This document shows positions 1 to 64,000 of a stretch of DNA of 64,000 bases, piece after piece. The notes beneath the pieces are model-generated. The model was not told the DNA's origin, did no database searches, and worked only from the letters and a program-made list of their open reading frames with translations. The number at the start of each line of letters is the position of its first letter. The first letter of the stretch is position 1. Origin of the DNA: Kineococcus sp. NBC_00420 (GTDB lineage Bacteria > Actinomycetota > Actinomycetes > Actinomycetales > Kineococcaceae). The DNA lies in contig NZ_CP107930.1 in the NCBI RefSeq assembly GCF_036021035.1, forward strand, positions 4,550,006 to 4,614,005, given 5' to 3'. The position numbers were made by a program, and so were the translations under genes.

Positions 1-1
1 C

Positions 2-1744
2 GTCTACACGACCCGACCGGACACCCTGCACGGCGCGACCTTCATGGTCGTCGCGGCCGACTCCGACCTGGCCGAGGAACTGGCCGCGGGCGCGTCGCCG
101 GAGGTCCGTGAGCAGTTCGAGGTCTACCGCACCCAGGTGCAGGAGACCTCCGACATGGACCGCCTCGCCTCGGAGCGCGAGAAGACCGGGGTCGACCTGG
201 GTCGTTTCGCGGTGAACCCGGTCAACGGGGAGCGGCTGCCGATCTGGGCCGCCGACTACGTCCTGGCCGACTACGGCACCGGCGCGATCATGGCCGTGCC
301 CGCGCACGACCAGCGTGACCTCGACTTCGCCAAGGCGTTCGGCCTGCCCGTCCGGGTCGTCGTCGACGTCCGCGACGCGGACGGCAACCCCCTGCCCGAC
401 CCGGTGGAGTCCGGCGAGGCGACGGCCGGTGACGGCAGGCTGGTGAACTCCGGCGCGCTGGACGGCCTGGACAAGAAGGCCGGCATCGCCCGGGCGGTCG
501 AGGACCTGGTCGCGGCCGGCAAGGGCCGGGCGGCGAAGAACTACCGCCTGCGCGACTGGCTGATCTCGCGTCAGCGCTACTGGGGCACCCCGATCCCCAT
601 CGTGCACACCGAGACCGGTGAGGTCCCGGTCCCCGAGGACCAGCTGCCCGTCGTGCTGCCGCCCTCGGAGGGTCTGAACCTCACCCCCAAGGGCACCTCG
701 CCGCTGGGGGCGGCGGAGGACTGGGTGAACGTGCCCAGCCCCGTCGACGGAACTCCGGCGCGCCGGGACCCGGACACGATGGACACCTTTGTCGACTCGT
801 CCTGGTACTACCTGCGCTTCGTGTCCCCGAAGGACGACACCCAGGCGTTCGACCGGGACCTCATCGCGCAGTGGGGCCCCATCGATCAGTACGTCGGCGG
901 CGTCACGCACGCGATCCTGCACCTGCTCTACGCCCGGTTCATCACCAAGGTGCTGCACGACCTGGGCTACCTGCCCTTCGACGAACCCTTCACCCGCCTG
1001 CTGAACCAGGGCATGGTGCAGATGGAGGGTTCGGCGATGAGCAAGTCCAAGGGCAACATCGTGCGGCTCTCCGACCAGCTCGAGGAGCACGGCGTCGACG
1101 CCATCCGGCTGACGATGGCGTTCGCGGGCCCGCCCGAGGACGACATCGACTGGGCCGACGTGTCCCCGTCGGGTTCCTCGAAGTTCCTGGGCCGGGCGTG
1201 GCGCCTGGCGCGCGACGTCACCTCCGCTGCAGGGGTGGACCCCTCCACGGGTGACAACGCCCTGCGCTCGATCACGCACAAGACCGTGCACGAGGTGTCG
1301 CAGCACGTCGAGGCGTTCCGCTTCAACGTCGCCGTGGCCCGCGTCATGGAACTCGTGAACGCGACCCGCAAGGCGATCGACTCCGGCGTCGGGGGCGGGG
1401 ACCCCGCCGTCCGCGAGGCCACCGAGGCGACGGCGATCATGCTGTCGCTCGTCGCGCCGTACACGGCCGAGGACATGTGGTCGCTGCTGGGCCACGACCC
1501 GTGCGTCGCCCGCGCCGGCTGGCCCGTCGTCGACGAGGCGCTGCTCGTCGAGGACACCGTGACGTGCGTGGTCCAGATCCAGGGCAAGGTGCGTGACCGG
1601 CTGGAGGTGTCCCCGGACATCACCCAGGAGGCGTTGCAGGAGCTGGCGCTGAGCTCGGAGAAGGTCCAGGCCGCGCTCGAGGGGCGGGGCCTGCGGACCG
1701 TCATCGTCCGGGCGCCGAAGCTCGTCAACATCGTCCCGGCCTGA
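2..1744 (+). CDS. leuS: Leucyl-tRNA synthetase, C-terminal part (gene starts before the window)
   Basis: Class I leucyl-tRNA synthetase, which charges tRNA-Leu in the cytoplasm. The reading frame is open from base 2, so the 5' end lies outside and the HIGH part of the active site is missing here. About 580 residues are present. Visible are the end of the CP1 editing domain ([17 protein letters not shown], with the conserved Asp after AH), the return to the catalytic core ([26 protein letters not shown]), the KMSKS-type loop as SAMSKSKGN, the anticodon-binding helical domain and the C-terminal domain ([13 protein letters not shown]). Full-length bacterial enzymes are about 830-970 residues. 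The next gene starts 11 nt after the stop. Identification is secure. Confidence 0.97.
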
Positions 1745-1755
1745 GGAGTCCGGCG

Positions 1756-2262
1756 GTGAACGAGGGTTTCCGGTTGGTCACACCCCGGTTGCTGCTGCGG
1801 CGCTGGACCGCGGCCGACCGGGAACCCTTCGCCGAGCTCAACGCCGATCCCGAGGTGATGCGGCACTTCCCCGCGCCGCTGGACCGCGCGGGTTCCGACG
1901 CGCTGGCCGAGCGCTGCGACGGGGTCTTCGAGCAGAACCCGTTCGGGCTGTCCGCGGTGGAACGTCGCGAGGACGGGCGGTTCCTGGGGTTCACCGGTCT
2001 GCACCACATGCGCTGGTACCCCGACGACGTCGAGATCGGCTGGCGGCTCTCCCGGTCGGCGTGGGGCCAGGGGTTCGCGACCGAGGCGGCGTCGATGTGG
2101 GTGGGCTACGCCCGTGACGTGCTGCGGTTGCGGCGGTTGATCTCGATCATCCACCCCGACAACGTCGCCAGCTTCGCCGTGGCCCGCAAGCTCGGCATGA
2201 CCGAGGGGTGGCGCGGGGACAGCGAGGAACGGCCCCACGTCGTGATGACCCTCCCGCTCTGA
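1756..2262 (+). CDS. GNAT family N-acetyltransferase, RimJ/RimL-like
   Basis: A 168-residue GNAT acetyltransferase that would move an acetyl group from acetyl-CoA to an amine; the substrate is not evident. It opens with the N-terminus typical of the RimJ/RimL branch (LVTPRLLLRRWTAADREPF). The acetyl-CoA loop is seen as RSAWGQGFATEA, with the later IIHPDNVASFAVARKLGM segment that is characteristic of the family. The start is a GTG with GGCG just upstream, 11 nt after leuS, so it may be co-transcribed with leuS. A perfect hairpin follows the stop. Family call secure, substrate unknown. Confidence 0.88.
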   Translation: MNEGFRLVTPRLLLRRWTAADREPFAELNADPEVMRHFPAPLDRAGSDALAERCDGVFEQNPFGLSAVERREDGRFLGFTGLHHMRWYPDDVEIGWRLSRSAWGQGFATEAASMWVGYARDVLRLRRLISIIHPDNVASFAVARKLGMTEGWRGDSEERPHVVMTLPL

Positions 2263-2272
2263 GCACGGCGCG

Positions 2273-2307
2273 CGAGGAGCCCGCCCGGGATCCGGGCGGG
2301 CTCCTCG
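2273..2307. terminator. Bidirectional hairpin terminator between the GNAT and GH3 genes
   Basis: Perfect 16-bp inverted repeat, arm CGAGGAGCCCGCCCGG, with a 3-nt loop, placed between two convergent stop codons. No T-tract follows, as is common for GC-rich actinobacterial terminators. Confidence 0.75.
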
Positions 2308-2321
2308 TGCGTCGCGGGTCC

Positions 2322-4580
2322 TCAGGAGGCGTTGGCCTTCGCGACCAGTTCCGGCAGATCGCCCTCGGCGAGGGGGAACCCCGGGAAGCGGGTGAGGCGC
2401 TGCAGCGGGATGGCCCGCATCATCTGCCCGTTGTGCTCGTCGAAGAGCATCTCCGACCACATCGTGCCCTCGAGCGCGCTGCGGACGGCGTCCCCGGCGA
2501 CGGGGTGGGCCAGCCACTCCTCGGCCTCGGCGTCCACGGCGAGTTCGAGCTTCACGCCCTGACCCTGCAGGGTCAGGGTCCGGGCGAGCCGGATGTCGCG
2601 GGAGGACGACCCGACGCGGATCCCGAAGTCGCCCCCTTCGAGGACCCACCGACCGGCGGCGCTGTGCCAGAACGAGAACGCGCGGGCGTCGAGGGAGACG
2701 ACCACGCGGTCGCGTGCTCCGGCGGCCAGGGTCACCCGGGCGAACCCCTTCAGTTCCTGCTCGGGCCGGTAGACGCTCGCCTCGTGGTCGCTGACGTAGA
2801 CCTGCACGGTCTCCGTCCCGGCGTGCGCGCCGGTGTTCTCCACGGTGAGCGAGACCTCGACGTGCTCGCCCCGGTCGACGACGCTGAGGTCGGAGTACGC
2901 GAAGGTCGTGTACGAGAGGCCGTGGCCGAACGGGTGGGCGACGGGCAGCTGGTGCGCGTCGTACCAGCGGTAGCCGATGAGCAGACCCTCGCCGTAGCGG
3001 ACGTGGCCGTTCTCGCCGGGGAAGTTCCCGACGGTGGGGTTGTCGAGGTAGTTCAGCGGGACGGTCTCGGCGAGCTTGCCGGACGGGTTCGCGACCCCGG
3101 AGAGCAGGTCGGCGACGGCACCGCCACCGGCCTGGCCCCCGAGCCAGCCCTCGAGGACGGCCGGCACGGAACCCTGCCAGGGTGCGAGGTTGACGACGGA
3201 CCCGTTGGCCAGGACGACGACGACGTTCGCGTTCGCGGCGACGACCTCCTCGAGCAGGTGGAGCTGCGCGGGCGGCAGGTTCGTGTGGTCGCGGTCGTAG
3301 CCCTCGGACTCGTAGGAGGCGGGCAGGCCGAGGAACAGCACGACGACCTCGGCGGCGGCCGCGTTCGCGACGGCCTCCGCGACGAGCCCGGGCTGGACCT
3401 CCTCGTCCTGGGGGACGAACCCGGCGGCGAAGGTGACCTCACGGTGGCCGGCGAACTGCGCCTGCAGGGCGGTCAGCGCGTCGTCGAGCCGGGTCGGGTT
3501 CACCTGGGAACTGCCGGCGCCCTGGTAGCGCGGGGTGCGGGCGAACTCGCCGACGACGGCGATGGTGCCGCCGGTCGCGGCCAGCGGCAGCACGTCGCCG
3601 GAGTTCTTCAGCAGCACGGCGCTCTCGGTGGCGGCCTCGCGGGCCAGGGCGTGGTGCTCGGCCACGTCGAACGAACCGGGGTCGGCGAGGGCGGCCTTCG
3701 ACTTCTCGACGAGTTCCAGGACGCGCAGGGCGGCGCGGTCGACGTCCTCGGTGGAGAGGGTCCCGGCCGCCACGGCGGCGAGGATGCGCTGGGTGCCCGC
3801 TCCCGAGGACGAGGGCATCTCCAGGTCGAGACCGGCGGCGACGCCGTCCTCGCGGACGTTGACCGCACCCCAGTCGGAGACGACGAGGCCGGCGAAACCC
3901 CACTCCTCGCGCAGGACGGTGGTCAGCAACCAGGGGTCCTCGGAGGCGTAGACGCCGTTGATCCGGTTGTAGGAGCACATGACCGTCCACGGCTGCGCCT
4001 GCTTCACGACGCGCTCGAAGGCGGTCAGGTAGACCTCGCGCAGCGTCCGCTCGTCGACGTCGGCGGAGATCGTCATCCGCCGGGTCTCCTGGTTGTTCGC
4101 GGCGTAGTGCTTCAGCGACGTCCCGACGCCCTGGCTCTGGACGCCGTCGACCATGGCGGCGGCGAGGTCGCCGGCCAGCACGGGGTCCTCGGAGAAGTAC
4201 TCGAAGTTGCGCCCGCACAGCGGGGACCGCTTCATGTTCACGCCCGGCCCGAGCAGGACCGACACCTTCTCGGCGCGGGTCTCGCGGCCCAGGGCCGCAC
4301 CGACGCGGCGCAGCAGGTCGACGTTCCAGGACGACGCGAGCCCGGCGGCGGGCGGGAAGCAGGTCGCGGGGACGCTGCCGCTCAGGCCGAGGTGGTCGCC
4401 CCCTTCGGGCTGCTTGCGCAGACCGTGCGGGCCGTCGGTGACCATCAGCGCGGGGACGCCGAGGCGTTCGACGGGTTCGGTGTGCCAGAAGTCGGAACCG
4501 TCCAGCAGGGCCGCCTTCTCCTCGAGCGTGAGCTGCGCGAGGACACCCTGCGGGGTGGTGGGGACGTCGGTGTCGGTCAT
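2322..4580 (-). CDS. Glycoside hydrolase family 3 beta-glucosidase
   Basis: A 752-residue GH3 enzyme, probably a cytoplasmic beta-glucosidase since no signal peptide is seen. Order of parts: N-terminal (beta/alpha)8 domain with VTDGPHGLRKQ and KHYAANNQE, the catalytic nucleophile Asp in LVVSDWGAVN (about residue 236), the C-terminal alpha/beta sandwich (GAGSSQVNP, then EGYDRDHTNLPPAQ), and a fibronectin-III-like end (VTLENTG-type strand VSLTVENTG). The ATG at 4580 (MTDTDVP) fits family N-termini; an in-frame ATG at 4607 would add nine residues. It is divergent from a TetR gene 47 nt away, which is the likely regulator. It may process imported beta-glucosides. Confidence 0.93.
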   Translation of the reverse strand: MTDTDVPTTPQGVLAQLTLEEKAALLDGSDFWHTEPVERLGVPALMVTDGPHGLRKQPEGGDHLGLSGSVPATCFPPAAGLASSWNVDLLRRVGAALGRETRAEKVSVLLGPGVNMKRSPLCGRNFEYFSEDPVLAGDLAAAMVDGVQSQGVGTSLKHYAANNQETRRMTISADVDERTLREVYLTAFERVVKQAQPWTVMCSYNRINGVYASEDPWLLTTVLREEWGFAGLVVSDWGAVNVREDGVAAGLDLEMPSSSGAGTQRILAAVAAGTLSTEDVDRAALRVLELVEKSKAALADPGSFDVAEHHALAREAATESAVLLKNSGDVLPLAATGGTIAVVGEFARTPRYQGAGSSQVNPTRLDDALTALQAQFAGHREVTFAAGFVPQDEEVQPGLVAEAVANAAAAEVVVLFLGLPASYESEGYDRDHTNLPPAQLHLLEEVVAANANVVVVLANGSVVNLAPWQGSVPAVLEGWLGGQAGGGAVADLLSGVANPSGKLAETVPLNYLDNPTVGNFPGENGHVRYGEGLLIGYRWYDAHQLPVAHPFGHGLSYTTFAYSDLSVVDRGEHVEVSLTVENTGAHAGTETVQVYVSDHEASVYRPEQELKGFARVTLAAGARDRVVVSLDARAFSFWHSAAGRWVLEGGDFGIRVGSSSRDIRLARTLTLQGQGVKLELAVDAEAEEWLAHPVAGDAVRSALEGTMWSEMLFDEHNGQMMRAIPLQRLTRFPGFPLAEGDLPELVAKANAS

Positions 4581-4627
4581 GGCGCAGAGGCTACCCCCGA
4601 AAACCATGCAGGTGATAGGTATTGGGG

Positions 4628-5197
4628 ATGGCCATCCGTGGGGAGTACGCGAAGGGGCGAGCGCGCCGGGAGCAGATCCTCGACGAGGCGGTGTCGCTGT
4701 TCGCCGAAGCGGGGTACCGGGCGGCGTCGATGCGCGACCTCGCGGCCCGCTGCGGGCTCTCCCCGGCCGGTCTGCAGCACCACGTCGGGAGCAAGGAGTC
4801 GTTGCTGCTCGCCGTGCTCGAACGCCGTGACGTGGACGACGCCGCAGCGTCGGGCCTGCAGGTCGGTGCGGGCCGCGAGCGCCTCGCGGCGCTGCTCGAG
4901 GTGGTGCGCCGCAACGAGTCCCGTCGCGGAGTCGTGGAGCTGTTCACCGTCCTGGCCGCGGAGTCCGCCTCGCCGGAGCACCCCGCGCACGAGTTCTTCG
5001 ACCAGCGCTACCGCTCCGTCGTCGCCACCCTCACCGACGCCTTCGCCGACTGCGCCCACCCCGCGCCGGCGTCCGCGGCCCGACGGTTGGTCGCGGTCAT
5101 GGACGGTCTGCAGGTGCAGTGGTTGCTGCACCCCGACGACGTCGACATGGTCGCCGAGGTCGGGGCCCAGATCGAGCGGGAACTCCCGAGCGGCTGA
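4628..5197 (+). CDS. TetR family transcriptional regulator
   Basis: A 189-residue TetR-type repressor. The helix-turn-helix lies in the first 55 residues (RREQILDEAVSLFAEAGY, then SMRDLAARCGLSPAGLQHHV and KESLLLAVL). The C-terminal part (VVELFTVLAAESASPEHPAH) resembles the ligand pocket of TetR_C subfamilies. The ATG at 4628 lies 6 nt after a -10-like TAGGTA, which suggests a leaderless message; a TTG at 4622 is also in frame. Its position, divergent from the GH3 gene, suggests control of that gene and of itself. I could not find a convincing long palindrome in the 47-nt gap. The ligand is unknown, perhaps a beta-glucoside. Confidence 0.88.
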   Translation: MAIRGEYAKGRARREQILDEAVSLFAEAGYRAASMRDLAARCGLSPAGLQHHVGSKESLLLAVLERRDVDDAAASGLQVGAGRERLAALLEVVRRNESRRGVVELFTVLAAESASPEHPAHEFFDQRYRSVVATLTDAFADCAHPAPASAARRLVAVMDGLQVQWLLHPDDVDMVAEVGAQIERELPSG

Positions 5198-5311
5198 GCG
5201 TCGGGCCGGGTGCGGCGGACCACCCGGACACCGCGGTCTCCACAGGTTCCTGCGGGGCAGTCTCGTCCACAGGCGCGGTGGCGGCGACCCGCCCGGTGCC
5301 GGGCGCCCACC

Positions 5312-5317
5312 TAGCGT
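5312..5317 (+). promoter_or_regulatory. -10 box TAGCGT for comEA, leaderless type
   Basis: TAGCGT lies 6 nt before the GTG start, so transcription would begin at or next to the start codon. No Shine-Dalgarno sequence or clear -35 box is seen. Confidence 0.4.
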
Positions 5318-5323
5318 GCCGAG

Positions 5324-6142
5324 GTGTCCTCCTCCTACCGGCCGCGTGAGTCGGCGCACCGAGCGCGTGCGCTGGCGTCCCGACAGTTCCGGCGGGTGGA
5401 ACCCGTCGTGCCCGACGCGGTGGAGGACGACCTCGAGGAGGACTGGGACGACGAGACCGAGGAGCCGTTCGCTTCCGGTACCGGCGAACTGCGCCGGCGG
5501 ATCGCCGACCGGACACCGCCCTCCGTCCGGGCGGCGCGGGTGCGGGTGAGTCCGCGCGCTGCGGTCGGGGTGCTGATCGTCGCGTTGCTGGTGGCCGCGG
5601 GGCTGGCCGTCGCCGCGTGGCGTTCCTGGCCCGAGGACGCGACGCCCGCGGGGGACGTCCTGCCCGGACGGACGGCGACGGTGGCGGTCTCGAGCTCTCC
5701 CGCGCCGGACGTCTCGGGCACCCCGGTCGTCGTGCACGTCGCGGGACGGGTCGCGACCCCGGGGCTGGTGACGTTGCCCGGCGGGAGCCGGGTCGGGGAC
5801 GCCCTCGCCGCGGTGGGCGGTCCGTTGCCGGACGCCGACCTCGACGCGGTGAACCTCGCGCGTGTCCTGGTCGACGGCGAGCAGGTCCTGGTGCCCGCTC
5901 CGGGGCAGGCCGTCGCGGGGCCGGTGGTGGCGAGTGGCTCCGGCGGCAGTGGACCGCTGAACCTGAACGCGGCCACGGCCGAGCAGCTCGACGCCCTGCC
6001 GGGGGTGGGGGAGGTGCTCGCCGGCCGGATCGTCGCCTGGCGGGAGGAGAACGGCCGGTTCACCTCCGTCGACGACCTCGGCGAGGTGACCGGCATCGGG
6101 CCGAAACTGCTGGACGGGGTCCGGGACCTGGTGACGGTGTGA
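5324..6142 (+). CDS. comEA: ComEA-like helix-hairpin-helix DNA-binding protein
   Basis: A 272-residue membrane-anchored DNA receptor of the competence type. An acidic, cytoplasmic N-terminal region of about 80 residues precedes one transmembrane segment (AVGVLIVALLVAAGLAVAAW). Outside the membrane follow an SLBB domain (VVVHVAGRVATPGLVTLPGG to QVLVPAPG) and a double helix-hairpin-helix at the C-terminus (LNLNAATAEQLDALPGVGEV and FTSVDDLGEVTGIGPKLL). It overlaps comEC by 4 nt (GTGA), so both are translationally coupled. Natural transformation in this group is not established, so the physiological role is inferred from the family. Confidence 0.93.
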   Translation: MSSSYRPRESAHRARALASRQFRRVEPVVPDAVEDDLEEDWDDETEEPFASGTGELRRRIADRTPPSVRAARVRVSPRAAVGVLIVALLVAAGLAVAAWRSWPEDATPAGDVLPGRTATVAVSSSPAPDVSGTPVVVHVAGRVATPGLVTLPGGSRVGDALAAVGGPLPDADLDAVNLARVLVDGEQVLVPAPGQAVAGPVVASGSGGSGPLNLNAATAEQLDALPGVGEVLAGRIVAWREENGRFTSVDDLGEVTGIGPKLLDGVRDLVTV

Positions 6143-8553
6143 CCGTCGGACTCGACCTGCGGCTCGTGGCGGCCGCCGTCCTGGCCTGGCTGTCGGCGTT
6201 CGTCGTGATCGCCCACCCGCTCGCCGCCAGGACGTCCCTCGGCGGTCTGCTCGTCGGGGTGGCGCTGACCGGCGGCGCGCTCGTCGTGCTCCGCCGGGGA
6301 GCCCGGCTCCTCCTGGTGCTCGTCGCGACCGCACTCGTCCTGACCTCGGTCGTGCTGCACCAGGCCCGGTCCGGCCACGGGGGCATCGCCGATCTCGCGG
6401 AACGGCAGGTGAGCGTCACCGCGACCGGCGTCGTGAGCAGCGATCCCCGGGCCATCACGGCGCTGCGGCCCGGCGGACCGCCGCGGGTCGTCGTCGAGGT
6501 GACGGTGTCGCGACTGCAGGCTCGCGGTCGTGACATCCCGGTCGCGGCGCGCGTGACGGTGTTCGCCGACGCCGAGGGGTGGGCTCGGGTGCACCTCGGG
6601 GAGCGCGTGGAGTTCGGCGGTCGGCTGGGACCCGCGGACCCCGGTGAACGGTCCGCCGCCGTGGTCTCCTCGAGCGGGCGACCCGAGGTGGTGGGATCGG
6701 CCGGCCGCGTGTTCCGGGGCGCGGAGCGGCTGCGCGGGGGTCTGCGGGAGGCGGTGGAACCGCAACCCGCGGACGCCCGCGGGCTGCTGCCCGGCCTCGT
6801 CGTCGGCGACACGTCCCGCCTCCCGAGCGACCTCGAGGACGACATGAAGGCCGTCGGGCTGACCCACCTGACCGCGGTGAGCGGGTCGAACACGACCCTC
6901 GTCGTGGGGTTCCTCGTGCTGGTCGCGTCGTGGCTGGGGTTCGGCCGGCGGGCCCGCCTCGTCGTCGCGGCGACCGGCCTGGTGGGTTTCGTCGTGCTCG
7001 CCCGGCCGGATCCGAGCGTGCTGCGCGCCGCGGTGATGGGGGGTGTGGGCCTGGTCGGGTTGGCGGTGGGCCGACCCGTGCGGGGAGTCCCCGTGCTGGC
7101 CGCGGCGGTGCTGGTGCTGCTGGTCGCGAATCCGTGGCTCGCGCGCGAGTTCGGGTTCGTGCTCTCGGTGCTGGCGACGGGGGCGTTGGTGCTGCTGGGG
7201 CGCCCCTTCGCGGAACGGTTGCTGGAGTTGGGGTTCCCGCGCCCGGTGGCCTTCGCGGTGGCGGTCCCGGTGTCGGCGCAGGTGGTCTGCGGCCCGGTGC
7301 TGGTGCTGCTGCAGCCGGCGGTGAACCCGCTGTCGATCCCGGCGAACGTCCTCGTCGCCCCCGCGGTGGCGCCGGCGACGGTGCTGGGGTTGGCGGCGAC
7401 GCTCGTCTCGCCGGTGTGGTCGACCGGGGCGACGTGGCTGGCCTGGCCGGCGGGGTTGTGCGCGTGGTGGATCGCCGGTCTCGCCCGCGTCGCCGCGAGG
7501 CTGCCGGTGGCGGTGACCGTTCCCGGCGGGGTGACCGGGGTGCTGGTCGTGGTCGTCCTGACGGTGCTGTTGCTCGGGGCGGTGGCGGCCGTGGTGCGTT
7601 TCCGGCGCAGTGGTTCCCGGGGTAGTGGTTCCCGGCCGCGGAGGTGGTTGGGGCTGGCCCTCGTGCTGGTGGTGGGCGGTGCGGCACTGGTGCGGTGCGC
7701 GCCGCGCTGGGGTGCGCCGTCGGGGCCGTGGCCGCCGCCGGACTGGCTGGTCGTCGGGTGCGACGTGGGGCAGGGCGACTCGGTCGTCCTGCGGTCGGGG
7801 CCGTCGTCGGCGGTGCTGGTCGACGCGGGTCCGGACGACGTGCTGGTCGACGGGTGCCTGGACCGGTTGGGGGTGCAGCGGCTGGACGCGGTGGTGCTGA
7901 CCCACTTCCACGCCGACCACGTCGGGGGTTTCGCCGGTGCGGTGGACGGGCGGGAGGTGGGGGAGGTGTTCGTCTCGCCGTTGGCCGTCGAACCCGCCGC
8001 GCGCAGGGTGGCGGAGATCGCGGCAGGTGCCGGGGCGGACGTCACGGTGCTGAGTTCCGGCCTGACCGGTTCGGCGGGTTCGGTGTCGTGGACGGTGCTG
8101 GCGCCGCTGCCCGCCGTGTCGGAGGAGTCCGCGCCGGACTCCTCCGACGTGAACGACGCGAGCATCGCGTTGCTGGCGGACGTGGCCGGGGTGTCGGTGC
8201 TGCTGACCGGCGACCTGGAACGCGACGGTCAGCGGCGGGCGTTGTCGGAGGTTCCCGAGGGGACGGTGGTGGACGTCGTGAAGGTCGCCCACCACGGATC
8301 GGCGAACCAGTTCCCCGAGCTCTACACGGAACTCAGGCCGCGGGTGGCGATCGTGGAGGTGGGGGAGGTCAACGACTACGGCCACCCGGCCGCGCCGACG
8401 CTGGAGCTGCTGGCGCGGACGGGCGCGCGGGTGCTGCGGACGGACACCGACGGAGACGTGGCGGTGGCGGGGTCCGCGGGGGCGTTGCGGACGGTGGTGC
8501 GGGGTTCGGACCCGACGCAGGCGAAGCGGCGGGCGAAGTACTCCAACGGCTGA
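6139..8553 (+). CDS. comEC: ComEC/Rec2 family DNA-uptake channel protein
   Basis: An 804-residue polytopic membrane protein thought to pass single-stranded DNA across the membrane. Parts in order: N-terminal membrane segments and a DUF4131/OB-like region, the Competence domain beginning near GDTSRLPSDLEDDMKAVGLT (about residue 223) with HLTAVSGSN, many hydrophobic helices, then a metallo-beta-lactamase-like domain from about residue 535 (GCDVGQGDSVVLRSG, LTHFHADHVGG, VAHHGSANQ). The HxHxDH metal motif is intact, so this is the nuclease-domain-bearing form. The start is the GTG overlapping the comEA stop; the frame is open further upstream, but that reading is a shadow of comEA. Confidence 0.94.
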   Translation: MTVGLDLRLVAAAVLAWLSAFVVIAHPLAARTSLGGLLVGVALTGGALVVLRRGARLLLVLVATALVLTSVVLHQARSGHGGIADLAERQVSVTATGVVSSDPRAITALRPGGPPRVVVEVTVSRLQARGRDIPVAARVTVFADAEGWARVHLGERVEFGGRLGPADPGERSAAVVSSSGRPEVVGSAGRVFRGAERLRGGLREAVEPQPADARGLLPGLVVGDTSRLPSDLEDDMKAVGLTHLTAVSGSNTTLVVGFLVLVASWLGFGRRARLVVAATGLVGFVVLARPDPSVLRAAVMGGVGLVGLAVGRPVRGVPVLAAAVLVLLVANPWLAREFGFVLSVLATGALVLLGRPFAERLLELGFPRPVAFAVAVPVSAQVVCGPVLVLLQPAVNPLSIPANVLVAPAVAPATVLGLAATLVSPVWSTGATWLAWPAGLCAWWIAGLARVAARLPVAVTVPGGVTGVLVVVVLTVLLLGAVAAVVRFRRSGSRGSGSRPRRWLGLALVLVVGGAALVRCAPRWGAPSGPWPPPDWLVVGCDVGQGDSVVLRSGPSSAVLVDAGPDDVLVDGCLDRLGVQRLDAVVLTHFHADHVGGFAGAVDGREVGEVFVSPLAVEPAARRVAEIAAGAGADVTVLSSGLTGSAGSVSWTVLAPLPAVSEESAPDSSDVNDASIALLADVAGVSVLLTGDLERDGQRRALSEVPEGTVVDVVKVAHHGSANQFPELYTELRPRVAIVEVGEVNDYGHPAAPTLELLARTGARVLRTDTDGDVAVAGSAGALRTVVRGSDPTQAKRRAKYSNG

Positions 8554-8554
8554 G

Positions 8555-8584
8555 GGGTGGACCCCGAACCGCCGGCGTCCACCC
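8555..8584. terminator. Weak hairpin between comEC and the SDR gene
   Basis: An 8-bp inverted repeat GGGTGGAC / GTCCACCC with a 14-nt loop, between two convergent stop codons. Short stem and wide loop make this tentative. Confidence 0.35.
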
Positions 8585-8588
8585 GCGG

Positions 8589-9347
8589 TCAACGGCCCGG
8601 CAACGTCACCAACGCCTGCGAACGCCGCGCGACGAGTTCGTCGTAGGTCCCGTCGCGTTCCGCCCAGCGGTGCATCCGGACCCCTTCGACGAGGATCTCG
8701 TGGGGGGTCGGGTCCGCACCGAGGAGGTCCATCACCTCGGTGACGAACTCCTCGAGGTCGAGGGCGGCGGGGTTGCTCCGCGCCACCTCGGGGCTGGTCG
8801 CCACCGCGGGCGGGACGAGTTCGGTGACCTCGACCCCGGTGCCGGCCAGCTGGGCGCGCAGCGCCTCGGAGTAGGCGTGCACGCCGGCCTTCGTGGCGGC
8901 GTAGGTCGGCATCAGCGGGAAGGGCAGGAAACCGATGCCGGAGGTGACGGTGACGATCGTCCCCGACCCGCGGGCCAGCAGGTGCGGGGTGAACGCGTCG
9001 AGCAGGCGGATCGTGCCGAGCAGGTTCGTCTCGACGCTCAGCTGCGCGGCGGCGAAGTGCGCGGGGTCGCGGAGGTCCTCGACGAGCATCACCCCCGACA
9101 GGGTGACGACGGTGTCGAGGTCGGGGTGCTCGCGGAGCACGGTGTCGCGGGCCTGGTCGACGCTCGCCGGGTCGGTCACGTCGATCGCGACGGTGGTGAA
9201 ACCCTCCGCGGCGAGCGTCTCGAGCAGGTCGGCGCGGCGGCCGCCCACCACGACGGTGCTGCCCGCGGCGCGGAGGTGCCGGGCCAGGGCGAGGCCGATG
9301 CCCGAGGTGGCGCCGGGGAGGAAGACGGTGCGGTTGCTGGTGTCCAT
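8589..9347 (-). CDS. Short-chain dehydrogenase/reductase, DltE-like
   Basis: A 252-residue SDR oxidoreductase. The nucleotide-binding glycine motif is GATSGIGLALARHL near the N-terminus, and the pattern VVGGRRADLLE suggests NADP(H) preference through the two Arg residues. The catalytic Ser and Tyr-x-x-x-Lys are seen in VTSGIGFLPFPLMPTYAATKAG. The C-terminal segment (ELVPPAVATSP) is like the DltE/YdfG branch of the family. The substrate is unknown. A strong SD (GGAGG) precedes the ATG at 9347. It is divergent from an XRE/MmyB-type regulator, with a symmetrical operator between them, so it is probably that regulator's target. Confidence 0.9.
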   Translation of the reverse strand: MDTSNRTVFLPGATSGIGLALARHLRAAGSTVVVGGRRADLLETLAAEGFTTVAIDVTDPASVDQARDTVLREHPDLDTVVTLSGVMLVEDLRDPAHFAAAQLSVETNLLGTIRLLDAFTPHLLARGSGTIVTVTSGIGFLPFPLMPTYAATKAGVHAYSEALRAQLAGTGVEVTELVPPAVATSPEVARSNPAALDLEEFVTEVMDLLGADPTPHEILVEGVRMHRWAERDGTYDELVARRSQALVTLPGR

Positions 9348-9379
9348 GCCTCCACGGTGCGCCGGGGCGCGAGACCCGG

Positions 9380-9417
9380 CCAGGACCCCGCTCGTCCGGG
9401 GTCCTGGCAGGACCCCC
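9380..9417. promoter_or_regulatory. Iterated AGGACCCC operator between the SDR and XRE genes
   Basis: A perfect 10-bp inverted repeat CCAGGACCCC (9380-9389) / GGGGTCCTGG (9398-9407), immediately followed by a third, direct copy CAGGACCCC (9408-9416). It sits in the 103-nt divergent gap, and the third copy ends about where the -35 of the XRE promoter (-10 TACGAT, 9439-9444) would be. This layout fits autorepression plus control of the SDR gene. Confidence 0.55.
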
Positions 9418-9450
9418 TCTGCGGCAGCGCGTCGGACCTACGATCGGAGG

Positions 9451-10287
9451 GTGAGCGAGGAGCGGGCGAACCGGCTGGGGGAGTACCTCCGGGCCCGGCG
9501 GGGTCTGGTCACCCCGGAACAGGCGGGACTGCCGGGCGGCGGGAACCGCCGGGTTCCCGGGCTGCGGCGCGAGGAGGTCGCCCTCCTCGCGGGGATCAGC
9601 GGCGACTACTACCTGCGTCTCGAACGCGGTCGGGACAAGAACCCCTCCGCCCAGGTCCTCGGCGCGATCGCCCGGGTCCTGCAGCTCGGCGAGCTCGACC
9701 ACGAGTACCTCCTCGGTCTCGCCACCACCCGGGCGCGACCCCGCCGACAGCCCCGACCGGAACGCGTTCCCGCGCGGCTGCACCAGTTGCTGGCGAGCGT
9801 CGGGGTGCCGGCGTTCGTGGAGGGACGGGCCTTCGACGTCCTCGCCGCCAACGACCTCGCGGTCGCGTTCTCCCCGCGGTTGCGCTCTGGGAACAACCGC
9901 CTCCGCTCGCTGATGCTGGACCCGGAGGAGCGGGAGTTCCACCAGAACTGGGAGGCTGCCACCGAGGGGCTCGTCGCGGCGTTGCGCGGGTCCGTCGGGA
10001 ACGAGGTCGAGGACCCCCGGATCGTCGAACTCGTCGGGGAACTCGCCCTGACCAGCGACCGGTTCCGGGACCTCTGGGGACGTCACGACGTCCGCGTCCT
10101 GGAGGGTGGGTCGGCGATCGTGAACCACCCCGTCGTCGGCGAACTGCAGCTGCACCGCGACAAGCTGCCCGTCGACGGGGTGCTCCTGGTCCTCTACTAC
10201 GCGGACCGGGGCAGCCCCAGCGACGAGAAGCTCCGGATGCTCGCCTCGCTCACCGGCCCGGTCGCAGCAGCGCCCACACCGCGCTGA
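9451..10287 (+). CDS. XRE family regulator with MmyB-like ligand-binding domain
   Basis: A 278-residue regulator. The helix-turn-helix is at residues 10-75 (LGEYLRARRGLVTPEQAGL, LRREEVALLAGISGDYY, LERGRDKNPSAQVL). The C-terminal two thirds match the MmyB-like, PAS-related domain found with this HTH in Streptomyces and relatives (VLAANDLAVAFSPRL, LVGELALTSDRFRDLWGRHDV, NHPVVGELQLHRDKL). The chosen GTG at 9451 lies 6 nt after TACGAT, a leaderless-type promoter; a longer open frame upstream has no support. In described members a small molecule, possibly a lipid or fatty acid, binds the C-terminal domain. Here the divergent SDR gene is the probable target. Confidence 0.87.
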   Translation: MSEERANRLGEYLRARRGLVTPEQAGLPGGGNRRVPGLRREEVALLAGISGDYYLRLERGRDKNPSAQVLGAIARVLQLGELDHEYLLGLATTRARPRRQPRPERVPARLHQLLASVGVPAFVEGRAFDVLAANDLAVAFSPRLRSGNNRLRSLMLDPEEREFHQNWEAATEGLVAALRGSVGNEVEDPRIVELVGELALTSDRFRDLWGRHDVRVLEGGSAIVNHPVVGELQLHRDKLPVDGVLLVLYYADRGSPSDEKLRMLASLTGPVAAAPTPR

Positions 10288-10409
10288 GTGCTGTGGCGGG
10301 TCCGCCCCGCTGTGCGAGACGATCGCCGTGCACGGCTGCCGGCGGCGGCGCCGGTGCCCGACCCGGCCGAACAGGCCCGCCGCCGGGCCGCCCGTCTCGA
10401 GGTCAGTCG

Positions 10410-11885
10410 ATGAGTGCGTCGCCCGCCCCGCTGCTGCTGCACGAGGTCCGGCGGGACGGCCGGATCTGCGACGTCCTGCTCGCCGGCGGCCGCGTCGTCG
10501 CGATCGGCGACGACCTCCGCGCGGCGGGCACGGGCCTCGACCCGCGGGACGGCGTGCAGGTCGTCGAGGCCGGCGGGGCCGTCCTGCTGCCGGGTCTGGT
10601 CGACTCCCACGTCCACCTCACCCAGTGGGCCGCCGCCCGCCGGCGCATCGACGTGGCGGCGGCGACCTCGCCCGCGGAGGTCGCCGACGTCCTCCTCGCC
10701 CGGGCGGTGCCGGGTTCCGACCTCGTGCTGGGTCACGGCTACCGGGACGGGCTGTGGAGCGAACCCGCCCACCGGGACGCGCTGGACGCCCGGTTCCTCG
10801 ACCGCCCGGTGGTCGTCGTGAGCGGGGACCTGCACGCGGCCTGGCTGAACTCCGCGGCGGCCACCCGCTTCGGCGTCGGGGAACCCAGCGGGGTGCTGCG
10901 GGAGGCGCCCGCGATGGAACTCTTCGCCGCCGTGGACGCCGCCGAGGCGAGCGGGCTGGACCGCTGGGTGGCGGAGGCGACGAGCGTCGCCGCCGCCCGC
11001 GGGGTGACGGGGATCGTCGACCTCGAGTACGCCCCGATCGACGTCTGGACCCGCCGGGAGAACCCCGCGGTCCGGGTCGCGGCGGGGATCTGGCCGGACT
11101 GGCTGGACGCGGCCGTCGCCGCCGGCCTGCGCACCGGGGACCGCGTTCCCGGCGCTCCCGAGCGGGTCCGCGTGGGACCGGTGAAGCACGTGGTCGACGG
11201 GTCGCTGGGAACCCGCACGGCGTTCTGCCACGAGGAGTACCCCTCCGGGGGCCACGGGATGCTGCGGATCCCGCTCGCCGAACTGGAACCCGCACTGCGC
11301 CGGGCCACGTCGCACGGTCTCGCCGTGGCCGTGCACGCCATCGGTGACGACGCGGTCCGCGTCGCCCTCGACGGCTTCGAGGCCGCCGCGTGCGTCGGAA
11401 CCCTGGAGCACGCCCAGCAGGTCCACCCGGACGACGTGCCCAGGTTCGCCCGTCTCGGGGTCACCGCGAGCATCCAGCCGCGCCACGTCGTCGACGACCG
11501 CGACACCGTGGAACGGCACTGGCCCACCGGGGCCGAGCGCGCCTACCCCTACGCGTCGTTGCACGCCGCCGGGGCGCGGCTGCTGCTCGGCTCCGACGCG
11601 CCCGTGGCGCCGCTGGACCCGTGGGACGCCCTGGCCAGCGCCGTCCACCGCAGCGTCGACGACCGGGCGCCGTGGCACCCCGAGCAGCACCTGCCGTTCG
11701 AGGTCGCGCTGGTGGCGAGCAGTGGTGGCCGCGACGGCGTCCACGTCGGCGACGTCGCCGACCTGGTCCTCGTCGCGGTCGACCCCGCCGAGGCGTTCGC
11801 CACCGGGGGAGCCGCCGCGCTGCGCGCCACCGAGGTTCTCGCCACGGTGCTGGGGGGCGAGTTCACCCACCGGGCCGGGATCTGA
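10410..11885 (+). CDS. Amidohydrolase family 3 protein, YtcJ-like
   Basis: A 491-residue metal-dependent hydrolase of the amidohydrolase superfamily. Metal-binding HxH is seen in LPGLVDSHVHLTQW (about residue 67); later conserved blocks are GLAVAVHAIGDDAV, CVGTLEHAQQVHPDDVPRF and LLLGSDAPVAPLDPW with the conserved Asp. The branch usually acts on N-substituted amides or exocyclic C-N bonds, but the substrate cannot be read from the sequence. The ATG at 10410 gives a natural N-terminus (MSASPAP) ahead of the small beta-sandwich domain. The 122-nt gap from the XRE gene shows no clear promoter or terminator. Confidence 0.85.
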   Translation: MSASPAPLLLHEVRRDGRICDVLLAGGRVVAIGDDLRAAGTGLDPRDGVQVVEAGGAVLLPGLVDSHVHLTQWAAARRRIDVAAATSPAEVADVLLARAVPGSDLVLGHGYRDGLWSEPAHRDALDARFLDRPVVVVSGDLHAAWLNSAAATRFGVGEPSGVLREAPAMELFAAVDAAEASGLDRWVAEATSVAAARGVTGIVDLEYAPIDVWTRRENPAVRVAAGIWPDWLDAAVAAGLRTGDRVPGAPERVRVGPVKHVVDGSLGTRTAFCHEEYPSGGHGMLRIPLAELEPALRRATSHGLAVAVHAIGDDAVRVALDGFEAAACVGTLEHAQQVHPDDVPRFARLGVTASIQPRHVVDDRDTVERHWPTGAERAYPYASLHAAGARLLLGSDAPVAPLDPWDALASAVHRSVDDRAPWHPEQHLPFEVALVASSGGRDGVHVGDVADLVLVAVDPAEAFATGGAAALRATEVLATVLGGEFTHRAGI

Positions 11886-12020
11886 GCGGCCGCACCGCTG
11901 AGGACCTTCGAACGCACCCTCACGGGAATTCCCTCGTCTCAGGAGCCGCACGAGCAACAGCGGAGCGTGCCCGTTCGCAGGCGGGGAGTCACTGTCGGGG
12001 TCGCGTGCGACAGTGGGCCC

Positions 12021-13046
12021 GTGCCCGCCAAGACCGCTAGCAAGAGCCCCGCGAAGAAGGCGTCCGCGGCGGCCACGACCGCCCCGCAGGACCTCGGCCC
12101 GGCTCCCGTCGTCCTGCTCGTCGGGTCCGAGGAGCACCTCGCCGACCGGGCGTTCAGCACCCTGAACGCGCGGATGCGCGAGCTCGACCCGACCTTCGAG
12201 CGCACCGACGTCTCCGCGGCGGGCTACCAGAAGGGGCAGCTCTCGACCTGGACGTCACCGTCCCTCTTCGACGAGCGCTCCCTCGTCCTCGTCGACGGGG
12301 TCGACGCGGCCAGCGAGGCGTTCGTCGAGGACGTCCTGGAGTACCTGACCGCCCCGGTCGAGACGGTCGTCCTCGTGCTGCGCCACCGCGGGGGCAACCG
12401 GGCGAAGAAGGTCCTGGACGCGGCCCGGGCCGTCGCCGGGGTCGTCGAGGTCTCCTGCCAGCCGCTGAAGCGCGACCAGGAGAAGGTCGACTTCGTCCTC
12501 GCCGACGTCCGACGCGCCCGGCGGCGCATCGACGTCGAGGCGGCCCGCGCCCTCGTCGCGGCCCTCGGCAGCGACCTGGGCGAGCTCGCCGCGGCCGTCG
12601 ACCAGCTCCTGACCGACACCGACGGGACGGTCACCGAGGAGGCCGTGCACCGCTACCACGGGGGTCGACGCGAGGCGAGCGGCTTCGAGGTCGCCGACGC
12701 GGCCATCGAGGGCCGCACGGGGCAGGCGCTGGTGCTGGTCCGCCACGCCGCCGCCACCGGCGTCCCCGGGGTCGTGGTGGTCGCCGCGCTGGCCGCGCGG
12801 CTGCGCCAGCTCGCCAAGGTCGCGGCGGCCGGGCGCGGCCGGTCGGCCGACGTCGCCCACGACCTCGGGATGGCGCCGTGGCTCATCGACCGCGCCCGTC
12901 GAGACCTCCAGCACCTCTCACCCGAGGGCCTCTCCGACGCGATCCTCGCCGTCGCCGCCGCGGACCACGCGGTCAAGGGCGGGGGAGGCGACGCCCAGCA
13001 CGCGCTGGAGAAGGCCGTCCGCACCGTCGGCGAGGCGCGCACCTGA
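12021..13046 (+). CDS. holA: DNA polymerase III delta subunit
   Basis: A 341-residue clamp-loader delta subunit, which opens the beta sliding clamp. After a short Ala/Lys-rich start (PAKTASKSPAKKAS) come the degenerate AAA+ core (VVLLVGSEEHLADRAFSTL, SLFDERSLVLVDGVD, VVLVLRHRGGNRAKKVLDA) and the C-terminal collar helices (GLSDAILAVAAADHAVKGGG), the latter closely like other actinobacterial HolA proteins. The GTG at 12021 is preferred over one at 11967 because the family alignment begins near here. The gene keeps its usual place between comEC and rpsT, though here separated by three unrelated genes. A short inverted repeat (11990-12015) precedes it. Confidence 0.93.
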   Translation: MPAKTASKSPAKKASAAATTAPQDLGPAPVVLLVGSEEHLADRAFSTLNARMRELDPTFERTDVSAAGYQKGQLSTWTSPSLFDERSLVLVDGVDAASEAFVEDVLEYLTAPVETVVLVLRHRGGNRAKKVLDAARAVAGVVEVSCQPLKRDQEKVDFVLADVRRARRRIDVEAARALVAALGSDLGELAAAVDQLLTDTDGTVTEEAVHRYHGGRREASGFEVADAAIEGRTGQALVLVRHAAATGVPGVVVVAALAARLRQLAKVAAAGRGRSADVAHDLGMAPWLIDRARRDLQHLSPEGLSDAILAVAAADHAVKGGGGDAQHALEKAVRTVGEART

Positions 13047-13070
13047 GCCCCCGGACGGCCCGGACGCACG

Positions 13071-13102
13071 AAGGGCCGGCTCCCCGTGGGGAGCCGGCCC
13101 TT
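13071..13102. terminator. Bidirectional terminator between holA and rpsT
   Basis: Perfect 15-bp stem, arm AAGGGCCGGCTCCCC, with a 2-nt spacer, between convergent holA and rpsT stop codons. No T-tract. Confidence 0.8.
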
Positions 13103-13118
13103 CGCAGGGATCCGGAGA

Positions 13119-13379
13119 TCAGACCTTGGCCGCAGCCTTGGCGATGGCCGACTTGCGGTTGGCGGCCTGGTTCTTGTGGATGACGCCCTTGCTCACGGCC
13201 TTGTCGAGCTTCTTGCTCGCCAGGGCCAGAGCGGCCTGAGCCTTCTCGGCGTCACCGGAGGCGAGCGCCTCCTTGAAGCCACGCACGACGGTGCGCAGCT
13301 CCGACTTGACGGCCTTGTTGCGCAGGCGCGCCTTCTCGTTGGTGAGGATGCGCTTCTTCTGCGACTTGATGTTCGCCAC
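13119..13379 (-). CDS. rpsT: 30S ribosomal protein S20
   Basis: An 86-residue Lys/Ala-rich primary 16S rRNA-binding protein of the small ribosomal subunit. Typical S20 features: [20 protein letters not shown] at the N-terminus, the central [15 protein letters not shown] helix and the [18 protein letters not shown] motif near the C-terminus. Length is exactly that of the family. It is transcribed opposite to holA. The 229-nt gap upstream, up to the ATP-grasp gene, must hold its promoter and leader; I see a 12-nt palindrome GAAGGCGCCTTC at 13496-13507 and a possible -10 TAGTCT just behind it, but no convincing -35. Confidence 0.98.
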
Positions 13380-13595
13380 GTGTTCCGTCTTCCTGTCGAT
13401 CGCTGATCGTGTCAGAGGGCGGTCGCTCCACCGGGGACTTCCGGCGTGGGGACACCGGGAGGGACGGCGGGAGACCGTGACCTCCGCACTCAGGCGAAGG
13501 CGCCTTCAAGACTAGCAGCGGACGGAACGGGTCGGCGACACGTCCACGACACGCGCCGCAACGTCCGCGTAACGCGCCGGAAACGTCATCTTCCC

Positions 13596-13601
13596 TAGGG
13601 T
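13596..13601 (+). promoter_or_regulatory. -10 box TAGGGT for the ATP-grasp operon, leaderless type
   Basis: TAGGGT is followed by 7 nt and then the ATG at 13609. There is no SD sequence, so the operon's first gene is probably translated from a leaderless message. Confidence 0.4.
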
Positions 13602-13608
13602 GCGCCCC

Positions 13609-15237
13609 ATGGGTGACGTGTTCGAGGGCTACCGCGATGCACCGGCGGGAGCGGCGGCCGGTCGAGCCGTCGACGAGATGCTCGACGTCGACGGGAGACC
13701 ACGACCGGAGTGGGCGGCGCTGTACGACACGCTGCAGGAGCTCCCGGTCACCGAGCTGCGGGCCCGGGCCGACCAGCTCGCCAGCACCTTCCTCGACCGG
13801 GGGGTGACGTTCGACTACGCGGGCGAGGAACGACCCTTCCCCCTCGACGTCGTCCCGCGCATCATCGAGGCCCGCCAGTGGGCCCGGGTCGAGCGCGGCG
13901 TGGCGCAGCGTGTACGGGTCCTGGAGGCCTTCCTGGCCGACGTCTACGGCCCCATGCGGGCCGTCAAGGACGGGGTCATCCCGCGGAAGGTGATCACCTC
14001 CTCCAGCCACTTCCACCGCGCCGCGGTCGGGATCGAGCCGCCGGGCGGCGTCCGCATCCACGTGGCCGGCATCGACCTGGTCCGCGACGAGGCCGGCGAC
14101 TTCCGCGTCCTGGAGGACAACGTCCGCGTCCCCTCCGGCGTCAGCTACGTGCTGGAGAACCGGCAGGCCATCACCCAGGTCCTGCCCGAAGCGCTGCAGG
14201 CCCACCGCGTGCAGCCCGTCGCGGACTACCCGCAGCACCTGCTCGCCGCGCTGCGCGCCTCGGCACCGGCCGGGGTGGACGACCCGACCGTCGTCGTGCT
14301 GACCCCCGGGGTCTACAACTCCGCCTACTTCGAGCACTCGCTGCTGGCCCGGGCGATGGGCGTCGAGCTCGTCGAGGGCCGCGACCTCGTCTGCCGCGGG
14401 AACCGGCTCTTCATGCGGACCACCGCCGGCGACCGCCGCGTCGACGTCGTCTACCGCCGCGTCGACGACGAGTACCTCGACCCGTTGCACTTCCGCCGCA
14501 GCTCCGTGCTCGGCGCCGCCGGCATCCTCAACGCGGCCCGCGCCGGCGGGGTGAGCATCGCCAACGCCGTCGGCAACGGGGTGGCCGACGACAAGCTCGT
14601 CTACACCTACGTCCCCGAGCTGACCCGGTACTACCTGAGCGAGGAGCTCGTCCTCGGCAACGTCCCGACCTACCGCCTCGAGATCCCCGCCGAGCGGGAG
14701 GAGGCGCTGGACCGTCTCGAGGAGCTCGTGGTGAAACCGGTCGACGGGTCCGGCGGCAAGGGCCTCGTGGTCTGCCCCGACGCCAGCCCGCAGGAGATCG
14801 AGGACCTGCGCGCCCGGGTGCTGGCCGACCCGCGGGGCTGGATCGCGCAGCCCGTCATCGCGCTCTCGACGGTCCCCACCCTCGCCCAGGCGCACCTGCG
14901 TCCCCGCCACGTCGACCTGCGCCCCTTCGCCGTCAACGACGGCCGGCAGGTGCGGGTCCTCAAGGGCGGCCTGACCCGCGTCGCCCTGCGCGAGGGGTCC
15001 CTCGTCGTGAACTCCAGCCAGGGCGGGGGGTCCAAGGACACCTGGGTCCTGGCCGGGGACGACGAGGCCGTCGAGGAGCTCCTCCCGCCGGTCGCGGTCG
15101 AGGTCGCGGCCCCCGTCGAGGAACCCGCGCCGCCGACCGGGCAGCACCACCTGGCCGACCCGGGGCCCGGGTCGGGCAGCGACCAGGCCCAGCAGCAGCA
15201 ACAGCAGAAACTCGGGGAAGAGGGTCGATCGTGCTGA
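13609..15237 (+). CDS. Circularly permuted type 2 ATP-grasp protein
   Basis: A 542-residue amidoligase-like enzyme of the circularly permuted ATP-grasp family (the DUF404/DUF407 grouping). Visible family blocks: RPFPLDVVPRIIEARQW, RVLEAFLADVYGP, GIDLVRDEAGDFRVLEDN, NAVGNGVADDKLVYTYVPEL, the ATP-binding LVVKPVDGSGGKGLVV, and GSLVVNSSQGGGSKDTWVL near the end. The last 40 residues are acidic and Gln-rich (QAQQQQQQKL) and may be a flexible tail. It overlaps the alpha-E gene by 7 nt. Comparative genomics of amidoligases links this trio (ATP-grasp, alpha-E, transglutaminase) to synthesis of a peptide-like product or a peptide tag; the real product is unknown. A paralogous domain occurs at 53435-56014. 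Confidence 0.9.
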   Translation: MGDVFEGYRDAPAGAAAGRAVDEMLDVDGRPRPEWAALYDTLQELPVTELRARADQLASTFLDRGVTFDYAGEERPFPLDVVPRIIEARQWARVERGVAQRVRVLEAFLADVYGPMRAVKDGVIPRKVITSSSHFHRAAVGIEPPGGVRIHVAGIDLVRDEAGDFRVLEDNVRVPSGVSYVLENRQAITQVLPEALQAHRVQPVADYPQHLLAALRASAPAGVDDPTVVVLTPGVYNSAYFEHSLLARAMGVELVEGRDLVCRGNRLFMRTTAGDRRVDVVYRRVDDEYLDPLHFRRSSVLGAAGILNAARAGGVSIANAVGNGVADDKLVYTYVPELTRYYLSEELVLGNVPTYRLEIPAEREEALDRLEELVVKPVDGSGGKGLVVCPDASPQEIEDLRARVLADPRGWIAQPVIALSTVPTLAQAHLRPRHVDLRPFAVNDGRQVRVLKGGLTRVALREGSLVVNSSQGGGSKDTWVLAGDDEAVEELLPPVAVEVAAPVEEPAPPTGQHHLADPGPGSGSDQAQQQQQQKLGEEGRSC

Positions 15238-16169
15238 GCCGCATCGCGGAGTCGTTGTTCTGGATCGGCCGCTACGTCGAACGCGCCGACTCCACCGCCC
15301 GCATCCTCGACGTCCACGTCGAACGCACCCTGGCCGACCCGTGGATCGACGAGGCCGCGGTCTCGCGCTCGCTGCTGAGCGTCATGGGTGCGCCCGTCGA
15401 CCACGACGTCCGCACCGGTCGCCGGGAACTGCTGGAGACCCTGGCCTACGACACCGTCAGCCCCAGCTCGATCACGGGGGCGCTCGGGGCCGCGCGGGAG
15501 AACGCCCGGCGCGCGCGGGAGACGGTGTCCAGCGACATGTGGGAGTCGCTGAACACGACGTGGAACGCGCTCGCGTCCGGACGCTGGCGCGCCGCGAGCC
15601 CCCACCGGTTCTTCTCCTGGATCCGGGAACGGACCGCCGTCGTCTCCGGTCTCGTCGACGCGACGATGAGCCGCGACGACTCCTGGCAGTTCTTCGTCCT
15701 CGGCCGCTCCCTGGAACGGGCCGACATGACGGCCCGGCTCGTCGCGACGCGGGTCGTGTCCGGGGGGACCCAGTGGCCCCTGCTGCTGCGTTCCACCGGG
15801 GCCTACGAGGCGTTCCTGCGCACCTACCACGGCTCCAGCACGGGAGCCGCGGGCGAGGCCGACGCGGCCGAGTTCCTCCTCCTCGACCGGCTGTTCCCGC
15901 GCTCGGTCGTCGCGGCGCTCGAGGTCGCCGAGGGGTGCCTGCAGGCCATCGACCCGCAACTGCGCCGGGTCGGCTACGCCCAGGACGCCCGGCGGGTGAT
16001 CGGCCAGGCCCGCACGCAACTGGAGTTCCAGAGCCCGGAGGAACTCCTGGCCGACCTGCACGACCAGATGCGACAGGTGCAGCAAGCGTGTTCCGCGGCG
16101 TCCTCCGCGGTGGCGGAACGGTTCTTCCCGATGGCCGGGGCCGTGTCCTGGACGGCCGGGAGGTCCTGA
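15231..16169 (+). CDS. Alpha-E domain-containing protein
   Basis: A 312-residue, nearly all-helical protein of the Alpha-E family (formerly DUF403). It begins LSRIAESLFWIGRYVERAD, the family signature, and repeats a related motif midway (FFVLGRSLERADMTARLVAT). Other conserved parts are WESLNTTWNAL and FLLLDRLFPRSV. No catalytic activity is known; it always accompanies the permuted ATP-grasp protein and probably forms a complex with it. The GTG start at 15231 lies inside the end of the ATP-grasp gene, and its TGA overlaps the ATG of the next gene by one base, so all three are translationally coupled. Confidence 0.92.
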   Translation: MLSRIAESLFWIGRYVERADSTARILDVHVERTLADPWIDEAAVSRSLLSVMGAPVDHDVRTGRRELLETLAYDTVSPSSITGALGAARENARRARETVSSDMWESLNTTWNALASGRWRAASPHRFFSWIRERTAVVSGLVDATMSRDDSWQFFVLGRSLERADMTARLVATRVVSGGTQWPLLLRSTGAYEAFLRTYHGSSTGAAGEADAAEFLLLDRLFPRSVVAALEVAEGCLQAIDPQLRRVGYAQDARRVIGQARTQLEFQSPEELLADLHDQMRQVQQACSAASSAVAERFFPMAGAVSWTAGRS

Positions 16170-17011
16170 TGAGACTGCGCATCGAGCACACCAGCACCCA
16201 CACCTACGGCGGCCCGGTCCGGGTCTCCTTCAACGAGGCGCGACTGACCCCGTTGACGCTGCCCGACCAGACCGCCCTGGACACCCGGGTCGAGGTCAGC
16301 CCCACGGCGACGCTGACCCGCTACTGGGACTACTGGGGGACCCACGTCACGGCGTTCGACCTGCACACCCGCCACGACGTCCTCGTCACCCGCGGCATCA
16401 GCCTCGTCGAGACGGACCGCCGCGCGGAACTCGTCGTCCCCGACCCGCTGACGTGGGAGGAACTCGGCTCCGACGCCCTCCTCGACGACTTCGCGGAGTT
16501 CCTCACCCCCACCCCGCGCACCCTGCCGCCGCCCGAGGGCTTCCGCGAGGCGGTGCGGGACCTGGCGGGCGGTTCGGACCCGCGCGAGGCCGCGCACCGC
16601 ATCTGCGGCTGGATCCACCACGAGGTCTCCTACGTCCCGGGGGCGACCGGCGTCCACGCCACGGCGCAGGAGTCCTGGGACCAGCGCAGCGGGGTCTGCC
16701 AGGACCTCGCCCACCTGGCGCTCGCGGGCCTGCGCGAACTCGGCATCCCGGCCCGCTACGTCTCGGGCTACCTGCACCCGCGCCGCGACCCCGAACTCGG
16801 GGAGGAGGTCGCGGGCGAGAGCCACGCGTGGATCGAGTTCTTCGACGGCGCCTGGACCGGCTGGGACCCCACGAACGACATCGCCATCGGCGACCGCCAC
16901 GTCGTCGTCGCCCGGGCCCGCGACTACTCCGACGTCTCACCCCTGCAGGGCGTCTACTCCGGCCCCAAGTCCACGGTCACCGCGCAGGTCCTCGTCGCCC
17001 GCGTCGCCTGA
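16169..17011 (+). CDS. Transglutaminase family protein
   Basis: A 280-residue cytoplasmic-looking transglutaminase-like cysteine protease/transferase. The N-terminal beta domain (LRIEHTSTHTYGGPVRVSFN) is typical of the bacterial transglutaminase N-terminal region. The catalytic triad is visible: Cys in RSGVCQDLAHL, His in GESHAWIEFF, Asp in WTGWDPTND. The start codon ATG overlaps the alpha-E stop (TGATG). In such operons it probably hydrolyses or transfers an isopeptide or peptide made by the ATP-grasp ligase, which is inference. A large imperfect hairpin closes the operon. Confidence 0.92.
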   Translation: MRLRIEHTSTHTYGGPVRVSFNEARLTPLTLPDQTALDTRVEVSPTATLTRYWDYWGTHVTAFDLHTRHDVLVTRGISLVETDRRAELVVPDPLTWEELGSDALLDDFAEFLTPTPRTLPPPEGFREAVRDLAGGSDPREAAHRICGWIHHEVSYVPGATGVHATAQESWDQRSGVCQDLAHLALAGLRELGIPARYVSGYLHPRRDPELGEEVAGESHAWIEFFDGAWTGWDPTNDIAIGDRHVVVARARDYSDVSPLQGVYSGPKSTVTAQVLVARVA

Positions 17012-17064
17012 CCACCCGTGCTCCCGCCGGGGTTCCCCGCGGGACCACGGGTCGGGTGGGTCAG
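17009..17064. terminator. Long imperfect hairpin between the transglutaminase operon and the mau-like operon
   Basis: CCCGTGCTCCCGCCGGGG pairs with CCCCGCGGGACCACGGG with one mismatch and one bulge, and the flanks (CTGACCACC / GGGTGGGTCAG) extend the stem so that both convergent stop codons are inside or at its foot. Likely bidirectional. Confidence 0.6.
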
Positions 17065-18830
17065 GTGAACGTCACGGCGCCGGTGGCCACGGTGAGGACC
17101 GCGGTGGCGTGCTCGAAGCGCTGCCGCACCTGGCCGCCGGAGACCGGGTCCGGTTCGGCCACCGGGAACCCGATCCGGCCGCCGGGGCCGCCGGTGTCCA
17201 GCCAGGCCGTGCGGAGGGGACCCGAGACGGTCCGGGCCCCGGTCGCGGGCGAGACGTAGACGGAACCGAGTTCGAAGTTCTGCGACGTGCCGCCGGCCAC
17301 CGGGGTCTCGTCGGTGCTCGGCAGCCCCAGCCGACCCGCCTCCCAGCCGGTCCGGCGCCACAGGTCGAGCACCGCGCCGCGCACGGCGTGCGTCCCGCTG
17401 TCCGGGGCGGAGTAGATCGACCCGTGCTCGAAGTGGTTGTAGACGGCCCGCCCGTCGGGGGTGGCCGTCTCACCCGTCACGGGGTAGCCCAGGGGACCGG
17501 CCTCCCACCCCAGGAAGGCCCAGGCGTCCCGGATCGCGCCGAGGACGGTACGGGCCCCGGTCTGCGGGGTCCAGTAGACCGACGCCCCGGTCGAACCGCG
17601 CGACCCGGTGAAGTGGTTGAAGCGGCCCCGGCCGTCGGGGGTACGGAGTTCGTCGGTCGTGGGGTAGCCCAGCGGCCCCGCCTCCCAGCCCCGTCCGGCC
17701 CACTCCTCCCGGATCGCGCCGAGGACGGCGCACGCCCCGGTCCGGTCGGTGGCGTAGACCGAGCCCCGCTCGAAGTGGAGGTAGGACCCGCTGCCGTCGG
17801 GGGTGGTGGTCTCGCCCGTGACGGGGTACCCGAGCGGACCGGCCTCCCAGCCCAGCCGCTGCCAGCAGGAACGGATCGGGCCGAGCACGGCGTGCGCCCC
17901 GGTCGCCTCGGTCCAGTAGACCGAGGCGTTGCCGGACCCGTCGGCCCCGGCGAAGTGGTTGAACCGGCCCCGGCCGTCGGGCGTCGTGAGTTCGTCCGTG
18001 GTCGGGTACCCCAGCGGTCCGGCCTCCCAGCCCAGCGCCGCGAACGTCGCCAGGATCGCGCCGTGCACCGCGTGGGCCCCCGTCGCGGGGGAGTGGTAGA
18101 TCGAGCCGAAGTCGAACAACTGGTACGTCCCGCCGGGACCGGGGGTGCCCAGTTCGGGGGTCCGCTGTTCGCCCAAGACGCCGCCCTGCCCCCCGATCGC
18201 CGTGTACTCCCGCCCGATCGGGGTGCAGTCGCGCAGGGCGGGGGCGCTGTGGGAACCGGTCCGCTGGTCGGTGGCCGAGGTCGTGGTGCACTCCCAGTCG
18301 GGGATCTTCCAGGGCGGGGTGCAGGTCACGACCCGGCACCACACCGGACCCGTGCAGGCGACGTCCTGGTTGCACTGCCCGTAGCGGAACTCGTTGCAGC
18401 ACACCTTGCGCTGGTCGCACTGACCGGCCGGACCGCACCCGCAGGAACAGTTGCGGCAGCCCTCGCCGCAGAACTTCCGGCGGCCGTCGCACCCGCAGGA
18501 GCAGAAGCTGTGGCAGTCGATGTAGTAGCGGGCGCCGCCGCAGCAGAACCCCGACCCGTCGGACTTCCACCAGCCGCCCACGAGGCTCCCCGGTGGGCAG
18601 CGGTTCACGCCGTTGCCGATCGTCGCGCAGAAGACGGTGTACCCCGAGGAGCAGGTCGAGTCGATGCCGCAGACCGCGGCGTAGGCGGAGACCGGGCGGG
18701 TGAGGAACCCCCACGGCCCGACGCTCAACGCCGACCCGACGACGGCGGTCCGGGCCAGGAAACCCCGCCGGCTGGTGCGGGCGGCCAGGGCCGTGCTGAC
18801 GGCTCCGAGGACCCGTTCGGTGACCTTCAC
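17061..18830 (-). CDS. Tat-exported protein: methylamine dehydrogenase light-chain-like Cys-rich domain fused to LGFP repeats
   Basis: A 589-residue secreted protein. Residues 20-25 are the twin-arginine motif SRRGFL, followed by a hydrophobic stretch and a likely cleavage site near AYAA (about 52). Residues 54-202 hold about 25 cysteines and resemble the MauA light chain by eye: CPPG followed by W88 at the same spacing as TTQ residue Trp57, YYIDC (D105) at the place of Asp76, and VWC (W164) at the place of Trp108. Residues 212-589 contain about seven LGFP repeats (GWEAGPLGYP type), a module linked to cell-wall association. GTG start overlaps the previous stop (GTGA). No heavy-chain gene is nearby, so dehydrogenase activity is not implied. 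Confidence 0.8.
   Translation of the reverse strand: MKVTERVLGAVSTALAARTSRRGFLARTAVVGSALSVGPWGFLTRPVSAYAAVCGIDSTCSSGYTVFCATIGNGVNRCPPGSLVGGWWKSDGSGFCCGGARYYIDCHSFCSCGCDGRRKFCGEGCRNCSCGCGPAGQCDQRKVCCNEFRYGQCNQDVACTGPVWCRVVTCTPPWKIPDWECTTTSATDQRTGSHSAPALRDCTPIGREYTAIGGQGGVLGEQRTPELGTPGPGGTYQLFDFGSIYHSPATGAHAVHGAILATFAALGWEAGPLGYPTTDELTTPDGRGRFNHFAGADGSGNASVYWTEATGAHAVLGPIRSCWQRLGWEAGPLGYPVTGETTTPDGSGSYLHFERGSVYATDRTGACAVLGAIREEWAGRGWEAGPLGYPTTDELRTPDGRGRFNHFTGSRGSTGASVYWTPQTGARTVLGAIRDAWAFLGWEAGPLGYPVTGETATPDGRAVYNHFEHGSIYSAPDSGTHAVRGAVLDLWRRTGWEAGRLGLPSTDETPVAGGTSQNFELGSVYVSPATGARTVSGPLRTAWLDTGGPGGRIGFPVAEPDPVSGGQVRQRFEHATAVLTVATGAVTFT
17349..18032 (-). repeat. Tandem duplication of a 342-bp double LGFP unit
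   Basis: Two adjacent units of 114 codons (18032-17691 and 17690-17349) each encode a 60-residue LGFP repeat followed by a 54-residue one. The first and third repeats share TTDEL and GRGRFNHF; the second and fourth share PVTGET. The pattern A-B-A-B indicates duplication of a pair. Confidence 0.75.
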
Positions 18831-19300
18831 GAGGAGACCCCTTCGACGGTCTGGAGCTGGACGCTGCGCAGCAGCGGGGTGAGCCGGTTGAACAGTTCGG
18901 CGCGGCGGGCGAACGAACCGAGGACGACGTAGAGGCAGAACGCCCGGCCGCCGACGTGGAAGAACCACTGGCCGCCGGCCTGACCGGGGATGCTGCGCTG
19001 CAGGCGGTTGGGGGCGAAGTCGGCCAGCTCGGGGAGCGGGAACCCGGTGTCGGCGAACAGCGCCGTCGTGGACGCGGCCGGGTCGTGCTCGAAGAGGCTG
19101 ACGAAGAGGTCCTGCTCGCCGAGGGTTCCGGTGACCCCACCCCCGAAGTCGCCGCGGACCGCCGGCAACGGAACGGTGGCGGCGTGCAGGACGGGTCGCC
19201 GGTGCGACTGCGGGTCGTGCCCCTCCGTGCTCCGCCGGGTGATCCGGACCTCCCAACCCTGCGGTGCCTCCACCGAGATGCCGTGCGCGTCGAGCCTCAC
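18827..19300 (-). CDS. Unrecognised protein of the mau-like operon
   Basis: A 157-residue protein I cannot assign to a family. No signal peptide or clear membrane helix is visible. It starts VRLDAHGISVEAPQGWEVRI, a pattern like small beta-rich proteins, has a central segment QDLFVSLFEHDPAASTTALF, and ends with QWFFHVGGRAFCLYVVLGSF and a helical LFNRLTPLLRSVQLQ. It has a single cysteine. GTG start and TGA stop both overlap their neighbours by 4 nt, so it is translationally coupled to the membrane protein before it and to the exported Cys-rich protein after it. A role as cytoplasmic partner or chaperone of the exported protein is a guess. Confidence 0.8.
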   Translation of the reverse strand: MRLDAHGISVEAPQGWEVRITRRSTEGHDPQSHRRPVLHAATVPLPAVRGDFGGGVTGTLGEQDLFVSLFEHDPAASTTALFADTGFPLPELADFAPNRLQRSIPGQAGGQWFFHVGGRAFCLYVVLGSFARRAELFNRLTPLLRSVQLQTVEGVSS

Positions 19301-19890
19301 CAGGAACCTCCCACGAGCAGTCCGATCGAGACGAGAGCCACGACCGCCGACCAGGCTCCGGTCAGCGCCCGGCCCTGCGGTGCGCGCCGTTCCAGCGTGC
19401 GGTGCATCCCCGCGAGCCGCTGCGGCGTGGTGACCGAGCGGGTCGCGAGCACCGGCAGCGCCCGGACGACGCCGAACGTGAAACCCGTCAGAGCCCCCGC
19501 GAGCGGGTTCCCGGTCCCGAACATGAGGGCCAGGGCGAGGTGGACGACGGGGGAGGTGACGATGGTGACGACCCCCGTCCCGAGCTGCGCGCCGTAGCCG
19601 AACCCGTAGACCCAGCCGCGGTAGCGGTGCAGCCAGTCCTCGTCGACCTGGCGGTGCCAGCTGGGGAACCTCCGCAGCCGGCCGGTCTCGGCCGCGATCG
19701 TCGCGCCGGCGAGGAGGACCGCCAGGACGAAGGCCACCCGGGACGAACCCGGCAGCACCAGCCCCAGGGCGCCGAGCAGGGTTCCGAGGACCGTTCCCCC
19801 GACGGCGGAACCGACGAGGTGGGCGGTGACCGTGACCGGCCACCGGCTGGCGCGTCCCCGCTCACCGAGGGGGGTGATGCTGGACAGCAT
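19297..19890 (-). CDS. Polytopic membrane protein, possibly CcdA/MauF-like
   Basis: A 197-residue protein with four to five hydrophobic segments (AVGGTVLGTLLGALGLVLPG, VAFVLAVLLAGATIAAE, GYGAQLGTGVVTIVTSPVVH, LTGAWSAVVALVSIGLLVGG). The GFGYGAQLGTGVVTIVTS segment recalls the CcdA/DsbD-type transmembrane family to which MauF belongs, but no cysteine pair is seen, so electron transfer through the membrane in the usual way is unlikely. ATG at 19890 with GGCGAG upstream. It lies between the MauD-like gene and the soluble protein and overlaps the latter by 4 nt. Function inferred only from context. Confidence 0.8.
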   Translation of the reverse strand: MLSSITPLGERGRASRWPVTVTAHLVGSAVGGTVLGTLLGALGLVLPGSSRVAFVLAVLLAGATIAAETGRLRRFPSWHRQVDEDWLHRYRGWVYGFGYGAQLGTGVVTIVTSPVVHLALALMFGTGNPLAGALTGFTFGVVRALPVLATRSVTTPQRLAGMHRTLERRAPQGRALTGAWSAVVALVSIGLLVGGSW

Positions 19891-19899
19891 CGACTCGCC

Positions 19900-19983
19900 T
19901 CAAGGGGACCAGAGGCTGCGGAGCGCGGCGACGGCGGCCGTCGGCACCCCCACGACCAGCGCGGCGAGGGCCGGGGGTTCCAC
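19900..19983 (-). CDS. Possible 27-residue hydrophobic small protein
   Basis: A short frame GTG...TGA that starts 5 nt after the MauD-like stop and ends 9 nt before the membrane-protein start, filling the only gap in an otherwise overlapping operon. The product has a single hydrophobic span PALAALVVGVPTAAVAAL flanked by an acidic start and the end RSLWSP. Length and composition fit a one-helix membrane microprotein. No homology can be judged by eye, and the frame may be chance in GC-rich DNA. Confidence 0.4.
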   Translation of the reverse strand: MEPPALAALVVGVPTAAVAALRSLWSP

Positions 19984-19988
19984 GGGAT

Positions 19989-20801
19989 TCAGCGTCCGTC
20001 GCTCTGGTCGGTGGCGGTCAGCCCCAGGCTCGGGTGGTCGGGGGTGATCCCGGCGGCGAGGAGTTCCCGGTTCGCCCGGGCCTCGCGGTGCGCCCCGTCA
20101 CCGTGGTCTCGCGAGTGGTCGTGCGGGTGCTCGTGGTCGTACGGGTGGTCGTGACGGGGCAGCTGGATCACGCTGTCTCCCACCGCTTCTCCCACGAGGC
20201 GTTCCACCTGTTCCCAGTCGGTCGCGCTCCCCTCGCCCCGGACCCGGCGGCTGTCCCCGTCGACGTAGGCGAAGTAGGGCGAACCCGGGACCTGGTAGCC
20301 CTCCCACGTGGCCGTCGACATCACCACCTCGATCCCGCGCCGCACCGGGCCGGCGGCCAGCGCCGCGATGGTGCTGGGGGATTCGGCCGAGGCGTCGCGG
20401 GTCACCACGACCAGCCGGGTCGCGGGGGGCAGGGACAACGGTGCCGGGTCGGCGAGACGGTCCCAGATGCGTTGGCAGGTCAGGCATCCGCTGGACAGGA
20501 ACGCCACCAGGGTGTGGGTCCCGGCGGCGCCGACGGCGACCTGCACGGCGTCGCCGGCCGGGGTGGATCCGCTGACGTCGGGGGCCGGTTGGCCGGTCGG
20601 GCCGCTGCCCTCGACCACCCCGCGTCCCACCTCGAAGGGGACCCGTCCGGATCCGGGGGCGGTGTCCTCCCGTCCGGCGCCCAGCTCGTGCAGCGAGCGG
20701 AGGATCTCGGCGTGCGAGCGCAGCAGGCCGGCGACGAGCACCGAGAGCAGCGCCACGGCCAGCAGCAGACCGACCAGCAGGATCGTCACGACGGTGCTCA
20801 C
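19989..20801 (-). CDS. MauD-like membrane-anchored thioredoxin with His-rich tail
   Basis: A 270-residue redox protein. The N-terminus is one transmembrane anchor (VVTILLVGLLLAVALLSVLV). A linker of about 60 residues leads to a thioredoxin/TlpA-type domain beginning GQPAPDVSGSTPAGDAV, with the active-site CLTC at residues 106-109 in FLSSGCLTCQRIW and the cis-Pro region YQVPGSPYFAYVDG. It matches the MauD branch of this fold. Residues 216-238 carry eight histidines (HDHPYDHEHPHDH), an unusual metal-binding-like tail. GTG start overlaps the MauE stop (GTGA). In methylamine operons MauD and MauE are needed for the disulfide-rich light chain, which fits the exported protein encoded downstream. 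Confidence 0.85.
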   Translation of the reverse strand: MSTVVTILLVGLLLAVALLSVLVAGLLRSHAEILRSLHELGAGREDTAPGSGRVPFEVGRGVVEGSGPTGQPAPDVSGSTPAGDAVQVAVGAAGTHTLVAFLSSGCLTCQRIWDRLADPAPLSLPPATRLVVVTRDASAESPSTIAALAAGPVRRGIEVVMSTATWEGYQVPGSPYFAYVDGDSRRVRGEGSATDWEQVERLVGEAVGDSVIQLPRHDHPYDHEHPHDHSRDHGDGAHREARANRELLAAGITPDHPSLGLTATDQSDGR

Positions 20802-21331
20802 GCGGCGGCTCCCCGGATCGTGGTGCGGGCGGCGGTCAGTCTCGGCAGTCCGGTGAGGGTGAGCAGGCACAGCGCGCACAGCAGGGCGGTGACGGCGAAC
20901 GTGCTGAGCGCTCCTGCGGGCCCGAGGGCCAGCACGGGCGGCACCCCGACGGCACCCGAGGAGGCCGCGGTGCCCGCCGCCACCGCGAGGAGGGCGGTCA
21001 CCCCGACGTGGGTGCGGGTGGGGGGCAGGTCGGGTTCCCCGAAGCACCCGCAGGAACTCATCGGACGTCCCCGCAGCAGGGCGAGCAGCACGAAACCCGT
21101 GAAACCCGTGTAGAACGCGGAAACTCCCCACGCCGCAACGGTCGAACCGGCGACGGCGGCCCCGGCGGTGAGCAGTTCCAGGACGCCGAGGGCCTGCACC
21201 AGCCCGCGGTGCGACGGCAGACCCTGGGTCCGCAGGGCCTGCGCCGTACCGTCCGGGTGCCGGAGCTTCCCCGCTCCCGCCACGGCCAGCACCACCGTCC
21301 CCACCAGGAAGGGCAGTTGCACCGCAATCAT
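20798..21331 (-). CDS. mauE: MauE family redox-associated membrane protein
   Basis: A 177-residue polytopic protein of the MauE/DoxX grouping. Four hydrophobic segments are visible, starting VQLPFLVGTVVLAVAGAGKL, where GAGKLRHP is a family hallmark. The conserved cysteine pair lies in MSSCGCFGEP (about residue 93). MauE works with MauD in disulfide formation during maturation of the methylamine dehydrogenase light chain, at the outer face of the membrane. It is the first gene of a leftward operon with 4-nt overlaps. The 57-nt gap upstream holds a possible leaderless promoter. Confidence 0.87.
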   Translation of the reverse strand: MIAVQLPFLVGTVVLAVAGAGKLRHPDGTAQALRTQGLPSHRGLVQALGVLELLTAGAAVAGSTVAAWGVSAFYTGFTGFVLLALLRGRPMSSCGCFGEPDLPPTRTHVGVTALLAVAAGTAASSGAVGVPPVLALGPAGALSTFAVTALLCALCLLTLTGLPRLTAARTTIRGAAA

Positions 21332-21337
21332 CTAGAC

Positions 21338-21367
21338 ACACTCAGTGATGATCAGGTCCGGGGTCAA
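21338..21367 (-). promoter_or_regulatory. Possible promoter of the mau-like operon
   Basis: On the minus strand, TTGACC (21367-21362), an 18-nt spacer and GAGTGT (21343-21338) lie 6 nt before the mauE ATG. The -35 is good, the -10 is poor; leaderless if correct. Confidence 0.3.
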
Positions 21368-21388
21368 GGGGTTCGGGAGTTCCCCGGC

Positions 21389-22330
21389 TCATTCCACCGG
21401 TGCGGTGGTGCGCGTCCGGCGCCGGCGCAGCAGCAGGACCGGAACGGCCACGACCGCCACCGGCACCACGAACGGCAGCACCGCCCCGAGCACGAGGGAC
21501 GCCACCCGCAGGAACTCGCCGAGCGCGTGCCACCCGGCACCCAGCCCGCCTCGGAACCCGGGGTCGCTCGCCGCGACGATCGACGTCGGAGCGCCCTGGG
21601 TCAGCGTCACGTCCAGCGTCGCTAGCGACACCTGGTCCGCCAGCACCCGTTGCCGGGCCTGCAGCGCCTCCAGGTCCGCCTGCCGGGTGGCGATCTCGCC
21701 CTCGATGGCCAGGACGTCCGGGATCGTCCTCGCCTGCGGCAGCCGGTCGCGGAAGGTCACGAGGACGGCCTGCGCCGACGCGACCCGGCTGTCCACGTCG
21801 GCGACCTCCGCCGTCACGTCCGTGGACGTCGTCGAGCGGTCGGTCTGCTGACCGAGCTCCGCGACGCCCGCCTGCACGTCCTCGAAGGACGCCGACGGGA
21901 CCCGCAGGGTGAGGTGGGCCTGCTGGTCCTCGCCCGCGGCGCCCACCTGGCTGGCCGCGACCGATCCGCCCGCCCCGGTCGTCAACGCCTCGACCGCGGT
22001 GGTCGCGCTCGGGAGGTCCTCCACCCGGACCGCGAGCGTCCCGGTCGAGACGACCGCACGCTGGGCGTCCCCGACGGCCGCGACGGCCGCAGGTTCCGCA
22101 CCCTCCGCCGGGGCGGCGACGCTGCCCCCCTCCGCCGTGCCGGCGCTGCCCCCGCCGCTGTCCCCGCCGCTGTCGGCCATGCCCTGGGAGGAACCGGAGC
22201 CGTCCGAGCCGGCGCCGGACCCGCTGCAGGCGGCGGCCCCCAGCACCAGGACCAGGGCCACGGCGGGCGCGGCCAGGAGCCGGCCCCGGGACGGGGTGGG
22301 ACGGGTGGACGGGGGAGTCGGCTCGGGCAT
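21389..22330 (-). CDS. DUF4349 domain lipoprotein
   Basis: A 313-residue lipoprotein. The signal sequence ends in the lipobox LGAAAC ([15 protein letters not shown]), followed by a Gly/Ser-rich stretch. The DUF4349 region begins [20 protein letters not shown] and includes the family's Asp-Val-Asp and heptad part ([40 protein letters not shown]), a probable coiled coil. Near the C-terminus is one transmembrane helix ([18 protein letters not shown]) and a basic end. GGAGG lies 8 nt before the ATG at 22330. It reads toward the mau-like operon but is probably separate. Function unknown; the family is wide in Actinobacteria and Firmicutes. Confidence 0.9.
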
Positions 22331-22492
22331 CGGGCACCTCCAGCGGGTTCGGTCGCCGTGACCGTGGAGCTGGGACGCCGCTGTGCACCCGTCGGTTCCC
22401 GCGCACGGGGACGTGCAGACGGACGGGAGAGGGGGCGGACGTGCGACCATGGGGGTTCGTCTGCCCGCCCGATCGAGAGGTGCTCCCCGCCC

Positions 22493-24349
22493 GTGTCCCC
22501 GATGGCCGCCGCCTCACCGGCACCCGCCTCGACGCCGCCGGAGCTGCTGCGCAACTTCTGCATCATCGCCCACATCGACCACGGCAAGTCGACGCTGGCG
22601 GACCGCATGCTGCAGCTGACCGGCATCGTCGACTCGCGGGCCATGCGCGCGCAGTACCTCGACCGCATGGACATCGAGCGCGAGCGCGGCATCACGATCA
22701 AGTCGCAGGCGGTGCGCATGCCGTGGGGCCACGAGGGCACCGACTACGCGCTGAACATGATCGACACCCCGGGGCACGTCGACTTCACCTACGAGGTCTC
22801 CCGCTCGCTGGCCGCCTGCGAGGGCGCCGTGCTGCTCGTCGACGCGGCGCAGGGGATCGAGGCGCAGACGCTGGCGAACCTCTACCTCGCCATGGAGAAC
22901 GAGCTCACGATCATCCCGGTGCTCAACAAGATCGACCTCCCGGCCGCGCAGCCGGAGAAGTTCGCCGAGGAACTGGCCAAGCTCATCGGCTGCGAACCCG
23001 AGGACTGCCTGCGGGTGTCGGGCAAGACCGGCGTCGGGGTCGAACCGCTGCTGGACCAGATCGTGCAGCAGATCCCGTCCCCGGTCGGCGACCCGGACGG
23101 TCCGGCCCGCGCGATGATCTTCGACTCCGTCTACGACACCTACCGCGGGGTCGTCACCTACGTCCGCGTCATCGACGGCAGCCTCTCCCCGCGGGAGAAG
23201 ATCGTCATGATGTCGACGAGGGCGACGCACGAGCTCCTCGAGATCGGGGTCAGCTCGCCCGAGCCCACGCCGTCGAAGGGCCTCGGGGTCGGTGAGGTCG
23301 GCTACCTCATCACCGGGGTGAAGGACGTCCGCCAGTCCAAGGTCGGTGACACCGTCACCAACGCGGCGAAACCCTCGACGAAGGCGCTGGGCGGCTACCG
23401 CGACCCGAAGCCGATGGTGTTCTCCGGTCTGTACCCCATCGACGGGTCCGACTACCCGCTGCTGCGCGACGCCCTCGACAAGCTGAAGCTGAACGACGCG
23501 GCGCTGAGCTACGAACCGGAGACCTCGGTCGCCCTGGGTTTCGGGTTCCGCATCGGGTTCCTCGGACTGCTGCACCTCGAGATCGTCCGCGAGCGCCTCG
23601 AACGCGAGTTCAACCTCGATCTGATCTCCACCGCCCCCAGCGTTCCCTACCAGGTCACGTTGGAGGACAAGGGGGTCGTCGAGGTGACCAACCCCTCGGA
23701 GTTCCCGGAGGGCAAGATCGCCGAGGTCCGGGAACCGGTCGTGCGGGCCACCGTCCTGTGTCCCGCCGAGTTCATCGGCGCGGTCATGGAACTGTGCCAG
23801 CAGCGACGCGGGGACCTGCAGGGCATGGACTACCTCTCCGAGGACCGCGTCGAGATGCGGTACCGGCTGCCGTTGGCCGAGATCGTCTTCGACTTCTTCG
23901 ACCAGCTGAAGTCGCGCACCCGCGGGTACGCCTCCCTCGACTACGACGTGGACGGCGAGCAGGCCGCCGACCTGGTGAAGGTCGACGTCCTCCTGCAGGG
24001 TGAGACGGTCGACGCGTTCAGCCAGATCGTCCACCGCGACAAGGCCTACGGCTACGGCGTGATGATGGCCGGCAAGCTCAAGGACCTCATCCCCCGCCAG
24101 CAGTTCGAGGTGCCGATCCAGGCCGCCATCGGGGCCCGGGTCATCGCCCGGGAGAACGTCCGCGCCATCCGCAAGGACGTCCTCGCGAAGTGCTACGGCG
24201 GGGACATCACCCGCAAGCGCAAGCTGCTGGAGAAGCAGAAGGAGGGGAAGAAGCGCATGAAGATGGTCGGGCGGGTCGAGGTGCCCCAGGAGGCCTTCAT
24301 CGCCGCGCTCTCCTCCGACGCGGCGGACCCCAAGAACGCCAAGAAGTAA
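22493..24349 (+). CDS. lepA: Elongation factor 4 (LepA)
   Basis: A 618-residue ribosome-associated GTPase. G1 is [14 protein letters not shown], the switch I effector region is [16 protein letters not shown]3 DTPGHVDF, G4 LNKIDLP, G5 near [12 protein letters not shown]. The LepA-specific C-terminal domain ends [18 protein letters not shown] and [23 protein letters not shown] at 22493 is preferred over ATG 22502 because AGAGG lies 12 nt upstream. It is divergent from the DUF4349 gene and sits close to hemW and hrcA-dnaJ in many actinobacteria, though here 15 kb away. A perfect hairpin follows the stop. Confidence 0.98.
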
Positions 24350-24358
24350 CCTCCCCGA

Positions 24359-24394
24359 ACCGTGGTCCCGCTGGGTCTCCAGCGGGACCACGGT
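24359..24394. terminator. Bidirectional terminator after lepA
   Basis: Perfect 16-bp inverted repeat, arm ACCGTGGTCCCGCTGG, with a 4-nt loop, between convergent lepA and the LLM oxidoreductase gene. Confidence 0.8.
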
Positions 24395-24398
24395 CGGT

Positions 24399-25412
24399 TC
24401 AGGGGGCGGGTGCCCAGCCGAGGAGGGGGCCCAGCCGGGTCGCCATGTCGGTGAGGATCTGCACGTAGTCCTCGTGCTCGAAACCGAACGGCAGGGCGAA
24501 GGCGACCTCCTCGACGAGGCGGAACCCCGCGTGCGCCCACAACTGCGCGGCGATCTCCTCGCTGGACCCGATGACGTCGGGGGCGAACAGCAAGCGGCCG
24601 GGGCCCTGCGGTTCCCGGGTGCGCGGGGTCCGGGCGTCGACGTAGGCCTGGTACCTGGCGCGCTGTGCGGCGGTGGCGGTGTCGGTGGGGATGACCACCA
24701 GTCCCTGCGAGGTGCGCCCCGTGGGGTGCGCCGCGCGGAACGCCTCGAGGTGCCCGGCCTGGATCGCGGCGAAGTCGCTGGACCCGTCCTCGGAGCGCAC
24801 GACGCTGGAGGCCAGCAGGTTGATGCCCTGCTCACCCGTCCACCGGGCGGACGTGAGGCTCGCGCCGCCGTACCAGAGCCGGTCCGCCAGGCCGGGGGAG
24901 TGCGGTTCCACCCGGTCGGAGAACACCTCGATGCCCTCGGTCCCGGCGAAGTCGGTCACGGGGTCGCCGCGCAGGAACCGCTGCAACCGCAGGACGCGTT
25001 CGTAGCCGAAGTCCTCGACGTCGGCGGTGTCGGGGTACAGCGCCGCCTTGACGCGTTCGTACTGCATGGGCGTGCTGACGCTCACGCCGGGTTCGAGACG
25101 ACCGCCGGTGAGGACGTCGACCGTCGCGAGGTCCTCGGCGAGGCGCAGCGGGTTCTCCCAGCCCAGCGGGGTGACCGCGGTCCCCAGGTGGATCCTGCTG
25201 GTCCGCTGGGACAGGGCCGCGAGCACCGCGACGGGGGAGGAGATCCCCGGTTGCAGGTGCCGGTGACGTAACCACGCCGAGTCGAAACCCAGCTGCTCAC
25301 CGAGTTCCACGACCTCCAGCGTCGTCTCGTGACCGGGTCCGGGATCGGCCGGGTCGAACGACCCGATCGTCAGGAACCCCATGCGCCGCAGCGCCACACC
25401 CTGTTCCGGCAC
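24399..25412 (-). CDS. LLM class flavin-dependent oxidoreductase
   Basis: A 337-residue luciferase-like monooxygenase fold protein (TIM barrel binding FMN or F420). Family parts: LTIGSFDPADPG at strand 1, FDSAWLRHRHL, RIHLGTAVTPLGWENPLRLA, TVDVLTGGRLEPGVS, and RLWYGGASLTSARWTGEQG. The likely start is GTG 25412, one base past the previous stop (spacing TGAC-GTG); ATG 25382 (MGFLTIG) is the alternative and matches the domain border better. The substrate is unknown. It is the last gene of a leftward group of three with overlapping or nearly touching genes, after the PTH2-type and esterase genes. Confidence 0.88.
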   Translation of the reverse strand: MPEQGVALRRMGFLTIGSFDPADPGPGHETTLEVVELGEQLGFDSAWLRHRHLQPGISSPVAVLAALSQRTSRIHLGTAVTPLGWENPLRLAEDLATVDVLTGGRLEPGVSVSTPMQYERVKAALYPDTADVEDFGYERVLRLQRFLRGDPVTDFAGTEGIEVFSDRVEPHSPGLADRLWYGGASLTSARWTGEQGINLLASSVVRSEDGSSDFAAIQAGHLEAFRAAHPTGRTSQGLVVIPTDTATAAQRARYQAYVDARTPRTREPQGPGRLLFAPDVIGSSEEIAAQLWAHAGFRLVEEVAFALPFGFEHEDYVQILTDMATRLGPLLGWAPAP

Positions 25413-25413
25413 G

Positions 25414-26079
25414 TCAGACCGTCCCTTCGAAACCTGCACTGGCGGTGACCGTTCCCGGCGCGACCTCGGTGAAACCGCCGTCGCGCACGTCGATCCGTCC
25501 GGCGGCCCCCAGGACCGGGGCCCCGGTCACGACGCGCACCGGGAAACCCGCCGCCCGCCACGGGTCCACCCGGGCCGCGGGCAGCCGCTCGAACGCGAGT
25601 TGGGCGGCGTGCCCGACCTGCGCGGCGGCCTTGCCCGTGGTCATCGTCACCCCGGGGCTGAGCCTGATCGTGAGCAGCCCGTCGGGACCGGGCGCCCGGA
25701 GGTCCTCCGGGTCGGTGAGGTCGAGGCCGCCGACCTGCAGGGGTTTCAGCGCAGGCGGAACCTCGTCGCGCGGGTGCGGGGCGAAGACCCGGACCACGGC
25801 GTCCCCGTGGGAGGCCTCGACGTGCGCCAGCCCTTCGGTGCGCTCCCACTTCGCGCCGCGGGCACGGCGGCAGATCTTGCGGATCCGCCGGTCGCGCCAG
25901 GCCTGGACCGCGTCGTGGAGCTCACCCTCGGGGTCGGTGGCCCGGGGGTCGTCCAGCAGCAGGACGACGGCCCGGGCCGCGGCGACCAGGACGTCGGTGT
26001 GGGTGGGGAGCGGTTCACGTTCGACGCGGGCCACCAGGGACAGGGCCCACGGGTCGACCTCCGGCTCGAACCCGCTCAC
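25414..26079 (-). CDS. PTH2-type peptidyl-tRNA hydrolase-like protein
   Basis: A 221-residue protein. The C-terminal half carries the PTH2 signature LSPGVTMTTGKAAAQVGHAAQ (positions about 135-155) followed by WRAAGFPVRVVTGAPV, which corresponds to the archaeal/eukaryotic-type peptidyl-tRNA hydrolase fold. The first 125 residues are extra: a helical, basic segment (LHDAVQAWRDRRIRKICRRA) and KWERTEGL. This two-part form is seen in actinobacteria, which also have the usual bacterial Pth, so its true substrate is uncertain. GTG start overlaps the esterase stop by 4 nt. Confidence 0.82.
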   Translation of the reverse strand: MSGFEPEVDPWALSLVARVEREPLPTHTDVLVAAARAVVLLLDDPRATDPEGELHDAVQAWRDRRIRKICRRARGAKWERTEGLAHVEASHGDAVVRVFAPHPRDEVPPALKPLQVGGLDLTDPEDLRAPGPDGLLTIRLSPGVTMTTGKAAAQVGHAAQLAFERLPAARVDPWRAAGFPVRVVTGAPVLGAAGRIDVRDGGFTEVAPGTVTASAGFEGTV

Positions 26080-27077
26080 CGGAGCCCGAGGCGCTCGAGG
26101 AAGCGCAACTGGCGCTGCACCTGGAACCCGAGACCCCCGCCGTGGTCGGCGAACTCCCACACGTCGATGTCCTTGGCCACGTCCCGGCCGCTGCGCTCGC
26201 CGTAGCGGTTGTAGGTCGCGAACACCGTCGAGGGCGGGCAGACGGGGTCCATGAGGGCGACGCTGAAGAGGGCGGGGACGCTCGCCCGGGCCGCGAAGTT
26301 CGCCCCGTCGACGTAGGACAGCGTGGTGAACGTCTGCTCGACGGCCTCGGGGGAGTGCCGCCGGAGGTACTGGACGACCTCGGGGAACGGGCCGTCGGGG
26401 GCGGTGTCCACGGCCCGACGGACGTGGCAGAGGAACGGGACGTCGACGAGCGCCGCGGCGACCCGGTCCCCGGACAGGCCCGCCGCGGCGAGCGTGAACG
26501 CGCCGCCCTGGCTGCCGCCGCGCACGACCACCCGGCGGGTGTCGACGTCGATCCCGAGGGCGGGCAGGGCGTGCGCGACGTCCACGGCGCGGGCGCAGTC
26601 GACGTAGGCCCGGCGGTAGAAGTACGTCGCCGGGTCGGTGATCCCCTTGGTCATGAACCCGCCGAACCACTGTCCCGCGGGGGCGTTCGGGTCCGGGTCG
26701 GGGGTGTCCTGCCCCATCCCGCGGGTGTCGACGACGAGGTGGGCGAAGCCCGCTGCGGCCCAGGTCGTCCGGTCCACCGGCAGACCCCGCCCCCCGGAGT
26801 AGCCGATGAACTCCACGACGACCGGCAGCGGGCCGGGGAGGTGCGCGGGGCGGATCAGCCACGCCGCGATCGGATCGCCGGCCCAGCCCGCGAAGCGCAC
26901 GTCGTGGACCTGCAGCGCGGGCAGCGCCGGCCCCTCGTACGGCGACAGCGTCACCGCGAGGTCGTGGGCACGGGCCAGGGCCAGGCTGTCGGCCCAGAAG
27001 GTGTCGAAGTCAGCGGGCTCGGCCACGTCACCGCGGTAGGTGCGGAGTTCGGCCAGCGGGAGATCGGTCAGCGGCAC
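26076..27077 (-). CDS. Acetyl xylan esterase / cephalosporin-C deacetylase family hydrolase
   Basis: A 333-residue alpha/beta hydrolase of carbohydrate esterase family 7. Family marks: PLTDLPLAELRTYRGDVAEP at the start, the oxyanion/VRGGSQGG nucleophile Ser (about residue 190), the RGMGQD motif, Asp in ALMDPVCPPST and His in EFADHGGG. It would remove acetyl groups from acetylated xylo-oligosaccharides or related esters in the cytoplasm; no signal peptide is present. It fits with the GH3 and GH1 enzymes and oligosaccharide transporter in the window. First gene of the esterase, PTH2, LLM group. Confidence 0.92.
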   Translation of the reverse strand: MPLTDLPLAELRTYRGDVAEPADFDTFWADSLALARAHDLAVTLSPYEGPALPALQVHDVRFAGWAGDPIAAWLIRPAHLPGPLPVVVEFIGYSGGRGLPVDRTTWAAAGFAHLVVDTRGMGQDTPDPDPNAPAGQWFGGFMTKGITDPATYFYRRAYVDCARAVDVAHALPALGIDVDTRRVVVRGGSQGGAFTLAAAGLSGDRVAAALVDVPFLCHVRRAVDTAPDGPFPEVVQYLRRHSPEAVEQTFTTLSYVDGANFAARASVPALFSVALMDPVCPPSTVFATYNRYGERSGRDVAKDIDVWEFADHGGGLGFQVQRQLRFLERLGLR

Positions 27078-27093
27078 GGTGGAACGCTACTGC

Positions 27094-27969
27094 TCACACG
27101 ACGCGGGGCAGTCCTTGGGTGCGGAACTGCTCGATCGTGTCCTTGAGCGCGGCCATGATGTAGTCGGGCACGCGCATCCCCTGGTCGCGCGCCCACAGCA
27201 GCTCACGCTCGACCAGGCCGATCTGGGCGCCGAAGTCCTCGAGCTTCTCGGCCAGACCGAGGGTGCTGAGGATCCCCCCGAGCTGCGCCGAGTACTGCGG
27301 GTTGTGCGCGCCGACCAGGCCGAAGGACTTGCGACGCAGAACCTTAGCCAGCCGCAACTGCCAGGGGGCGAGGACGTTCTGCTGGATCATCTCCGTCGCC
27401 GAGAGCCGGTAGAAGGCGAAGTGGCCCGGTTCCTGACGGCGGATGGGCTGCACGACCGTCTTCGAGATCGCGTCCTCGCCGATCCCGTCGAGGCCGTCTA
27501 CGAGCAGGTTGTAGGCCACGACCGCGGACTTCTCCGTCGCCGCGCCGGTCAGGTAGTAGAGCAGCCGCGCGACCTCCTGGATCGGTTTGAAGTGCGCCAG
27601 GGACCCCAGCAGCCGGATCTTGGCGCTCACGTCGTCGGTGTTGGGGTCGGCGGGGGCGATGTCGATGTCCTGCTGCAACCGGTCCAGGATCAGCCCGTGC
27701 TGGATCTCCTGGGGCTGCCAGACGTCGGCGTAGAAGAGGCGGTCCGTCTCGGAGACGTCCGGCAGCAGCGTGAGCAGCTCGAGGACGTTGCGGTCCACCT
27801 CGAGCTCCACGCGCGCCAGGTAGTCGATGACGTGGCCGAAGGTGTCGCGCACCCGGCGGGGGTCGTGCACCGTGCGGTCGACGGAGTCCAGGCTGATCGG
27901 CGGGTACTTCTCCCCGAGGCGCAGGACGTGGTCGCGGATGTCCCCCGGGGTGATGATCTTGCGAGACAC
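27094..27969 (-). CDS. Ferritin-like diiron protein of unknown function
   Basis: A 291-residue all-helical protein. Four helices carry residues spaced as in diiron carboxylate proteins: Glu in LARVELEVDRNVLELL, Glu-x-x-His in WQPQEIQHGLILD, Glu in LTGAATEKSAVVAYN, and Glu-x-x-His in RRQEPGHFAFYRLS. The match recalls the acyl-ACP desaturase/ferritin superfamily, but the usual desaturase motif is not exact, so the reaction cannot be named. AGGAG lies 5 nt before the GTG at 27969; the frame is open upstream to 28056 without support. Conserved hypothetical homologues are found in actinobacteria. Located next to, but not overlapping, the esterase gene. Confidence 0.75.
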   Translation of the reverse strand: MSRKIITPGDIRDHVLRLGEKYPPISLDSVDRTVHDPRRVRDTFGHVIDYLARVELEVDRNVLELLTLLPDVSETDRLFYADVWQPQEIQHGLILDRLQQDIDIAPADPNTDDVSAKIRLLGSLAHFKPIQEVARLLYYLTGAATEKSAVVAYNLLVDGLDGIGEDAISKTVVQPIRRQEPGHFAFYRLSATEMIQQNVLAPWQLRLAKVLRRKSFGLVGAHNPQYSAQLGGILSTLGLAEKLEDFGAQIGLVERELLWARDQGMRVPDYIMAALKDTIEQFRTQGLPRVV

Positions 27970-28067
27970 GTGACTCCTGCTTCCGTGAGATCCCAGTCTG
28001 GGGGTGGACTGCCGCGGACCAGTGTGCCGGTTCGGCGCCCGCGTCCATAAGGCCACCCTCAGTTCGC

Positions 28068-28091
28068 AACCGATCCTCGGCCGGATTGGTT
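28068..28091. terminator. Hairpin after the DUF1206 gene
   Basis: AACCGATCC pairs with GGATTGGTT through nine base pairs with one G-U, 6-nt loop, 50 nt downstream of the DUF1206 stop on the minus strand. Confidence 0.45.
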
Positions 28092-28141
28092 CCCGGGCCG
28101 CCGTCCCGGTCGGATCACGTTCTCACGGTGGGCCGAGCGGA

Positions 28142-28951
28142 TCAGGCCCGACTCCGGCGCCGGGCCGTGATCAGCTGGAAGACGGCGTAGGCCGCGAGCC
28201 CGAGGGCGACCAGCAGGAGCGCGACGGTGCCGAAGGGCTGGGCGGCGATCTCGTGGAAGGCGGCGTCCAGGCCGCGGGACTTGCCCGTGTCGCCGGTCGC
28301 CGAGACGACGACCAGCACGCCCAGGACGGCGAAGGCGACTCCGCGGGCGACCCAGCCGGCGACCCCCAGTCCGGTCAGGGCCGGCGAGAGCGAACCCTCG
28401 ACCTTGTCCTCGAACTTCTCCTGGAGCCCGCGCACGACCGTCGCGACCCCGATCCCGACGATCACGAGACCCACGACCACGACCACGACGGCCCCGCCGG
28501 GGGCCTCGAGGACGCGCTGGGTGACGGTCTGCTGCTGCTGACCGCTGGAGGAGCCGCCCCCGGCGACGAACTTCAGCGACGACACCGCGAGCGCGGCGGC
28601 GGCCACGGCCTTGGCCACGGCGCTCACCCGGCGCGAGGTCTTGTCCGCGGTGATCGCCGCGACGACCTGCCAGACGAGCAGGGCGACGAAGCCGAGGGCC
28701 AGGACCACCAGCAGGACCTCCCCGAAGGGCTTCGAGGCGATCTGGCCGAGCGCACCGCTGGAGTCGGCGGAACCGCTGCCGGAACCCAGCGCCACCTGCG
28801 CCGCGAGCCACGCGATGAGCAGGTAGACCACCCCTTCGGCCGCGACGCCCACGCGTCCGACGCGCTTCACCCCGGCCTCGTGGGCCCGGGCGAAGGCCTC
28901 ACCCCGACGGGCGCCCTCTTCGGCCCGGGACTGGACGTTCCTGCTGTTCAT
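28142..28951 (-). CDS. DUF1206 membrane protein
   Basis: A 269-residue integral membrane protein made of three repeats of a two-helix DUF1206 unit. Each repeat begins with a Gly-rich/Arg-Val motif followed by helices: VGRVGVAAEGVVYLLIAWLA, the middle block VSAVAKAVAAAALAVSSLKF, and AGWVARGVAFAVLGVLVVVS. Each second helix is preceded by the same motif, ASKPFGEVLLVVLALGFVAL and AAQPFGTVALLLVALGLAAY. A Gln-rich loop (SSSGQQQQ) separates repeats one and two. ATG at 28951 gives MNSRNVQSRAEEGA. Function unknown. Confidence 0.92.
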   Translation of the reverse strand: MNSRNVQSRAEEGARRGEAFARAHEAGVKRVGRVGVAAEGVVYLLIAWLAAQVALGSGSGSADSSGALGQIASKPFGEVLLVVLALGFVALLVWQVVAAITADKTSRRVSAVAKAVAAAALAVSSLKFVAGGGSSSGQQQQTVTQRVLEAPGGAVVVVVVGLVIVGIGVATVVRGLQEKFEDKVEGSLSPALTGLGVAGWVARGVAFAVLGVLVVVSATGDTGKSRGLDAAFHEIAAQPFGTVALLLVALGLAAYAVFQLITARRRSRA

Positions 28952-29027
28952 CGGAACAGGGTTGGACCCCGGGGCCCGCGCCGCAACCGGTGGTGGGATC
29001 CGGGGAGCGCCGTAGCATCGTCCGAGC

Positions 29028-29065
29028 CCACCGCGCTCTGCGGTGGTGACCGCGCTCGAGCGCGG
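29028..29065. promoter_or_regulatory. Two adjacent perfect palindromes ahead of the lacI-type gene
   Basis: CCACCGC-N5-GCGGTGG (29028-29046) is followed by the 16-nt palindrome CCGCGCTCGAGCGCGG (29050-29065). They lie in the region before the ATG at 29098, after a -10-like TAGCAT (29013-29018). They could be leader hairpins or a binding site; the second has a central CG as in LacI-family operators but does not resemble the operator at 30281. Confidence 0.3.
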
Positions 29066-29097
29066 GACGAGCACGAGCGAGCAGGAGGCGCGCAGCC

Positions 29098-30246
29098 ATG
29101 GCGGCCACGTCGTCCCCGGGAACCTCCGGCGGCAAGGCACCCACGGTCTACGACGTCGCCGACCGCGCGAGCGTCTCCATCGCCACCGTCTCCCGCGTCC
29201 TGCGCACCCCCGACGCCGTCCGGGAGGCGACGCGCGAACGGGTGATGACGGCCGTGCGCGACCTCGGCTACGTCCCCTCCGGCAACGCCCGTGCGCTCGC
29301 CGGGCGGCGCACCGGGGTGATCGGGTTGTGCTTCCCCGGTCACGACGGACTGGAGGGCGAGGACCCCCGCGACGAGGCGGTCCGCGACCCGCGACCCGCG
29401 ATGACGCTGCGGGGCGGGGTCCGCATCGTCGACGACCGCCGACCGGGACCGGCGCCGGCCATGCGCAACCTCTACTTCGACGAGGTGCTGCGCGGGGCCG
29501 AGGTGGAGGCCTGGCGGCGCGGGTTCGCCCTGATGGTCGCGGCCGGACGGGGACCGAGCCGGGAGGTCATCGTCAACGACATCGCCGGCCGGGTCGACGG
29601 GCTCGCCGTGCTGGCCCGCACGGTCTCCGACGACCTGCTGGCCCACGTGGCGCGGCGCATCCCCGTGGTGGTCCTGGCCGACGCGACCCGCGCCGACGGG
29701 TTCGACCACGTGAGCGTCGACAACGCCGCGGGCATGCAGGCCCTCACCACCCACGTCGTCACCACCCTCGGGGTCCGCGACGTCGTCTACGTCGCCGGTC
29801 CGCAGGACTCCCCGGACGAGGCCGAGCGACGTCGGGGGTTCCTCGCCGCGCTGACCGCGGCCGGGGTGGCGCCGGAGACCGTCCCGGTGCTGCGCGGGGA
29901 CTTCCGGGGGGACCGGGCCTTCGAGGCGGTGACCCGGCTGCTGCGGGAGCGGACCCCGCGGGCGCTGGTGTGCGCCAACGACCAGTCCGCGCTGGGGGCG
30001 CTCGACGCGGTCCGGGCCGGCGGGCTCTCGGTCCCCGGGGACGTCCTGGTGACCGGGTTCGACGGCATCGACGTCTCCCGGTTCACCGAGCCGCCCCTGA
30101 CCACCGTCGCCCAGCCCATGGCGGAACTGGGGCGGGCCGCGGTGCGCGCGATCGTCGACCGCCTCGCGCTGCCGCAGGCGCCGCGGCTGGACACCCGGCT
30201 GCCCGTCGAGGTGCTGCTGCGGGAGAGCTGCCCGCCCACGCTCTGA
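29098..30246 (+). CDS. LacI family transcriptional regulator
   Basis: A 382-residue sugar-responsive repressor. HTH and hinge: PTVYDVADRASVSIATVSRV and YVPSGNARALAGRRTGVIG (residues 16-75). The periplasmic-binding-like domain follows, with VDNAAGMQAL, RALVCANDQSALGALDAV and LVTGFDGIDVSRFTEPPLTT. Residues about 80-120 (from HDGLEGEDPRDEAV to PAMRNLYF) form an insertion not usual after the first strand of this domain. AGGAGG is 10 nt before the ATG. It is upstream of, and in the same direction as, the oligosaccharide transporter and beta-glucosidase operon, whose promoter contains a LacI-type palindrome. Likely inducer: a beta-glucoside, by context. Confidence 0.93.
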   Translation: MAATSSPGTSGGKAPTVYDVADRASVSIATVSRVLRTPDAVREATRERVMTAVRDLGYVPSGNARALAGRRTGVIGLCFPGHDGLEGEDPRDEAVRDPRPAMTLRGGVRIVDDRRPGPAPAMRNLYFDEVLRGAEVEAWRRGFALMVAAGRGPSREVIVNDIAGRVDGLAVLARTVSDDLLAHVARRIPVVVLADATRADGFDHVSVDNAAGMQALTTHVVTTLGVRDVVYVAGPQDSPDEAERRRGFLAALTAAGVAPETVPVLRGDFRGDRAFEAVTRLLRERTPRALVCANDQSALGALDAVRAGGLSVPGDVLVTGFDGIDVSRFTEPPLTTVAQPMAELGRAAVRAIVDRLALPQAPRLDTRLPVEVLLRESCPPTL

Positions 30247-30266
30247 GCCGTCCGGGCAGCACGGGC

Positions 30267-30295
30267 TTGCACCACGCGATGTAAGCGCATACGTT
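30267..30295 (+). promoter_or_regulatory. Promoter with embedded LacI-type operator for the transporter operon
   Basis: TTGCAC (30267-30272), a 17-nt spacer, and TACGTT (30290-30295). The spacer holds GTAAGCGCATAC (30281-30292), a near-palindrome with central GCGC like LacI/GalR-family sites (one A/A mismatch). Repressor bound there would block polymerase. Confidence 0.65.
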
Positions 30296-30326
30296 GGCCT
30301 GGACGACGACGTGGAGGTCGAGAGCG

Positions 30327-32006
30327 ATGACGCTTCGGCAGGGCCCGGCCATGAGGCGCCGGGGAGTGCTCGCAGGGTTCGGTGCAGGTGCCGCGCTCGC
30401 GAGTGCCGCAGGACTCAGCGGATGCAGCGTGCAGGTGCGCAGCCAGGCCGATCCGACGATCGGCGCCGACACCATGCTGATCAACGCGGACAAGGGCAAC
30501 CCGCTCTTCGACAGGAACTTCAACCCGTACCTGACGAACAAGCGGACCGCGTCCACGTGGATCTACGAACCCCTCGTCCTGGTGAACCCCCTCGACGGCG
30601 AGCAGATCCCCTGGCTCGCCGAGTCCTGGGAACTCCCCGGTGCCCGCACGATCGACATGACGATCCGGCAGGCGCGGTGGAGCGACGGCGAGGAGTTCAC
30701 CGCCGACGACGTGAAGTTCACCTTCGACCTGTTCCAGGCGAACCCCTCCCTCGACACCAAGGGCGCCTGGCAGCACCTGGACTCCCTCGAGGTGCAGGGC
30801 GACCACGTCGTCTTCCACCTGCAGACCGACGACGTCCCGGCGCTGGCGGTCCTCGGCGTCACCTGCATCGTGCCGCGGCACCTGTGGCGCGACGTCGCGG
30901 ATCCCTCGACGTTCCGCAACGAGAACCCCGTCGGTACCGGACCCTTCGTGCTGGGCAACTACAACCCGCAGCAGTACTCGATGGACCGCAACGAGGACTA
31001 CTGGCAGGCCGAGAAGATCGAGATCGCCCACCTGATCCTGCCGGGCACCAGCAACCAGCTCGACACCGTCACCCGCGGCTACGACTGGAGCTACTCGTTC
31101 ATCTCCGACGTCGAGGGGACGTGGGGTGCGGCCAGCGAGCACAACAAGTTCTGGTTCCCGCCCGGCGGCATCATCGCCCTCGTCCCCAACCACACCGTCG
31201 CCCCCTTCGACGACGTCGACGTGCGCCGCGGGATGTCGCTCGCCCTGGACCGGGCCCGCATCGCCCAGGTGGCCAGCGAGGGGTACATGCAACCCGCCGG
31301 CCAGACCGGGTTGATGCTGCCCAACCAGCAGGAGTGGCTGAACCCCGACATCCCGGACCAGGGGATGGTCGCCCAGGACCGCGACGGGGCGCTCGCCGCC
31401 TTCGCGCAGTCCGGCTGGACCCTGCAGGGGGACAAGCTGGTCGACGCGGGCGGGAAGCAGCTGGGTTTCGCCCTCACCTCCGCCAACGGCTACACCGACT
31501 GGACCCGCGCGGCCCAGGAGGTCCAGCGCCAGCTCGGCGAGATCGGCCTCGACGTCTCCCTCCAGCTCCCGCAGCCGGCGGGGTACCAGTCCGCGCTGGG
31601 CAACGGCGAGTTCGAGGTCGCGATCGGCGGCATGGGCGGCGGCGACGTGTTCCGCGCCTTCAACGACCTGATGTCCAGCGACTTCGTCACCGAGGTGGGG
31701 AAGACGACGCAGGCGAACTACGAACGGTTCTCCGACGACGCGGTCGACGACCTGCTGACGGCGTTCAAGTCCTCCACCGACCCCGCCGCCCAGTTGCGCG
31801 CCGCGCAGGCGCTGCAGCAGAAGGTCTACGACGAGCTGCCCGTCATCGGGCTCTACTACGGCGGGCTCTGGGGTCTCTACAACGACGCCAAGTTCACCGG
31901 CTGGCCCACCGAGGCCGACCCGTACATGGCCCCGCAGAACTACGACTCCGCGCCGCTGGGCATCTTCACCCGCCTCCGGCTCACCGGGAAGGGGGGTGCG
32001 GCATGA
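30327..32006 (+). CDS. ABC transporter substrate-binding lipoprotein, family 5 (Opp/Dpp type)
   Basis: A 559-residue extracellular solute-binding protein of the SBP_bac_5 family. The leader has a twin-arginine-like RRRGVLAGFGAG and a lipobox LSGC (about residue 32), so it is a lipoprotein, possibly Tat-exported. Family features: TSTWIYEPLVLVNP-like region (ASTWIYEPL), LAESWELPGARTIDMTIR, ARWSDGEEFTADDVKFTFDL, NPVGTGPFVLGNY, RGMSLALDRARIA. GGAGG lies 9 nt before ATG 30327. Although Opp-type, its operon with a GH1 enzyme under a LacI protein suggests beta-linked oligosaccharides rather than peptides, as in known cellobiose or xylo-oligosaccharide systems. Overlaps the next gene by 4 nt. Confidence 0.92.
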   Translation: MTLRQGPAMRRRGVLAGFGAGAALASAAGLSGCSVQVRSQADPTIGADTMLINADKGNPLFDRNFNPYLTNKRTASTWIYEPLVLVNPLDGEQIPWLAESWELPGARTIDMTIRQARWSDGEEFTADDVKFTFDLFQANPSLDTKGAWQHLDSLEVQGDHVVFHLQTDDVPALAVLGVTCIVPRHLWRDVADPSTFRNENPVGTGPFVLGNYNPQQYSMDRNEDYWQAEKIEIAHLILPGTSNQLDTVTRGYDWSYSFISDVEGTWGAASEHNKFWFPPGGIIALVPNHTVAPFDDVDVRRGMSLALDRARIAQVASEGYMQPAGQTGLMLPNQQEWLNPDIPDQGMVAQDRDGALAAFAQSGWTLQGDKLVDAGGKQLGFALTSANGYTDWTRAAQEVQRQLGEIGLDVSLQLPQPAGYQSALGNGEFEVAIGGMGGGDVFRAFNDLMSSDFVTEVGKTTQANYERFSDDAVDDLLTAFKSSTDPAAQLRAAQALQQKVYDELPVIGLYYGGLWGLYNDAKFTGWPTEADPYMAPQNYDSAPLGIFTRLRLTGKGGAA

Positions 32007-33046
32007 CCGCCCTCGACACCGCTGCGCCACCCCGGGTCTCCCGGGTGCCCGGGGCCGGGTTCCCCGGTCGCTACCTGCTCGGGAAGCTCGGCCTGTTCGT
32101 GCTCACCCTCTGGGCCGCCGTCACCGTCAACTTCGCGTTGCCGCGGCTCATGCCGGGCACCCCGGCCGACGCCGCCGTCGCGAAGCTCTCCCAGAACGGA
32201 CCCGTCAGCCCCGCCACCCGCGCCGCCATCGAGGCCCAGCTCGGGGTTCCGGACGGCAACCTGCTCTCGCAGTACGTCTCCTACCTGCACCAGGTGCTCA
32301 CCCTGGACTTCGGGGTCTCCTACACGTTCTACCCGCAGACCGTCTCCTCGATGGTGTCCCAGGCCCTGCCCTACACCCTGGTGCTGGTCGGTGCGGTCAC
32401 GGTGCTGGCGTTCGTCCTCGGGACCCTCATCGGCGTCGCCTCGGCGTGGAAGCGGGGTACCTGGCTGGACGCGCTGCCGACCCTGTCGGGCAGTTTCCTC
32501 TCGACGTTCCCGTACTTCTGGACCGCGCTGCTGCTGCTGTTCTTCCTCGGCTACGTCCTGCACTGGTTCCCAACGACGGGGGCCTACTCGGCGACGACGA
32601 CGCCGGCGTTCGGGCTCGACTTCCTCGGCGACGCCCTGGCCCACGCCGCGCTGCCCGCGATCACGATCCTGCTGACCTCGCTGGGCGGCTGGATCCTCGG
32701 GATGCGCAACGCGATGATCAACACCCTCGGCGACGACTACGTCACCTTCGCCGAGGCGAACGGGCTGCGCGGGCGCACCGTCGCGATCCGCTACGCCGCC
32801 CGCAACGCGATCCTGCCGAACCTCACCGGTTTCGGGCTGTCGCTGGGCGGGGTCGTCGGCGGGTCGGTGCTGGTCGAGCAGGTCTTCGGGTACCCGGGCA
32901 TCGGCTACCTTCTCTTCAACGCCGTCATCGGGCAGGACTACCCGCTGATGCAGGCGTTGTTCCTCATGATCACCGTGAGCGTCCTCGTCGCGAACTTCCT
33001 CGTCGACGTGCTCTACGGCCTCCTCGACCCCCGCACCCGGAAGTGA
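32003..33046 (+). CDS. ABC transporter permease, DppB/OppB type
   Basis: A 347-residue inner-membrane permease. Features: first helix after GRYLLGKLGLFVLTLWAAV, the extracytoplasmic segment LPRLMPGTPADAAVAKLS with ATRAAIEAQLGVPDG, and the binding-protein-dependent transport EAA loop DYVTFAEANGLRGRTVAIRY, then GYPGIGYLLFNAVIGQDYPL and LVDVLYGLLDPR at the end. ATG overlaps the SBP stop (ATGA). It forms the membrane channel with the next gene product. Confidence 0.95.
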   Translation: MTALDTAAPPRVSRVPGAGFPGRYLLGKLGLFVLTLWAAVTVNFALPRLMPGTPADAAVAKLSQNGPVSPATRAAIEAQLGVPDGNLLSQYVSYLHQVLTLDFGVSYTFYPQTVSSMVSQALPYTLVLVGAVTVLAFVLGTLIGVASAWKRGTWLDALPTLSGSFLSTFPYFWTALLLLFFLGYVLHWFPTTGAYSATTTPAFGLDFLGDALAHAALPAITILLTSLGGWILGMRNAMINTLGDDYVTFAEANGLRGRTVAIRYAARNAILPNLTGFGLSLGGVVGGSVLVEQVFGYPGIGYLLFNAVIGQDYPLMQALFLMITVSVLVANFLVDVLYGLLDPRTRK

Positions 33047-33051
33047 TCCCC

Positions 33052-34005
33052 GTGGCCACCTCGACCACCCCGAGCGATCTCAGCGTCGACCGCGGACCGA
33101 GCGCCTGGCGCACCGTCGGCCGCTCCGCCGCGACCGTCTGGTCCAACCGCAAGGCCCGGGTCGGCGTCGTCGTCCTGGTGTTCTTCCTCCTGGTCGCGGT
33201 GTTCGCGCCGCTGATCGCGCCCTACGACGGCAAGGACAACAGCTTCGAAGGCGGCCAGGACGTCTCCGCGGCGCACTGGCTGGGCACCACGGCCGCCGGT
33301 GAGGACGTCCTGAGCCAACTGGTCCACGGGGCCCGGATCAGCGTCCTCGTCGGGTTCACCGCCGGGTTGCTCGCGACGGTCGTCGCCGTGCTCGTCGGTC
33401 TGTCCTGGGGTTACACCCGCGGGTGGGTGGCCGAGGTCATCGGGTTCGTGGTGAACCTGTTCCTCGTCATCCCGGGTCTGCCCTTCATGATCGTCATCGC
33501 GGCCTACCTGCAGAACGGTGGCATCACCGTCATCATCGCCGTGATCGTCATCACCGGCTGGGCCTGGGGTGCCCGCGTCCTGCGGTCCCAGACGCAGTCC
33601 CTGCGCTCCCGCGACTTCGTCGAGGCGGCCCGGTTCTCCGGCGACTCCTCGGCCCGCATCGTCTTCCGCGAGATCCTGCCGAACATGACCTCGCTCATCG
33701 TCGGGAGCTTCTTCGGCGCGGCGACCGCGGCGATCCTCGCCGAGGCGGGGCTGGAGTTCCTGGGCCTCGGCGACACCTCCGTCGTCAGCTGGGGCACGAT
33801 GATCTACTGGGCGCAGAACTCCAGTGCGCTGCTCACCGGGCAGTGGGCCCTGCTGTTCGCCCCCGGTCTCTGCATCGCTCTGCTGGCCATGAGCCTGACC
33901 CTCATCAACTTCGGCGTCGACGCCGTCAGCAACCCCAGGTTGCGCGAGGGCTCGACGAAGATCGCCCGGAAGACCGCGCCGAAGACCGCTCGGAAGGGGA
34001 AGTGA
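33052..34005 (+). CDS. ABC transporter permease, DppC/OppC type
   Basis: A 317-residue second permease. It begins with a cytoplasmic stretch and the N-terminal helix KARVGVVVLVFFLLVAVFAP LIAPY (OppC-type), then HWLGTTAAGEDVLSQLVHGA, the hallmark of this subfamily, and the EAA loop RSRDFVEAARFSGDSSARI, finally INFGVDAVSNPRLR. GGAAG lies 8 nt before GTG 33052; an overlapping GTG at 33043 is the other possible start. A Lys-rich tail (KIARKTAPKTARKGK) ends the protein. Confidence 0.94.
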   Translation: MATSTTPSDLSVDRGPSAWRTVGRSAATVWSNRKARVGVVVLVFFLLVAVFAPLIAPYDGKDNSFEGGQDVSAAHWLGTTAAGEDVLSQLVHGARISVLVGFTAGLLATVVAVLVGLSWGYTRGWVAEVIGFVVNLFLVIPGLPFMIVIAAYLQNGGITVIIAVIVITGWAWGARVLRSQTQSLRSRDFVEAARFSGDSSARIVFREILPNMTSLIVGSFFGAATAAILAEAGLEFLGLGDTSVVSWGTMIYWAQNSSALLTGQWALLFAPGLCIALLAMSLTLINFGVDAVSNPRLREGSTKIARKTAPKTARKGK

Positions 34006-35705
34006 TGACCAGCCCCGACACCCTGGGCACCGGATCGCGTTCCGGGGGCGAGCTCGGCGAGCCGCTGCTGGACGTGCGCGACCTGTCCGTCGTCTACGAG
34101 TCGGCCGGCCAGGACCCCGTCCAGGCCGTCGACCACGTCTCGTTCACGCTGCGCCGCGGCGAGTTCGTCGGTCTGGTGGGGGAGTCGGGGTCCGGCAAGT
34201 CGACCCTCGGCTACGCCATCACCCGGCTGCAGAAGCCCCCGGCCCGCACCAACGGCGGGCAGATCCTCTTCGGCGGTCACGACGTCCGCGAACTCGACGA
34301 CGAACAGCTCCGCCGGCAACGGCAGGGCGGGTTCGCGATGGTCCTGCAGTCCGGGATGAACGCACTGAACCCGGTGCGTCGCATCCGCGACCACTTCGTC
34401 GACGTCTTCCGGGCCCACGGCCACGTACCGCGGGCGCACTGGCGGGACCGGGCGGCGGAGCTGCTCGGCAAGGTCGAACTGGAGACCAAGGTCCTCGACC
34501 GCTTCCCCGGTGAACTCTCCGGGGGCATGCGGCAGCGGGTCTCGATCGCACTGGCGCTGTCGCTGGACCCGCAGCTGGTCGTCTTCGACGAGCCGACGAC
34601 GGCGCTCGACGTCCTGGTGCAGCACGCGGTGATGGACACCATCACCGCGCTCCAGCGCACCGAGGGTTTCACCGCCGTCCTCATCAGCCACGACCTCGGC
34701 ATCGTCCTGGAGACGGCCGACCGCGTGCTGGTCATGCACGAGGGACGGATCGTCGAGGACGGGACCTCGCAGCAGGTCCACGAGGACCCCCACGACGACT
34801 ACACCCGGATGCTGCTGAGCCACTACGCCGACCCGCGCGGTGAGGTCGTCTCGCTGCCCGGGTTCGAGGACCGCAGCCTGCGTCCCCGCCGCGACCACGG
34901 TCGCCCCGGTGGTTCCGCGATCGTCGTCGACGGGGTCTCGAAGACCTACCCGGCGCCGCGTCGGGGCGAAGCCCCCGTGCAGGCCGTGCGGGACGTCTCC
35001 TTCACCCTGGAACCCGGCGGTGCGCTGGCCCTGGTCGGGGCGAGCGGTTCCGGCAAGTCCACGCTGGCGAAGATGATCACTGGCGTCGAGGCCCCCACCG
35101 AGGGTTCCGTCTCCCACGGCGACCTGAACATCGGCAAGCTCAACGGCCGGGGTCTGAAGGCCCTGCACCGCAACGTGCAGATGGTCTTCCAGGACCCCTA
35201 CGCGGCGCTGAACCCGCTGCACACCGTCGAGTACCAGCTGACCCGTCCGGTGCTGAACCACACCGACCTCAAGGGCGCCGACGCTCGCCGTCGGGTCCAC
35301 GAGATCCTGGAGACCGTCGGACTCGCGCCGACCGGCCAGTTCGCGCAGAAGCTCCCGCACCAGCTCTCGGGCGGGCAGCGTCAGCGGGTCGTCATCGCCC
35401 GCGCGCTGGCCTGCGAACCGCAGGTGCTCATCGCCGACGAACCGGTGTCGATGCTCGACGTGTCGTTGCGCGCCGGCGTCCTGGCCCTCCTCGAGGAACT
35501 GCGTGAACGGCTCGGACTGTCGCTGCTCTACATCACCCACGACCTGCTGAGCGCCCGGCTCATCACCGACGACATCCTCGTCCTGCACGAGGGTCGCGTC
35601 GTTGAACGCGGGTCGACAGCGCAGGTCCTGCAGCACCCCACCGACCCCTACACGGTGCAACTGCTGGACGCCGTCCCGAACCCCGCCCGCGCGCACTCGC
35701 GCTGA
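34005..35705 (+). CDS. Fused dual ABC ATPase, DppD-DppF type
   Basis: A 566-residue protein with two complete nucleotide-binding domains that are separate genes in classical Opp/Dpp operons. Domain 1: Walker A GESGSGKST, signature LSGGMRQRVSIALALS, Walker B LVVFDEPTTALD. Domain 2 from about residue 300: Walker A GASGSGKST, FQDPYAALNPLHTV, signature LSGGQRQRVVIARAL, Walker B VLIADEPVSMLD. Both Q-loops and switch His (SHDLG, THDLL) are present. The start ATG overlaps the previous TGA by one base. Energises the transporter of this operon. Confidence 0.95.
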   Translation: MTSPDTLGTGSRSGGELGEPLLDVRDLSVVYESAGQDPVQAVDHVSFTLRRGEFVGLVGESGSGKSTLGYAITRLQKPPARTNGGQILFGGHDVRELDDEQLRRQRQGGFAMVLQSGMNALNPVRRIRDHFVDVFRAHGHVPRAHWRDRAAELLGKVELETKVLDRFPGELSGGMRQRVSIALALSLDPQLVVFDEPTTALDVLVQHAVMDTITALQRTEGFTAVLISHDLGIVLETADRVLVMHEGRIVEDGTSQQVHEDPHDDYTRMLLSHYADPRGEVVSLPGFEDRSLRPRRDHGRPGGSAIVVDGVSKTYPAPRRGEAPVQAVRDVSFTLEPGGALALVGASGSGKSTLAKMITGVEAPTEGSVSHGDLNIGKLNGRGLKALHRNVQMVFQDPYAALNPLHTVEYQLTRPVLNHTDLKGADARRRVHEILETVGLAPTGQFAQKLPHQLSGGQRQRVVIARALACEPQVLIADEPVSMLDVSLRAGVLALLEELRERLGLSLLYITHDLLSARLITDDILVLHEGRVVERGSTAQVLQHPTDPYTVQLLDAVPNPARAHSR

Positions 35706-35728
35706 TCGACACACCGGAAGGACGACCC

Positions 35729-36901
35729 ATGCTCCGCTTCCCCGACGGCTTCCTCTGGGGTGCCGCCACCGCCGCCCACCAGATCGAGGGCGGCAACGTC
35801 GGCAGCAACTGGTGGGTGCACGAGCACGAAACCGGTACCTCGATCGTCGAGCCCTCTGGCGACGCCGCCGACAGCTACCACCGCTACCGCGAGGACATCC
35901 GGATCCTCGCCGACCTCGGGATGAACTCCTACCGGTTCAGCATCGAGTGGGCCCGCATCGAACCCGAACGGGGTTTCGTCTCCCGCGCGGCTCTCGACCA
36001 CTACCGGCGGATGGTCGACACCTGCCGCGAGTTCGGCATCGAGCCGGTCGTGACCCTCATGCACTTCACGGTGCCGCGCTGGTTCGAGCGCGACGGGTTC
36101 TGGCGCGCCGACGACGCCGTCGACCTGTTCGGCCGCTACGTGGAGGCGGCCCTGCCCGTCGTCCGCGACGTGGAGTGGGTCTGCACCATCAACGAACCCA
36201 ACATCGCGGCGATGCTGGCCGGGGGAGAGGATGCCTCGAACCTCGTCGCGCACGGTCTGCCGAACCCGGACCTGCACGTCGCCGACCAGCTGCTGGCGTC
36301 GCACGAACGCGCCCGCGACGTGCTCTCGCAGCTGCCGGAGGTGAAGTCCGGCTGGACGATCGCCACCCAGGCGTTCAGGAGCACGGGCGAACCGGGCGCG
36401 GAGGAGATGGTCCACACCTACGGCCACCCGCGCGACGACTGGTACCTGGAGAACTCCCAGGGCAACGACTTCGTCGGCGTGCAGGCCTACACCCGCACCT
36501 TCGTCGGCCCGGACGGCCCGGTCCCCGTGGCCGACGACGTCGAGACGACGCTCACCGGCTGGGAGTTCTACCCGCAGGCCGCGGCCGACGGGTTGCGCTC
36601 GGCCTGGGAACTCACCGGTGGTGTCCCGCTGATGGTCACCGAGAACGGCATCGCGACCGCCGACGACTCCCGTCGGATCGCCTACACCCAGGGTGCGCTC
36701 GAGGGGGTCCACGCGTGCCTCGAGGACGGGATCGACGTCCGCGGGTACCTGCACTGGAGCCTGCTCGACAACTACGAGTGGGCCTCGGGGTTCCGTCCCA
36801 CCTTCGGCCTGGTCGCCTGGGACCGCGAGACCTTCGAACGCCACCCCAAACCCTCTGCCCACTGGCTGGGTGAGGTTTCGAAGGCCAACGCCCTCCACTG
36901 A
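35729..36901 (+). CDS. Glycoside hydrolase family 1 beta-glucosidase
   Basis: A 390-residue cytoplasmic GH1 enzyme, slightly shorter than the usual 440-480. It begins RFPDGFLWGAATAAHQIEG. The acid/base Glu is in CTINEPNIAAM (about residue 156) and the nucleophile Glu in MVTENGIATADD (about residue 305). The C-terminal ending HWSLLDNYEWASGF is a GH1 hallmark. The deletion relative to family length lies between the two catalytic parts. GGAAGG precedes the ATG. It would split beta-glucosides taken up by the transporter. Its stop codon forms part of the 31-bp hairpin shared with copA. Confidence 0.95.
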   Translation: MLRFPDGFLWGAATAAHQIEGGNVGSNWWVHEHETGTSIVEPSGDAADSYHRYREDIRILADLGMNSYRFSIEWARIEPERGFVSRAALDHYRRMVDTCREFGIEPVVTLMHFTVPRWFERDGFWRADDAVDLFGRYVEAALPVVRDVEWVCTINEPNIAAMLAGGEDASNLVAHGLPNPDLHVADQLLASHERARDVLSQLPEVKSGWTIATQAFRSTGEPGAEEMVHTYGHPRDDWYLENSQGNDFVGVQAYTRTFVGPDGPVPVADDVETTLTGWEFYPQAAADGLRSAWELTGGVPLMVTENGIATADDSRRIAYTQGALEGVHACLEDGIDVRGYLHWSLLDNYEWASGFRPTFGLVAWDRETFERHPKPSAHWLGEVSKANALH

Positions 36902-36970
36902 CCAACTTCTGGGGAGCTTTCCACCCTTCTCGGCCCCCGGAAGGGTGGAAAGCTCCCCAGAAGTTGGTCA
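36899..36970. terminator. Perfect 31-bp inverted repeat joining the stop codons of the GH1 gene and copA
   Basis: Left arm 36899-36929 and right arm 36940-36970 are exact complements, 10-nt loop. The outermost three bases of each arm are the stop codons (TGA on each strand). The stem is partly A/T-containing (GGGGAGCTTTCCACCC), unlike surrounding DNA. Most likely a bidirectional terminator. Confidence 0.8.
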
Positions 36971-39163
36971 GCGGAAACGGCGCAGCCGCAGGGAGTTGGT
37001 GACGACGAACACCGACGAGAACGCCATCGCCGCGGACGCGACGACGGGGTTCAGCAGTCCGGCCGCCGCGACCGGCAGGGCCGCGACGTTGTAGGCGAAG
37101 GCCCAGAACAGGTTCCCGCGGATCGTGGACAGCGTGCGTCGGGCCAGCCGGACCGCGTCGACGGCGGCCTGCAGGTCGGCCCGCACCAGGGTGAGGTCGC
37201 TCGCCTCGATCGCCACGTCCGTGCCGCTGCCCATCGCGATGCCGAGGTCGGCGGTCGCGAGGGCCGCGGCGTCGTTGACGCCGTCCCCGACGACCGCGAC
37301 GACGTGCCCCGCGGCCTGCAACCGGGCGACGTGGGCGACCTTGTCCTCGGGAGCGACACCGGCGGTGACGTCGTCGATGCCGACGGCCGTGGCGACGGCC
37401 CGCGCCGTCCGCTCGTTGTCGCCCGTGAGCAGCACCGGGTGCAGGCCCAGCGACCGCAGACCGGCGACGGCGTCGGCGCTGGTGTCGCGCACGGTGTCCG
37501 CGACCGACAGCACGCCGAGGGCCCGGCCGGCGGAGGCGACCAGGACGGCCGTGCGTCCGGCGGACTCGGCCTGCTCCAGGGCGCCGGCGAGTTCCGCGGG
37601 CACGGGAACCCCCACCCAGTCGGGACGACCAGCGCGGACGGGCGAACCGTCGACGACGCCGGCGATCCCGGCCCCCGCCGCGGCGACCACGTCCCGCACG
37701 GGGGAGAGCGCGACCCGCGCCCGGGCCCCGGCGGCCAGCGCCCGGCCCACGGGGTGCTCCGAGGCGTCCTCGAGCGAACCGGCCGCTCGCAGCAGGTCCT
37801 CGGGGGACACCCCGGCCGCGGGCACGACGTCGACGAGGGCCATCCGGCCGCTCGTCACGGTGCCGGTCTTGTCGAGCACGACGGTGTCGATGCGGCGGGT
37901 GGACTCCAGGACCTCCGGGCCCTTCACGAGGATCCCCAGCTGGGCGCCGCGCCCGGTGCCGACCAGCAGCGCGGTCGGGGTCGCGAGCCCGAGCGCGCAC
38001 GGACAGGCGATGACGAGGACCGCCACGGCCGTCGTCAGGGCCGCACCGGGGGAGGCCCCGGCCAGCAGCCAGCCGATGAGGGTCGCCACCGCCCCGATGA
38101 GGACGACGGGCACGAAGATCCCCGACACCTGGTCCGCGAGTCGTTGCGCCGCAGCCTTTCCCGACTGGGCCGCCTCGACGAGGCGACCGATCCGGGCGAG
38201 CTGGGTGTCGGCCCCGACGCGCGTGGCCCGCACGACGAGGCGGCCGCCGGCGTTGACGGTGCCGCCGACGACGGCGTCACCCGCGCTGACCTCGACGGGG
38301 ACGGTCTCACCCGTGACGATGCTGAGGTCGATGGCGGAGGATCCCTCGAGCACCGTGCCGTCGGTCGCGACCGTCTCACCCGGGCGGACGACGAACCGGT
38401 TCCCGACCCGCAGTTCCGCGATCGGGACGCGACGTTCCCCGGTGTCGTCGAGGAGCCCGACGTCCTTGGCCCCCAACGCCAGCAGGGCCCGCAGTGCGGC
38501 GCCGGAACTGCGCCGGGCCCGGGCCTCCAGGTAGCGCCCGACGAGCACGAACACGGTGACGACCGCGGCGACCTCGAGGTAGAGCTCGTCGCCGGTGGAG
38601 CCGAAGAGCGAGAACTCCATGTGCATCCCGGGCATCCCCGCGTCACCGAGGAACAGCGACACCAGCGACGTGGCGAACGCGGCGATCACGCCCAGGCTGA
38701 CGAGGGTGTCCATGGTCGCCGCACCGTGGCGGGCGTTCACGAACGCGGCGCGGTGGAACGGCCACGCACCCCAGACCGCGACCGGGGCGGTCAGGGTGAG
38801 GGCCAGCCACTGCCAGTTGGTGAACTGCAGGGCGGGGACCATCGAGAGCAGCAGGACGGGCAGCCCCAGCGCGGCGGAGACCAGGACCCGGCGCCGCAGG
38901 ACCTCCGTCGCCGGATCCCCTTGGGAGACCACGGGTTCGCGCTCAGGGAGGGGGGTGGGCACGGTGGCGGTGTAACCCGTCGCCTCGACGACCTCGATCG
39001 CCGCCTCGACGGCGGTGCCGACGGGCAGCAGGACGTGCGCCTTCTCCGTCGCGTAGTTGACGCTCGCCTCGACGCCCGGCATCCGGTTGAGCTTCTTCTC
39101 GACGCGGTTCGCGCAGGACGCGCACGTCATGCCGCCGATGAGCAGTTCGACCCGATCGCTCAC
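36968..39163 (-). CDS. copA: Copper-exporting P1B-type ATPase
   Basis: A 731-residue copper pump. N-terminal heavy-metal-associated domain with GGMTCASC (about residues 10-17), eight membrane segments, intramembrane metal site CPCALGLATP, phosphorylation motif DKTGTVTSG, SEHPVGRAL (the HP motif), and hinge VGDGVNDAAAL. A Met/His-rich loop GMPGMHMEF lies after the third hydrophobic segment. GTG start is 4 nt after the copZ stop. Expels Cu(I) from the cytoplasm; controlled by CsoR with copZ. Confidence 0.96.
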   Translation of the reverse strand: MSDRVELLIGGMTCASCANRVEKKLNRMPGVEASVNYATEKAHVLLPVGTAVEAAIEVVEATGYTATVPTPLPEREPVVSQGDPATEVLRRRVLVSAALGLPVLLLSMVPALQFTNWQWLALTLTAPVAVWGAWPFHRAAFVNARHGAATMDTLVSLGVIAAFATSLVSLFLGDAGMPGMHMEFSLFGSTGDELYLEVAAVVTVFVLVGRYLEARARRSSGAALRALLALGAKDVGLLDDTGERRVPIAELRVGNRFVVRPGETVATDGTVLEGSSAIDLSIVTGETVPVEVSAGDAVVGGTVNAGGRLVVRATRVGADTQLARIGRLVEAAQSGKAAAQRLADQVSGIFVPVVLIGAVATLIGWLLAGASPGAALTTAVAVLVIACPCALGLATPTALLVGTGRGAQLGILVKGPEVLESTRRIDTVVLDKTGTVTSGRMALVDVVPAAGVSPEDLLRAAGSLEDASEHPVGRALAAGARARVALSPVRDVVAAAGAGIAGVVDGSPVRAGRPDWVGVPVPAELAGALEQAESAGRTAVLVASAGRALGVLSVADTVRDTSADAVAGLRSLGLHPVLLTGDNERTARAVATAVGIDDVTAGVAPEDKVAHVARLQAAGHVVAVVGDGVNDAAALATADLGIAMGSGTDVAIEASDLTLVRADLQAAVDAVRLARRTLSTIRGNLFWAFAYNVAALPVAAAGLLNPVVASAAMAFSSVFVVTNSLRLRRFR

Positions 39164-39167
39164 CGGG

Positions 39168-39377
39168 TCACTCCGCCAGCTCGTACCCCGCCTCGTCCAC
39201 GGCGGCGGTGACCGCGGCCCGGTCGAGGGGGGAGGTGCTCGTCACGTGCACGGTGGAGTTCCCGCCGGGCACGAGGGTGATGCGGACGTCGGTGACACCG
39301 GGCAGGGCCGAGACCTCCTCGGTCACCGCCCGCACGCAGTGCTCGCACGTCATGCCGGACACGTCGAACTCGTTCAT
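39168..39377 (-). CDS. copZ: Copper chaperone CopZ
   Basis: A 69-residue HMA-domain protein carrying the Cu(I)-binding GMTCEHC motif near the N-terminus (NEFDVSGMTCEHCVRAV) and the ferredoxin-like beta-alpha-beta pattern to the end (AAVDEAGYELAE). It delivers copper to CopA and to CsoR. The ATG at 39377 gives the family length; an ATG at 39404 overlaps the csoR stop (ATGA) and would add MSDVGSEAT. The second gene of the csoR-copZ-copA operon. Confidence 0.9.
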   Translation of the reverse strand: MNEFDVSGMTCEHCVRAVTEEVSALPGVTDVRITLVPGGNSTVHVTSTSPLDRAAVTAAVDEAGYELAE

Positions 39378-39400
39378 CGTCGCCTCACTCCCGACGTCAC

Positions 39401-39691
39401 TCATGACTTCACCAACCGCGCGATGGCTGCGCTGGCTTCCTTGATCTTGGCGTCCGCGACCGGACCACCCTCGGCGACCGCCTGCGCGACGCAGTGCCCG
39501 AGGTGGTCGTCGAGCAGCGACAGCGCGACGGCCTGCAGGGCCTTCGTCGCCGCCGAGACCTGCGTCAGGACGTCGATGCAGTAGACGTCCTCCTCGACCA
39601 TGCGTTGCAGGCCACGGACCTGGCCCTCGATCCGGCGCAGGCGCTTCAGGACCTCGTCCTTCTCGCCGGCGTACCCGACTGCGTTCTCCAT
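39401..39691 (-). CDS. csoR: Copper-sensing repressor CsoR
   Basis: A 96-residue four-helix repressor. The Cu(I)-binding Cys-His-Cys set is visible: Cys in EEDVYCIDVL, His and Cys in DDHLGHCVAQ. The basic DNA-contact helix is LKRLRRIEGQVRGLQRM, typical of the family. It is first in the operon. The ATG is only 6 nt from a -10 box, so the message is probably leaderless. Copper binding would release the operators found just upstream. Confidence 0.94.
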   Translation of the reverse strand: MENAVGYAGEKDEVLKRLRRIEGQVRGLQRMVEEDVYCIDVLTQVSAATKALQAVALSLLDDHLGHCVAQAVAEGGPVADAKIKEASAAIARLVKS

Positions 39692-39697
39692 GACTCC

Positions 39698-39745
39698 TTG
39701 ATACCCCCCTGGGGTTCCTCCTGCAACCCCTACCCCCTAGGGGTA
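39698..39745 (-). promoter_or_regulatory. csoR promoter with two CsoR-type operators
   Basis: Minus-strand TTGCAG (39726-39721), 17-nt spacer, TATCAA (39703-39698). Operator-like sequences ATACCCCCCTGGGGTT (39701-39716), lying inside the promoter, and TACCCCCTAGGGGTA (39731-39745), just upstream of the -35, both match the G/C-tract palindrome known for CsoR sites. Confidence 0.7.
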
Positions 39746-39780
39746 AGACGAAGCGGCGGCGGCGGGGTGACACTGGGGGC

Positions 39781-40986
39781 GTGCCGAGCACCCTCCCCGA
39801 CGGCGAGTCCGTCCCGACCGACGGGTCGCTGCCCCCCGACGCCCTGCGCGGCGCGGCGGACCGCACCTTCGGCGTCTACCTGCACGTCCCGTTCTGCTCG
39901 GTGCGCTGCGGCTACTGCGACTTCAACACCTACACCGCCACCGAGCTCGGCGGTGGTGGCTCGCAGGCCGCGTACGCCGCGACCGCCGCGCAGGAGGTCC
40001 ACCTCGCCGCCCGCGTGCTCGGGGACGCCGTCCGGCCCGCCGAGACCGTCTTCTTCGGCGGCGGGACCCCGACGCTGCTCCCGGCCGCCGACCTCGAGCT
40101 GATGCTGGGCGCCGTCCGCGACGAACTCGGCATCGCGCCCGGCGCCGAGGTGACCACCGAGGCGAACCCGGACTCCGTCACCCCCGAGGGCCTGCAGCGC
40201 CTCGCCGCGGCGGGTTTCACCCGGGTGTCCTTCGGGATGCAGTCCGCCGTCCCGCACGTCCTCGCCGTGCTGGAACGGACCCACGACCCGGCCCGCGTGC
40301 CGCTCGCCGTGCGCTGGGCCCGGGAGGCGGGGCTGGAGGTCAGCCTCGACCTCATCTACGGCACGCCGGGGGAGTCGCTGGACGACCTGCGCGTCAGCCT
40401 CGACGCGGCGCTGTCCTGCGAACCCGACCACGTCTCGGCCTACGCCCTCATCGTCGAGCAGGGGACGAAGCTCGCCGGGCAGATGCGCCGCGGCGAGGTC
40501 CCGGAACCCTCCGACGACGACGAGGCCGACAAGTACGAGATCGTCGACGACACCCTCGCGGCCGCAGGCTTCTCCTGGTACGAGGTCAGCAACTGGGCGC
40601 GTGAGCCCCGCTTCGCCTGCCGGCACAACCTCGCCTACTGGCGCGGCGGCGACTGGTGGGGGATCGGCCCCGGAGCGCACAGCCACGTCGGGGGCGTGCG
40701 GTGGTGGAACGTCAAGCACCCCACGGCCTACGCCGGCCGCATCGGCGCCGGGGAGTCCCCGGCCCACGCCCGCGAGGTCCTGGCCGCCGAGGACCGCCGC
40801 GTCGAGGACGTGCTGCTGCGGTCCCGGCTGTCCGAGGGTTTCGACCCCGCCTGGTGGGGGGTGCGGACGGAGACCGCCCAGCTGCTCCTCGACGGCCTCC
40901 TCGAGCCGGCCCCCGGCGGCCGGGTCGCGCTGACCCGCCGCGGCCGGTTGCTGGCCGACGCGGTCGTGCGTCGGCTCCTGGCCTGA
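39781..40986 (+). CDS. hemW: Radical SAM haem chaperone HemW (coproporphyrinogen III oxidase-like)
   Basis: A 401-residue radical SAM protein. The cluster motif is CSVRCGYCDF (CxxxCxxC), with the glycine-rich FFGGGTPTLLP SAM contact, RVSFGMQSA, and the HemW ending domain (VEDVLLRSRLSEGFD). Such proteins bind haem and are related to but distinct from HemN; in actinobacteria the annotation as CPO III is often wrong. GTG start 39781; a -10-like GACACT lies 6 nt upstream. It is divergent from csoR and shares its 89-nt gap. Confidence 0.93.
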   Translation: MPSTLPDGESVPTDGSLPPDALRGAADRTFGVYLHVPFCSVRCGYCDFNTYTATELGGGGSQAAYAATAAQEVHLAARVLGDAVRPAETVFFGGGTPTLLPAADLELMLGAVRDELGIAPGAEVTTEANPDSVTPEGLQRLAAAGFTRVSFGMQSAVPHVLAVLERTHDPARVPLAVRWAREAGLEVSLDLIYGTPGESLDDLRVSLDAALSCEPDHVSAYALIVEQGTKLAGQMRRGEVPEPSDDDEADKYEIVDDTLAAAGFSWYEVSNWAREPRFACRHNLAYWRGGDWWGIGPGAHSHVGGVRWWNVKHPTAYAGRIGAGESPAHAREVLAAEDRRVEDVLLRSRLSEGFDPAWWGVRTETAQLLLDGLLEPAPGGRVALTRRGRLLADAVVRRLLA

Positions 40987-41028
40987 ACCTGACAGGAGAT
41001 GTCACCTTCTCCGGTGAGACTGCCCGGC

Positions 41029-41478
41029 ATGGAGAAGCTCCCAGAACGCGCCTGGCTCGGCGTCGCCAGTGCCGCCCACGTGCGGATCGGTGTCCGCCAG
41101 GGTTTCGCGCAGGTCCAGCACGGCAAGCGTTCCGGGCTGGACCGGTTCCGGCGCGGTGACGGTTTCGTCTACTACTCCCCGACCGAGGAGATGGGCGGCA
41201 GGGTCCCGCTCCGGGCGTTCACCGCGCTCGGTGTCGTCGCGGACGACGAGACCTTCCAGGCGGAGCAGGTCATGGCGCCCGGGAGCTCCTTCCGGCCGTT
41301 CCGTCGTCTCGTCGACTACGAACCCGTGCAGCCGGTCGCGCTCGAGGAGGTCCGGGACCGGCTGGTGCTGACCGCGTCCGCGAACTGGGGGTACCGGTTG
41401 CGTCGTGGCCTCGTGCCCCTGGACCCGCAGGACTTCGCCCTGCTCGCCGGACTCGTGCTCGGCGCGGTACCTGCGTGA
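41029..41478 (+). CDS. EVE domain-containing protein
   Basis: A 149-residue protein made of one EVE/PUA-like domain. Family marks: WLGVASAAHVRIGVRQGFAQ, RGDGFVYYSPTEEMG, FTALGVVADDET, and the Trp in SANWGYRLRRG. Such domains read modified bases or nucleotides. The ATG at 41029 is preferred to ATG 40999 because family N-termini begin shortly before WLG. 42 nt after hemW. No nearby restriction gene. Confidence 0.85.
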   Translation: MEKLPERAWLGVASAAHVRIGVRQGFAQVQHGKRSGLDRFRRGDGFVYYSPTEEMGGRVPLRAFTALGVVADDETFQAEQVMAPGSSFRPFRRLVDYEPVQPVALEEVRDRLVLTASANWGYRLRRGLVPLDPQDFALLAGLVLGAVPA

Positions 41479-41523
41479 CCCGACCGCGCCCTGACCGGGC
41501 CCTGCCGGTCCTGCACCGAGGTC

Positions 41524-41529
41524 TAGGGT
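41524..41529 (+). promoter_or_regulatory. -10 box TAGGGT before the second LLM gene, leaderless type
   Basis: TAGGGT followed by 7 nt and the GTG at 41537; no SD sequence visible. Confidence 0.4.
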
Positions 41530-41536
41530 CGGGCGG

Positions 41537-42577
41537 GTGGACCTCGGACTGAGCCTCGGCTACCTCACCGGTGAGATCGGCCCCGCCGCGGCGCAGGCGC
41601 TGTCGCTGGCGCGAGCGGCGGAGGAGGCCGGCTACGCCTCGGCCTGGGTCGCCGAGGCCTACGGCACCGACGCGGTCAGCGTCCTGGGCTGGCTGGCCGC
41701 GGGGACGTCGCGGATCGGGCTCGGCTCGGCCGTCCTGCAGATCCCGGCCCGCACCCCCGCGATGACCGCGATGAGCGCCTCGACCCTCGACGGGATCTCC
41801 GGGGGCCGGTTCCGCCTGGGGCTCGGCGTCTCGGGTCCGCAGGTGGCCGAGGGGTGGTACGGCCAGCCGTTCGCGAAACCCTTGGGGCGCACCCGCGAGT
41901 ACGTCGACGTCGTGCGGCGGTTGCTCGCGCGTCAGACCTCCGAGTACGCCGGGGAACACCTCACGCTGCCGCTGCCCGGCGGCCCGGGGATCCCGCTGAA
42001 GCTCATGCAACCCCCGCCCCGCCCCGACCTCCCGATCCACCTCGCCGCCGTCGGCCCGCGCAACGTCGCCCTCGCCGGCGAGATCGCCGACGGGTGGTTG
42101 CCGCTGTTCCTCGTGCCGGAGGGTTCCTCCACGCAGTTCGACCAGTTGCGCTCCGGGTTCGCCCTGCGCCCCCGGCCCGCCGAGGGTTTCGAGGTCACGG
42201 CCAGCGTCGCGCTGCTGCTCACCGACGCGACGGGGGAGGAGCGGACCCGGGCCGAACTCCCCGTCCGTCGCTACGTCGCCCTGTACCTGGGGGGCATGGG
42301 GTCGCGCGAGAAGAACTTCTACGCCGACCTCGGTCGCCGCCTCGGCTTCTCCGACGCCGTCGACGAGGTCCAGGAGCACTTCCTGGCCGGACGGCACCGG
42401 GAGGCCGCCGCCGCCGTCCCCGCGGGGTTCCTGGACGCGACCTGCCTGGTGGGTTCCGCGCAGCACGTGCGGAACCGGCTGGCGGACTACGCCGCCGCCG
42501 GGGTGACCACCGTGTCGGTCATCCCCCTCGCCGGCGACCTCGAGGCCCGGACCGCGGACCTGCGCGCCATCGCCTGA
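41537..42577 (+). CDS. F420-dependent-type LLM oxidoreductase
   Basis: A 346-residue luciferase-like monooxygenase fold protein, closer to the F420-dependent branch (first strand GLSLGYLTGEIGP, then WVAEAYGTDAVSVLGWLAAG, RIGLGSAVLQIPARTPAMTA, GGRFRLGLGVSGPQVAEGWY). The C-terminus LVGSAQHVRNRLADYAAAGV is typical. The substrate is unknown. GTG start. A hairpin of ten base pairs with one mismatch follows the stop. Confidence 0.9.
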   Translation: MDLGLSLGYLTGEIGPAAAQALSLARAAEEAGYASAWVAEAYGTDAVSVLGWLAAGTSRIGLGSAVLQIPARTPAMTAMSASTLDGISGGRFRLGLGVSGPQVAEGWYGQPFAKPLGRTREYVDVVRRLLARQTSEYAGEHLTLPLPGGPGIPLKLMQPPPRPDLPIHLAAVGPRNVALAGEIADGWLPLFLVPEGSSTQFDQLRSGFALRPRPAEGFEVTASVALLLTDATGEERTRAELPVRRYVALYLGGMGSREKNFYADLGRRLGFSDAVDEVQEHFLAGRHREAAAAVPAGFLDATCLVGSAQHVRNRLADYAAAGVTTVSVIPLAGDLEARTADLRAIA

Positions 42578-42578
42578 A

Positions 42579-42602
42579 CCCCGCCCGGCGCACCGGGAGG
42601 GG
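42579..42602. terminator. Hairpin between the LLM and DUF4870 genes
   Basis: CCCCGCCCGG / CCGGGAGGGG with a 4-nt loop and one mismatch, at converging stops. Confidence 0.5.
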
Positions 42603-43025
42603 TCAGCGCACCAGGCGGAAGATCAGCGGGTAGCGGTAGACCCGGCCGCTGTTCGCCGCGACGGCCGCGAGGATCGCGAACACCAGGAACACGATCCCCG
42701 GTACCCCGAGCAGGACGAAGATCGGCGAGCCGAACCCCAGGGTCACCGCGGTGATGAGCCCGCAGACGATCGACAGGACGATCTCGTAGACGATCACCGA
42801 GATCGTCATGTTCAGCGCCTCGGCGCTGTGCCCGCGGACGAACCCGTTGCGGTCCTTGTAGACCAGGAAGACGATCAGCGGCCCGAGGAAGGGCAGTCCG
42901 ATCAGGGACGCCGCGATCGCGGAGAGGTGGCCGAACATCCCCCACATCCGTTCGTCCGCGGGCGTCATCGGCGCGGGGGAGTACATCGGCGGTTGCTGGG
43001 GCGGCGGGTGCTGGGGGTTGCTCAC
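42603..43025 (-). CDS. DUF4870 small membrane protein
   Basis: A 140-residue membrane protein. A Pro/Gln-rich start (SNPQHPPPQQPPMYS) precedes the DUF4870 domain: MWGMFGHLSAIAASLIGLPF, FLVYKDRNGFVRGHSAEALN, MTISVIVYEIVLSIVCGLIT and a fourth helix, ending YRYPLIFRLVR. Three or four transmembrane segments. GTG start at 43025 is next to GGAGG and 6 nt after CAGGAT, a weak leaderless-type -10. Function unknown. Confidence 0.88.
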   Translation of the reverse strand: MSNPQHPPPQQPPMYSPAPMTPADERMWGMFGHLSAIAASLIGLPFLGPLIVFLVYKDRNGFVRGHSAEALNMTISVIVYEIVLSIVCGLITAVTLGFGSPIFVLLGVPGIVFLVFAILAAVAANSGRVYRYPLIFRLVR

Positions 43026-43046
43026 CCTCCGATCCTGGCGCGTCGT

Positions 43047-43913
43047 TCAGCGGTCGTCCAGGTCGGCCGTCACGAAGTCCACCAGTTCCTCCACCCGCCC
43101 GAGCAGCGCGGGCTCCAGGTCGGCGAAGCTGCGGACGGTGCCGAGGATCCGCTTCCAGCCGTGCGCGACGTCGGCCTGGGTGGCGTGCGGCCAGCCGAGC
43201 TCGGCGAGGATCCCGTGCTTCCAGTCCTGCCCGCGCGGGATCGTCGGCCACCGCTGCCACCCCAGGCGTTCCGGGCGCACCGACTGCCAGACGTCGATGA
43301 AGGGGTGACCCAGCACCAGCACGTGCGGGCTCTTCGACACCTGCGCCACGATCCGGGACTCCTTCGACCCCGGCACCAGGTGGTCGACCAGGACCCCGAT
43401 CCGCCGACCGCGCTGCGGGGCGAAGGAGCGGATCGCGGCGTCGAGGTCGTCGACCCCGTCGAGCATCTCGACGACGACCCCCTCGATCCGCAGGTCGTCG
43501 CCCCACACCTTCTCGACCAGCTCGGCGTCGTGCCGGCCCTCGACGAGGATCCGCGAGGCGCGCGCCGTCCGCGCGCCCACCCCGGCCACGGCCACCGAAC
43601 CGCTGGCCGTGCGGGTGTCCCGCACGGGGGCCGCGGCCTTCGGGGCGACGAGGCGCACGGGCTGCCCCTCGACCCAGAACCCCGGGCCCAGCGGGAAGGT
43701 CCGGGTGCGCCCGCGACCGTCCTCGAGGACGACGACGTGGACACCACCGCTCTTCTCCACCCGGACGACGGCCCCGACCCAGCCGGTCTCCACGTCCTCC
43801 ACGACCAGGCCGTGCACGGCGGGTTCGTCGCGGTGCGTGGGCTTCGGGTTCGTGCGGGCGTGCGGGTCGGAGGACAGCACGTCGCCGCCGTACCGGTCTT
43901 CGTAACGGGTCAC
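43047..43913 (-). CDS. DUF3097 domain-containing protein
   Basis: A 288-residue actinobacterial conserved protein. The start TRYEDRYGGDVLSSDP is typical of the family. A Toprim-like stretch is visible in ASRILVEGRHDAELVEKVWG and VVEMLDGVDDLDAAI, followed by RRIGVLVDHLVPGSKES and HVLVLGHPFIDVWQSVRP. It is likely to bind nucleic acid or metal, but no activity is established. GTG 43913 is 7 nt after TAGCGT, so leaderless. It lies divergent to hrcA. Confidence 0.9.
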   Translation of the reverse strand: MTRYEDRYGGDVLSSDPHARTNPKPTHRDEPAVHGLVVEDVETGWVGAVVRVEKSGGVHVVVLEDGRGRTRTFPLGPGFWVEGQPVRLVAPKAAAPVRDTRTASGSVAVAGVGARTARASRILVEGRHDAELVEKVWGDDLRIEGVVVEMLDGVDDLDAAIRSFAPQRGRRIGVLVDHLVPGSKESRIVAQVSKSPHVLVLGHPFIDVWQSVRPERLGWQRWPTIPRGQDWKHGILAELGWPHATQADVAHGWKRILGTVRSFADLEPALLGRVEELVDFVTADLDDR

Positions 43914-43920
43914 GCGCGGA

Positions 43921-43926
43921 ACGCTA
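43921..43926 (-). promoter_or_regulatory. -10 box TAGCGT for the DUF3097 gene
   Basis: Minus-strand TAGCGT, 7 nt before the GTG at 43913. Confidence 0.4.
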
Positions 43927-43975
43927 ACCAGACGCGTGTGGCTGACGGGGGAGGCGCGGCCGTGCGGTGACGGCC

Positions 43976-44007
43976 TAGACTTGGCACTCGAACGACACGA
44001 GTGCCAG
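43976..44007 (+). promoter_or_regulatory. hrcA promoter -10 and CIRCE operator
   Basis: TAGACT (43976-43981) directly adjoins TTGGCACTC-N9-GAGTGCCAG (43981-44007), the CIRCE palindrome (consensus TTAGCACTC-N9-GAGTGCTAA) with one unpaired end base. HrcA bound here would repress hrcA-dnaJ. Confidence 0.85.
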
Positions 44008-44024
44008 TGGGGAGAGGGGACGGG

Positions 44025-45077
44025 ATGAGCGACGACCGCAGGCTCGCGGTGCTCCGCGCCATCGTCGAGGACTACGTGTCCAGCCACGAACCCGTCGGCT
44101 CCAAGATGCTCGTCGAGCGTCACCAGCTCGGCGTCTCCCCGGCCACCATCCGCAACGACATGGCCGTGCTGGAGGAGGAGGGGTACATCACCCAGCCCCA
44201 CACCAGCGCCGGACGCATCCCCACGGACAAGGGCTACCGCCTCTTCGTCGACCGCCTCGCCAACGTGAAACCCATGACGCCGGCCGAGAAGCGGGCGATC
44301 CAGACCTTCCTCGAAGGGGCCGACGACGTCGACGACATCGTCGACCGCACCGTCCGGCTGCTGGCGCAGATCACCCGCCAGGCCGCCGTCGTGCAGTACC
44401 CCTCGCTCTCGCGCGCCGCCGTCCGCCACGTCGAGCTCGTCCCCGTCGGCGGGCGCAGCGCGCTGCTGGTGCTCATCACCGACTCCGGTCGCGTCGAGCA
44501 GCGCGTCCTCGACGTCCGCTCCGCCGCCGACCCGGAGTCCCTCGGCCTCCAGCTCGCCGCCCTGCGCACTCGCGTCAACGCCGGGGTCGTCGGCAAACGG
44601 CTGCGCGACGCCCGCGACGACCTCACCGACCTCGTCCAGCAGACCCCGCCCGGCGACCTCGCCGTCGCCGCGGAGGTCGCCGTCGCCCTGGGCGACTGCC
44701 TCACCGCGGGGCTGGAGGAACGCGTCGTCATCGCCGGGACCGCGAACCTCGTGAAGTCCGGCGCCGACCTCAGCACCTCCCTCGGCAGCGTCCTGGAGGC
44801 CCTCGAGGAGCACGTCGTCCTCCTGCGCCTCGTCCAGGAGCTGACCGAGGACGCCGACCGCGGCGGTCTCACCGTGCGGATCGGCGCCGAGAACCTGCAC
44901 CTCGGTCTCGACGGCACCTCCGTCGTGACCAGCGGCTACGGCAGTGGTTACGGCACGGGCCCGGACACCGTCGTCGCCCGCCTCGGCGTGCTCGGGCCGA
45001 CCCGCATGGACTACCCGACGACGATGGCAGCGGTGCGTGCGGTGTCACGCTACGTCTCACGCATCCTGTCCCAGTGA
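44025..45077 (+). CDS. hrcA: Heat-inducible transcription repressor HrcA
   Basis: A 350-residue winged-helix repressor. DNA-binding part: [39 protein letters not shown] and [18 protein letters not shown]-terminal GAF-like domain and the ending [22 protein letters not shown] are family marks. ATG 44025 is preceded by GGAGAGGGGA; an upstream in-frame start at 44001 would lie within CIRCE. It represses chaperone genes through CIRCE and usually needs GroEL for activity. First gene of the hrcA-dnaJ operon. Confidence 0.96.
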
Positions 45078-45120
45078 AGCTCGGCCCCGTGATGAAGACC
45101 GACAGGAGAACCACGACCTC

Positions 45121-46242
45121 GTGAGCGACTACTACGACGTCCTCGGCGTCTCCCGCGACGCCTCGGCGGAGGAGATCAAGCGCGCCTACCGCAAGCTCGC
45201 GCGCAAGCTCCACCCGGACGTGAACCCCGACGCGGGGGAGCAGTTCAAGGAGGTCTCGCAGGCCTACGAGACGCTCTCCAACCCCGACAAGCGCGCCTCC
45301 TACGACCGCGGCGGGTCCATGCCCGGCGGCGGCGGAGCCGGCTTCGGCCAGGGGTTCGGCTTCTCCGACATCATGGACGCGTTCTTCGGCCAGGGCGGCG
45401 GGGGCGGTCGGGCGGGAGCTCCCGCCAGCCGCACCCAACGCGGCCAGGACGCGCTCATCCGCGTCGACGTCGACCTCGCCGAGGCGGCGTTCGGCGGCGA
45501 ACGCTCCATCCAGGTCGACACCGCCGTGCTGTGCACCACGTGCCAGGGCTCCTGCTGCCAGCCGGGGACCAGCCCCCAGACCTGCGACATCTGCCACGGC
45601 CAGGGCTCGGTGCAGCGCGTCGTCCGCTCGCTGCTCGGCCAGGTCATGACCAGCGCGCCCTGCCCCACCTGTCGCGGCTTCGGCACCGTGCTGCCCTCGC
45701 CGTGCCTGGAGTGCTCCGGTGAGGGCCGCATCCGCGCCCGCCGCCCGCTGACCATCCGCATCCCCGGTGGCGTCGACACGGGCACCCGCATCCAGCTCGC
45801 CTCGCAGGGCGAGGTCGGCACCGCCGGCGGTCCCCCCGGTGACCTCTACGTCGAGATCCACGAACGCCCGCACCCGGTCTTCACCCGCAACGGCGACGAC
45901 CTCCTCTGCACCCTGCACGTGCCGATGACCGCGGCCGCGCTCGGCGCGAGCATCCCGCTGGAGACCCTCGACGGTGACGAGGAGGTCGAGGTCCGCCCCG
46001 GCACCCAGGGCGGCGAGGTCGTCACCCTCAGGCAGAAGGGCGCCGAGCACCTGCGGTCCCAGGGCCGCGGCGACCTGCTCGTCACCCTGGAGGTCACGAC
46101 GCCCCGCGACCTCGACGACGAGCAGGAGGAGCTGATCCGCCGCCTGGCCGAACTGCGTGGCGAGGTCCGGCCGGCCGGCAAGCTCGGCCCCGCCCACCAG
46201 GGCGTCTTCTCCAAGCTGCGCGGCCGCTTCTCCGGTCGCTGA
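45121..46242 (+). CDS. dnaJ: Chaperone DnaJ
   Basis: A 373-residue type I J-protein. J domain at 1-65 ([20 protein letters not shown] with HPD in [10 protein letters not shown]), Gly-rich linker ([14 protein letters not shown]), four zinc motifs and the substrate-binding C-terminal domain. Zinc motifs 2-4 are regular ([24 protein letters not shown]); the first is CTTCQGSC, with Cys instead of the final Gly. AGGAG is 15 nt before the GTG. This is the HrcA-linked dnaJ2 of actinobacteria rather than the dnaK-operon dnaJ1. Confidence 0.95.
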
Positions 46243-46248
46243 CCCGCA

Positions 46249-46283
46249 CCGTGATCTTGCTGGGAGACCCAGCAAGATCACGG
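46249..46283. terminator. Bidirectional terminator after dnaJ
   Basis: Perfect 16-bp inverted repeat, arm CCGTGATCTTGCTGGG, 3-nt loop, between convergent stops. Confidence 0.8.
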
Positions 46284-46296
46284 AACGGGAGGAGGG

Positions 46297-47448
46297 TCAG
46301 GGGATGGTGACGGTCTTCGTGTCGCCGACGGGGCCCGAGCCCTCGCCGTCGGACTCGTCGGGGGCGAACACCGACAGGGTGTAGGTCCCCGCCGGCACCG
46401 CCGCCGTGAACGAGAACTCCGCGAAGGTGCCGTTCGCGCCGGCCTGCACGGAGTCCCGAGCGACCTCCGCGCCCGCGGCGTTCGTCAGCGTGTAGAGCAG
46501 CGTCCCCTCGAAACCTGTCCCGACCCCCTTCACCGTGACCGAACCGGCGCTCGGGGACACCGAGGTGATCCACGCCGGGGCCTGCACGTCGGCCTGCGGC
46601 GCCCGCGACAGCGACGCCGGGACGCTCGTCCCGAACACCGACTGCCCCGCCTTGCCGCCGACCCGCAGCTCGACCGGCTGGTCGTCACCCGCCGCCGCCG
46701 TGACCGTGTAGACGAGCTGCTGCAACGCCAGGGTCGCGTCACCGGTGGAGCCCGACGCCGCGGAGGCCGCCACGTCCACCACGAGCTTGCCGCCCGACTC
46801 GCTCACCGTCGCGGTCGCGTCCTTCGACCAGGGGCTCGAGTAGTCCGGGTCGGTGGGGGAGCCGGACAGCATGGCGCGCAACGCGTTCGTCGCGTCGTTC
46901 GCGCCCGACCCGGCCTTCACGTACTCGCGGTACAGCTTCGCCGGCTGCCCGCCCAGCCAGTACACCGGCACCGACGTCGCACCGGTGGGCAGCGTGCCCC
47001 CCGTCCCGCCCGCCGTGGAGGTCGCCGGGGCCGAGGTGAGCGACGTGGCCGCCGAGGTGCCCCCCGAGCCGGTGGGCTGCGAGGACATCGGGGTCGAGTC
47101 CGCCGCCGGCGTGCTCGACGAGGTGGAGGGGGTCGACGAGGACGGCGAGGTCGACGAGGACGCCGTGCTGGCCACCGTCGTCACGTTGTCGTCCCCGCGC
47201 TGGGTCAGCGCGAAGGCGCCGCCACCGACGACGACGACGGCCGCGACCCCCGCCGCCACCAGCCCGCCACGGGTGCGGGAACGACGACGGTTGGCTCGGC
47301 TGGTCATGTGGATCTCCTCGAGACGGTCGGTCGGCTGCACCCCGGCCGCACGGGCGGCGAGGGCGTCCTGCAGCTGCCTGGCGGTGGGGCTGAGTTCGTC
47401 GTGGCCGGCGGGATCCGGCAGCGGACCCAGCGGGGTCTCCTCGTTCAC
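46297..47448 (-). CDS. Membrane protein with GerMN and Gmad2 domains, probable anti-sigma partner
   Basis: A 383-residue one-pass membrane protein. A cytoplasmic N-terminus of about 58 residues (SPTARQLQDALAARAAGV) precedes one helix (GLVAAGVAAVVVVGGGAFAL). Outside follow a Ser/Thr-rich linker, a GerMN-like domain (VPVYWLGGQPAKLYREYV to VVDVAASAAS) and an immunoglobulin-like Gmad2 domain (PAWITSVSPSAGSVTVKGVG to GTYTLSVFAPDESDGEGSGP). GTG start overlaps the sigma-factor stop (GTGA), so the two are translationally coupled; a role in holding that sigma factor is likely but unproved. Confidence 0.85.
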   Translation of the reverse strand: MNEETPLGPLPDPAGHDELSPTARQLQDALAARAAGVQPTDRLEEIHMTSRANRRRSRTRGGLVAAGVAAVVVVGGGAFALTQRGDDNVTTVASTASSSTSPSSSTPSTSSSTPAADSTPMSSQPTGSGGTSAATSLTSAPATSTAGGTGGTLPTGATSVPVYWLGGQPAKLYREYVKAGSGANDATNALRAMLSGSPTDPDYSSPWSKDATATVSESGGKLVVDVAASAASGSTGDATLALQQLVYTVTAAAGDDQPVELRVGGKAGQSVFGTSVPASLSRAPQADVQAPAWITSVSPSAGSVTVKGVGTGFEGTLLYTLTNAAGAEVARDSVQAGANGTFAEFSFTAAVPAGTYTLSVFAPDESDGEGSGPVGDTKTVTIP

Positions 47449-47963
47449 TGCTGCTCCTCGCTCGACATGGCCGTGCGCAACGCGGACAACCCGCGGTGCG
47501 CGTGGGTCTTGACCGCGCCCCGGCTGATGCCGAGCGCGGCCGCGATGTCCTCCTCGGACATCTCGCCCTGGTACCGCAGCACCAGGACCTCCCGTTGCCG
47601 GGTCGGCAACCCGTCCAGCGCGCCGAGCACCATCCGGTGCTCCGCGGCCCGCACGGCCTGCTCCTCCGGACCCGCCGGCTCCGGGTCCGGCAGGGGACGC
47701 TTGCGGTCGGTGACGACCCGGTGCCGCACGACGTCACGGGCCCCGTTCACGACGCTCGTGCGCAGGTAGGCGACCGCCGACCCCTTGTCCGCGAGCCGGT
47801 TCCAGCGCCCGTGCAACGTCACGAACGCCTCCGCGACGACCTCCTCGGCGCTCGCGGTCTCGCCCATCAGGGACGCCGCGAGCCCGACGAAGCGCCGCCA
47901 GTGCGCCGCGTAGAGCGCACTGACCGCCTCGTCGGCCGTCCACGAGCGCGGGTCGTCAACCAC
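47445..47963 (-). CDS. ECF-type RNA polymerase sigma factor, SigE family
   Basis: A 172-residue alternative sigma factor with region 2 (SALYAAHWRRFVGLAASLMG, AEEVVAEAFVTLHGRW) and region 4 (LDGLPTRQREVLVLRYQGEM, IAAALGISRGAVKTHAHRGL). AAGGAG lies 9 nt before the GTG at 47963, which is why I chose it; starts at 47969, 47984, 47987 and 48008 are also in frame. It reads directly into the GerMN/Gmad2 gene. Promoter targets are unknown. Confidence 0.9.
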   Translation of the reverse strand: MVDDPRSWTADEAVSALYAAHWRRFVGLAASLMGETASAEEVVAEAFVTLHGRWNRLADKGSAVAYLRTSVVNGARDVVRHRVVTDRKRPLPDPEPAGPEEQAVRAAEHRMVLGALDGLPTRQREVLVLRYQGEMSEEDIAAALGISRGAVKTHAHRGLSALRTAMSSEEQQ

Positions 47964-48079
47964 GACCACCCGCTCCTTCGTCACCATCACAGTGCACAGA
48001 CGAGTCACGCAGGGTCACGGTTGACATCCAACCGGAGATCTTTTGCGGACTCGTCGGGGGCACGCCGCGTCCGCCGGGT

Positions 48080-48132
48080 GGGATCGTTGCCTCCCCGGTG
48101 ACGTCTGGTGGGACCGGGGAGGCAACGATCCC
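48080..48132. repeat. Perfect 20-bp inverted repeat in a divergent intergenic region
   Basis: Arms 48080-48099 and 48113-48132 (GGGATCGTTGCCTCCCCGGT and its complement), loop of 13 nt. It looks like the terminators elsewhere in the window but lies between divergent genes (sigma factor and HIT), upstream of both predicted promoters. Its role is unclear. Confidence 0.7.
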
Positions 48133-48149
48133 CCACGGAGACGGCCCGG

Positions 48150-48155
48150 TAACGT
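48150..48155 (+). promoter_or_regulatory. -10 box TAACGT for the HIT gene
   Basis: TAACGT with 7 nt to the ATG at 48163; no SD, leaderless type. Confidence 0.4.
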
Positions 48156-48162
48156 GCGGGGC

Positions 48163-48528
48163 ATGGCCGAGGTCTCCCGCGTGCAGCGCGCCCCCGACGA
48201 CCTGTTCCTCAAGATCGTGGCGGGGGAGGTCCCGGCGACGATCGTCCACTCCGACGACCTCGTCGTCGCCTTCGAGGACGTTGCCCCGCAGGCTCCCGTC
48301 CACGTCCTGGTGATCCCGCGGGAGCGCTTCGAGAACGTCGCGGAGCTCGCCGCGGCGGCCCCGCAGACCCTCGCCCGCCTCGTGGCGGTGGCCCAGCAGA
48401 TCGCCGACGAGCGCTGCGGCGGGGAGTACCGGCTGGTCTTCAACACGGGGACGGCGGTGGGGCAGTCGGTCTTCCACGTGCACGGCCACGTCCTCGGCGG
48501 CCGCGACTTCACCTGGCCCCCCGGCTGA
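48163..48528 (+). CDS. HIT family protein (histidine triad nucleotide-binding)
   Basis: A 121-residue HINT-like nucleoside phosphoramidase. The triad is HVHGHVLGG (H-V-H-G-H) with the upstream FNTGTAVGQSVFHVH and N-terminal DDLFLKIVAGEVPATIV. Likely hydrolyses AMP-lysine or aminoacyl-adenylates. It is 22 nt before the amidotransferase gene and could be co-transcribed with it. Confidence 0.94.
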   Translation: MAEVSRVQRAPDDLFLKIVAGEVPATIVHSDDLVVAFEDVAPQAPVHVLVIPRERFENVAELAAAAPQTLARLVAVAQQIADERCGGEYRLVFNTGTAVGQSVFHVHGHVLGGRDFTWPPG

Positions 48529-48550
48529 TCCGAGGGTTGGATGGACGGTC

Positions 48551-50335
48551 ATGTGCGGTCTCTGCGGTGAAGTCAGGTTCGACGGGCGGGCGGCGGACGT
48601 CGCGGCCGTCCAGCGGATGTCGCAGGCCATGGCGGCCCGTGGCCCGGACGGTGAAGGCGTCTGGGCCCAGGGGCGGGTCGCCTTCGGGCACCGCCGGCTC
48701 TCGATCATCGACCTCTCTGCCTGCGGCGCCCAGCCGATGCAGGATCCCGACCTCGGTCTCGCCGCCGTCTTCAACGGCTGCATCTACAACTACCCGCAGC
48801 TGCGCGAGGAACTCATCGGGTACGGGTACCGCTTCACCTCGACCTCGGACACCGAGGTCATCGTCAAGGGGTACCACCGCTGGGGCGTCGACGTCGTCGA
48901 CCACCTCGTCGGGATGTTCGCCGTCGTCGTCCACGAACGCGACTCCGGCCGGGTCGTCCTCCTGCGCGACCGGCTCGGCGTCAAACCGCTCTACCTGGCC
49001 GAGACCCCGGGGCGGCTGCGGTTCGCCTCCTCGTTGCCGGCGCTGCTCGCGGCCGGTGACGTGGACACCACGATCGACCCCGTCGCCCTGCACCACTACC
49101 TCTCCTGGCACGCCGTCGTCCCCGCGCCGCACACCGTCCTGCAGGGTGTGCGGAAGCTCCCGCCGGCCACCGTCCGGGTGATCGAGGCCGACGGTCGGAG
49201 TCGGGAGCACCGGTACTGGGCCCCCGACCACGTGCGACGCGAGGAGTACGCCTCCTTCTCCGAGCAGGACTGGGAGGACGCGGTCCTCGCGTCGTTGCGC
49301 ACCGCGGTGGCGCGGCGGACCGTCGCCGACGTCCCCGTCGGCGTCCTGCTCTCCGGCGGTCTCGACTCCAGCCTCATCACCGCGCTGCTCGCCGAACAGG
49401 GCCAGACCGACCTCGCCACCTACTCCATCGGCTTCGAGTCCGTGGGCGGTCGCGACGGGGACGAGTTCGAGTACTCCGACGCGATCGCGCAGCGGTTCGC
49501 GACGAACCACCACCGCATCCGGGTGTCCGGCGCCGAACTCGTCGGGGCGCTCGGGCACGCGGTCGACGCCATGAGCGAACCCATGGTGAGCCACGACGTC
49601 GTCGCCTTCGACCTGCTCTCGCAGCAGGTCTCGCAGACCACCAAGGTCGTGCAGTCCGGTCAGGGGGCCGACGAGGTGTTCGGCGGCTACCACTGGTACC
49701 CACCGCTGTCCGGACTCACCCCGGCCCAGGGGGTCGACGCCTACGCGACGGCGTTCTTCGACCGCGACCACGCCGGGGTGGCGCGGGTCCTGAACCCGCA
49801 GTGGCTCACCTCCACCGACGTGTCGCGCGAGTTCCTGGAACAGCACTTCGCCCGGCCCGGGGCGGACACGGCCGTCGACGCCGCGCTGCGCCTGGACACC
49901 GAGGTCATGCTGGTCGACGACCCGGTGAAGCGCGTCGACAACACCACGATGGCGTGGGGCCTGGAGGCGCGCGTCCCTTTCCTCGACCACGAACTCGTCG
50001 AACTCGCCGCCGCGATCCCGCCGGAACTGCAACTCGCCGGCGGCGGCAAGGGGATCCTCAAGAAGGTCGGGTACCGGGTGATCCCGCGCGAGGTCATCGA
50101 CCGGCCGAAGGGGTACTTCCCCGTCCCGGCGATCACCCACCTCGAGGGCGAGGTGCTCGGGCTGGTGAAGGACGCGCTCACCAGCCGGGCCGCCCGGGAC
50201 CGGGCGCTGTTCCGCTCCGGCTACGTCGACGGGCTGCTCGGCGACCCGAACTCCGAACTCACCCCGCTGCGGGGGAACAAGCTCTGGCAGCTCGGTCTGC
50301 TCGAGATGTGGTTGCAGCAGCACGGTATCGCCTGA
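48551..50335 (+). CDS. asnO: N-acetylglutaminylglutamine amidotransferase (asparagine synthase-like)
   Basis: A 594-residue two-domain enzyme. The N-terminal glutaminase (GATase II) has the catalytic Cys right after the start Met (MCGLCGEVRFDG), GHRRLSIIDLS and FNGCIYNYPQLR. The C-terminal synthase domain has the ATP pyrophosphatase SGGLDSSLITAL (about residue 275) and VPFLDHELVELA. Length and sequence match the NAGGN amidotransferase form, which amidates N-acetylglutaminylglutamine to the osmolyte NAGGN. Paired with the NAGGN synthetase gene that follows after 14 nt. A close paralogue starts at 55995. Confidence 0.92.
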   Translation: MCGLCGEVRFDGRAADVAAVQRMSQAMAARGPDGEGVWAQGRVAFGHRRLSIIDLSACGAQPMQDPDLGLAAVFNGCIYNYPQLREELIGYGYRFTSTSDTEVIVKGYHRWGVDVVDHLVGMFAVVVHERDSGRVVLLRDRLGVKPLYLAETPGRLRFASSLPALLAAGDVDTTIDPVALHHYLSWHAVVPAPHTVLQGVRKLPPATVRVIEADGRSREHRYWAPDHVRREEYASFSEQDWEDAVLASLRTAVARRTVADVPVGVLLSGGLDSSLITALLAEQGQTDLATYSIGFESVGGRDGDEFEYSDAIAQRFATNHHRIRVSGAELVGALGHAVDAMSEPMVSHDVVAFDLLSQQVSQTTKVVQSGQGADEVFGGYHWYPPLSGLTPAQGVDAYATAFFDRDHAGVARVLNPQWLTSTDVSREFLEQHFARPGADTAVDAALRLDTEVMLVDDPVKRVDNTTMAWGLEARVPFLDHELVELAAAIPPELQLAGGGKGILKKVGYRVIPREVIDRPKGYFPVPAITHLEGEVLGLVKDALTSRAARDRALFRSGYVDGLLGDPNSELTPLRGNKLWQLGLLEMWLQQHGIA

Positions 50336-50349
50336 TCGGGGGACGAGTG

Positions 50350-52155
50350 ATGACCACGACGAGACGACGTTCCGCGGTGGCCGGGTTGCGGCACCGCTCG
50401 CTGGACGTGCCGGCCATCTCCAGCCGGAACTGGCAGCGGCCGCCCAGGTGGTTCACCGCCGCGATGGCCGCCGACGTCGTCCTGGACATGGGCTGGGGTC
50501 GGTTGGTGTTCGGGCAGACGTTCGTCGACCAGCGCGACGTGGTCGACGCCCTGCGCGCCGAGGAGAACGGTGAACGCGACATCGCGATGTACGTGCGGGA
50601 CCCCCAGGTGCTGGTCGGTCTCGCGCCCCACGAACTGTTCCTGGACCCCTCGATCACGTTCCGGCTACCGCTGAACCGCTACCGCGCCCCGCGGGACCGG
50701 AACCCGGACGTGTTCGTCCGGATGGTCCGCGACCGCGCGGAACTCGAAGAGGTCAACCGGATCTACGCGACCTGCGGGATGGTGACCTCCGACGCGGACG
50801 TCATGTGGGCCAATCACCGGACCCGCACGTTCACCTACCTCGTGGCCGAGGACACCCGGACCCACGAGATCGTCGGGACCGTCACCGGGGTCGACCACGT
50901 CCTGGCGTTCGGTGATCCCGACGGGGGTACCAGCCTCTGGTGCCTGGCCGCCGATCCGCAGGCCGCGCCGCGCGGGGTGGGGGAGGCGCTGGTCCGGGTG
51001 CTGGCCGAGCGTTACGTGGCGCGGGGCCGGGCGGTGCTGGACCTCTCGGTCATCCACGACAACGAGGGGGCCATCGCCCTCTACCGCAGACTGGGTTTCC
51101 GGCCCGCCCCGCCGGTGGTGGTGAAGCGCAAGAACCCGATCAACCGGCCGCTGTTCTCGCCGCAGCCCGAGGGATTGTCGGGCCTGAACCCCTACGCGCG
51201 GATCATCGCCGACGAGGCGTTGCGTCGCGGGGTACGGGTCGAGGTGACCGACGGCCCGAGCGGGGAGATGCGGCTGACCTGCGCGGGCCGGTCGCTGCTG
51301 ACCCGGGAATCCCTCTCCGAACTCACCAGCGCCGTCGCGATGTCGCGCTGCGACGACAAGCGGGTCACCCGTCGACTCCTCGCCGCCCGTGGGGTCCGGG
51401 TCCCCCGGGCCGTCGAACTCGGCGCGGACCCGTTGCAGGACGATGAGGGGCTGGCCGCCTGCGAGGAACTCGTCGTCGCCACCGGCCCGGTCGTGGTGAA
51501 ACCCGCCCGGGGTGAGCAGGGCAAGGGCATCACCGTCGGTGTCGCGGGTGGCGAGGAACTGCGCCGTGCCGTCGCCGAGGCCGCGTCGCACTGCCCGGAC
51601 GTCCTCGTGGAGGAACTCGTCCGCGGGCAGGACCTGCGCATCGTCGTCATCGACCACGCGGTCGTCGCTGCGGCGATCCGTCGGCCCGCTGCCGTCAGGG
51701 GCAACGGGACCGACGACATCCGCACGCTCGTGGCGAGGCAGGGTCGCCGTCGTGAGGCCGCCACCCACGGCGAGTCGAGCATCCCCCTGGACGAGACCAC
51801 CGAGAACGTCGTGGCCGACGCCGGGTACGCGATGGACGACGTCCTGCCCCGAGGTGAGCGGTTGGAGGTGCGGCGCACCGCGAACCTGCACACCGGGGGG
51901 ACCATCGACGACGTCACCGACGACCTGCACCCCGACCTGGTCGAGGCCGCGATGTCGGCGAGCCGGGCGATCGGGATCCCGGTGACGGGTATCGACCTCC
52001 TCGTTCCCGACGTCTCCGGGCCCGACCACGTCGTCATCGAGGCCAACGAACGTCCGGGGCTCGCCAACCACGCCCCGCGCCCGACGGCGCAGAGGTTCCT
52101 GGACCTGCTGTTCCCGGAAACCCGAGGGTTCACCGGATCCGCTCAGCGGTACTAG
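50350..52155 (+). CDS. ngg: N-acetylglutaminylglutamine synthetase (GNAT plus ATP-grasp)
   Basis: A 601-residue fusion. The first part (about 110-270) is a GNAT acetyltransferase with the acetyl-CoA loop PQAAPRGVGEALV and DLSVIHDNEGAIALYRRLGF. The second (about 295-590) is a cyanophycin-synthetase-like ATP-grasp with VVVKPARGEQGKGITVGVAG, VEELVRGQDLRIVVIDHAVV and VVIEANERPGLANH. It probably acetylates glutamine and joins a second glutamine using ATP. Start ATG 50350 (or the GTG just before). Ends in TAG. Confidence 0.92.
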   Translation: MTTTRRRSAVAGLRHRSLDVPAISSRNWQRPPRWFTAAMAADVVLDMGWGRLVFGQTFVDQRDVVDALRAEENGERDIAMYVRDPQVLVGLAPHELFLDPSITFRLPLNRYRAPRDRNPDVFVRMVRDRAELEEVNRIYATCGMVTSDADVMWANHRTRTFTYLVAEDTRTHEIVGTVTGVDHVLAFGDPDGGTSLWCLAADPQAAPRGVGEALVRVLAERYVARGRAVLDLSVIHDNEGAIALYRRLGFRPAPPVVVKRKNPINRPLFSPQPEGLSGLNPYARIIADEALRRGVRVEVTDGPSGEMRLTCAGRSLLTRESLSELTSAVAMSRCDDKRVTRRLLAARGVRVPRAVELGADPLQDDEGLAACEELVVATGPVVVKPARGEQGKGITVGVAGGEELRRAVAEAASHCPDVLVEELVRGQDLRIVVIDHAVVAAAIRRPAAVRGNGTDDIRTLVARQGRRREAATHGESSIPLDETTENVVADAGYAMDDVLPRGERLEVRRTANLHTGGTIDDVTDDLHPDLVEAAMSASRAIGIPVTGIDLLVPDVSGPDHVVIEANERPGLANHAPRPTAQRFLDLLFPETRGFTGSAQRY

Positions 52156-52167
52156 GGTCCGGCCGCG

Positions 52168-52323
52168 GTGCGCAGAGCGGTCGGGTCGGCCTCCAGCGCT
52201 CGGGCGCTCGACCTGCCCGACCCGACCGGCGAGCGCGAGACCTGTCGCCGGTGCGGGACGCCCGTCCGGAGCCGGACCCTGGCGGGCCGCACCGCCTGGG
52301 TCTGTCCCACCGACCAGTCCTGA
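52168..52323 (+). CDS. Small protein with an Fpg/Nei-type zinc-finger-like motif
   Basis: A 51-residue frame with CRRCGTPVRSRTLAGRTAWV followed by CPTDQ. This matches the zinc finger at the end of formamidopyrimidine-DNA glycosylases (CxxC...CPxCQ) except that the fourth Cys is Asp. It is in the same frame as ngg, four codons after that gene's TAG. It could be a stand-alone mini-protein, a leftover of a deleted gene, or chance. TAGGGT 9 nt upstream could be a -10. Confidence 0.5.
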   Translation: MRRAVGSASSARALDLPDPTGERETCRRCGTPVRSRTLAGRTAWVCPTDQS

Positions 52324-52364
52324 CCCATCCCCTACCCGTGATCTGGCCGGGAGTCCCCGCAGGA

Positions 52365-53300
52365 TCAGGGATCGGCGGGGAGGCGGGCCTCGAGGTGAGT
52401 GAGTTCGCGCTGGGCGCGGGTGACGCGCTCGTCGGCGCCGTGGGCACCGCGTTCGGCCGAGCGCAGGGTGCCGGTGGCGGCCTCGAGCTGCTCGGTGACC
52501 GCGGCGAGCTTGGCCTGCAGGTCCTCCTGCCGACGGGCGAGGTCCTCGCTGCGACGCCGGGCCGAGCCGAGTTCCGCCGCGGCGGTGCCGGCGTCGTCGC
52601 GGGCCTCCGCCAGCTCCTCGCGGGCCGCGTCGACGGCCTCCTCGAGCTCGCGCCGCTCGCGTTCGCGACGTTCGGCCTCGGCCCGCTCGCGTTCCGCCTC
52701 CTGGGCCGCCCTCTCCTCCCGCCGCGCCTTCAGCTCGTCCTTCGGCACCGAGCGGCGGGCGTGGGTCTTCTTCGCCGCGGGGGCCGGGCGGACGGGGGAG
52801 TCCGCGGCGCTCGCCCCGTCGAGGTCGACCTCGCCGAAACCCGTCGCCTCCAGCGGGCGGACCAGCGTCCCGGAGCGGACGGCGTCCGCGGCCGCGGGGT
52901 CGCTCATGCCGGCGCGGAGGGTGGCGACGACCTTCTCGCCCACGTCGAGGCTGAGACGCACGCCGGCGGCGAGGGTGAGTCGCCCGGCCTGGACGCGCAT
53001 CGCGTCCAGGACCTGGTGCTGCTGCACCCCGAGCTCACGCAGTTCCGGCCCGGCGAGCGAGGCCGTCGCCTCCCGCATCGCGGCCCCGAGCTCCAGCAGC
53101 TGCTCGACCTCGTCGCGGCGTTCGCGGACGAGCAGGTTCACGGCCCACGCGGGGACGGGGGGCTTCTTCAGGCCGGCGATCCGACCGGCCAGTTCGCGGT
53201 CCCCGTCGTCGCGGGCCTCACGGGCCCAGCGGTCCCGGGTCGCGGTGAACTCGCCGGGCGGCACCGCGTAGAGCTCGTCGAGCAGGGTGGGGAAGTCCAC
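52365..53300 (-). CDS. Hypothetical coiled-coil protein
   Basis: A 311-residue actinobacterial conserved hypothetical. N-terminus (DFPTLLDELYAVPPGEFTAT RD) followed by a helical domain (KKPPVPAWAVNLLVRERRDE); from about residue 180 to 300 it is a long charged coiled coil (AERERAEAERRERERRELEE and later RREDL-type heptads), preceded by an Ala/Pro/Lys linker. No signal or membrane segment. Such proteins often have annotation as hypothetical only. GTG start. Opposite in direction to the amidoligase genes around it. Confidence 0.82.
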   Translation of the reverse strand: MDFPTLLDELYAVPPGEFTATRDRWAREARDDGDRELAGRIAGLKKPPVPAWAVNLLVRERRDEVEQLLELGAAMREATASLAGPELRELGVQQHQVLDAMRVQAGRLTLAAGVRLSLDVGEKVVATLRAGMSDPAAADAVRSGTLVRPLEATGFGEVDLDGASAADSPVRPAPAAKKTHARRSVPKDELKARREERAAQEAERERAEAERRERERRELEEAVDAAREELAEARDDAGTAAAELGSARRRSEDLARRQEDLQAKLAAVTEQLEAATGTLRSAERGAHGADERVTRAQRELTHLEARLPADP

Positions 53301-53422
53301 GGTGACATCGTGGCATGACTGCCCTCAGCGATCGACTGACTACTGAGTGTCACAAATGACGGTCTCCACGTAAAGGTCTTGTTTCGCGGCCCGTCTCCGG
53401 CGGCACGAACCGCGATGGGGTC

Positions 53423-53428
53423 TAGCTT
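53423..53428 (+). promoter_or_regulatory. -10 box TAGCTT for the GCS2/ATP-grasp gene
   Basis: TAGCTT lies 6 nt before ATG 53435. No -35 is clear. Leaderless type. Confidence 0.4.
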
Positions 53429-53434
53429 GTGGGA

Positions 53435-56014
53435 ATGGGCGCGGAGATGACTCTCGGGGCGGAAGAGGAACTCCACCTGATCGACCTGGAGAGCTGGCAA
53501 CTGTCGGCGCGCGCTCCCCAGGTGCTGTCCCGGCTGGACAGCGCCTCCTACTCCGCCGAACTGCAACGCACCACGGTGGAGACCAACACCGACGTGGTGT
53601 CGACCCTGACGGAACTGCGCGAGGAACTCCTGCGGTTGCGCAAGGGGCTGGTCGAGGCCGCCAGTCGCGACGGGCTCGGGGTCGCCGCCGTCGGCACGGC
53701 ACCTCGTTCGACGTTCACCGACTTCGAGCTCACCGCGACCGGACGCTACGGGCGCATGCAGGAGCAGTACCGACTCCTGGTGGACGAGCAGCTCATCTGC
53801 GGCACCCAGATCCACGTCGGGATCGCCGACCGGGACCTGGCCGTCGAGATCATGCAGCGGATCGCCCCGACCCTCCCCGTCCTGCTGGCCCTCTCGGCCA
53901 GCTCGCCGTTCTGGAACGGCCAGAACACCGGCTACGCGAGCATCCGCACCACGATCTGGCAACGCTGGCCCAGCGCCGGGACCACCGGTGCCCTGGAGTC
54001 GGCCGCGGAGTACGACGAACTCCTCGACGACCTCATCGCCTCGGGAGTCATCGCCGACCGCAAGATGGCCTACTTCGACGTCCGGCCCAGCTCGCACGCG
54101 CCCACCCTGGAACTCCGCGTCTGCGACGCCTGCCCGCTCGTCGACGACGCCGTGCTCATCGCCGGGTTGTTCCGCGCCAGCGTGCGCGCCGCCGAGCTGG
54201 ACATCGAGGCCGGGCGCCCGCGGCCGCAGGCCCCGTCGCCGCTCTACCGGGCCGGGATCTGGCAGGCCGCCCGCGGTGGTCTCTCCGGCGACCTCCTCGA
54301 CGGCAACGACCACCCGCGTCCGCTGCCGGCCCCGGAAGCCGTCCGCACGCTGCTGGGGCGGCTGCGTCCGCAGCTGGAGGAACTGGGCGACTGGGACGAG
54401 GTGGCGGAGCTCACCGAGGCGACGCTCGCCCGCGGGAACTCCGCCGACCGCCAGCGCGCGGCGTTCGTCGAACGGGGCGAACTGGACGACGTCGTGCGTC
54501 TCGTCGTGGAGGAGACGCACGGATCGGCCGCGGGGGAGGCCCCGGCGACGGCCGCCCTGCGGCGCTACCGCACCCGCGCCGGGGACGAGGCCGTGGGCGT
54601 CAGCGCCCAGCCGCGCCCCGCCTACCGCGAGGTCATCGAGCACGTCCGCACCCTGGGCCCGGCCGGTGTCGCCGCGGCCGAGGCCGAACGGGACGCCTGG
54701 GCGCGTGAGCGCCACCTCGCCTACGTGGTGAGCGGTCCGGAGGGCCTCGTGGAGAAGCCCTTCCACGTCGACCTCGTGCCGCGCGTGATCCTGCCCCACG
54801 AGTGGCAGCAGGTGCGGCGCGGTCTCGTGCAGCGGGCCCGGGCGATCGAGTGCTTCCTGCGCGACGTCTACGGCGCCCAGCGGATCCTGCACGACGGGGT
54901 CCTGACCCGCGACGCCGTCGTCGGTGCCCCGGGGTGGGAGTCGCAGGCGACGCGGTTGCCCGACGACGTGGTGCGCGCGCCCGTCATGGGTTTCGACCTC
55001 ATCCGCAACGAGTACGGCGGCTGGCGGGTCCTGGAGGACAACGTCCGCAACCCCAGCGGCGTCGCCTACGGGATCGCGGCCCGGGCGCTGGTGGACGCGG
55101 TCGTGCCCGACATGCCGCGGCCACCGGCGATGCTGGACCCGGCCACCGCCTTCGAACGCCTGCGCTCGACGTTGCTGTCGCGCTCGCGTCCCGGGATGCG
55201 CCCGGTGCTGCTCTCGAGCGGCCCGGCCAGCGCCGCCTGGTTCGAGCACCGCAAGCTCGCCGACGGGGCCGGGTTGCTGCTGGTCGGCGCCGACGACCTC
55301 GACGTGCAGCGCGGCCGCGTCGTGCACCGGGGGACGGGGGACCTCGTCGGGGCCGTCTACCTCCGCCTCGACGGGGAACTGCTGGACCTCTGCGACCACG
55401 CCGGGCGCCGGATCGGCCAGGAGGTCTTCGACGTCGCCGTCGCGGGCGGGGTCGTGCTGGCCAACGCGCCGGGCAACGGCATCGCCGACGACAAGGCGAT
55501 GTACCGCTCGGTGCCGGAGTTCATCAACTACTACCTCGAGGAACGCCCGCTGCTGGAGTCGGTGCCCACCTACCGCCTCAGCGACGAGGTCGAACGTCGG
55601 GCCGTGCTGGAACGCGTGGGGGAACTCGTGACGAAACCCGTCGACGGCTACGGCGGGGAGGGCGTGCTGATCGGGCCCTACGCGAGCGCGGCGGAGGTCG
55701 CGGCCCGACGCCAGGAGATCGCTGCGGAACCGCCGAACTGGGTCGCGCAGGAGGTCGTGCAGTTGTCCTCGGTGCCGAGCTGGAACGCGGAGAGCGCGAC
55801 GCTGCAACCGCGACGCGTGGACCTGCGGGCGTTCGTCTACGTCACGGGGACGGGCGAGGAGGAGTGCCACCTCGCGGACGTGGCGCTCACCCGGGTCGCG
55901 CCCGAGGGCAGCCTCGTCGTGAACTCCTCGCGCGGCGGCGGCGCCAAGGACACCTGGATCCTGCGCGGCGACGACGACCAGGAGGGGGAGACCCGTGTGC
56001 GGACTCGCCGGTGA
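53435..56014 (+). CDS. Carboxylate-amine ligase (GCS2) fused to circularly permuted ATP-grasp
   Basis: An 859-residue two-enzyme fusion. Residues about 5-375 form a glutamate-cysteine ligase-like YbdK domain (TLGAEEELHLIDLESWQLSA, TTVETNTDVVSTL, DVRPSSHAPTLELRVCDACP). Residues about 410-855 form a permuted ATP-grasp of the same family as the protein at 13609 (KPFHVDLVPRVILPHEWQQV, FDLIRNEYGGWRVLEDNVRN, VTKPVDGYGGEGVLIG, GSLVVNSSRGGGAKDTWIL). Both ligases would form amide bonds by ATP-driven phosphorylation of a carboxylate. It overlaps the second amidotransferase by 20 nt, so the three activities probably build one peptide-like amide. The product is unknown. Confidence 0.92.
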   Translation: MGAEMTLGAEEELHLIDLESWQLSARAPQVLSRLDSASYSAELQRTTVETNTDVVSTLTELREELLRLRKGLVEAASRDGLGVAAVGTAPRSTFTDFELTATGRYGRMQEQYRLLVDEQLICGTQIHVGIADRDLAVEIMQRIAPTLPVLLALSASSPFWNGQNTGYASIRTTIWQRWPSAGTTGALESAAEYDELLDDLIASGVIADRKMAYFDVRPSSHAPTLELRVCDACPLVDDAVLIAGLFRASVRAAELDIEAGRPRPQAPSPLYRAGIWQAARGGLSGDLLDGNDHPRPLPAPEAVRTLLGRLRPQLEELGDWDEVAELTEATLARGNSADRQRAAFVERGELDDVVRLVVEETHGSAAGEAPATAALRRYRTRAGDEAVGVSAQPRPAYREVIEHVRTLGPAGVAAAEAERDAWARERHLAYVVSGPEGLVEKPFHVDLVPRVILPHEWQQVRRGLVQRARAIECFLRDVYGAQRILHDGVLTRDAVVGAPGWESQATRLPDDVVRAPVMGFDLIRNEYGGWRVLEDNVRNPSGVAYGIAARALVDAVVPDMPRPPAMLDPATAFERLRSTLLSRSRPGMRPVLLSSGPASAAWFEHRKLADGAGLLLVGADDLDVQRGRVVHRGTGDLVGAVYLRLDGELLDLCDHAGRRIGQEVFDVAVAGGVVLANAPGNGIADDKAMYRSVPEFINYYLEERPLLESVPTYRLSDEVERRAVLERVGELVTKPVDGYGGEGVLIGPYASAAEVAARRQEIAAEPPNWVAQEVVQLSSVPSWNAESATLQPRRVDLRAFVYVTGTGEEECHLADVALTRVAPEGSLVVNSSRGGGAKDTWILRGDDDQEGETRVRTRR

Positions 56015-57779
56015 GGTCAGGTTCGACGGGGCGAGCGCCGACGTCGCGGCGCTGGCCCGGATGACCGGTTGCCTGGTGCACCGGGGACCGGACGGGGACG
56101 GGATCTGGGCCCGGGGTCCCGTCGCGCTGGGCCACCGACGGCTCTCCATCATCGACCTCTCGCCCGCGGGTGCGCAGCCGATGGTCGACAACGCCACGGC
56201 CATCACCGTGGTCTTCAACGGCTGCATCTACAACTACCGGGAACTGCGGGCCGAGCTGCAGGCCGCCGGGCACCGGTTCTTCTCCACCTCCGACACCGAG
56301 GTCGTCGAGAAGGCCTACGCGCAGTGGGGAACCCGTTTCGTCGAGCACCTGCTCGGGATGTTCGCGATCGCCCTGGTGGAACACGAGAGCGGCCGGTTGG
56401 TGCTGGCCCGCGACCGGCTCGGGATCAAACCCCTCTACGTCGACACCCGGGCCGACCGGGTCCGGTTCGCCTCCACCGTCCAGGCCCTGCTCGCCGGTGG
56501 CGGTGTCGACACCAGCATCGACCGCGAGGCGCTCGCCCAGTACCTGACCTTCCACTCCGTCGTCCCCGCCCCCCGCACGATCCTGGCGGGGGTGCGCAAG
56601 CTCCCGCCCGCGACCGTCCGCGTGGTCGAGCGCGACGGCAGGTCCACCGACACGACCTACTGGGAGCCGGAGTTCACCCGCTCGCAGGAGTTCGCCGGCT
56701 GGAGCGCACGGGACTGGGAACAGGGCCTGCTGGAGAAGCTGCGCGTCGCGGTGGAACGCCGGATGGTCGCCGACGTCCCCGTCGGGGTCCTCCTCTCGGG
56801 TGGTCTCGACTCCAGCCTCGTCGTGGCCCTGCTCGACGCGGCGGGTCAGCGCGACCTGGCGACGTTCAGCATCGGGTTCGACTCCGCCGGCGGGGAGTCG
56901 GGCGACGAGTACGAGTACTCCTCGCTGGTCGCGAAGGAGTTCGGGACCGACCACCACCGCATCCACGTCGACTCCTCCCGGCTGCTGCCGGGGATCGACG
57001 CGGCCGTGGACGCCATGAGCGAACCCATGGTCAGCCACGACTGCGTGGCCTTCCTGCTGCTGTCGCAGGAGGTCTCGAAGTCGGTCAAGGTCGTCCAGTC
57101 CGGCCAGGGCGCCGACGAGGTGCTCGGCGGGTACAGCTGGTACCCACCCCTGGCGGGGGTTCCCCGGGCCGACGCCGTCGAGGCCTACGCACAGGTGTTC
57201 TTCGACCGTCGCTACGCCGGCCTCGCCGACGTGCTGGCCCCGGAGTGGCTGCCGGGCTCGGACACCCCGGGGAACTTCATCACCGAGGCGTTCGGCCGTC
57301 CGGGCGCGGAGACCTCGCTCGACGCGGCGCTGCGCAACGACACGACCGTCATGCTCGTCGACGACCCGGTGAAGCGCGTCGACAACATGACGATGGCGCA
57401 CGGCCTCGAGGCGCGCGTCCCGTTCCTGGACCACGAACTCGTCGAGTTCGCCGGCCGGATCCCCCCGGAACTGAAACTCGCCGACGGCGGGAAGGGGGTC
57501 CTCAAGCGGGCCGCGCGCGGGTTGGTCCCCGACGCCGTCATCGACCGCACGAAGGGGTACTTCCCGGTCCCGGCGATCCGTCAGCTCGAGGGCCCCTACC
57601 TCCAGCGGGTCCGCGACGCCCTCACCGACCCCGCGGCGAAGCGGCGCGGGTTGTTCCGGCCCGAGGTCGTCGACCGGTTGCTCGCCGACCCCAACGTCGA
57701 CCGCACCCCGCTGGGGTCCAACGTGCTGTGGCAGCTGGCGTTGCTGGAGATGTGGTTGCAGCACCACGACGTGGGGTGA
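55995..57779 (+). CDS. Second NAGGN-type amidotransferase (asparagine synthase-like)
   Basis: A 594-residue paralogue of the enzyme at 48551, with the same length. GATase II Cys follows the start (MCGLAGEVRFDGASADVAAL), pyrophosphatase SGGLDSSLVVALLD, VSHDCVAFLLLSQEVS, and the same ending LWQLALLEMWLQHHDVG. GTG 55995 is chosen because it puts the Cys at position 2; it lies 20 nt inside the preceding gene. It has no NAGGN synthetase next to it but a GCS2/ATP-grasp fusion, so it probably amidates another peptide. The next gene follows after 71 nt. Confidence 0.9.
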   Translation: MCGLAGEVRFDGASADVAALARMTGCLVHRGPDGDGIWARGPVALGHRRLSIIDLSPAGAQPMVDNATAITVVFNGCIYNYRELRAELQAAGHRFFSTSDTEVVEKAYAQWGTRFVEHLLGMFAIALVEHESGRLVLARDRLGIKPLYVDTRADRVRFASTVQALLAGGGVDTSIDREALAQYLTFHSVVPAPRTILAGVRKLPPATVRVVERDGRSTDTTYWEPEFTRSQEFAGWSARDWEQGLLEKLRVAVERRMVADVPVGVLLSGGLDSSLVVALLDAAGQRDLATFSIGFDSAGGESGDEYEYSSLVAKEFGTDHHRIHVDSSRLLPGIDAAVDAMSEPMVSHDCVAFLLLSQEVSKSVKVVQSGQGADEVLGGYSWYPPLAGVPRADAVEAYAQVFFDRRYAGLADVLAPEWLPGSDTPGNFITEAFGRPGAETSLDAALRNDTTVMLVDDPVKRVDNMTMAHGLEARVPFLDHELVEFAGRIPPELKLADGGKGVLKRAARGLVPDAVIDRTKGYFPVPAIRQLEGPYLQRVRDALTDPAAKRRGLFRPEVVDRLLADPNVDRTPLGSNVLWQLALLEMWLQHHDVG

Positions 57780-57850
57780 GCGGATCGGCTCGGGGTCCCG
57801 GTGCGCCTCCCGTTCCCCCGCGCCGGGGGCCGTGGGTGCAGCATGGGGGT

Positions 57851-59725
57851 GTGGAGCACCGAACCCTCGAGCAGGATCCGCCGTCCGCCTCCCCGCTGGA
57901 GGACGCCCTCGCGCTGGGCGACGAACTCGTCGCCGCCTGGGGCAGCTGGCGACCCACGATGACCCCCGACGCCCGCCAGGTGGCGTTCGTCTCCGACCGT
58001 TCCGGGATCCCGCAGCTGTGGATCCAGGACGTCGTCCTGGACGGGGAGATGCCCGCGGCGCGTCACGTCCGCCTCTCACCCGACCCCGTCGTGTCGGTGT
58101 CGTGGGCCGCCGACAGTCGCTGGCTCGCGTGCTCGGTGGCCGTCGGTGGGGGCGTGCGGACCGAGGTGTGGGTGGTGCGCCCCGACGGCAGCGACGCCCG
58201 CCGGATCGCGGGGGACGCCCACGAGCACGCCGAGCTCGGCCCCTGGACCCGCAGCGGCCACCGGGTCGTGGTGACGTTCCCGCCCGTCGGGGGCAGACCC
58301 TCGCGCTGCTACCTCGGCGACCCGGCGACCGGCCGGCTGGACCCGCTGGCCGAGGGTGACCTCGTCCACGTCCTCGACGTCTCGCAGGAGGAACGCTTCC
58401 TCGTCGTCGTCGACGGTGAACGCGGCCAGCAGTTCTGCGTGGTCGTCGACCGGCTCATCGACGATCACCAGCCGTTGCTCCCGCACGGGGCCACCGGCTC
58501 CACCGACGTGGCCCTGCTGCGTCCGGCCCCCGCCGGTGACACCGGTCCGGTCTACGTCTACCTCGCCTCCGACGTGGGGTTGCCGCGGCGCCAGCTGATC
58601 GGGATGCCCTTCGGGCCCAACGGCTACCGCGGGGAGGCGCAGACGCTCGCCGCCCGCGACGACGCGGAACTCGAGTTCGTCGACGGCGACGACGCGGGGA
58701 CGCTGCTGCTGCTGGTGTGGAACGTCGCCGGGGCCAGCGAGCTGGAACTCTTCGACACCACGACGCGGGAACGGACCCGGCTGCACGGCCTGCCGGGTCT
58801 GGTCGCGACCGACCCGGTCCTCTCCCGGGACGGGCGCAGCGTCGTCCTCGGCGTCGAAGGGCCCTCGCGCCCGCGCGAACTCTGGCACCTGGACACCGCG
58901 ACGGGGGAGTGGACGAGGATCACGCACTCACCGGAACTCCCCGTCCGCGACCTCGTCGTGCCCACGTTGGAGACCTACGCGGCGCACGACGGGCTGACGC
59001 TGACCGGCTGGCTGTACGAGGCCCCGAACCCGTCCGGGGCGGCGGCCCTGAGCCTGCACGGTGGTCCGGAGGCGCAGGAACGTCCCACCTTCAACGCGAT
59101 GGTCCAGACCCTCGTCGCCGCCGGCATCACGGTGTTCGCTCCCAACGTGCGGGGTTCCTCGGGTTTCGGTCGAGAGTTCGTGCACGCCGACGACGTCGAG
59201 AAGCGCCACGACGCCTTCGCCGACGTCCTCGCGACGGCCGAGCACCTGGTGGCCAGGGGGTTCGCCGACGCGGACCGGATCGCCGTCACGGGTCGTTCCT
59301 ACGGCGGGTACCTCACCCTCGCCTCGTTGGCCTTCTCGCCGGGGGTGTTCGCCGCCGGCATCGACATCTGCGGGATGAGCGACCTGACGACGTTCTACCG
59401 CGACACCGAACCCTGGATCGGGGCGGCGGCGGTCAGCAAGTACGGCCACCCCGAACACGACCGGGTCCTGCTGGAGGAGCTCTCCCCGCTGCGTCGCGCC
59501 GACGCCATCGACGTGCCCCTGCTCGTCGTGCACGGGGAACTGGACACCAACGTCCCGATCGGCGAGGCGCGCCAGATCGTGGCCGCCCTGCGCGGACTGG
59601 ACCGGCAGGTGGACTACCTCGAGCTCGCCGGCGAGGGGCACGACTACCGCCGCGCGGAGTCGCGGCGGACGCTGACACGCAGTGCGGTCGGCTTCCTCGC
59701 CGCGCACCTGCGACCGGTCACCTGA
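57851..59725 (+). CDS. S9 family (prolyl oligopeptidase-type) peptidase
   Basis: A 624-residue cytoplasmic serine peptidase. The first 370 residues contain beta-propeller repeats of TolB/DPP type (MTPDARQVAFVSDRSGIPQL, VSWAADSRWLACSVAV, PVLSRDGRSVVLGV). The alpha/beta-hydrolase domain has Ser in VTGRSYGGYLTLAS, Asp in VHGELDTNVP and His in AGEGHDYRR. Start GTG 57851; CAGCAT 6 nt upstream is a possible -10. In known NAGGN loci an M42 peptidase takes this place, so this enzyme may degrade or process the cluster's peptide. Confidence 0.9.
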   Translation: MEHRTLEQDPPSASPLEDALALGDELVAAWGSWRPTMTPDARQVAFVSDRSGIPQLWIQDVVLDGEMPAARHVRLSPDPVVSVSWAADSRWLACSVAVGGGVRTEVWVVRPDGSDARRIAGDAHEHAELGPWTRSGHRVVVTFPPVGGRPSRCYLGDPATGRLDPLAEGDLVHVLDVSQEERFLVVVDGERGQQFCVVVDRLIDDHQPLLPHGATGSTDVALLRPAPAGDTGPVYVYLASDVGLPRRQLIGMPFGPNGYRGEAQTLAARDDAELEFVDGDDAGTLLLLVWNVAGASELELFDTTTRERTRLHGLPGLVATDPVLSRDGRSVVLGVEGPSRPRELWHLDTATGEWTRITHSPELPVRDLVVPTLETYAAHDGLTLTGWLYEAPNPSGAAALSLHGGPEAQERPTFNAMVQTLVAAGITVFAPNVRGSSGFGREFVHADDVEKRHDAFADVLATAEHLVARGFADADRIAVTGRSYGGYLTLASLAFSPGVFAAGIDICGMSDLTTFYRDTEPWIGAAAVSKYGHPEHDRVLLEELSPLRRADAIDVPLLVVHGELDTNVPIGEARQIVAALRGLDRQVDYLELAGEGHDYRRAESRRTLTRSAVGFLAAHLRPVT

Positions 59726-59922
59726 GGGCATCGCCGGGACGAGTGCGCGAGCGGACGAGACGCCCAGCGGCGCGACGGACCTGACCGGCTCCCGCTCGCG
59801 GGGACCGCGCAGTTCCTGGTGCGCCGGGGTCGGCCGCACGGTCGCCCCGGACCGGACGACCGGGTTCCCGGGCGCGTCGCCGCGGGTCCCCGCGGGCGGG
59901 GGTGGTGTGACACCCTTCGCCG

Positions 59923-61830
59923 GTGCGCTGGCTCGTCGTGGACAACCACGACTCCTACACCCACAACCTGGTCCAGCTGCTGGCGGTCGCCACCGGGACC
60001 GACCCGGTCGTGGTGAGCGACGACGACGTCGCGCCCGGCGAGCTGGACCTCGAGGGGTTCGCGGGGATCGTCGTCTCGCCCGGTCCGGGGCACCCGGGCA
60101 ACGCGCGGGACTTCGGGCTCGCGGCCGACGTGCTCGCCCGCGCGCAGGTCCCCGTCCTGGGGGTGTGCCTGGGGATGCAGGGGATCGCCCTCGCCGAGGG
60201 GGCCGTGGTCGACCTCGCTCCGCAGCCGCGGCACGGTTTCGTCGACCGGGTCCGGCACGACGGGACGGGGGTGCTCGCCGGGCTGCCCGACGGCTTCGCC
60301 GCGACCCGGTACCACTCCTTCCGGGTCGCGGAACCGCTGCCGGAGACCCTGGAGGCCCTGGCCTGGGGGTCCGACGGGGTCCTCATGGCGTTGCGGCACC
60401 GGACCCGCCCGCTGGTCGGGGTGCAGTTCCACCCCGAGTCGGTCGCGAGCACCACGGGGGCGCGGATCGTCGAGAACTTCGTGCGGTGGTGCGAACGCTG
60501 GACGCCGCGTCCGCGCTACCGGCTGCACGCCCGGCGGACCGGGCCCGCCGTCGACGCGGAACGGGCCTTCGCCCACCTCTTCGCCGGGTCCGACGCCGCG
60601 TTCTGGCTGGACTCCGCGGCGCGCGGCGCGGGGTCCGGGCGGTTCTCCTTCCTGGGGACCGGGGACGGGACCGTCGTGGACTCCCTCGACGCCCTGGCGG
60701 CGACGCTGCGCGAACGCACCGTGGCCGGCGCGGAGGCGGTGCCGTTCGAGTTCGCCGGGGGTTTCGTCGGGTGGGCGGGGTACGAGGCGCGTGACGAGTG
60801 CGGGTTCCCGACCGCGCGACGGGACGCGACCCCGGCCTGCTCCTGGACCTTCTGCGACCGCTTCGTCGCCGTCGACCACGACGAGGACGCGACCTGGGTG
60901 GTCGCGTTGTCGCTGGACGGTGCGCAACCACGGTGGATCGAGGAGACCGCCGCGACGCTCGCCGACCTCCCACTGCTACCGGAACCGGTTGCGGCGCAGA
61001 ACCTCCCGGTGACCCTGGACACCGCGCCCGCGGAGTACCGGCAGAACGTGCTCGCCGCTCAGCGGCAGTTGCGGGCGGGGGAGAGCTACGAGATCTGCCT
61101 GACCACGCAGGCCCGCGTCCCCGCGCAGGGTCGCCCGTTCGAGGCCTACCGCCGGTTGCGGCGCGCCAACCCGGCGCCCTACGCCGCGTACCTGCGCCGC
61201 GGTGACGTCGTGGTGGCGGGGAGTTCGCCGGAACGGTTCCTGCGCATCGGCAGTTCCGGAGCGGTCGAGACCCGGCCCATCAAGGGCACCGCGGCCCTCG
61301 ACACCGATCCCGCTGCACTGCAGGCCGACCCGAAGACCCGGGCGGAGAACCTCATGGTCGTCGACCTGCTCCGCAACGACCTCGGCCGGGTCTGCACCCC
61401 TGGCAGCGTCACGGTGCCCGACCTCATGAGCGTCGAGACGCTGCCCACCGTGCACCAGCTCGTCACCACCGTGCGGGGGCGGTTGCGCCCGGAGGTCTCG
61501 GCGGTGGACTGCCTGCGCAGCTGCTTCCCGCCCGGCTCGATGACGGGTGCCCCGAAGCTCCGGACGACGGAGATCATCGACGCCCTGGAACAACGGGCCC
61601 GCGGGATCTACTCCGGGACGATCGGTTGGTTCTCCACCACCGGGGCGGCCGACCTCGCCGTGGTCATCCGCACCGCCGTCCTCGTCGGCGGGGAGTGGCG
61701 GGTCGGGGCGGGCGGCGCGATCGTGCTCGACTCCGACCCGGACGCCGAGGTCGCCGAGGTGCTGCTGAAGCTGCGGGCCCCGCTGAGCGCGCTCACGACC
61801 GACACGGACTGGAGCGTTCCGCGGCTCTGA
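59923..61830 (+). CDS. pabB: Fused aminodeoxychorismate synthase PabA-PabB
   Basis: A 635-residue fusion making 4-amino-4-deoxychorismate for folate. The N-terminal glutamine amidotransferase (about 1-190) has NHDSYTHNLVQLLAV, Cys in VLGVCLGMQGIAL and GVQFHPESVAS. The C-terminal chorismate-binding part has AGESYEICLTTQARV, the PabB-type motif ETRPIKGTAAL, NLMVVDLLRNDLGRV and PPGSMTGAPKLRTTEIIDAL. The PIKGT motif supports PabB over TrpE. A matching pabC-like gene lies 1.6 kb further on. The last six codons form the left arm of a hairpin. Confidence 0.92.
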   Translation: MRWLVVDNHDSYTHNLVQLLAVATGTDPVVVSDDDVAPGELDLEGFAGIVVSPGPGHPGNARDFGLAADVLARAQVPVLGVCLGMQGIALAEGAVVDLAPQPRHGFVDRVRHDGTGVLAGLPDGFAATRYHSFRVAEPLPETLEALAWGSDGVLMALRHRTRPLVGVQFHPESVASTTGARIVENFVRWCERWTPRPRYRLHARRTGPAVDAERAFAHLFAGSDAAFWLDSAARGAGSGRFSFLGTGDGTVVDSLDALAATLRERTVAGAEAVPFEFAGGFVGWAGYEARDECGFPTARRDATPACSWTFCDRFVAVDHDEDATWVVALSLDGAQPRWIEETAATLADLPLLPEPVAAQNLPVTLDTAPAEYRQNVLAAQRQLRAGESYEICLTTQARVPAQGRPFEAYRRLRRANPAPYAAYLRRGDVVVAGSSPERFLRIGSSGAVETRPIKGTAALDTDPAALQADPKTRAENLMVVDLLRNDLGRVCTPGSVTVPDLMSVETLPTVHQLVTTVRGRLRPEVSAVDCLRSCFPPGSMTGAPKLRTTEIIDALEQRARGIYSGTIGWFSTTGAADLAVVIRTAVLVGGEWRVGAGGAIVLDSDPDAEVAEVLLKLRAPLSALTTDTDWSVPRL

Positions 61831-61857
61831 GGCCTGCGCGAGCCGCGGAACGCTCCA
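61810..61857. terminator. Bidirectional terminator overlapping the end of the pabAB gene
   Basis: Perfect 18-bp inverted repeat (61810-61827 / 61840-61857), 12-nt loop. The left arm is coding (ends in WSVPRL) and the stop codon is the first three bases of the loop. Confidence 0.75.
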
Positions 61858-61862
61858 CTCGC

Positions 61863-63434
61863 TCAACCCCGGGGCGGCAACGTCCGGCTCCAGAGCGCCG
61901 CCCCCGCGATGTCCCGCAGGGTCACCGTGAGCCCCTCGGTGTCCGGGTCGATCTCGACCTCACCGAAGAACTGCGAACCCTCCATCGGTGAGGTGTTCGC
62001 GTGCGGCGGCACCGACTGGAACACGACCTCCGGCCCGAACGTCGCGTCCAGCTCGCTGGGGCCGAAGGAACCCGCGTGCAGCGGCCCGGACACGAACTCC
62101 CAGAAGTCGTCGAACTCCGTGAACGCCGCGCGCGAGGGGTCGTAGTGGTGGGCGGCGGTGTAGTGCACGTCCGCGGTGAGCCAGACGTGGTTGCGGACCC
62201 CGCGGTTCTTCAGCTCGCGCAGGATCCAGGCGATCTGCTGTTCCCGCCCGCGCGGGACCCCCGGGTCGCCCTGCGCGATCGCCTCGATCCCGTTCGACGC
62301 GGCGTCGGGGACGACGAGCCCGATCGGCATGTCGGCCTGGACGACCTTCCACCGCGCGGTCGAGGCGGCCATCGCCTCCACCAGCCACTGCGCCTGCTCC
62401 GTCCCCAGGATCCCGCCGTCGGGACGGACCCCGCCCCCGGCCCAACCCCACGGGTTCGCATCGCGGTAGGTCCGCATGTCGAGGACGAACACGTCCAGCA
62501 GCGGGCCGAAGGAGAACTGGGAGTAGACCTTCCCGTCCCGGCGCTGCGAGATCGGGACGTACTCGCGCCAGGCCTGCTCGCCGCGCGCCCACAGCACGTC
62601 CACGCGCTTCTCGGTGTATGCGGGGTCGTCGAGGATCTCGTGCGGGAACCAGTTGTTGTGCACCTCGTGGTCGTCCCACTGGTTCACCTGCGGGACCTTG
62701 GCGAAGAAGTCCCGGTACGCCTGGTCCTCCAGGTTGTACCGGAACGCCCCGCGGAAGTCGTCGAGGGTCTGCGCCACGTGCGACTTCGCCTCGGTGACGA
62801 CGTTGCGGTAGACCCGGCCGTCCGGGAGGGTCACGTCGCCGGAGATGACGCCGTCGGCGTAGATGGTGTCCCCGGAGTGCAGGAAGAAGTCGGCGTCGCG
62901 TTCGGCCATCGACCGGTAGATGGGGAATCCCCCGAGGTCGGGGTTGCGGCCCCAGCCCTGACCGGCCTGGTCACCGCTCCAGAGGAAGCGGATGCGCCGG
63001 TGGTCACCCGTCGTGGGGGCGGTGCGCAGGAAACCCTCGAGCGAGTCCCCGTCCGGGCGGTGGGCGTCGGGTTCGCCGAGGACCACCCGGTAGGGGACGT
63101 CGGCGGCGGACGGCAGCCCGGTGACGTCGAGGCGCCCGGTGAAGTCGCTCGTCGCGGTGAGCAGCGGTCCGCGGTAGGTGCGGCAGTCCGCGCCGAAGGA
63201 ACCCGTGGGGGAGACCTGGACGAACATCCGGGCGGTGCGGTCGGCGCGGGTCCAGATCGTCGCGGTGTTCGAGGTGACGTCACCGGACTGGACGCCGTGG
63301 GTGATGCTCGGCATCCCGGAACGCATCAGCCCGGGGACGAGCAGGCCGGTACCACCGGCGGCGAGGAGCGAACGGCGTGAGAAGGGGGAGGAAGGGATCG
63401 ACACCCGGCGAAGGCTGTCGGGTCCAGGTGACAT
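61863..63434 (-). CDS. PhoD-type alkaline phosphatase / phosphodiesterase, Tat-exported
   Basis: A 523-residue secreted metallophosphoesterase. Tat signal: SRRSLLAAGGTGLLVPG at residues 19-36. Then a fibronectin-like N-terminal domain (THGVQSGDVTSNTATIWTRA) and the PhoD core with SGDTIYADG, QWDDHEVHNNW, DMRTYRD, LTADVHYTAAHHY and SGPLHAGSFGP. The family uses Fe/Ca to release phosphate from teichoic acid and other phosphodiesters. Start ATG 63434; GTG 63404 is an alternative. Lies 23 nt after the pabC-like gene but functionally unrelated. Confidence 0.94.
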   Translation of the reverse strand: MSPGPDSLRRVSIPSSPFSRRSLLAAGGTGLLVPGLMRSGMPSITHGVQSGDVTSNTATIWTRADRTARMFVQVSPTGSFGADCRTYRGPLLTATSDFTGRLDVTGLPSAADVPYRVVLGEPDAHRPDGDSLEGFLRTAPTTGDHRRIRFLWSGDQAGQGWGRNPDLGGFPIYRSMAERDADFFLHSGDTIYADGVISGDVTLPDGRVYRNVVTEAKSHVAQTLDDFRGAFRYNLEDQAYRDFFAKVPQVNQWDDHEVHNNWFPHEILDDPAYTEKRVDVLWARGEQAWREYVPISQRRDGKVYSQFSFGPLLDVFVLDMRTYRDANPWGWAGGGVRPDGGILGTEQAQWLVEAMAASTARWKVVQADMPIGLVVPDAASNGIEAIAQGDPGVPRGREQQIAWILRELKNRGVRNHVWLTADVHYTAAHHYDPSRAAFTEFDDFWEFVSGPLHAGSFGPSELDATFGPEVVFQSVPPHANTSPMEGSQFFGEVEIDPDTEGLTVTLRDIAGAALWSRTLPPRG

Positions 63435-63457
63435 CGCTGTGCAGGGCGGGAGAACTC

Positions 63458-64000
63458 TCAGTGAAGGGGTGGGCGTTCCAGCGCGACCTGCTGCAGGCGC
63501 CGGGTGAGGTCGGCGTCGCCCGGCAACGGGGTCCCGTCGACGCTGAGGACCGCCGCCGCGCCCCGCAGGCTCGAGAGCAGCCACACCCCGTCGGCGCGGA
63601 GGAGTTCCTCCGGGCGGCGCAGCACCTCGCGGGCGGGTCCGACCGCGGCCAGGGTGGTTCCCGGGAGAACCCCGCGCCCGGCCGGCACCGGGGTGTGCCA
63701 CGCCCCGTCGACGTGCCAGAGGAGGTTCGCCGTCGGCCCCTCCAGCAGGAATCCCTGCGCGTCCACGAACAGCGCGTCGTCGGCGCCGCGGCGGGCCGCC
63801 TCGCGCAGCGCGGCCCCGTTCACCGCGTAGGAGGAGGTCTTCGCCGCGCCGAGCAACCACGGCGCGTCGGCCACCGTCACCGTCGCCCGGGCCAGGGTGA
63901 CGACGTGCACCCCGTCGCGTCCCGCCAGCACGGACGCGGGCAGGGGCCGGACCGTCGCCAACCCCGACCCGCTGCGGGACAGGGAGAGACGCAGCACCGC
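63458..64000 (-). CDS. Aminotransferase class IV, PabC-like, C-terminal part (gene begins beyond the window)
   Basis: The frame is open to the window end, so the N-terminus with the conserved Arg is outside. About 180 residues are seen: the PLP-Lys region AKTSSYAVNGAALREA, then ALFVDAQGFLLEGPTANLLWHVDG and VLPGTTLAAVG, all typical of 4-amino-4-deoxychorismate lyase and branched-chain aminotransferases. Neighbouring pabAB favours PabC, which would release pyruvate to give p-aminobenzoate; the identity is not final. Confidence 0.85.
   Translation of the reverse strand, partial: AVLRLSLSRSGSGLATVRPLPASVLAGRDGVHVVTLARATVTVADAPWLLGAAKTSSYAVNGAALREAARRGADDALFVDAQGFLLEGPTANLLWHVDGAWHTPVPAGRGVLPGTTLAAVGPAREVLRRPEELLRADGVWLLSSLRGAAAVLSVDGTPLPGDADLTRRLQQVALERPPLH

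Follow-up and report, generated by a model that had tools for sequence, protein, structure and literature searches.

What keeps alike the two arms of a long hairpin lying between convergent genes, when its outermost bases belong to the stop codons of both? This question arises at the junction of a GH1-type glycosidase gene and copA (Table 1) in the window considered here, i.e., the whole stretch of 64,000 nucleotides of the Kineococcus sp. NBC_00420 genome that was subjected to analysis. The initial annotation of this window described a perfect 31-bp hairpin ending in the two TGA codons and argued that its length and perfection exceed those of a normal terminator and must be due to selection, gene conversion between the arms or recent origin. 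The structure itself was confirmed, the arms being fully complementary and both stops being contained in the hairpin.

Table 1. Features of the junction between the GH1 gene and copA (positions in the window).
Feature	Position	Strand	Remarks
Left arm of the 31-bp perfect hairpin	36899..36929	+	Opens with the GH1 stop TGA; TGACC...CCTTC
Loop, 10 nt	36930..36939	+	Barely conserved across the hairpin family
Right arm	36940..36970	+	Closes with TCA, reverse complement of the copA stop TGA; GAAGG...GGTCA
Extended 36-nt arms	36894..36975 (36894-36929/36940-36975)	.	One mismatch, 97% complementary
Unit common to 20 genomic copies	36903..36966	.	Pairwise identity drops to about background outside
GH1-type glycosidase gene	35729..36901	+	Stop 36899-36901, inside left arm
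copA, copper-type P1B ATPase gene	36968..39163	-	Stop 36968-36970, inside right arm

The assignment of copA relies on a match to TIGR01511 (511.3 bits, above the cut-off of 397), while the top NCBIfam match of its convergent neighbor, TIGR03356, reaches 260.6 bits and stays under the cut-off of 478.5. Just upstream of copA, at 39168-39866, there are frames which by eye resemble those of an HMA-domain metal chaperone and a regulator of CsoR type, the whole being presumably an ordinary copper-response cluster. The predicted RNA fold of the hairpin has an energy of -88.1 kcal/mol (z -13.4); none of 200 shuffled sequences folded as well, and this, together with the existence of 20 homologous copies, rules out a chance palindrome. 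In a census of gene-junction hairpins over 464 kb of the same genome it scores 34, the next best scoring 23. A known RNA family was discarded too, since no Rfam model matched the window at gathering score, the 59 sub-threshold hits to the hairpin stretch being mostly microRNA stems; an integron attC site was judged unlikely because of the near-perfect pairing and because no cassette array was noticed.

Searching the genome for the arm sequence, which the initial annotation had suggested, revealed that the hairpin is not solitary. BLAST and a covariance model, built from the 19 copies found first, detected in the own genome (G000, 5.43 Mb, one contig) 20 copies of a hairpin of about 58 bp with common arms (approximately ACTTCTGGGGAnnTTTCCACCCTTCC), which thus constitute a dispersed stem-loop family with several intergenic copies of shared sequence and structure; two extra weak matches of the model turned out to be a different hairpin. 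The distance from the block CTYCTGGG to its mirror image is 58 nt in 17 of 19 copies, 59 in one and 56 in one. The arms of about 27 nt comprise two better conserved blocks, an outer one around ACTTCTG and a loop-proximal one around CCACCCTTC, separated by a covarying middle part of the stem, and the loop is nearly free to vary. Boundaries of the unit are sharp, with identity about background just beyond the stem on both sides, save for a mild C bias 8-13 nt out. Single arms were not encountered, as BLAST of the hairpin against the genome returned, besides the hairpins, only 12 pieces, none of them with an E value better than 0.98, i.e., at chance level. The copy in the window possesses the longest unbroken stem among those of its genome. 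Perfection is not general in the family, since over 25 pairs it is seen in only five of the 20 own copies and in 11 of the 74 aligned from all genomes (see below).

The copies are clustered along the chromosome, with two gaps below 2 kb (reached in 161 of 20000 simulations) and seven below 30 kb (19 of 20000). Nearby copies are not more alike than distant ones (Mantel r 0.037, a value attained in 1117 of 5000 permutations), and local duplication as their source was rejected, because the copies cluster and yet close ones show no greater likeness. As a separate observation, pairs of copies separated by 1.07-1.25 kb, an interval holding one or two genes, occur in G000, in the congener G004 and in G033 (L010 2444-3626, L022 2538-3846, L081 2229-3458, and L089 2103-3240).

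Positioning of the family relative to genes, called by a simple GC3 gene caller, is biased towards 3′ ends. In the own genome, 13 of 20 copies are flanked by the ends of convergent genes, the other seven follow immediately on a single gene, and all 33 gene ends facing a copy are within 26 nt of it; at 12 of these 33 the stop lies 3-4 nt outside the block CTYCTGGG, while stops paired at both ends of the stem are a trait of the window copy. Six of the seven single-gene copies are closer to the upstream stop than to the downstream gene. Among 74 copies aligned from nine genomes, 33 are convergent, 35 have a single gene, two are between divergent genes and four lack a called neighbor on one side; some gene distances come out negative, pointing to errors of the gene caller. 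Nearness to the stop over all single-gene copies is modest (24 of 35 closer to it than to the next gene, p 0.04). The background for this was given by the census, in which a hairpin scoring at least 14 is present at 20 of the 70 convergent junctions, 9 of the 226 tandem ones and 1 of the 67 divergent ones, five more such hairpins being wholly within coding sequence (Fisher test, convergent versus divergent 5e-6, versus tandem 5e-8). For 400 kb of the congener G007 the respective values are 9 of 60, 20 of 245 and 0 of 56, with two wholly coding, i.e., its hairpins are less bound to convergent junctions. Thus hairpins at 3′ ends are common here, and it is by length and by common sequence that the present ones stand out.

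The family and its relatives in other genomes lay beyond the view of the initial annotation. A search at the DNA level found no match in ten congeneric genomes; of the 39 genomes searched, two gave matches, namely the own one and G033, which belongs to another family. With the own genome counted, matches of the covariance model were obtained at E<=0.01 in 14 of 297 genomes of the order, at E<=1e-4 in 24 of the 394 from the class and at E<=1e-6 in two of the 396 from the phylum, where the best 12-17 candidates per genome were scored and carriers may hence exceed these counts. Many weaker matches are other long hairpins, and several from the class look unrelated by eye and were not used. Multi-copy relatives of near-equal length are present in G382 (33 strand matches, about 17 sites), G413, G377, G033 and the congener G004, and fewer or weaker ones in G307, G551 and G395. 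Since stem models, as evidenced by the sub-threshold Rfam hits, give a score to any long stem, arm sequence was scored without structure. This score sets true relatives apart: the 59 ordinary hairpins taken from G000 and G007 are without exception at -17.8 or lower, when the left arm alone at the best of 18 offsets is taken for the ordinary hairpins and the better of two arms at the best of 13 for foreign copies. It is positive for 12 of 12 copies of G413, 11 of 11 of G382, 10 of 10 of G377, 2 of 3 of G307, 2 of 2 of G551, 2 of 5 of G395, 6 of 7 of G004, 6 of 6 of G033 and 2 of 2 of G213, being low in G377 (best 21.7) and G307 (best 6.6); matches in G006 (0 of 4) and G011 (0 of 3) are other hairpins. 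The sites read were 11 in G382, 12 in G413 and 10 in G377, among those listed. The 74-row alignment (A2) unites 20 own and 54 foreign copies, includes the negative scorers L178, L182, L183 and L185, and excludes the G004 matches L084 and L085 as well as everything from G006, G011 and G213.

Arm identity averages 0.815 within and 0.637 between genomes (0 of 500 permutations), so related families have host-specific sequence dialects. Presence is patchy even within genera (in the own genus, 2 of 11 genomes, G000 and G004) and concerns a minority of the Actinomycetes searched. A pattern scan of a contig collection, which may lack the own genome, gave 24 stretches, of which 20 do not fold as the window hairpin and the four that do belong to one Actinomycetes MAG (JAJYTA, DX1.bin79), by coordinates the same as G382. 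Exact matches to the loop-proximal palindrome pattern occur in just two of 394 genomes, the own one and G382, which rules out that the inner motif reflects a general actinobacterial preference. Phage and plasmid collections contained no match to the family.

At the one orthologous junction that is well resolved, a hairpin keeps its place rather than its sequence. The 3′ end of pstB, which holds a family copy in G000, is followed at the equivalent place by a hairpin recognized by script in nine of ten congeners, with arms of 15-31 nt and visibly different sequences (one scores only 9 and one has Ns in the loop), and the tenth (L194) has a bulged hairpin, seen by eye. Position is thus kept and sequence replaced. 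Behind copA, a hairpin with 24-nt arms of other sequence is found in G005, where the facing frame ends by eye like the GH1 protein, and one weak inverted repeat detected by script inside the coding end in G010; in the other genomes of the nine that were read by copA regardless of a GH1 neighbor, none was found.

The fate of the arms can be judged from paired changes. In the own genome, where 19 copies had been retrieved by sequence, both partners of a pair are changed in 29 cells, compared with 17.1 after shuffling (0 of 500), whereas the number of pairs so changed (8 versus 7.4) and of further pair types (22 versus 22.9) does not exceed shuffles. For all 74 copies, 313 such cells stand against 84.1 (0 of 500; best slid version 65) and 22 of 25 pairs against 17.1, a result biased towards pairing because foreign copies were retrieved with a model of the same stem. 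Taken together, both sets show that the stem stays paired even as its bases are exchanged. The interpretation of the initial annotation is thus supported in part: of the three causes proposed there, mere recent copying is insufficient, and selection and correction between the arms are not told apart by these data. It was also reasoned there that arms diverged with uncompensated changes in close relatives would betray chance or recent copying only, and this is found in part: at two orthologous pairs from the sister species G551 and G395 the copies stay put, the three changes that fall in the 25-pair stem lack compensation, and one just beyond the stem creates a new pair.

We consider it probable that the window hairpin is a bidirectional U-less terminator or 3′-end hairpin drawn from the dispersed family. 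A stable hairpin does follow the stop codon closely, and a U-rich tract of the canonical L-shape is missing over 94 gene ends, the 10 nt after the stem containing on average 1.4 U, about as expected at G+C of 0.70-0.72, which leaves the I-shaped kind of terminator as the only option. Whether terminators need a U-tract at all, and hence termination by U-less hairpins, is disputed, the titles of Ahmad 2020 and Czyz 2014, both cited in PMC12288462, being opposed. The hairpin would most likely serve as an I-shaped intrinsic terminator for the GH1 gene and copA simultaneously, and may also cap both mRNAs and protect their 3′ ends; the family sits at 20 gene ends of the genome, appears to have displaced older unrelated terminator hairpins there, and seems to have been copied around it. 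In mycobacteria, terminators that lack a U-tract and are located no more than 50 bp from stops are described as the predominant kind (PMC12288462), and long stable hairpins with few Us are described in Streptomyces (PMC12207403). Bidirectional I-shaped terminators of high-GC actinobacteria resemble the present case in a stable GC-rich hairpin right after the stops, in being shared by convergent genes and in the lack of a U-tract; the family differs in its arms of about 27 nt (31-36 here), in sequence common to 20 loci and in near-fixed 58-bp geometry, and termination by it is what we infer. A mere terminator has no need of conserved arm sequence, which counts against this reading, as do the two copies between divergent genes, the only modest nearness of single copies to stops, the low U content after the stem, the lack of a clear GU excess (see below) and the placement seen in G007.

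An unlikely alternative is a non-autonomous mobile hairpin of REPIN or MITE type that copies itself into harmless gene ends, terminator activity being incidental. Many copies with sharp ends, species dialects, patchy presence and chromosomal clustering would all fit it, and REPINs or REP elements with their RAYT (PMC3116915) are likewise dispersed extragenic hairpins of genome-specific sequence; the 20 extragenic palindromes agree with this description. In contrast to them, the family sits by stop codons, six of seven own single-gene copies being next to it instead of at some random point of the spacer, and the own genome, in which alone Y1_Tnp was sought, encodes no RAYT-type Y1 (HUH) transposase over the cut-off (PF01797 best E 0.185, 13.9 bits, cut-off 23). 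Neither a phage or plasmid match nor an empty site at pstB, the one junction compared well, was obtained, close copies are not more alike, and dead copies would not be expected to show paired changes in the stem. A bolder view, in our estimate still less likely, would make the family a hitherto undescribed kind of near-fixed-length hairpins of Actinomycetes, at which some factor ends transcripts and which it copies between gene ends without RAYT, periodically replacing terminators by one homogenised dialect.

Arms might instead be kept alike mainly by replication template switching (quasipalindrome correction) and not by selection on RNA pairing, which we hold to be improbable. A single such event is able to create a perfect stem or repair it (PMC8794818). 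For terminators of Bacillus, GU is given as the most frequent intermediate (PMC5381666); unlike there, a clear excess of GU over AC mismatches in the sense strand is absent among the 35 single-gene family copies (27 versus 22; 30 versus 23 in an earlier version). The own copies alone have 7 GU and 10 AC, and 26 ordinary tandem hairpins have 14 and 5. Lacking a clear skew, DNA-level arm correction may share in the upkeep of the stem; selection and template-switch correction are not separable by mismatch counts. Still, imperfections within the 25 pairs occur in 15 of 20 own copies, and none of the three orthologous in-stem changes was compensated, so correction is not efficient, and it leaves the conserved blocks, near-fixed length and 3′-end placement unexplained.

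Improbable to the same degree is that the hairpin is primarily a binding or cleavage site, in DNA or RNA, for a specific protein, with termination secondary. Near-fixed length would suit such a site, and so would the columns invariant or at least 90% conserved across the 74 copies of nine genomes (C6, T7, T10, G11, A23, C24, C29 and five partners), which fall in the outer and loop-proximal parts of the stem and leave the middle variable. This conservation is partly selected for, because a model of these very blocks served to find the foreign copies, and other junctions use quite different hairpins.

Two further systems invite comparison with the family. DNA uptake sequences form terminator hairpins in Neisseria and Pasteurellaceae (PMC1852404) and are alike in being dispersed sequences arranged in inverted pairs and enriched between convergent genes; they differ in their abundance as single motifs, which BLAST did not find in G000, in about a thousand or more copies instead of 20 and in arms of 9-11 instead of about 27 nt. 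Surveys of 40 genomes distinguished 92 families of bacterial stem-loop sequences (PMC2267715, PMC1590033), which resemble ours as repeated intergenic stem-loops, such structures being concentrated 3′ of genes. Among the best-ranked open-licence papers on dispersed palindromes, stem-loop families and Kineococcus, none was recognized as describing the present family. The family suggests that terminators, usually held to evolve site by site, can give way to copies of a single hairpin. Its sets of paralogues, rich in paired changes, might separate selection on pairing from arm correction at the DNA level, and 20 natural variants of a U-less hairpin offer material on how high-GC actinobacteria end their transcripts.

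Other hairpins of recurring sequence were noticed in passing. Another long hairpin, with the arm GGGATCGTTGCCTCCCCGGT, occupies 48074-48138 of the window, and its arm sequence recurs in a second hairpin within L236, so that the two possibly represent another dispersed family. The core CGTGATCT is common to gene-end hairpins at 46243-46289 of the window and in L231 and L236, a possible further sequence family of terminators. A different type, GCGGAAACAAC... with TTCCGCCC, is present in G000 (L078, L079, and L234), and in the congener G006 the same GCGGAAACAAC... type carries GTGGAAAACACTCTTTCCGCCCTTC (four copies read, L091-L094), in both genomes at or near gene ends.
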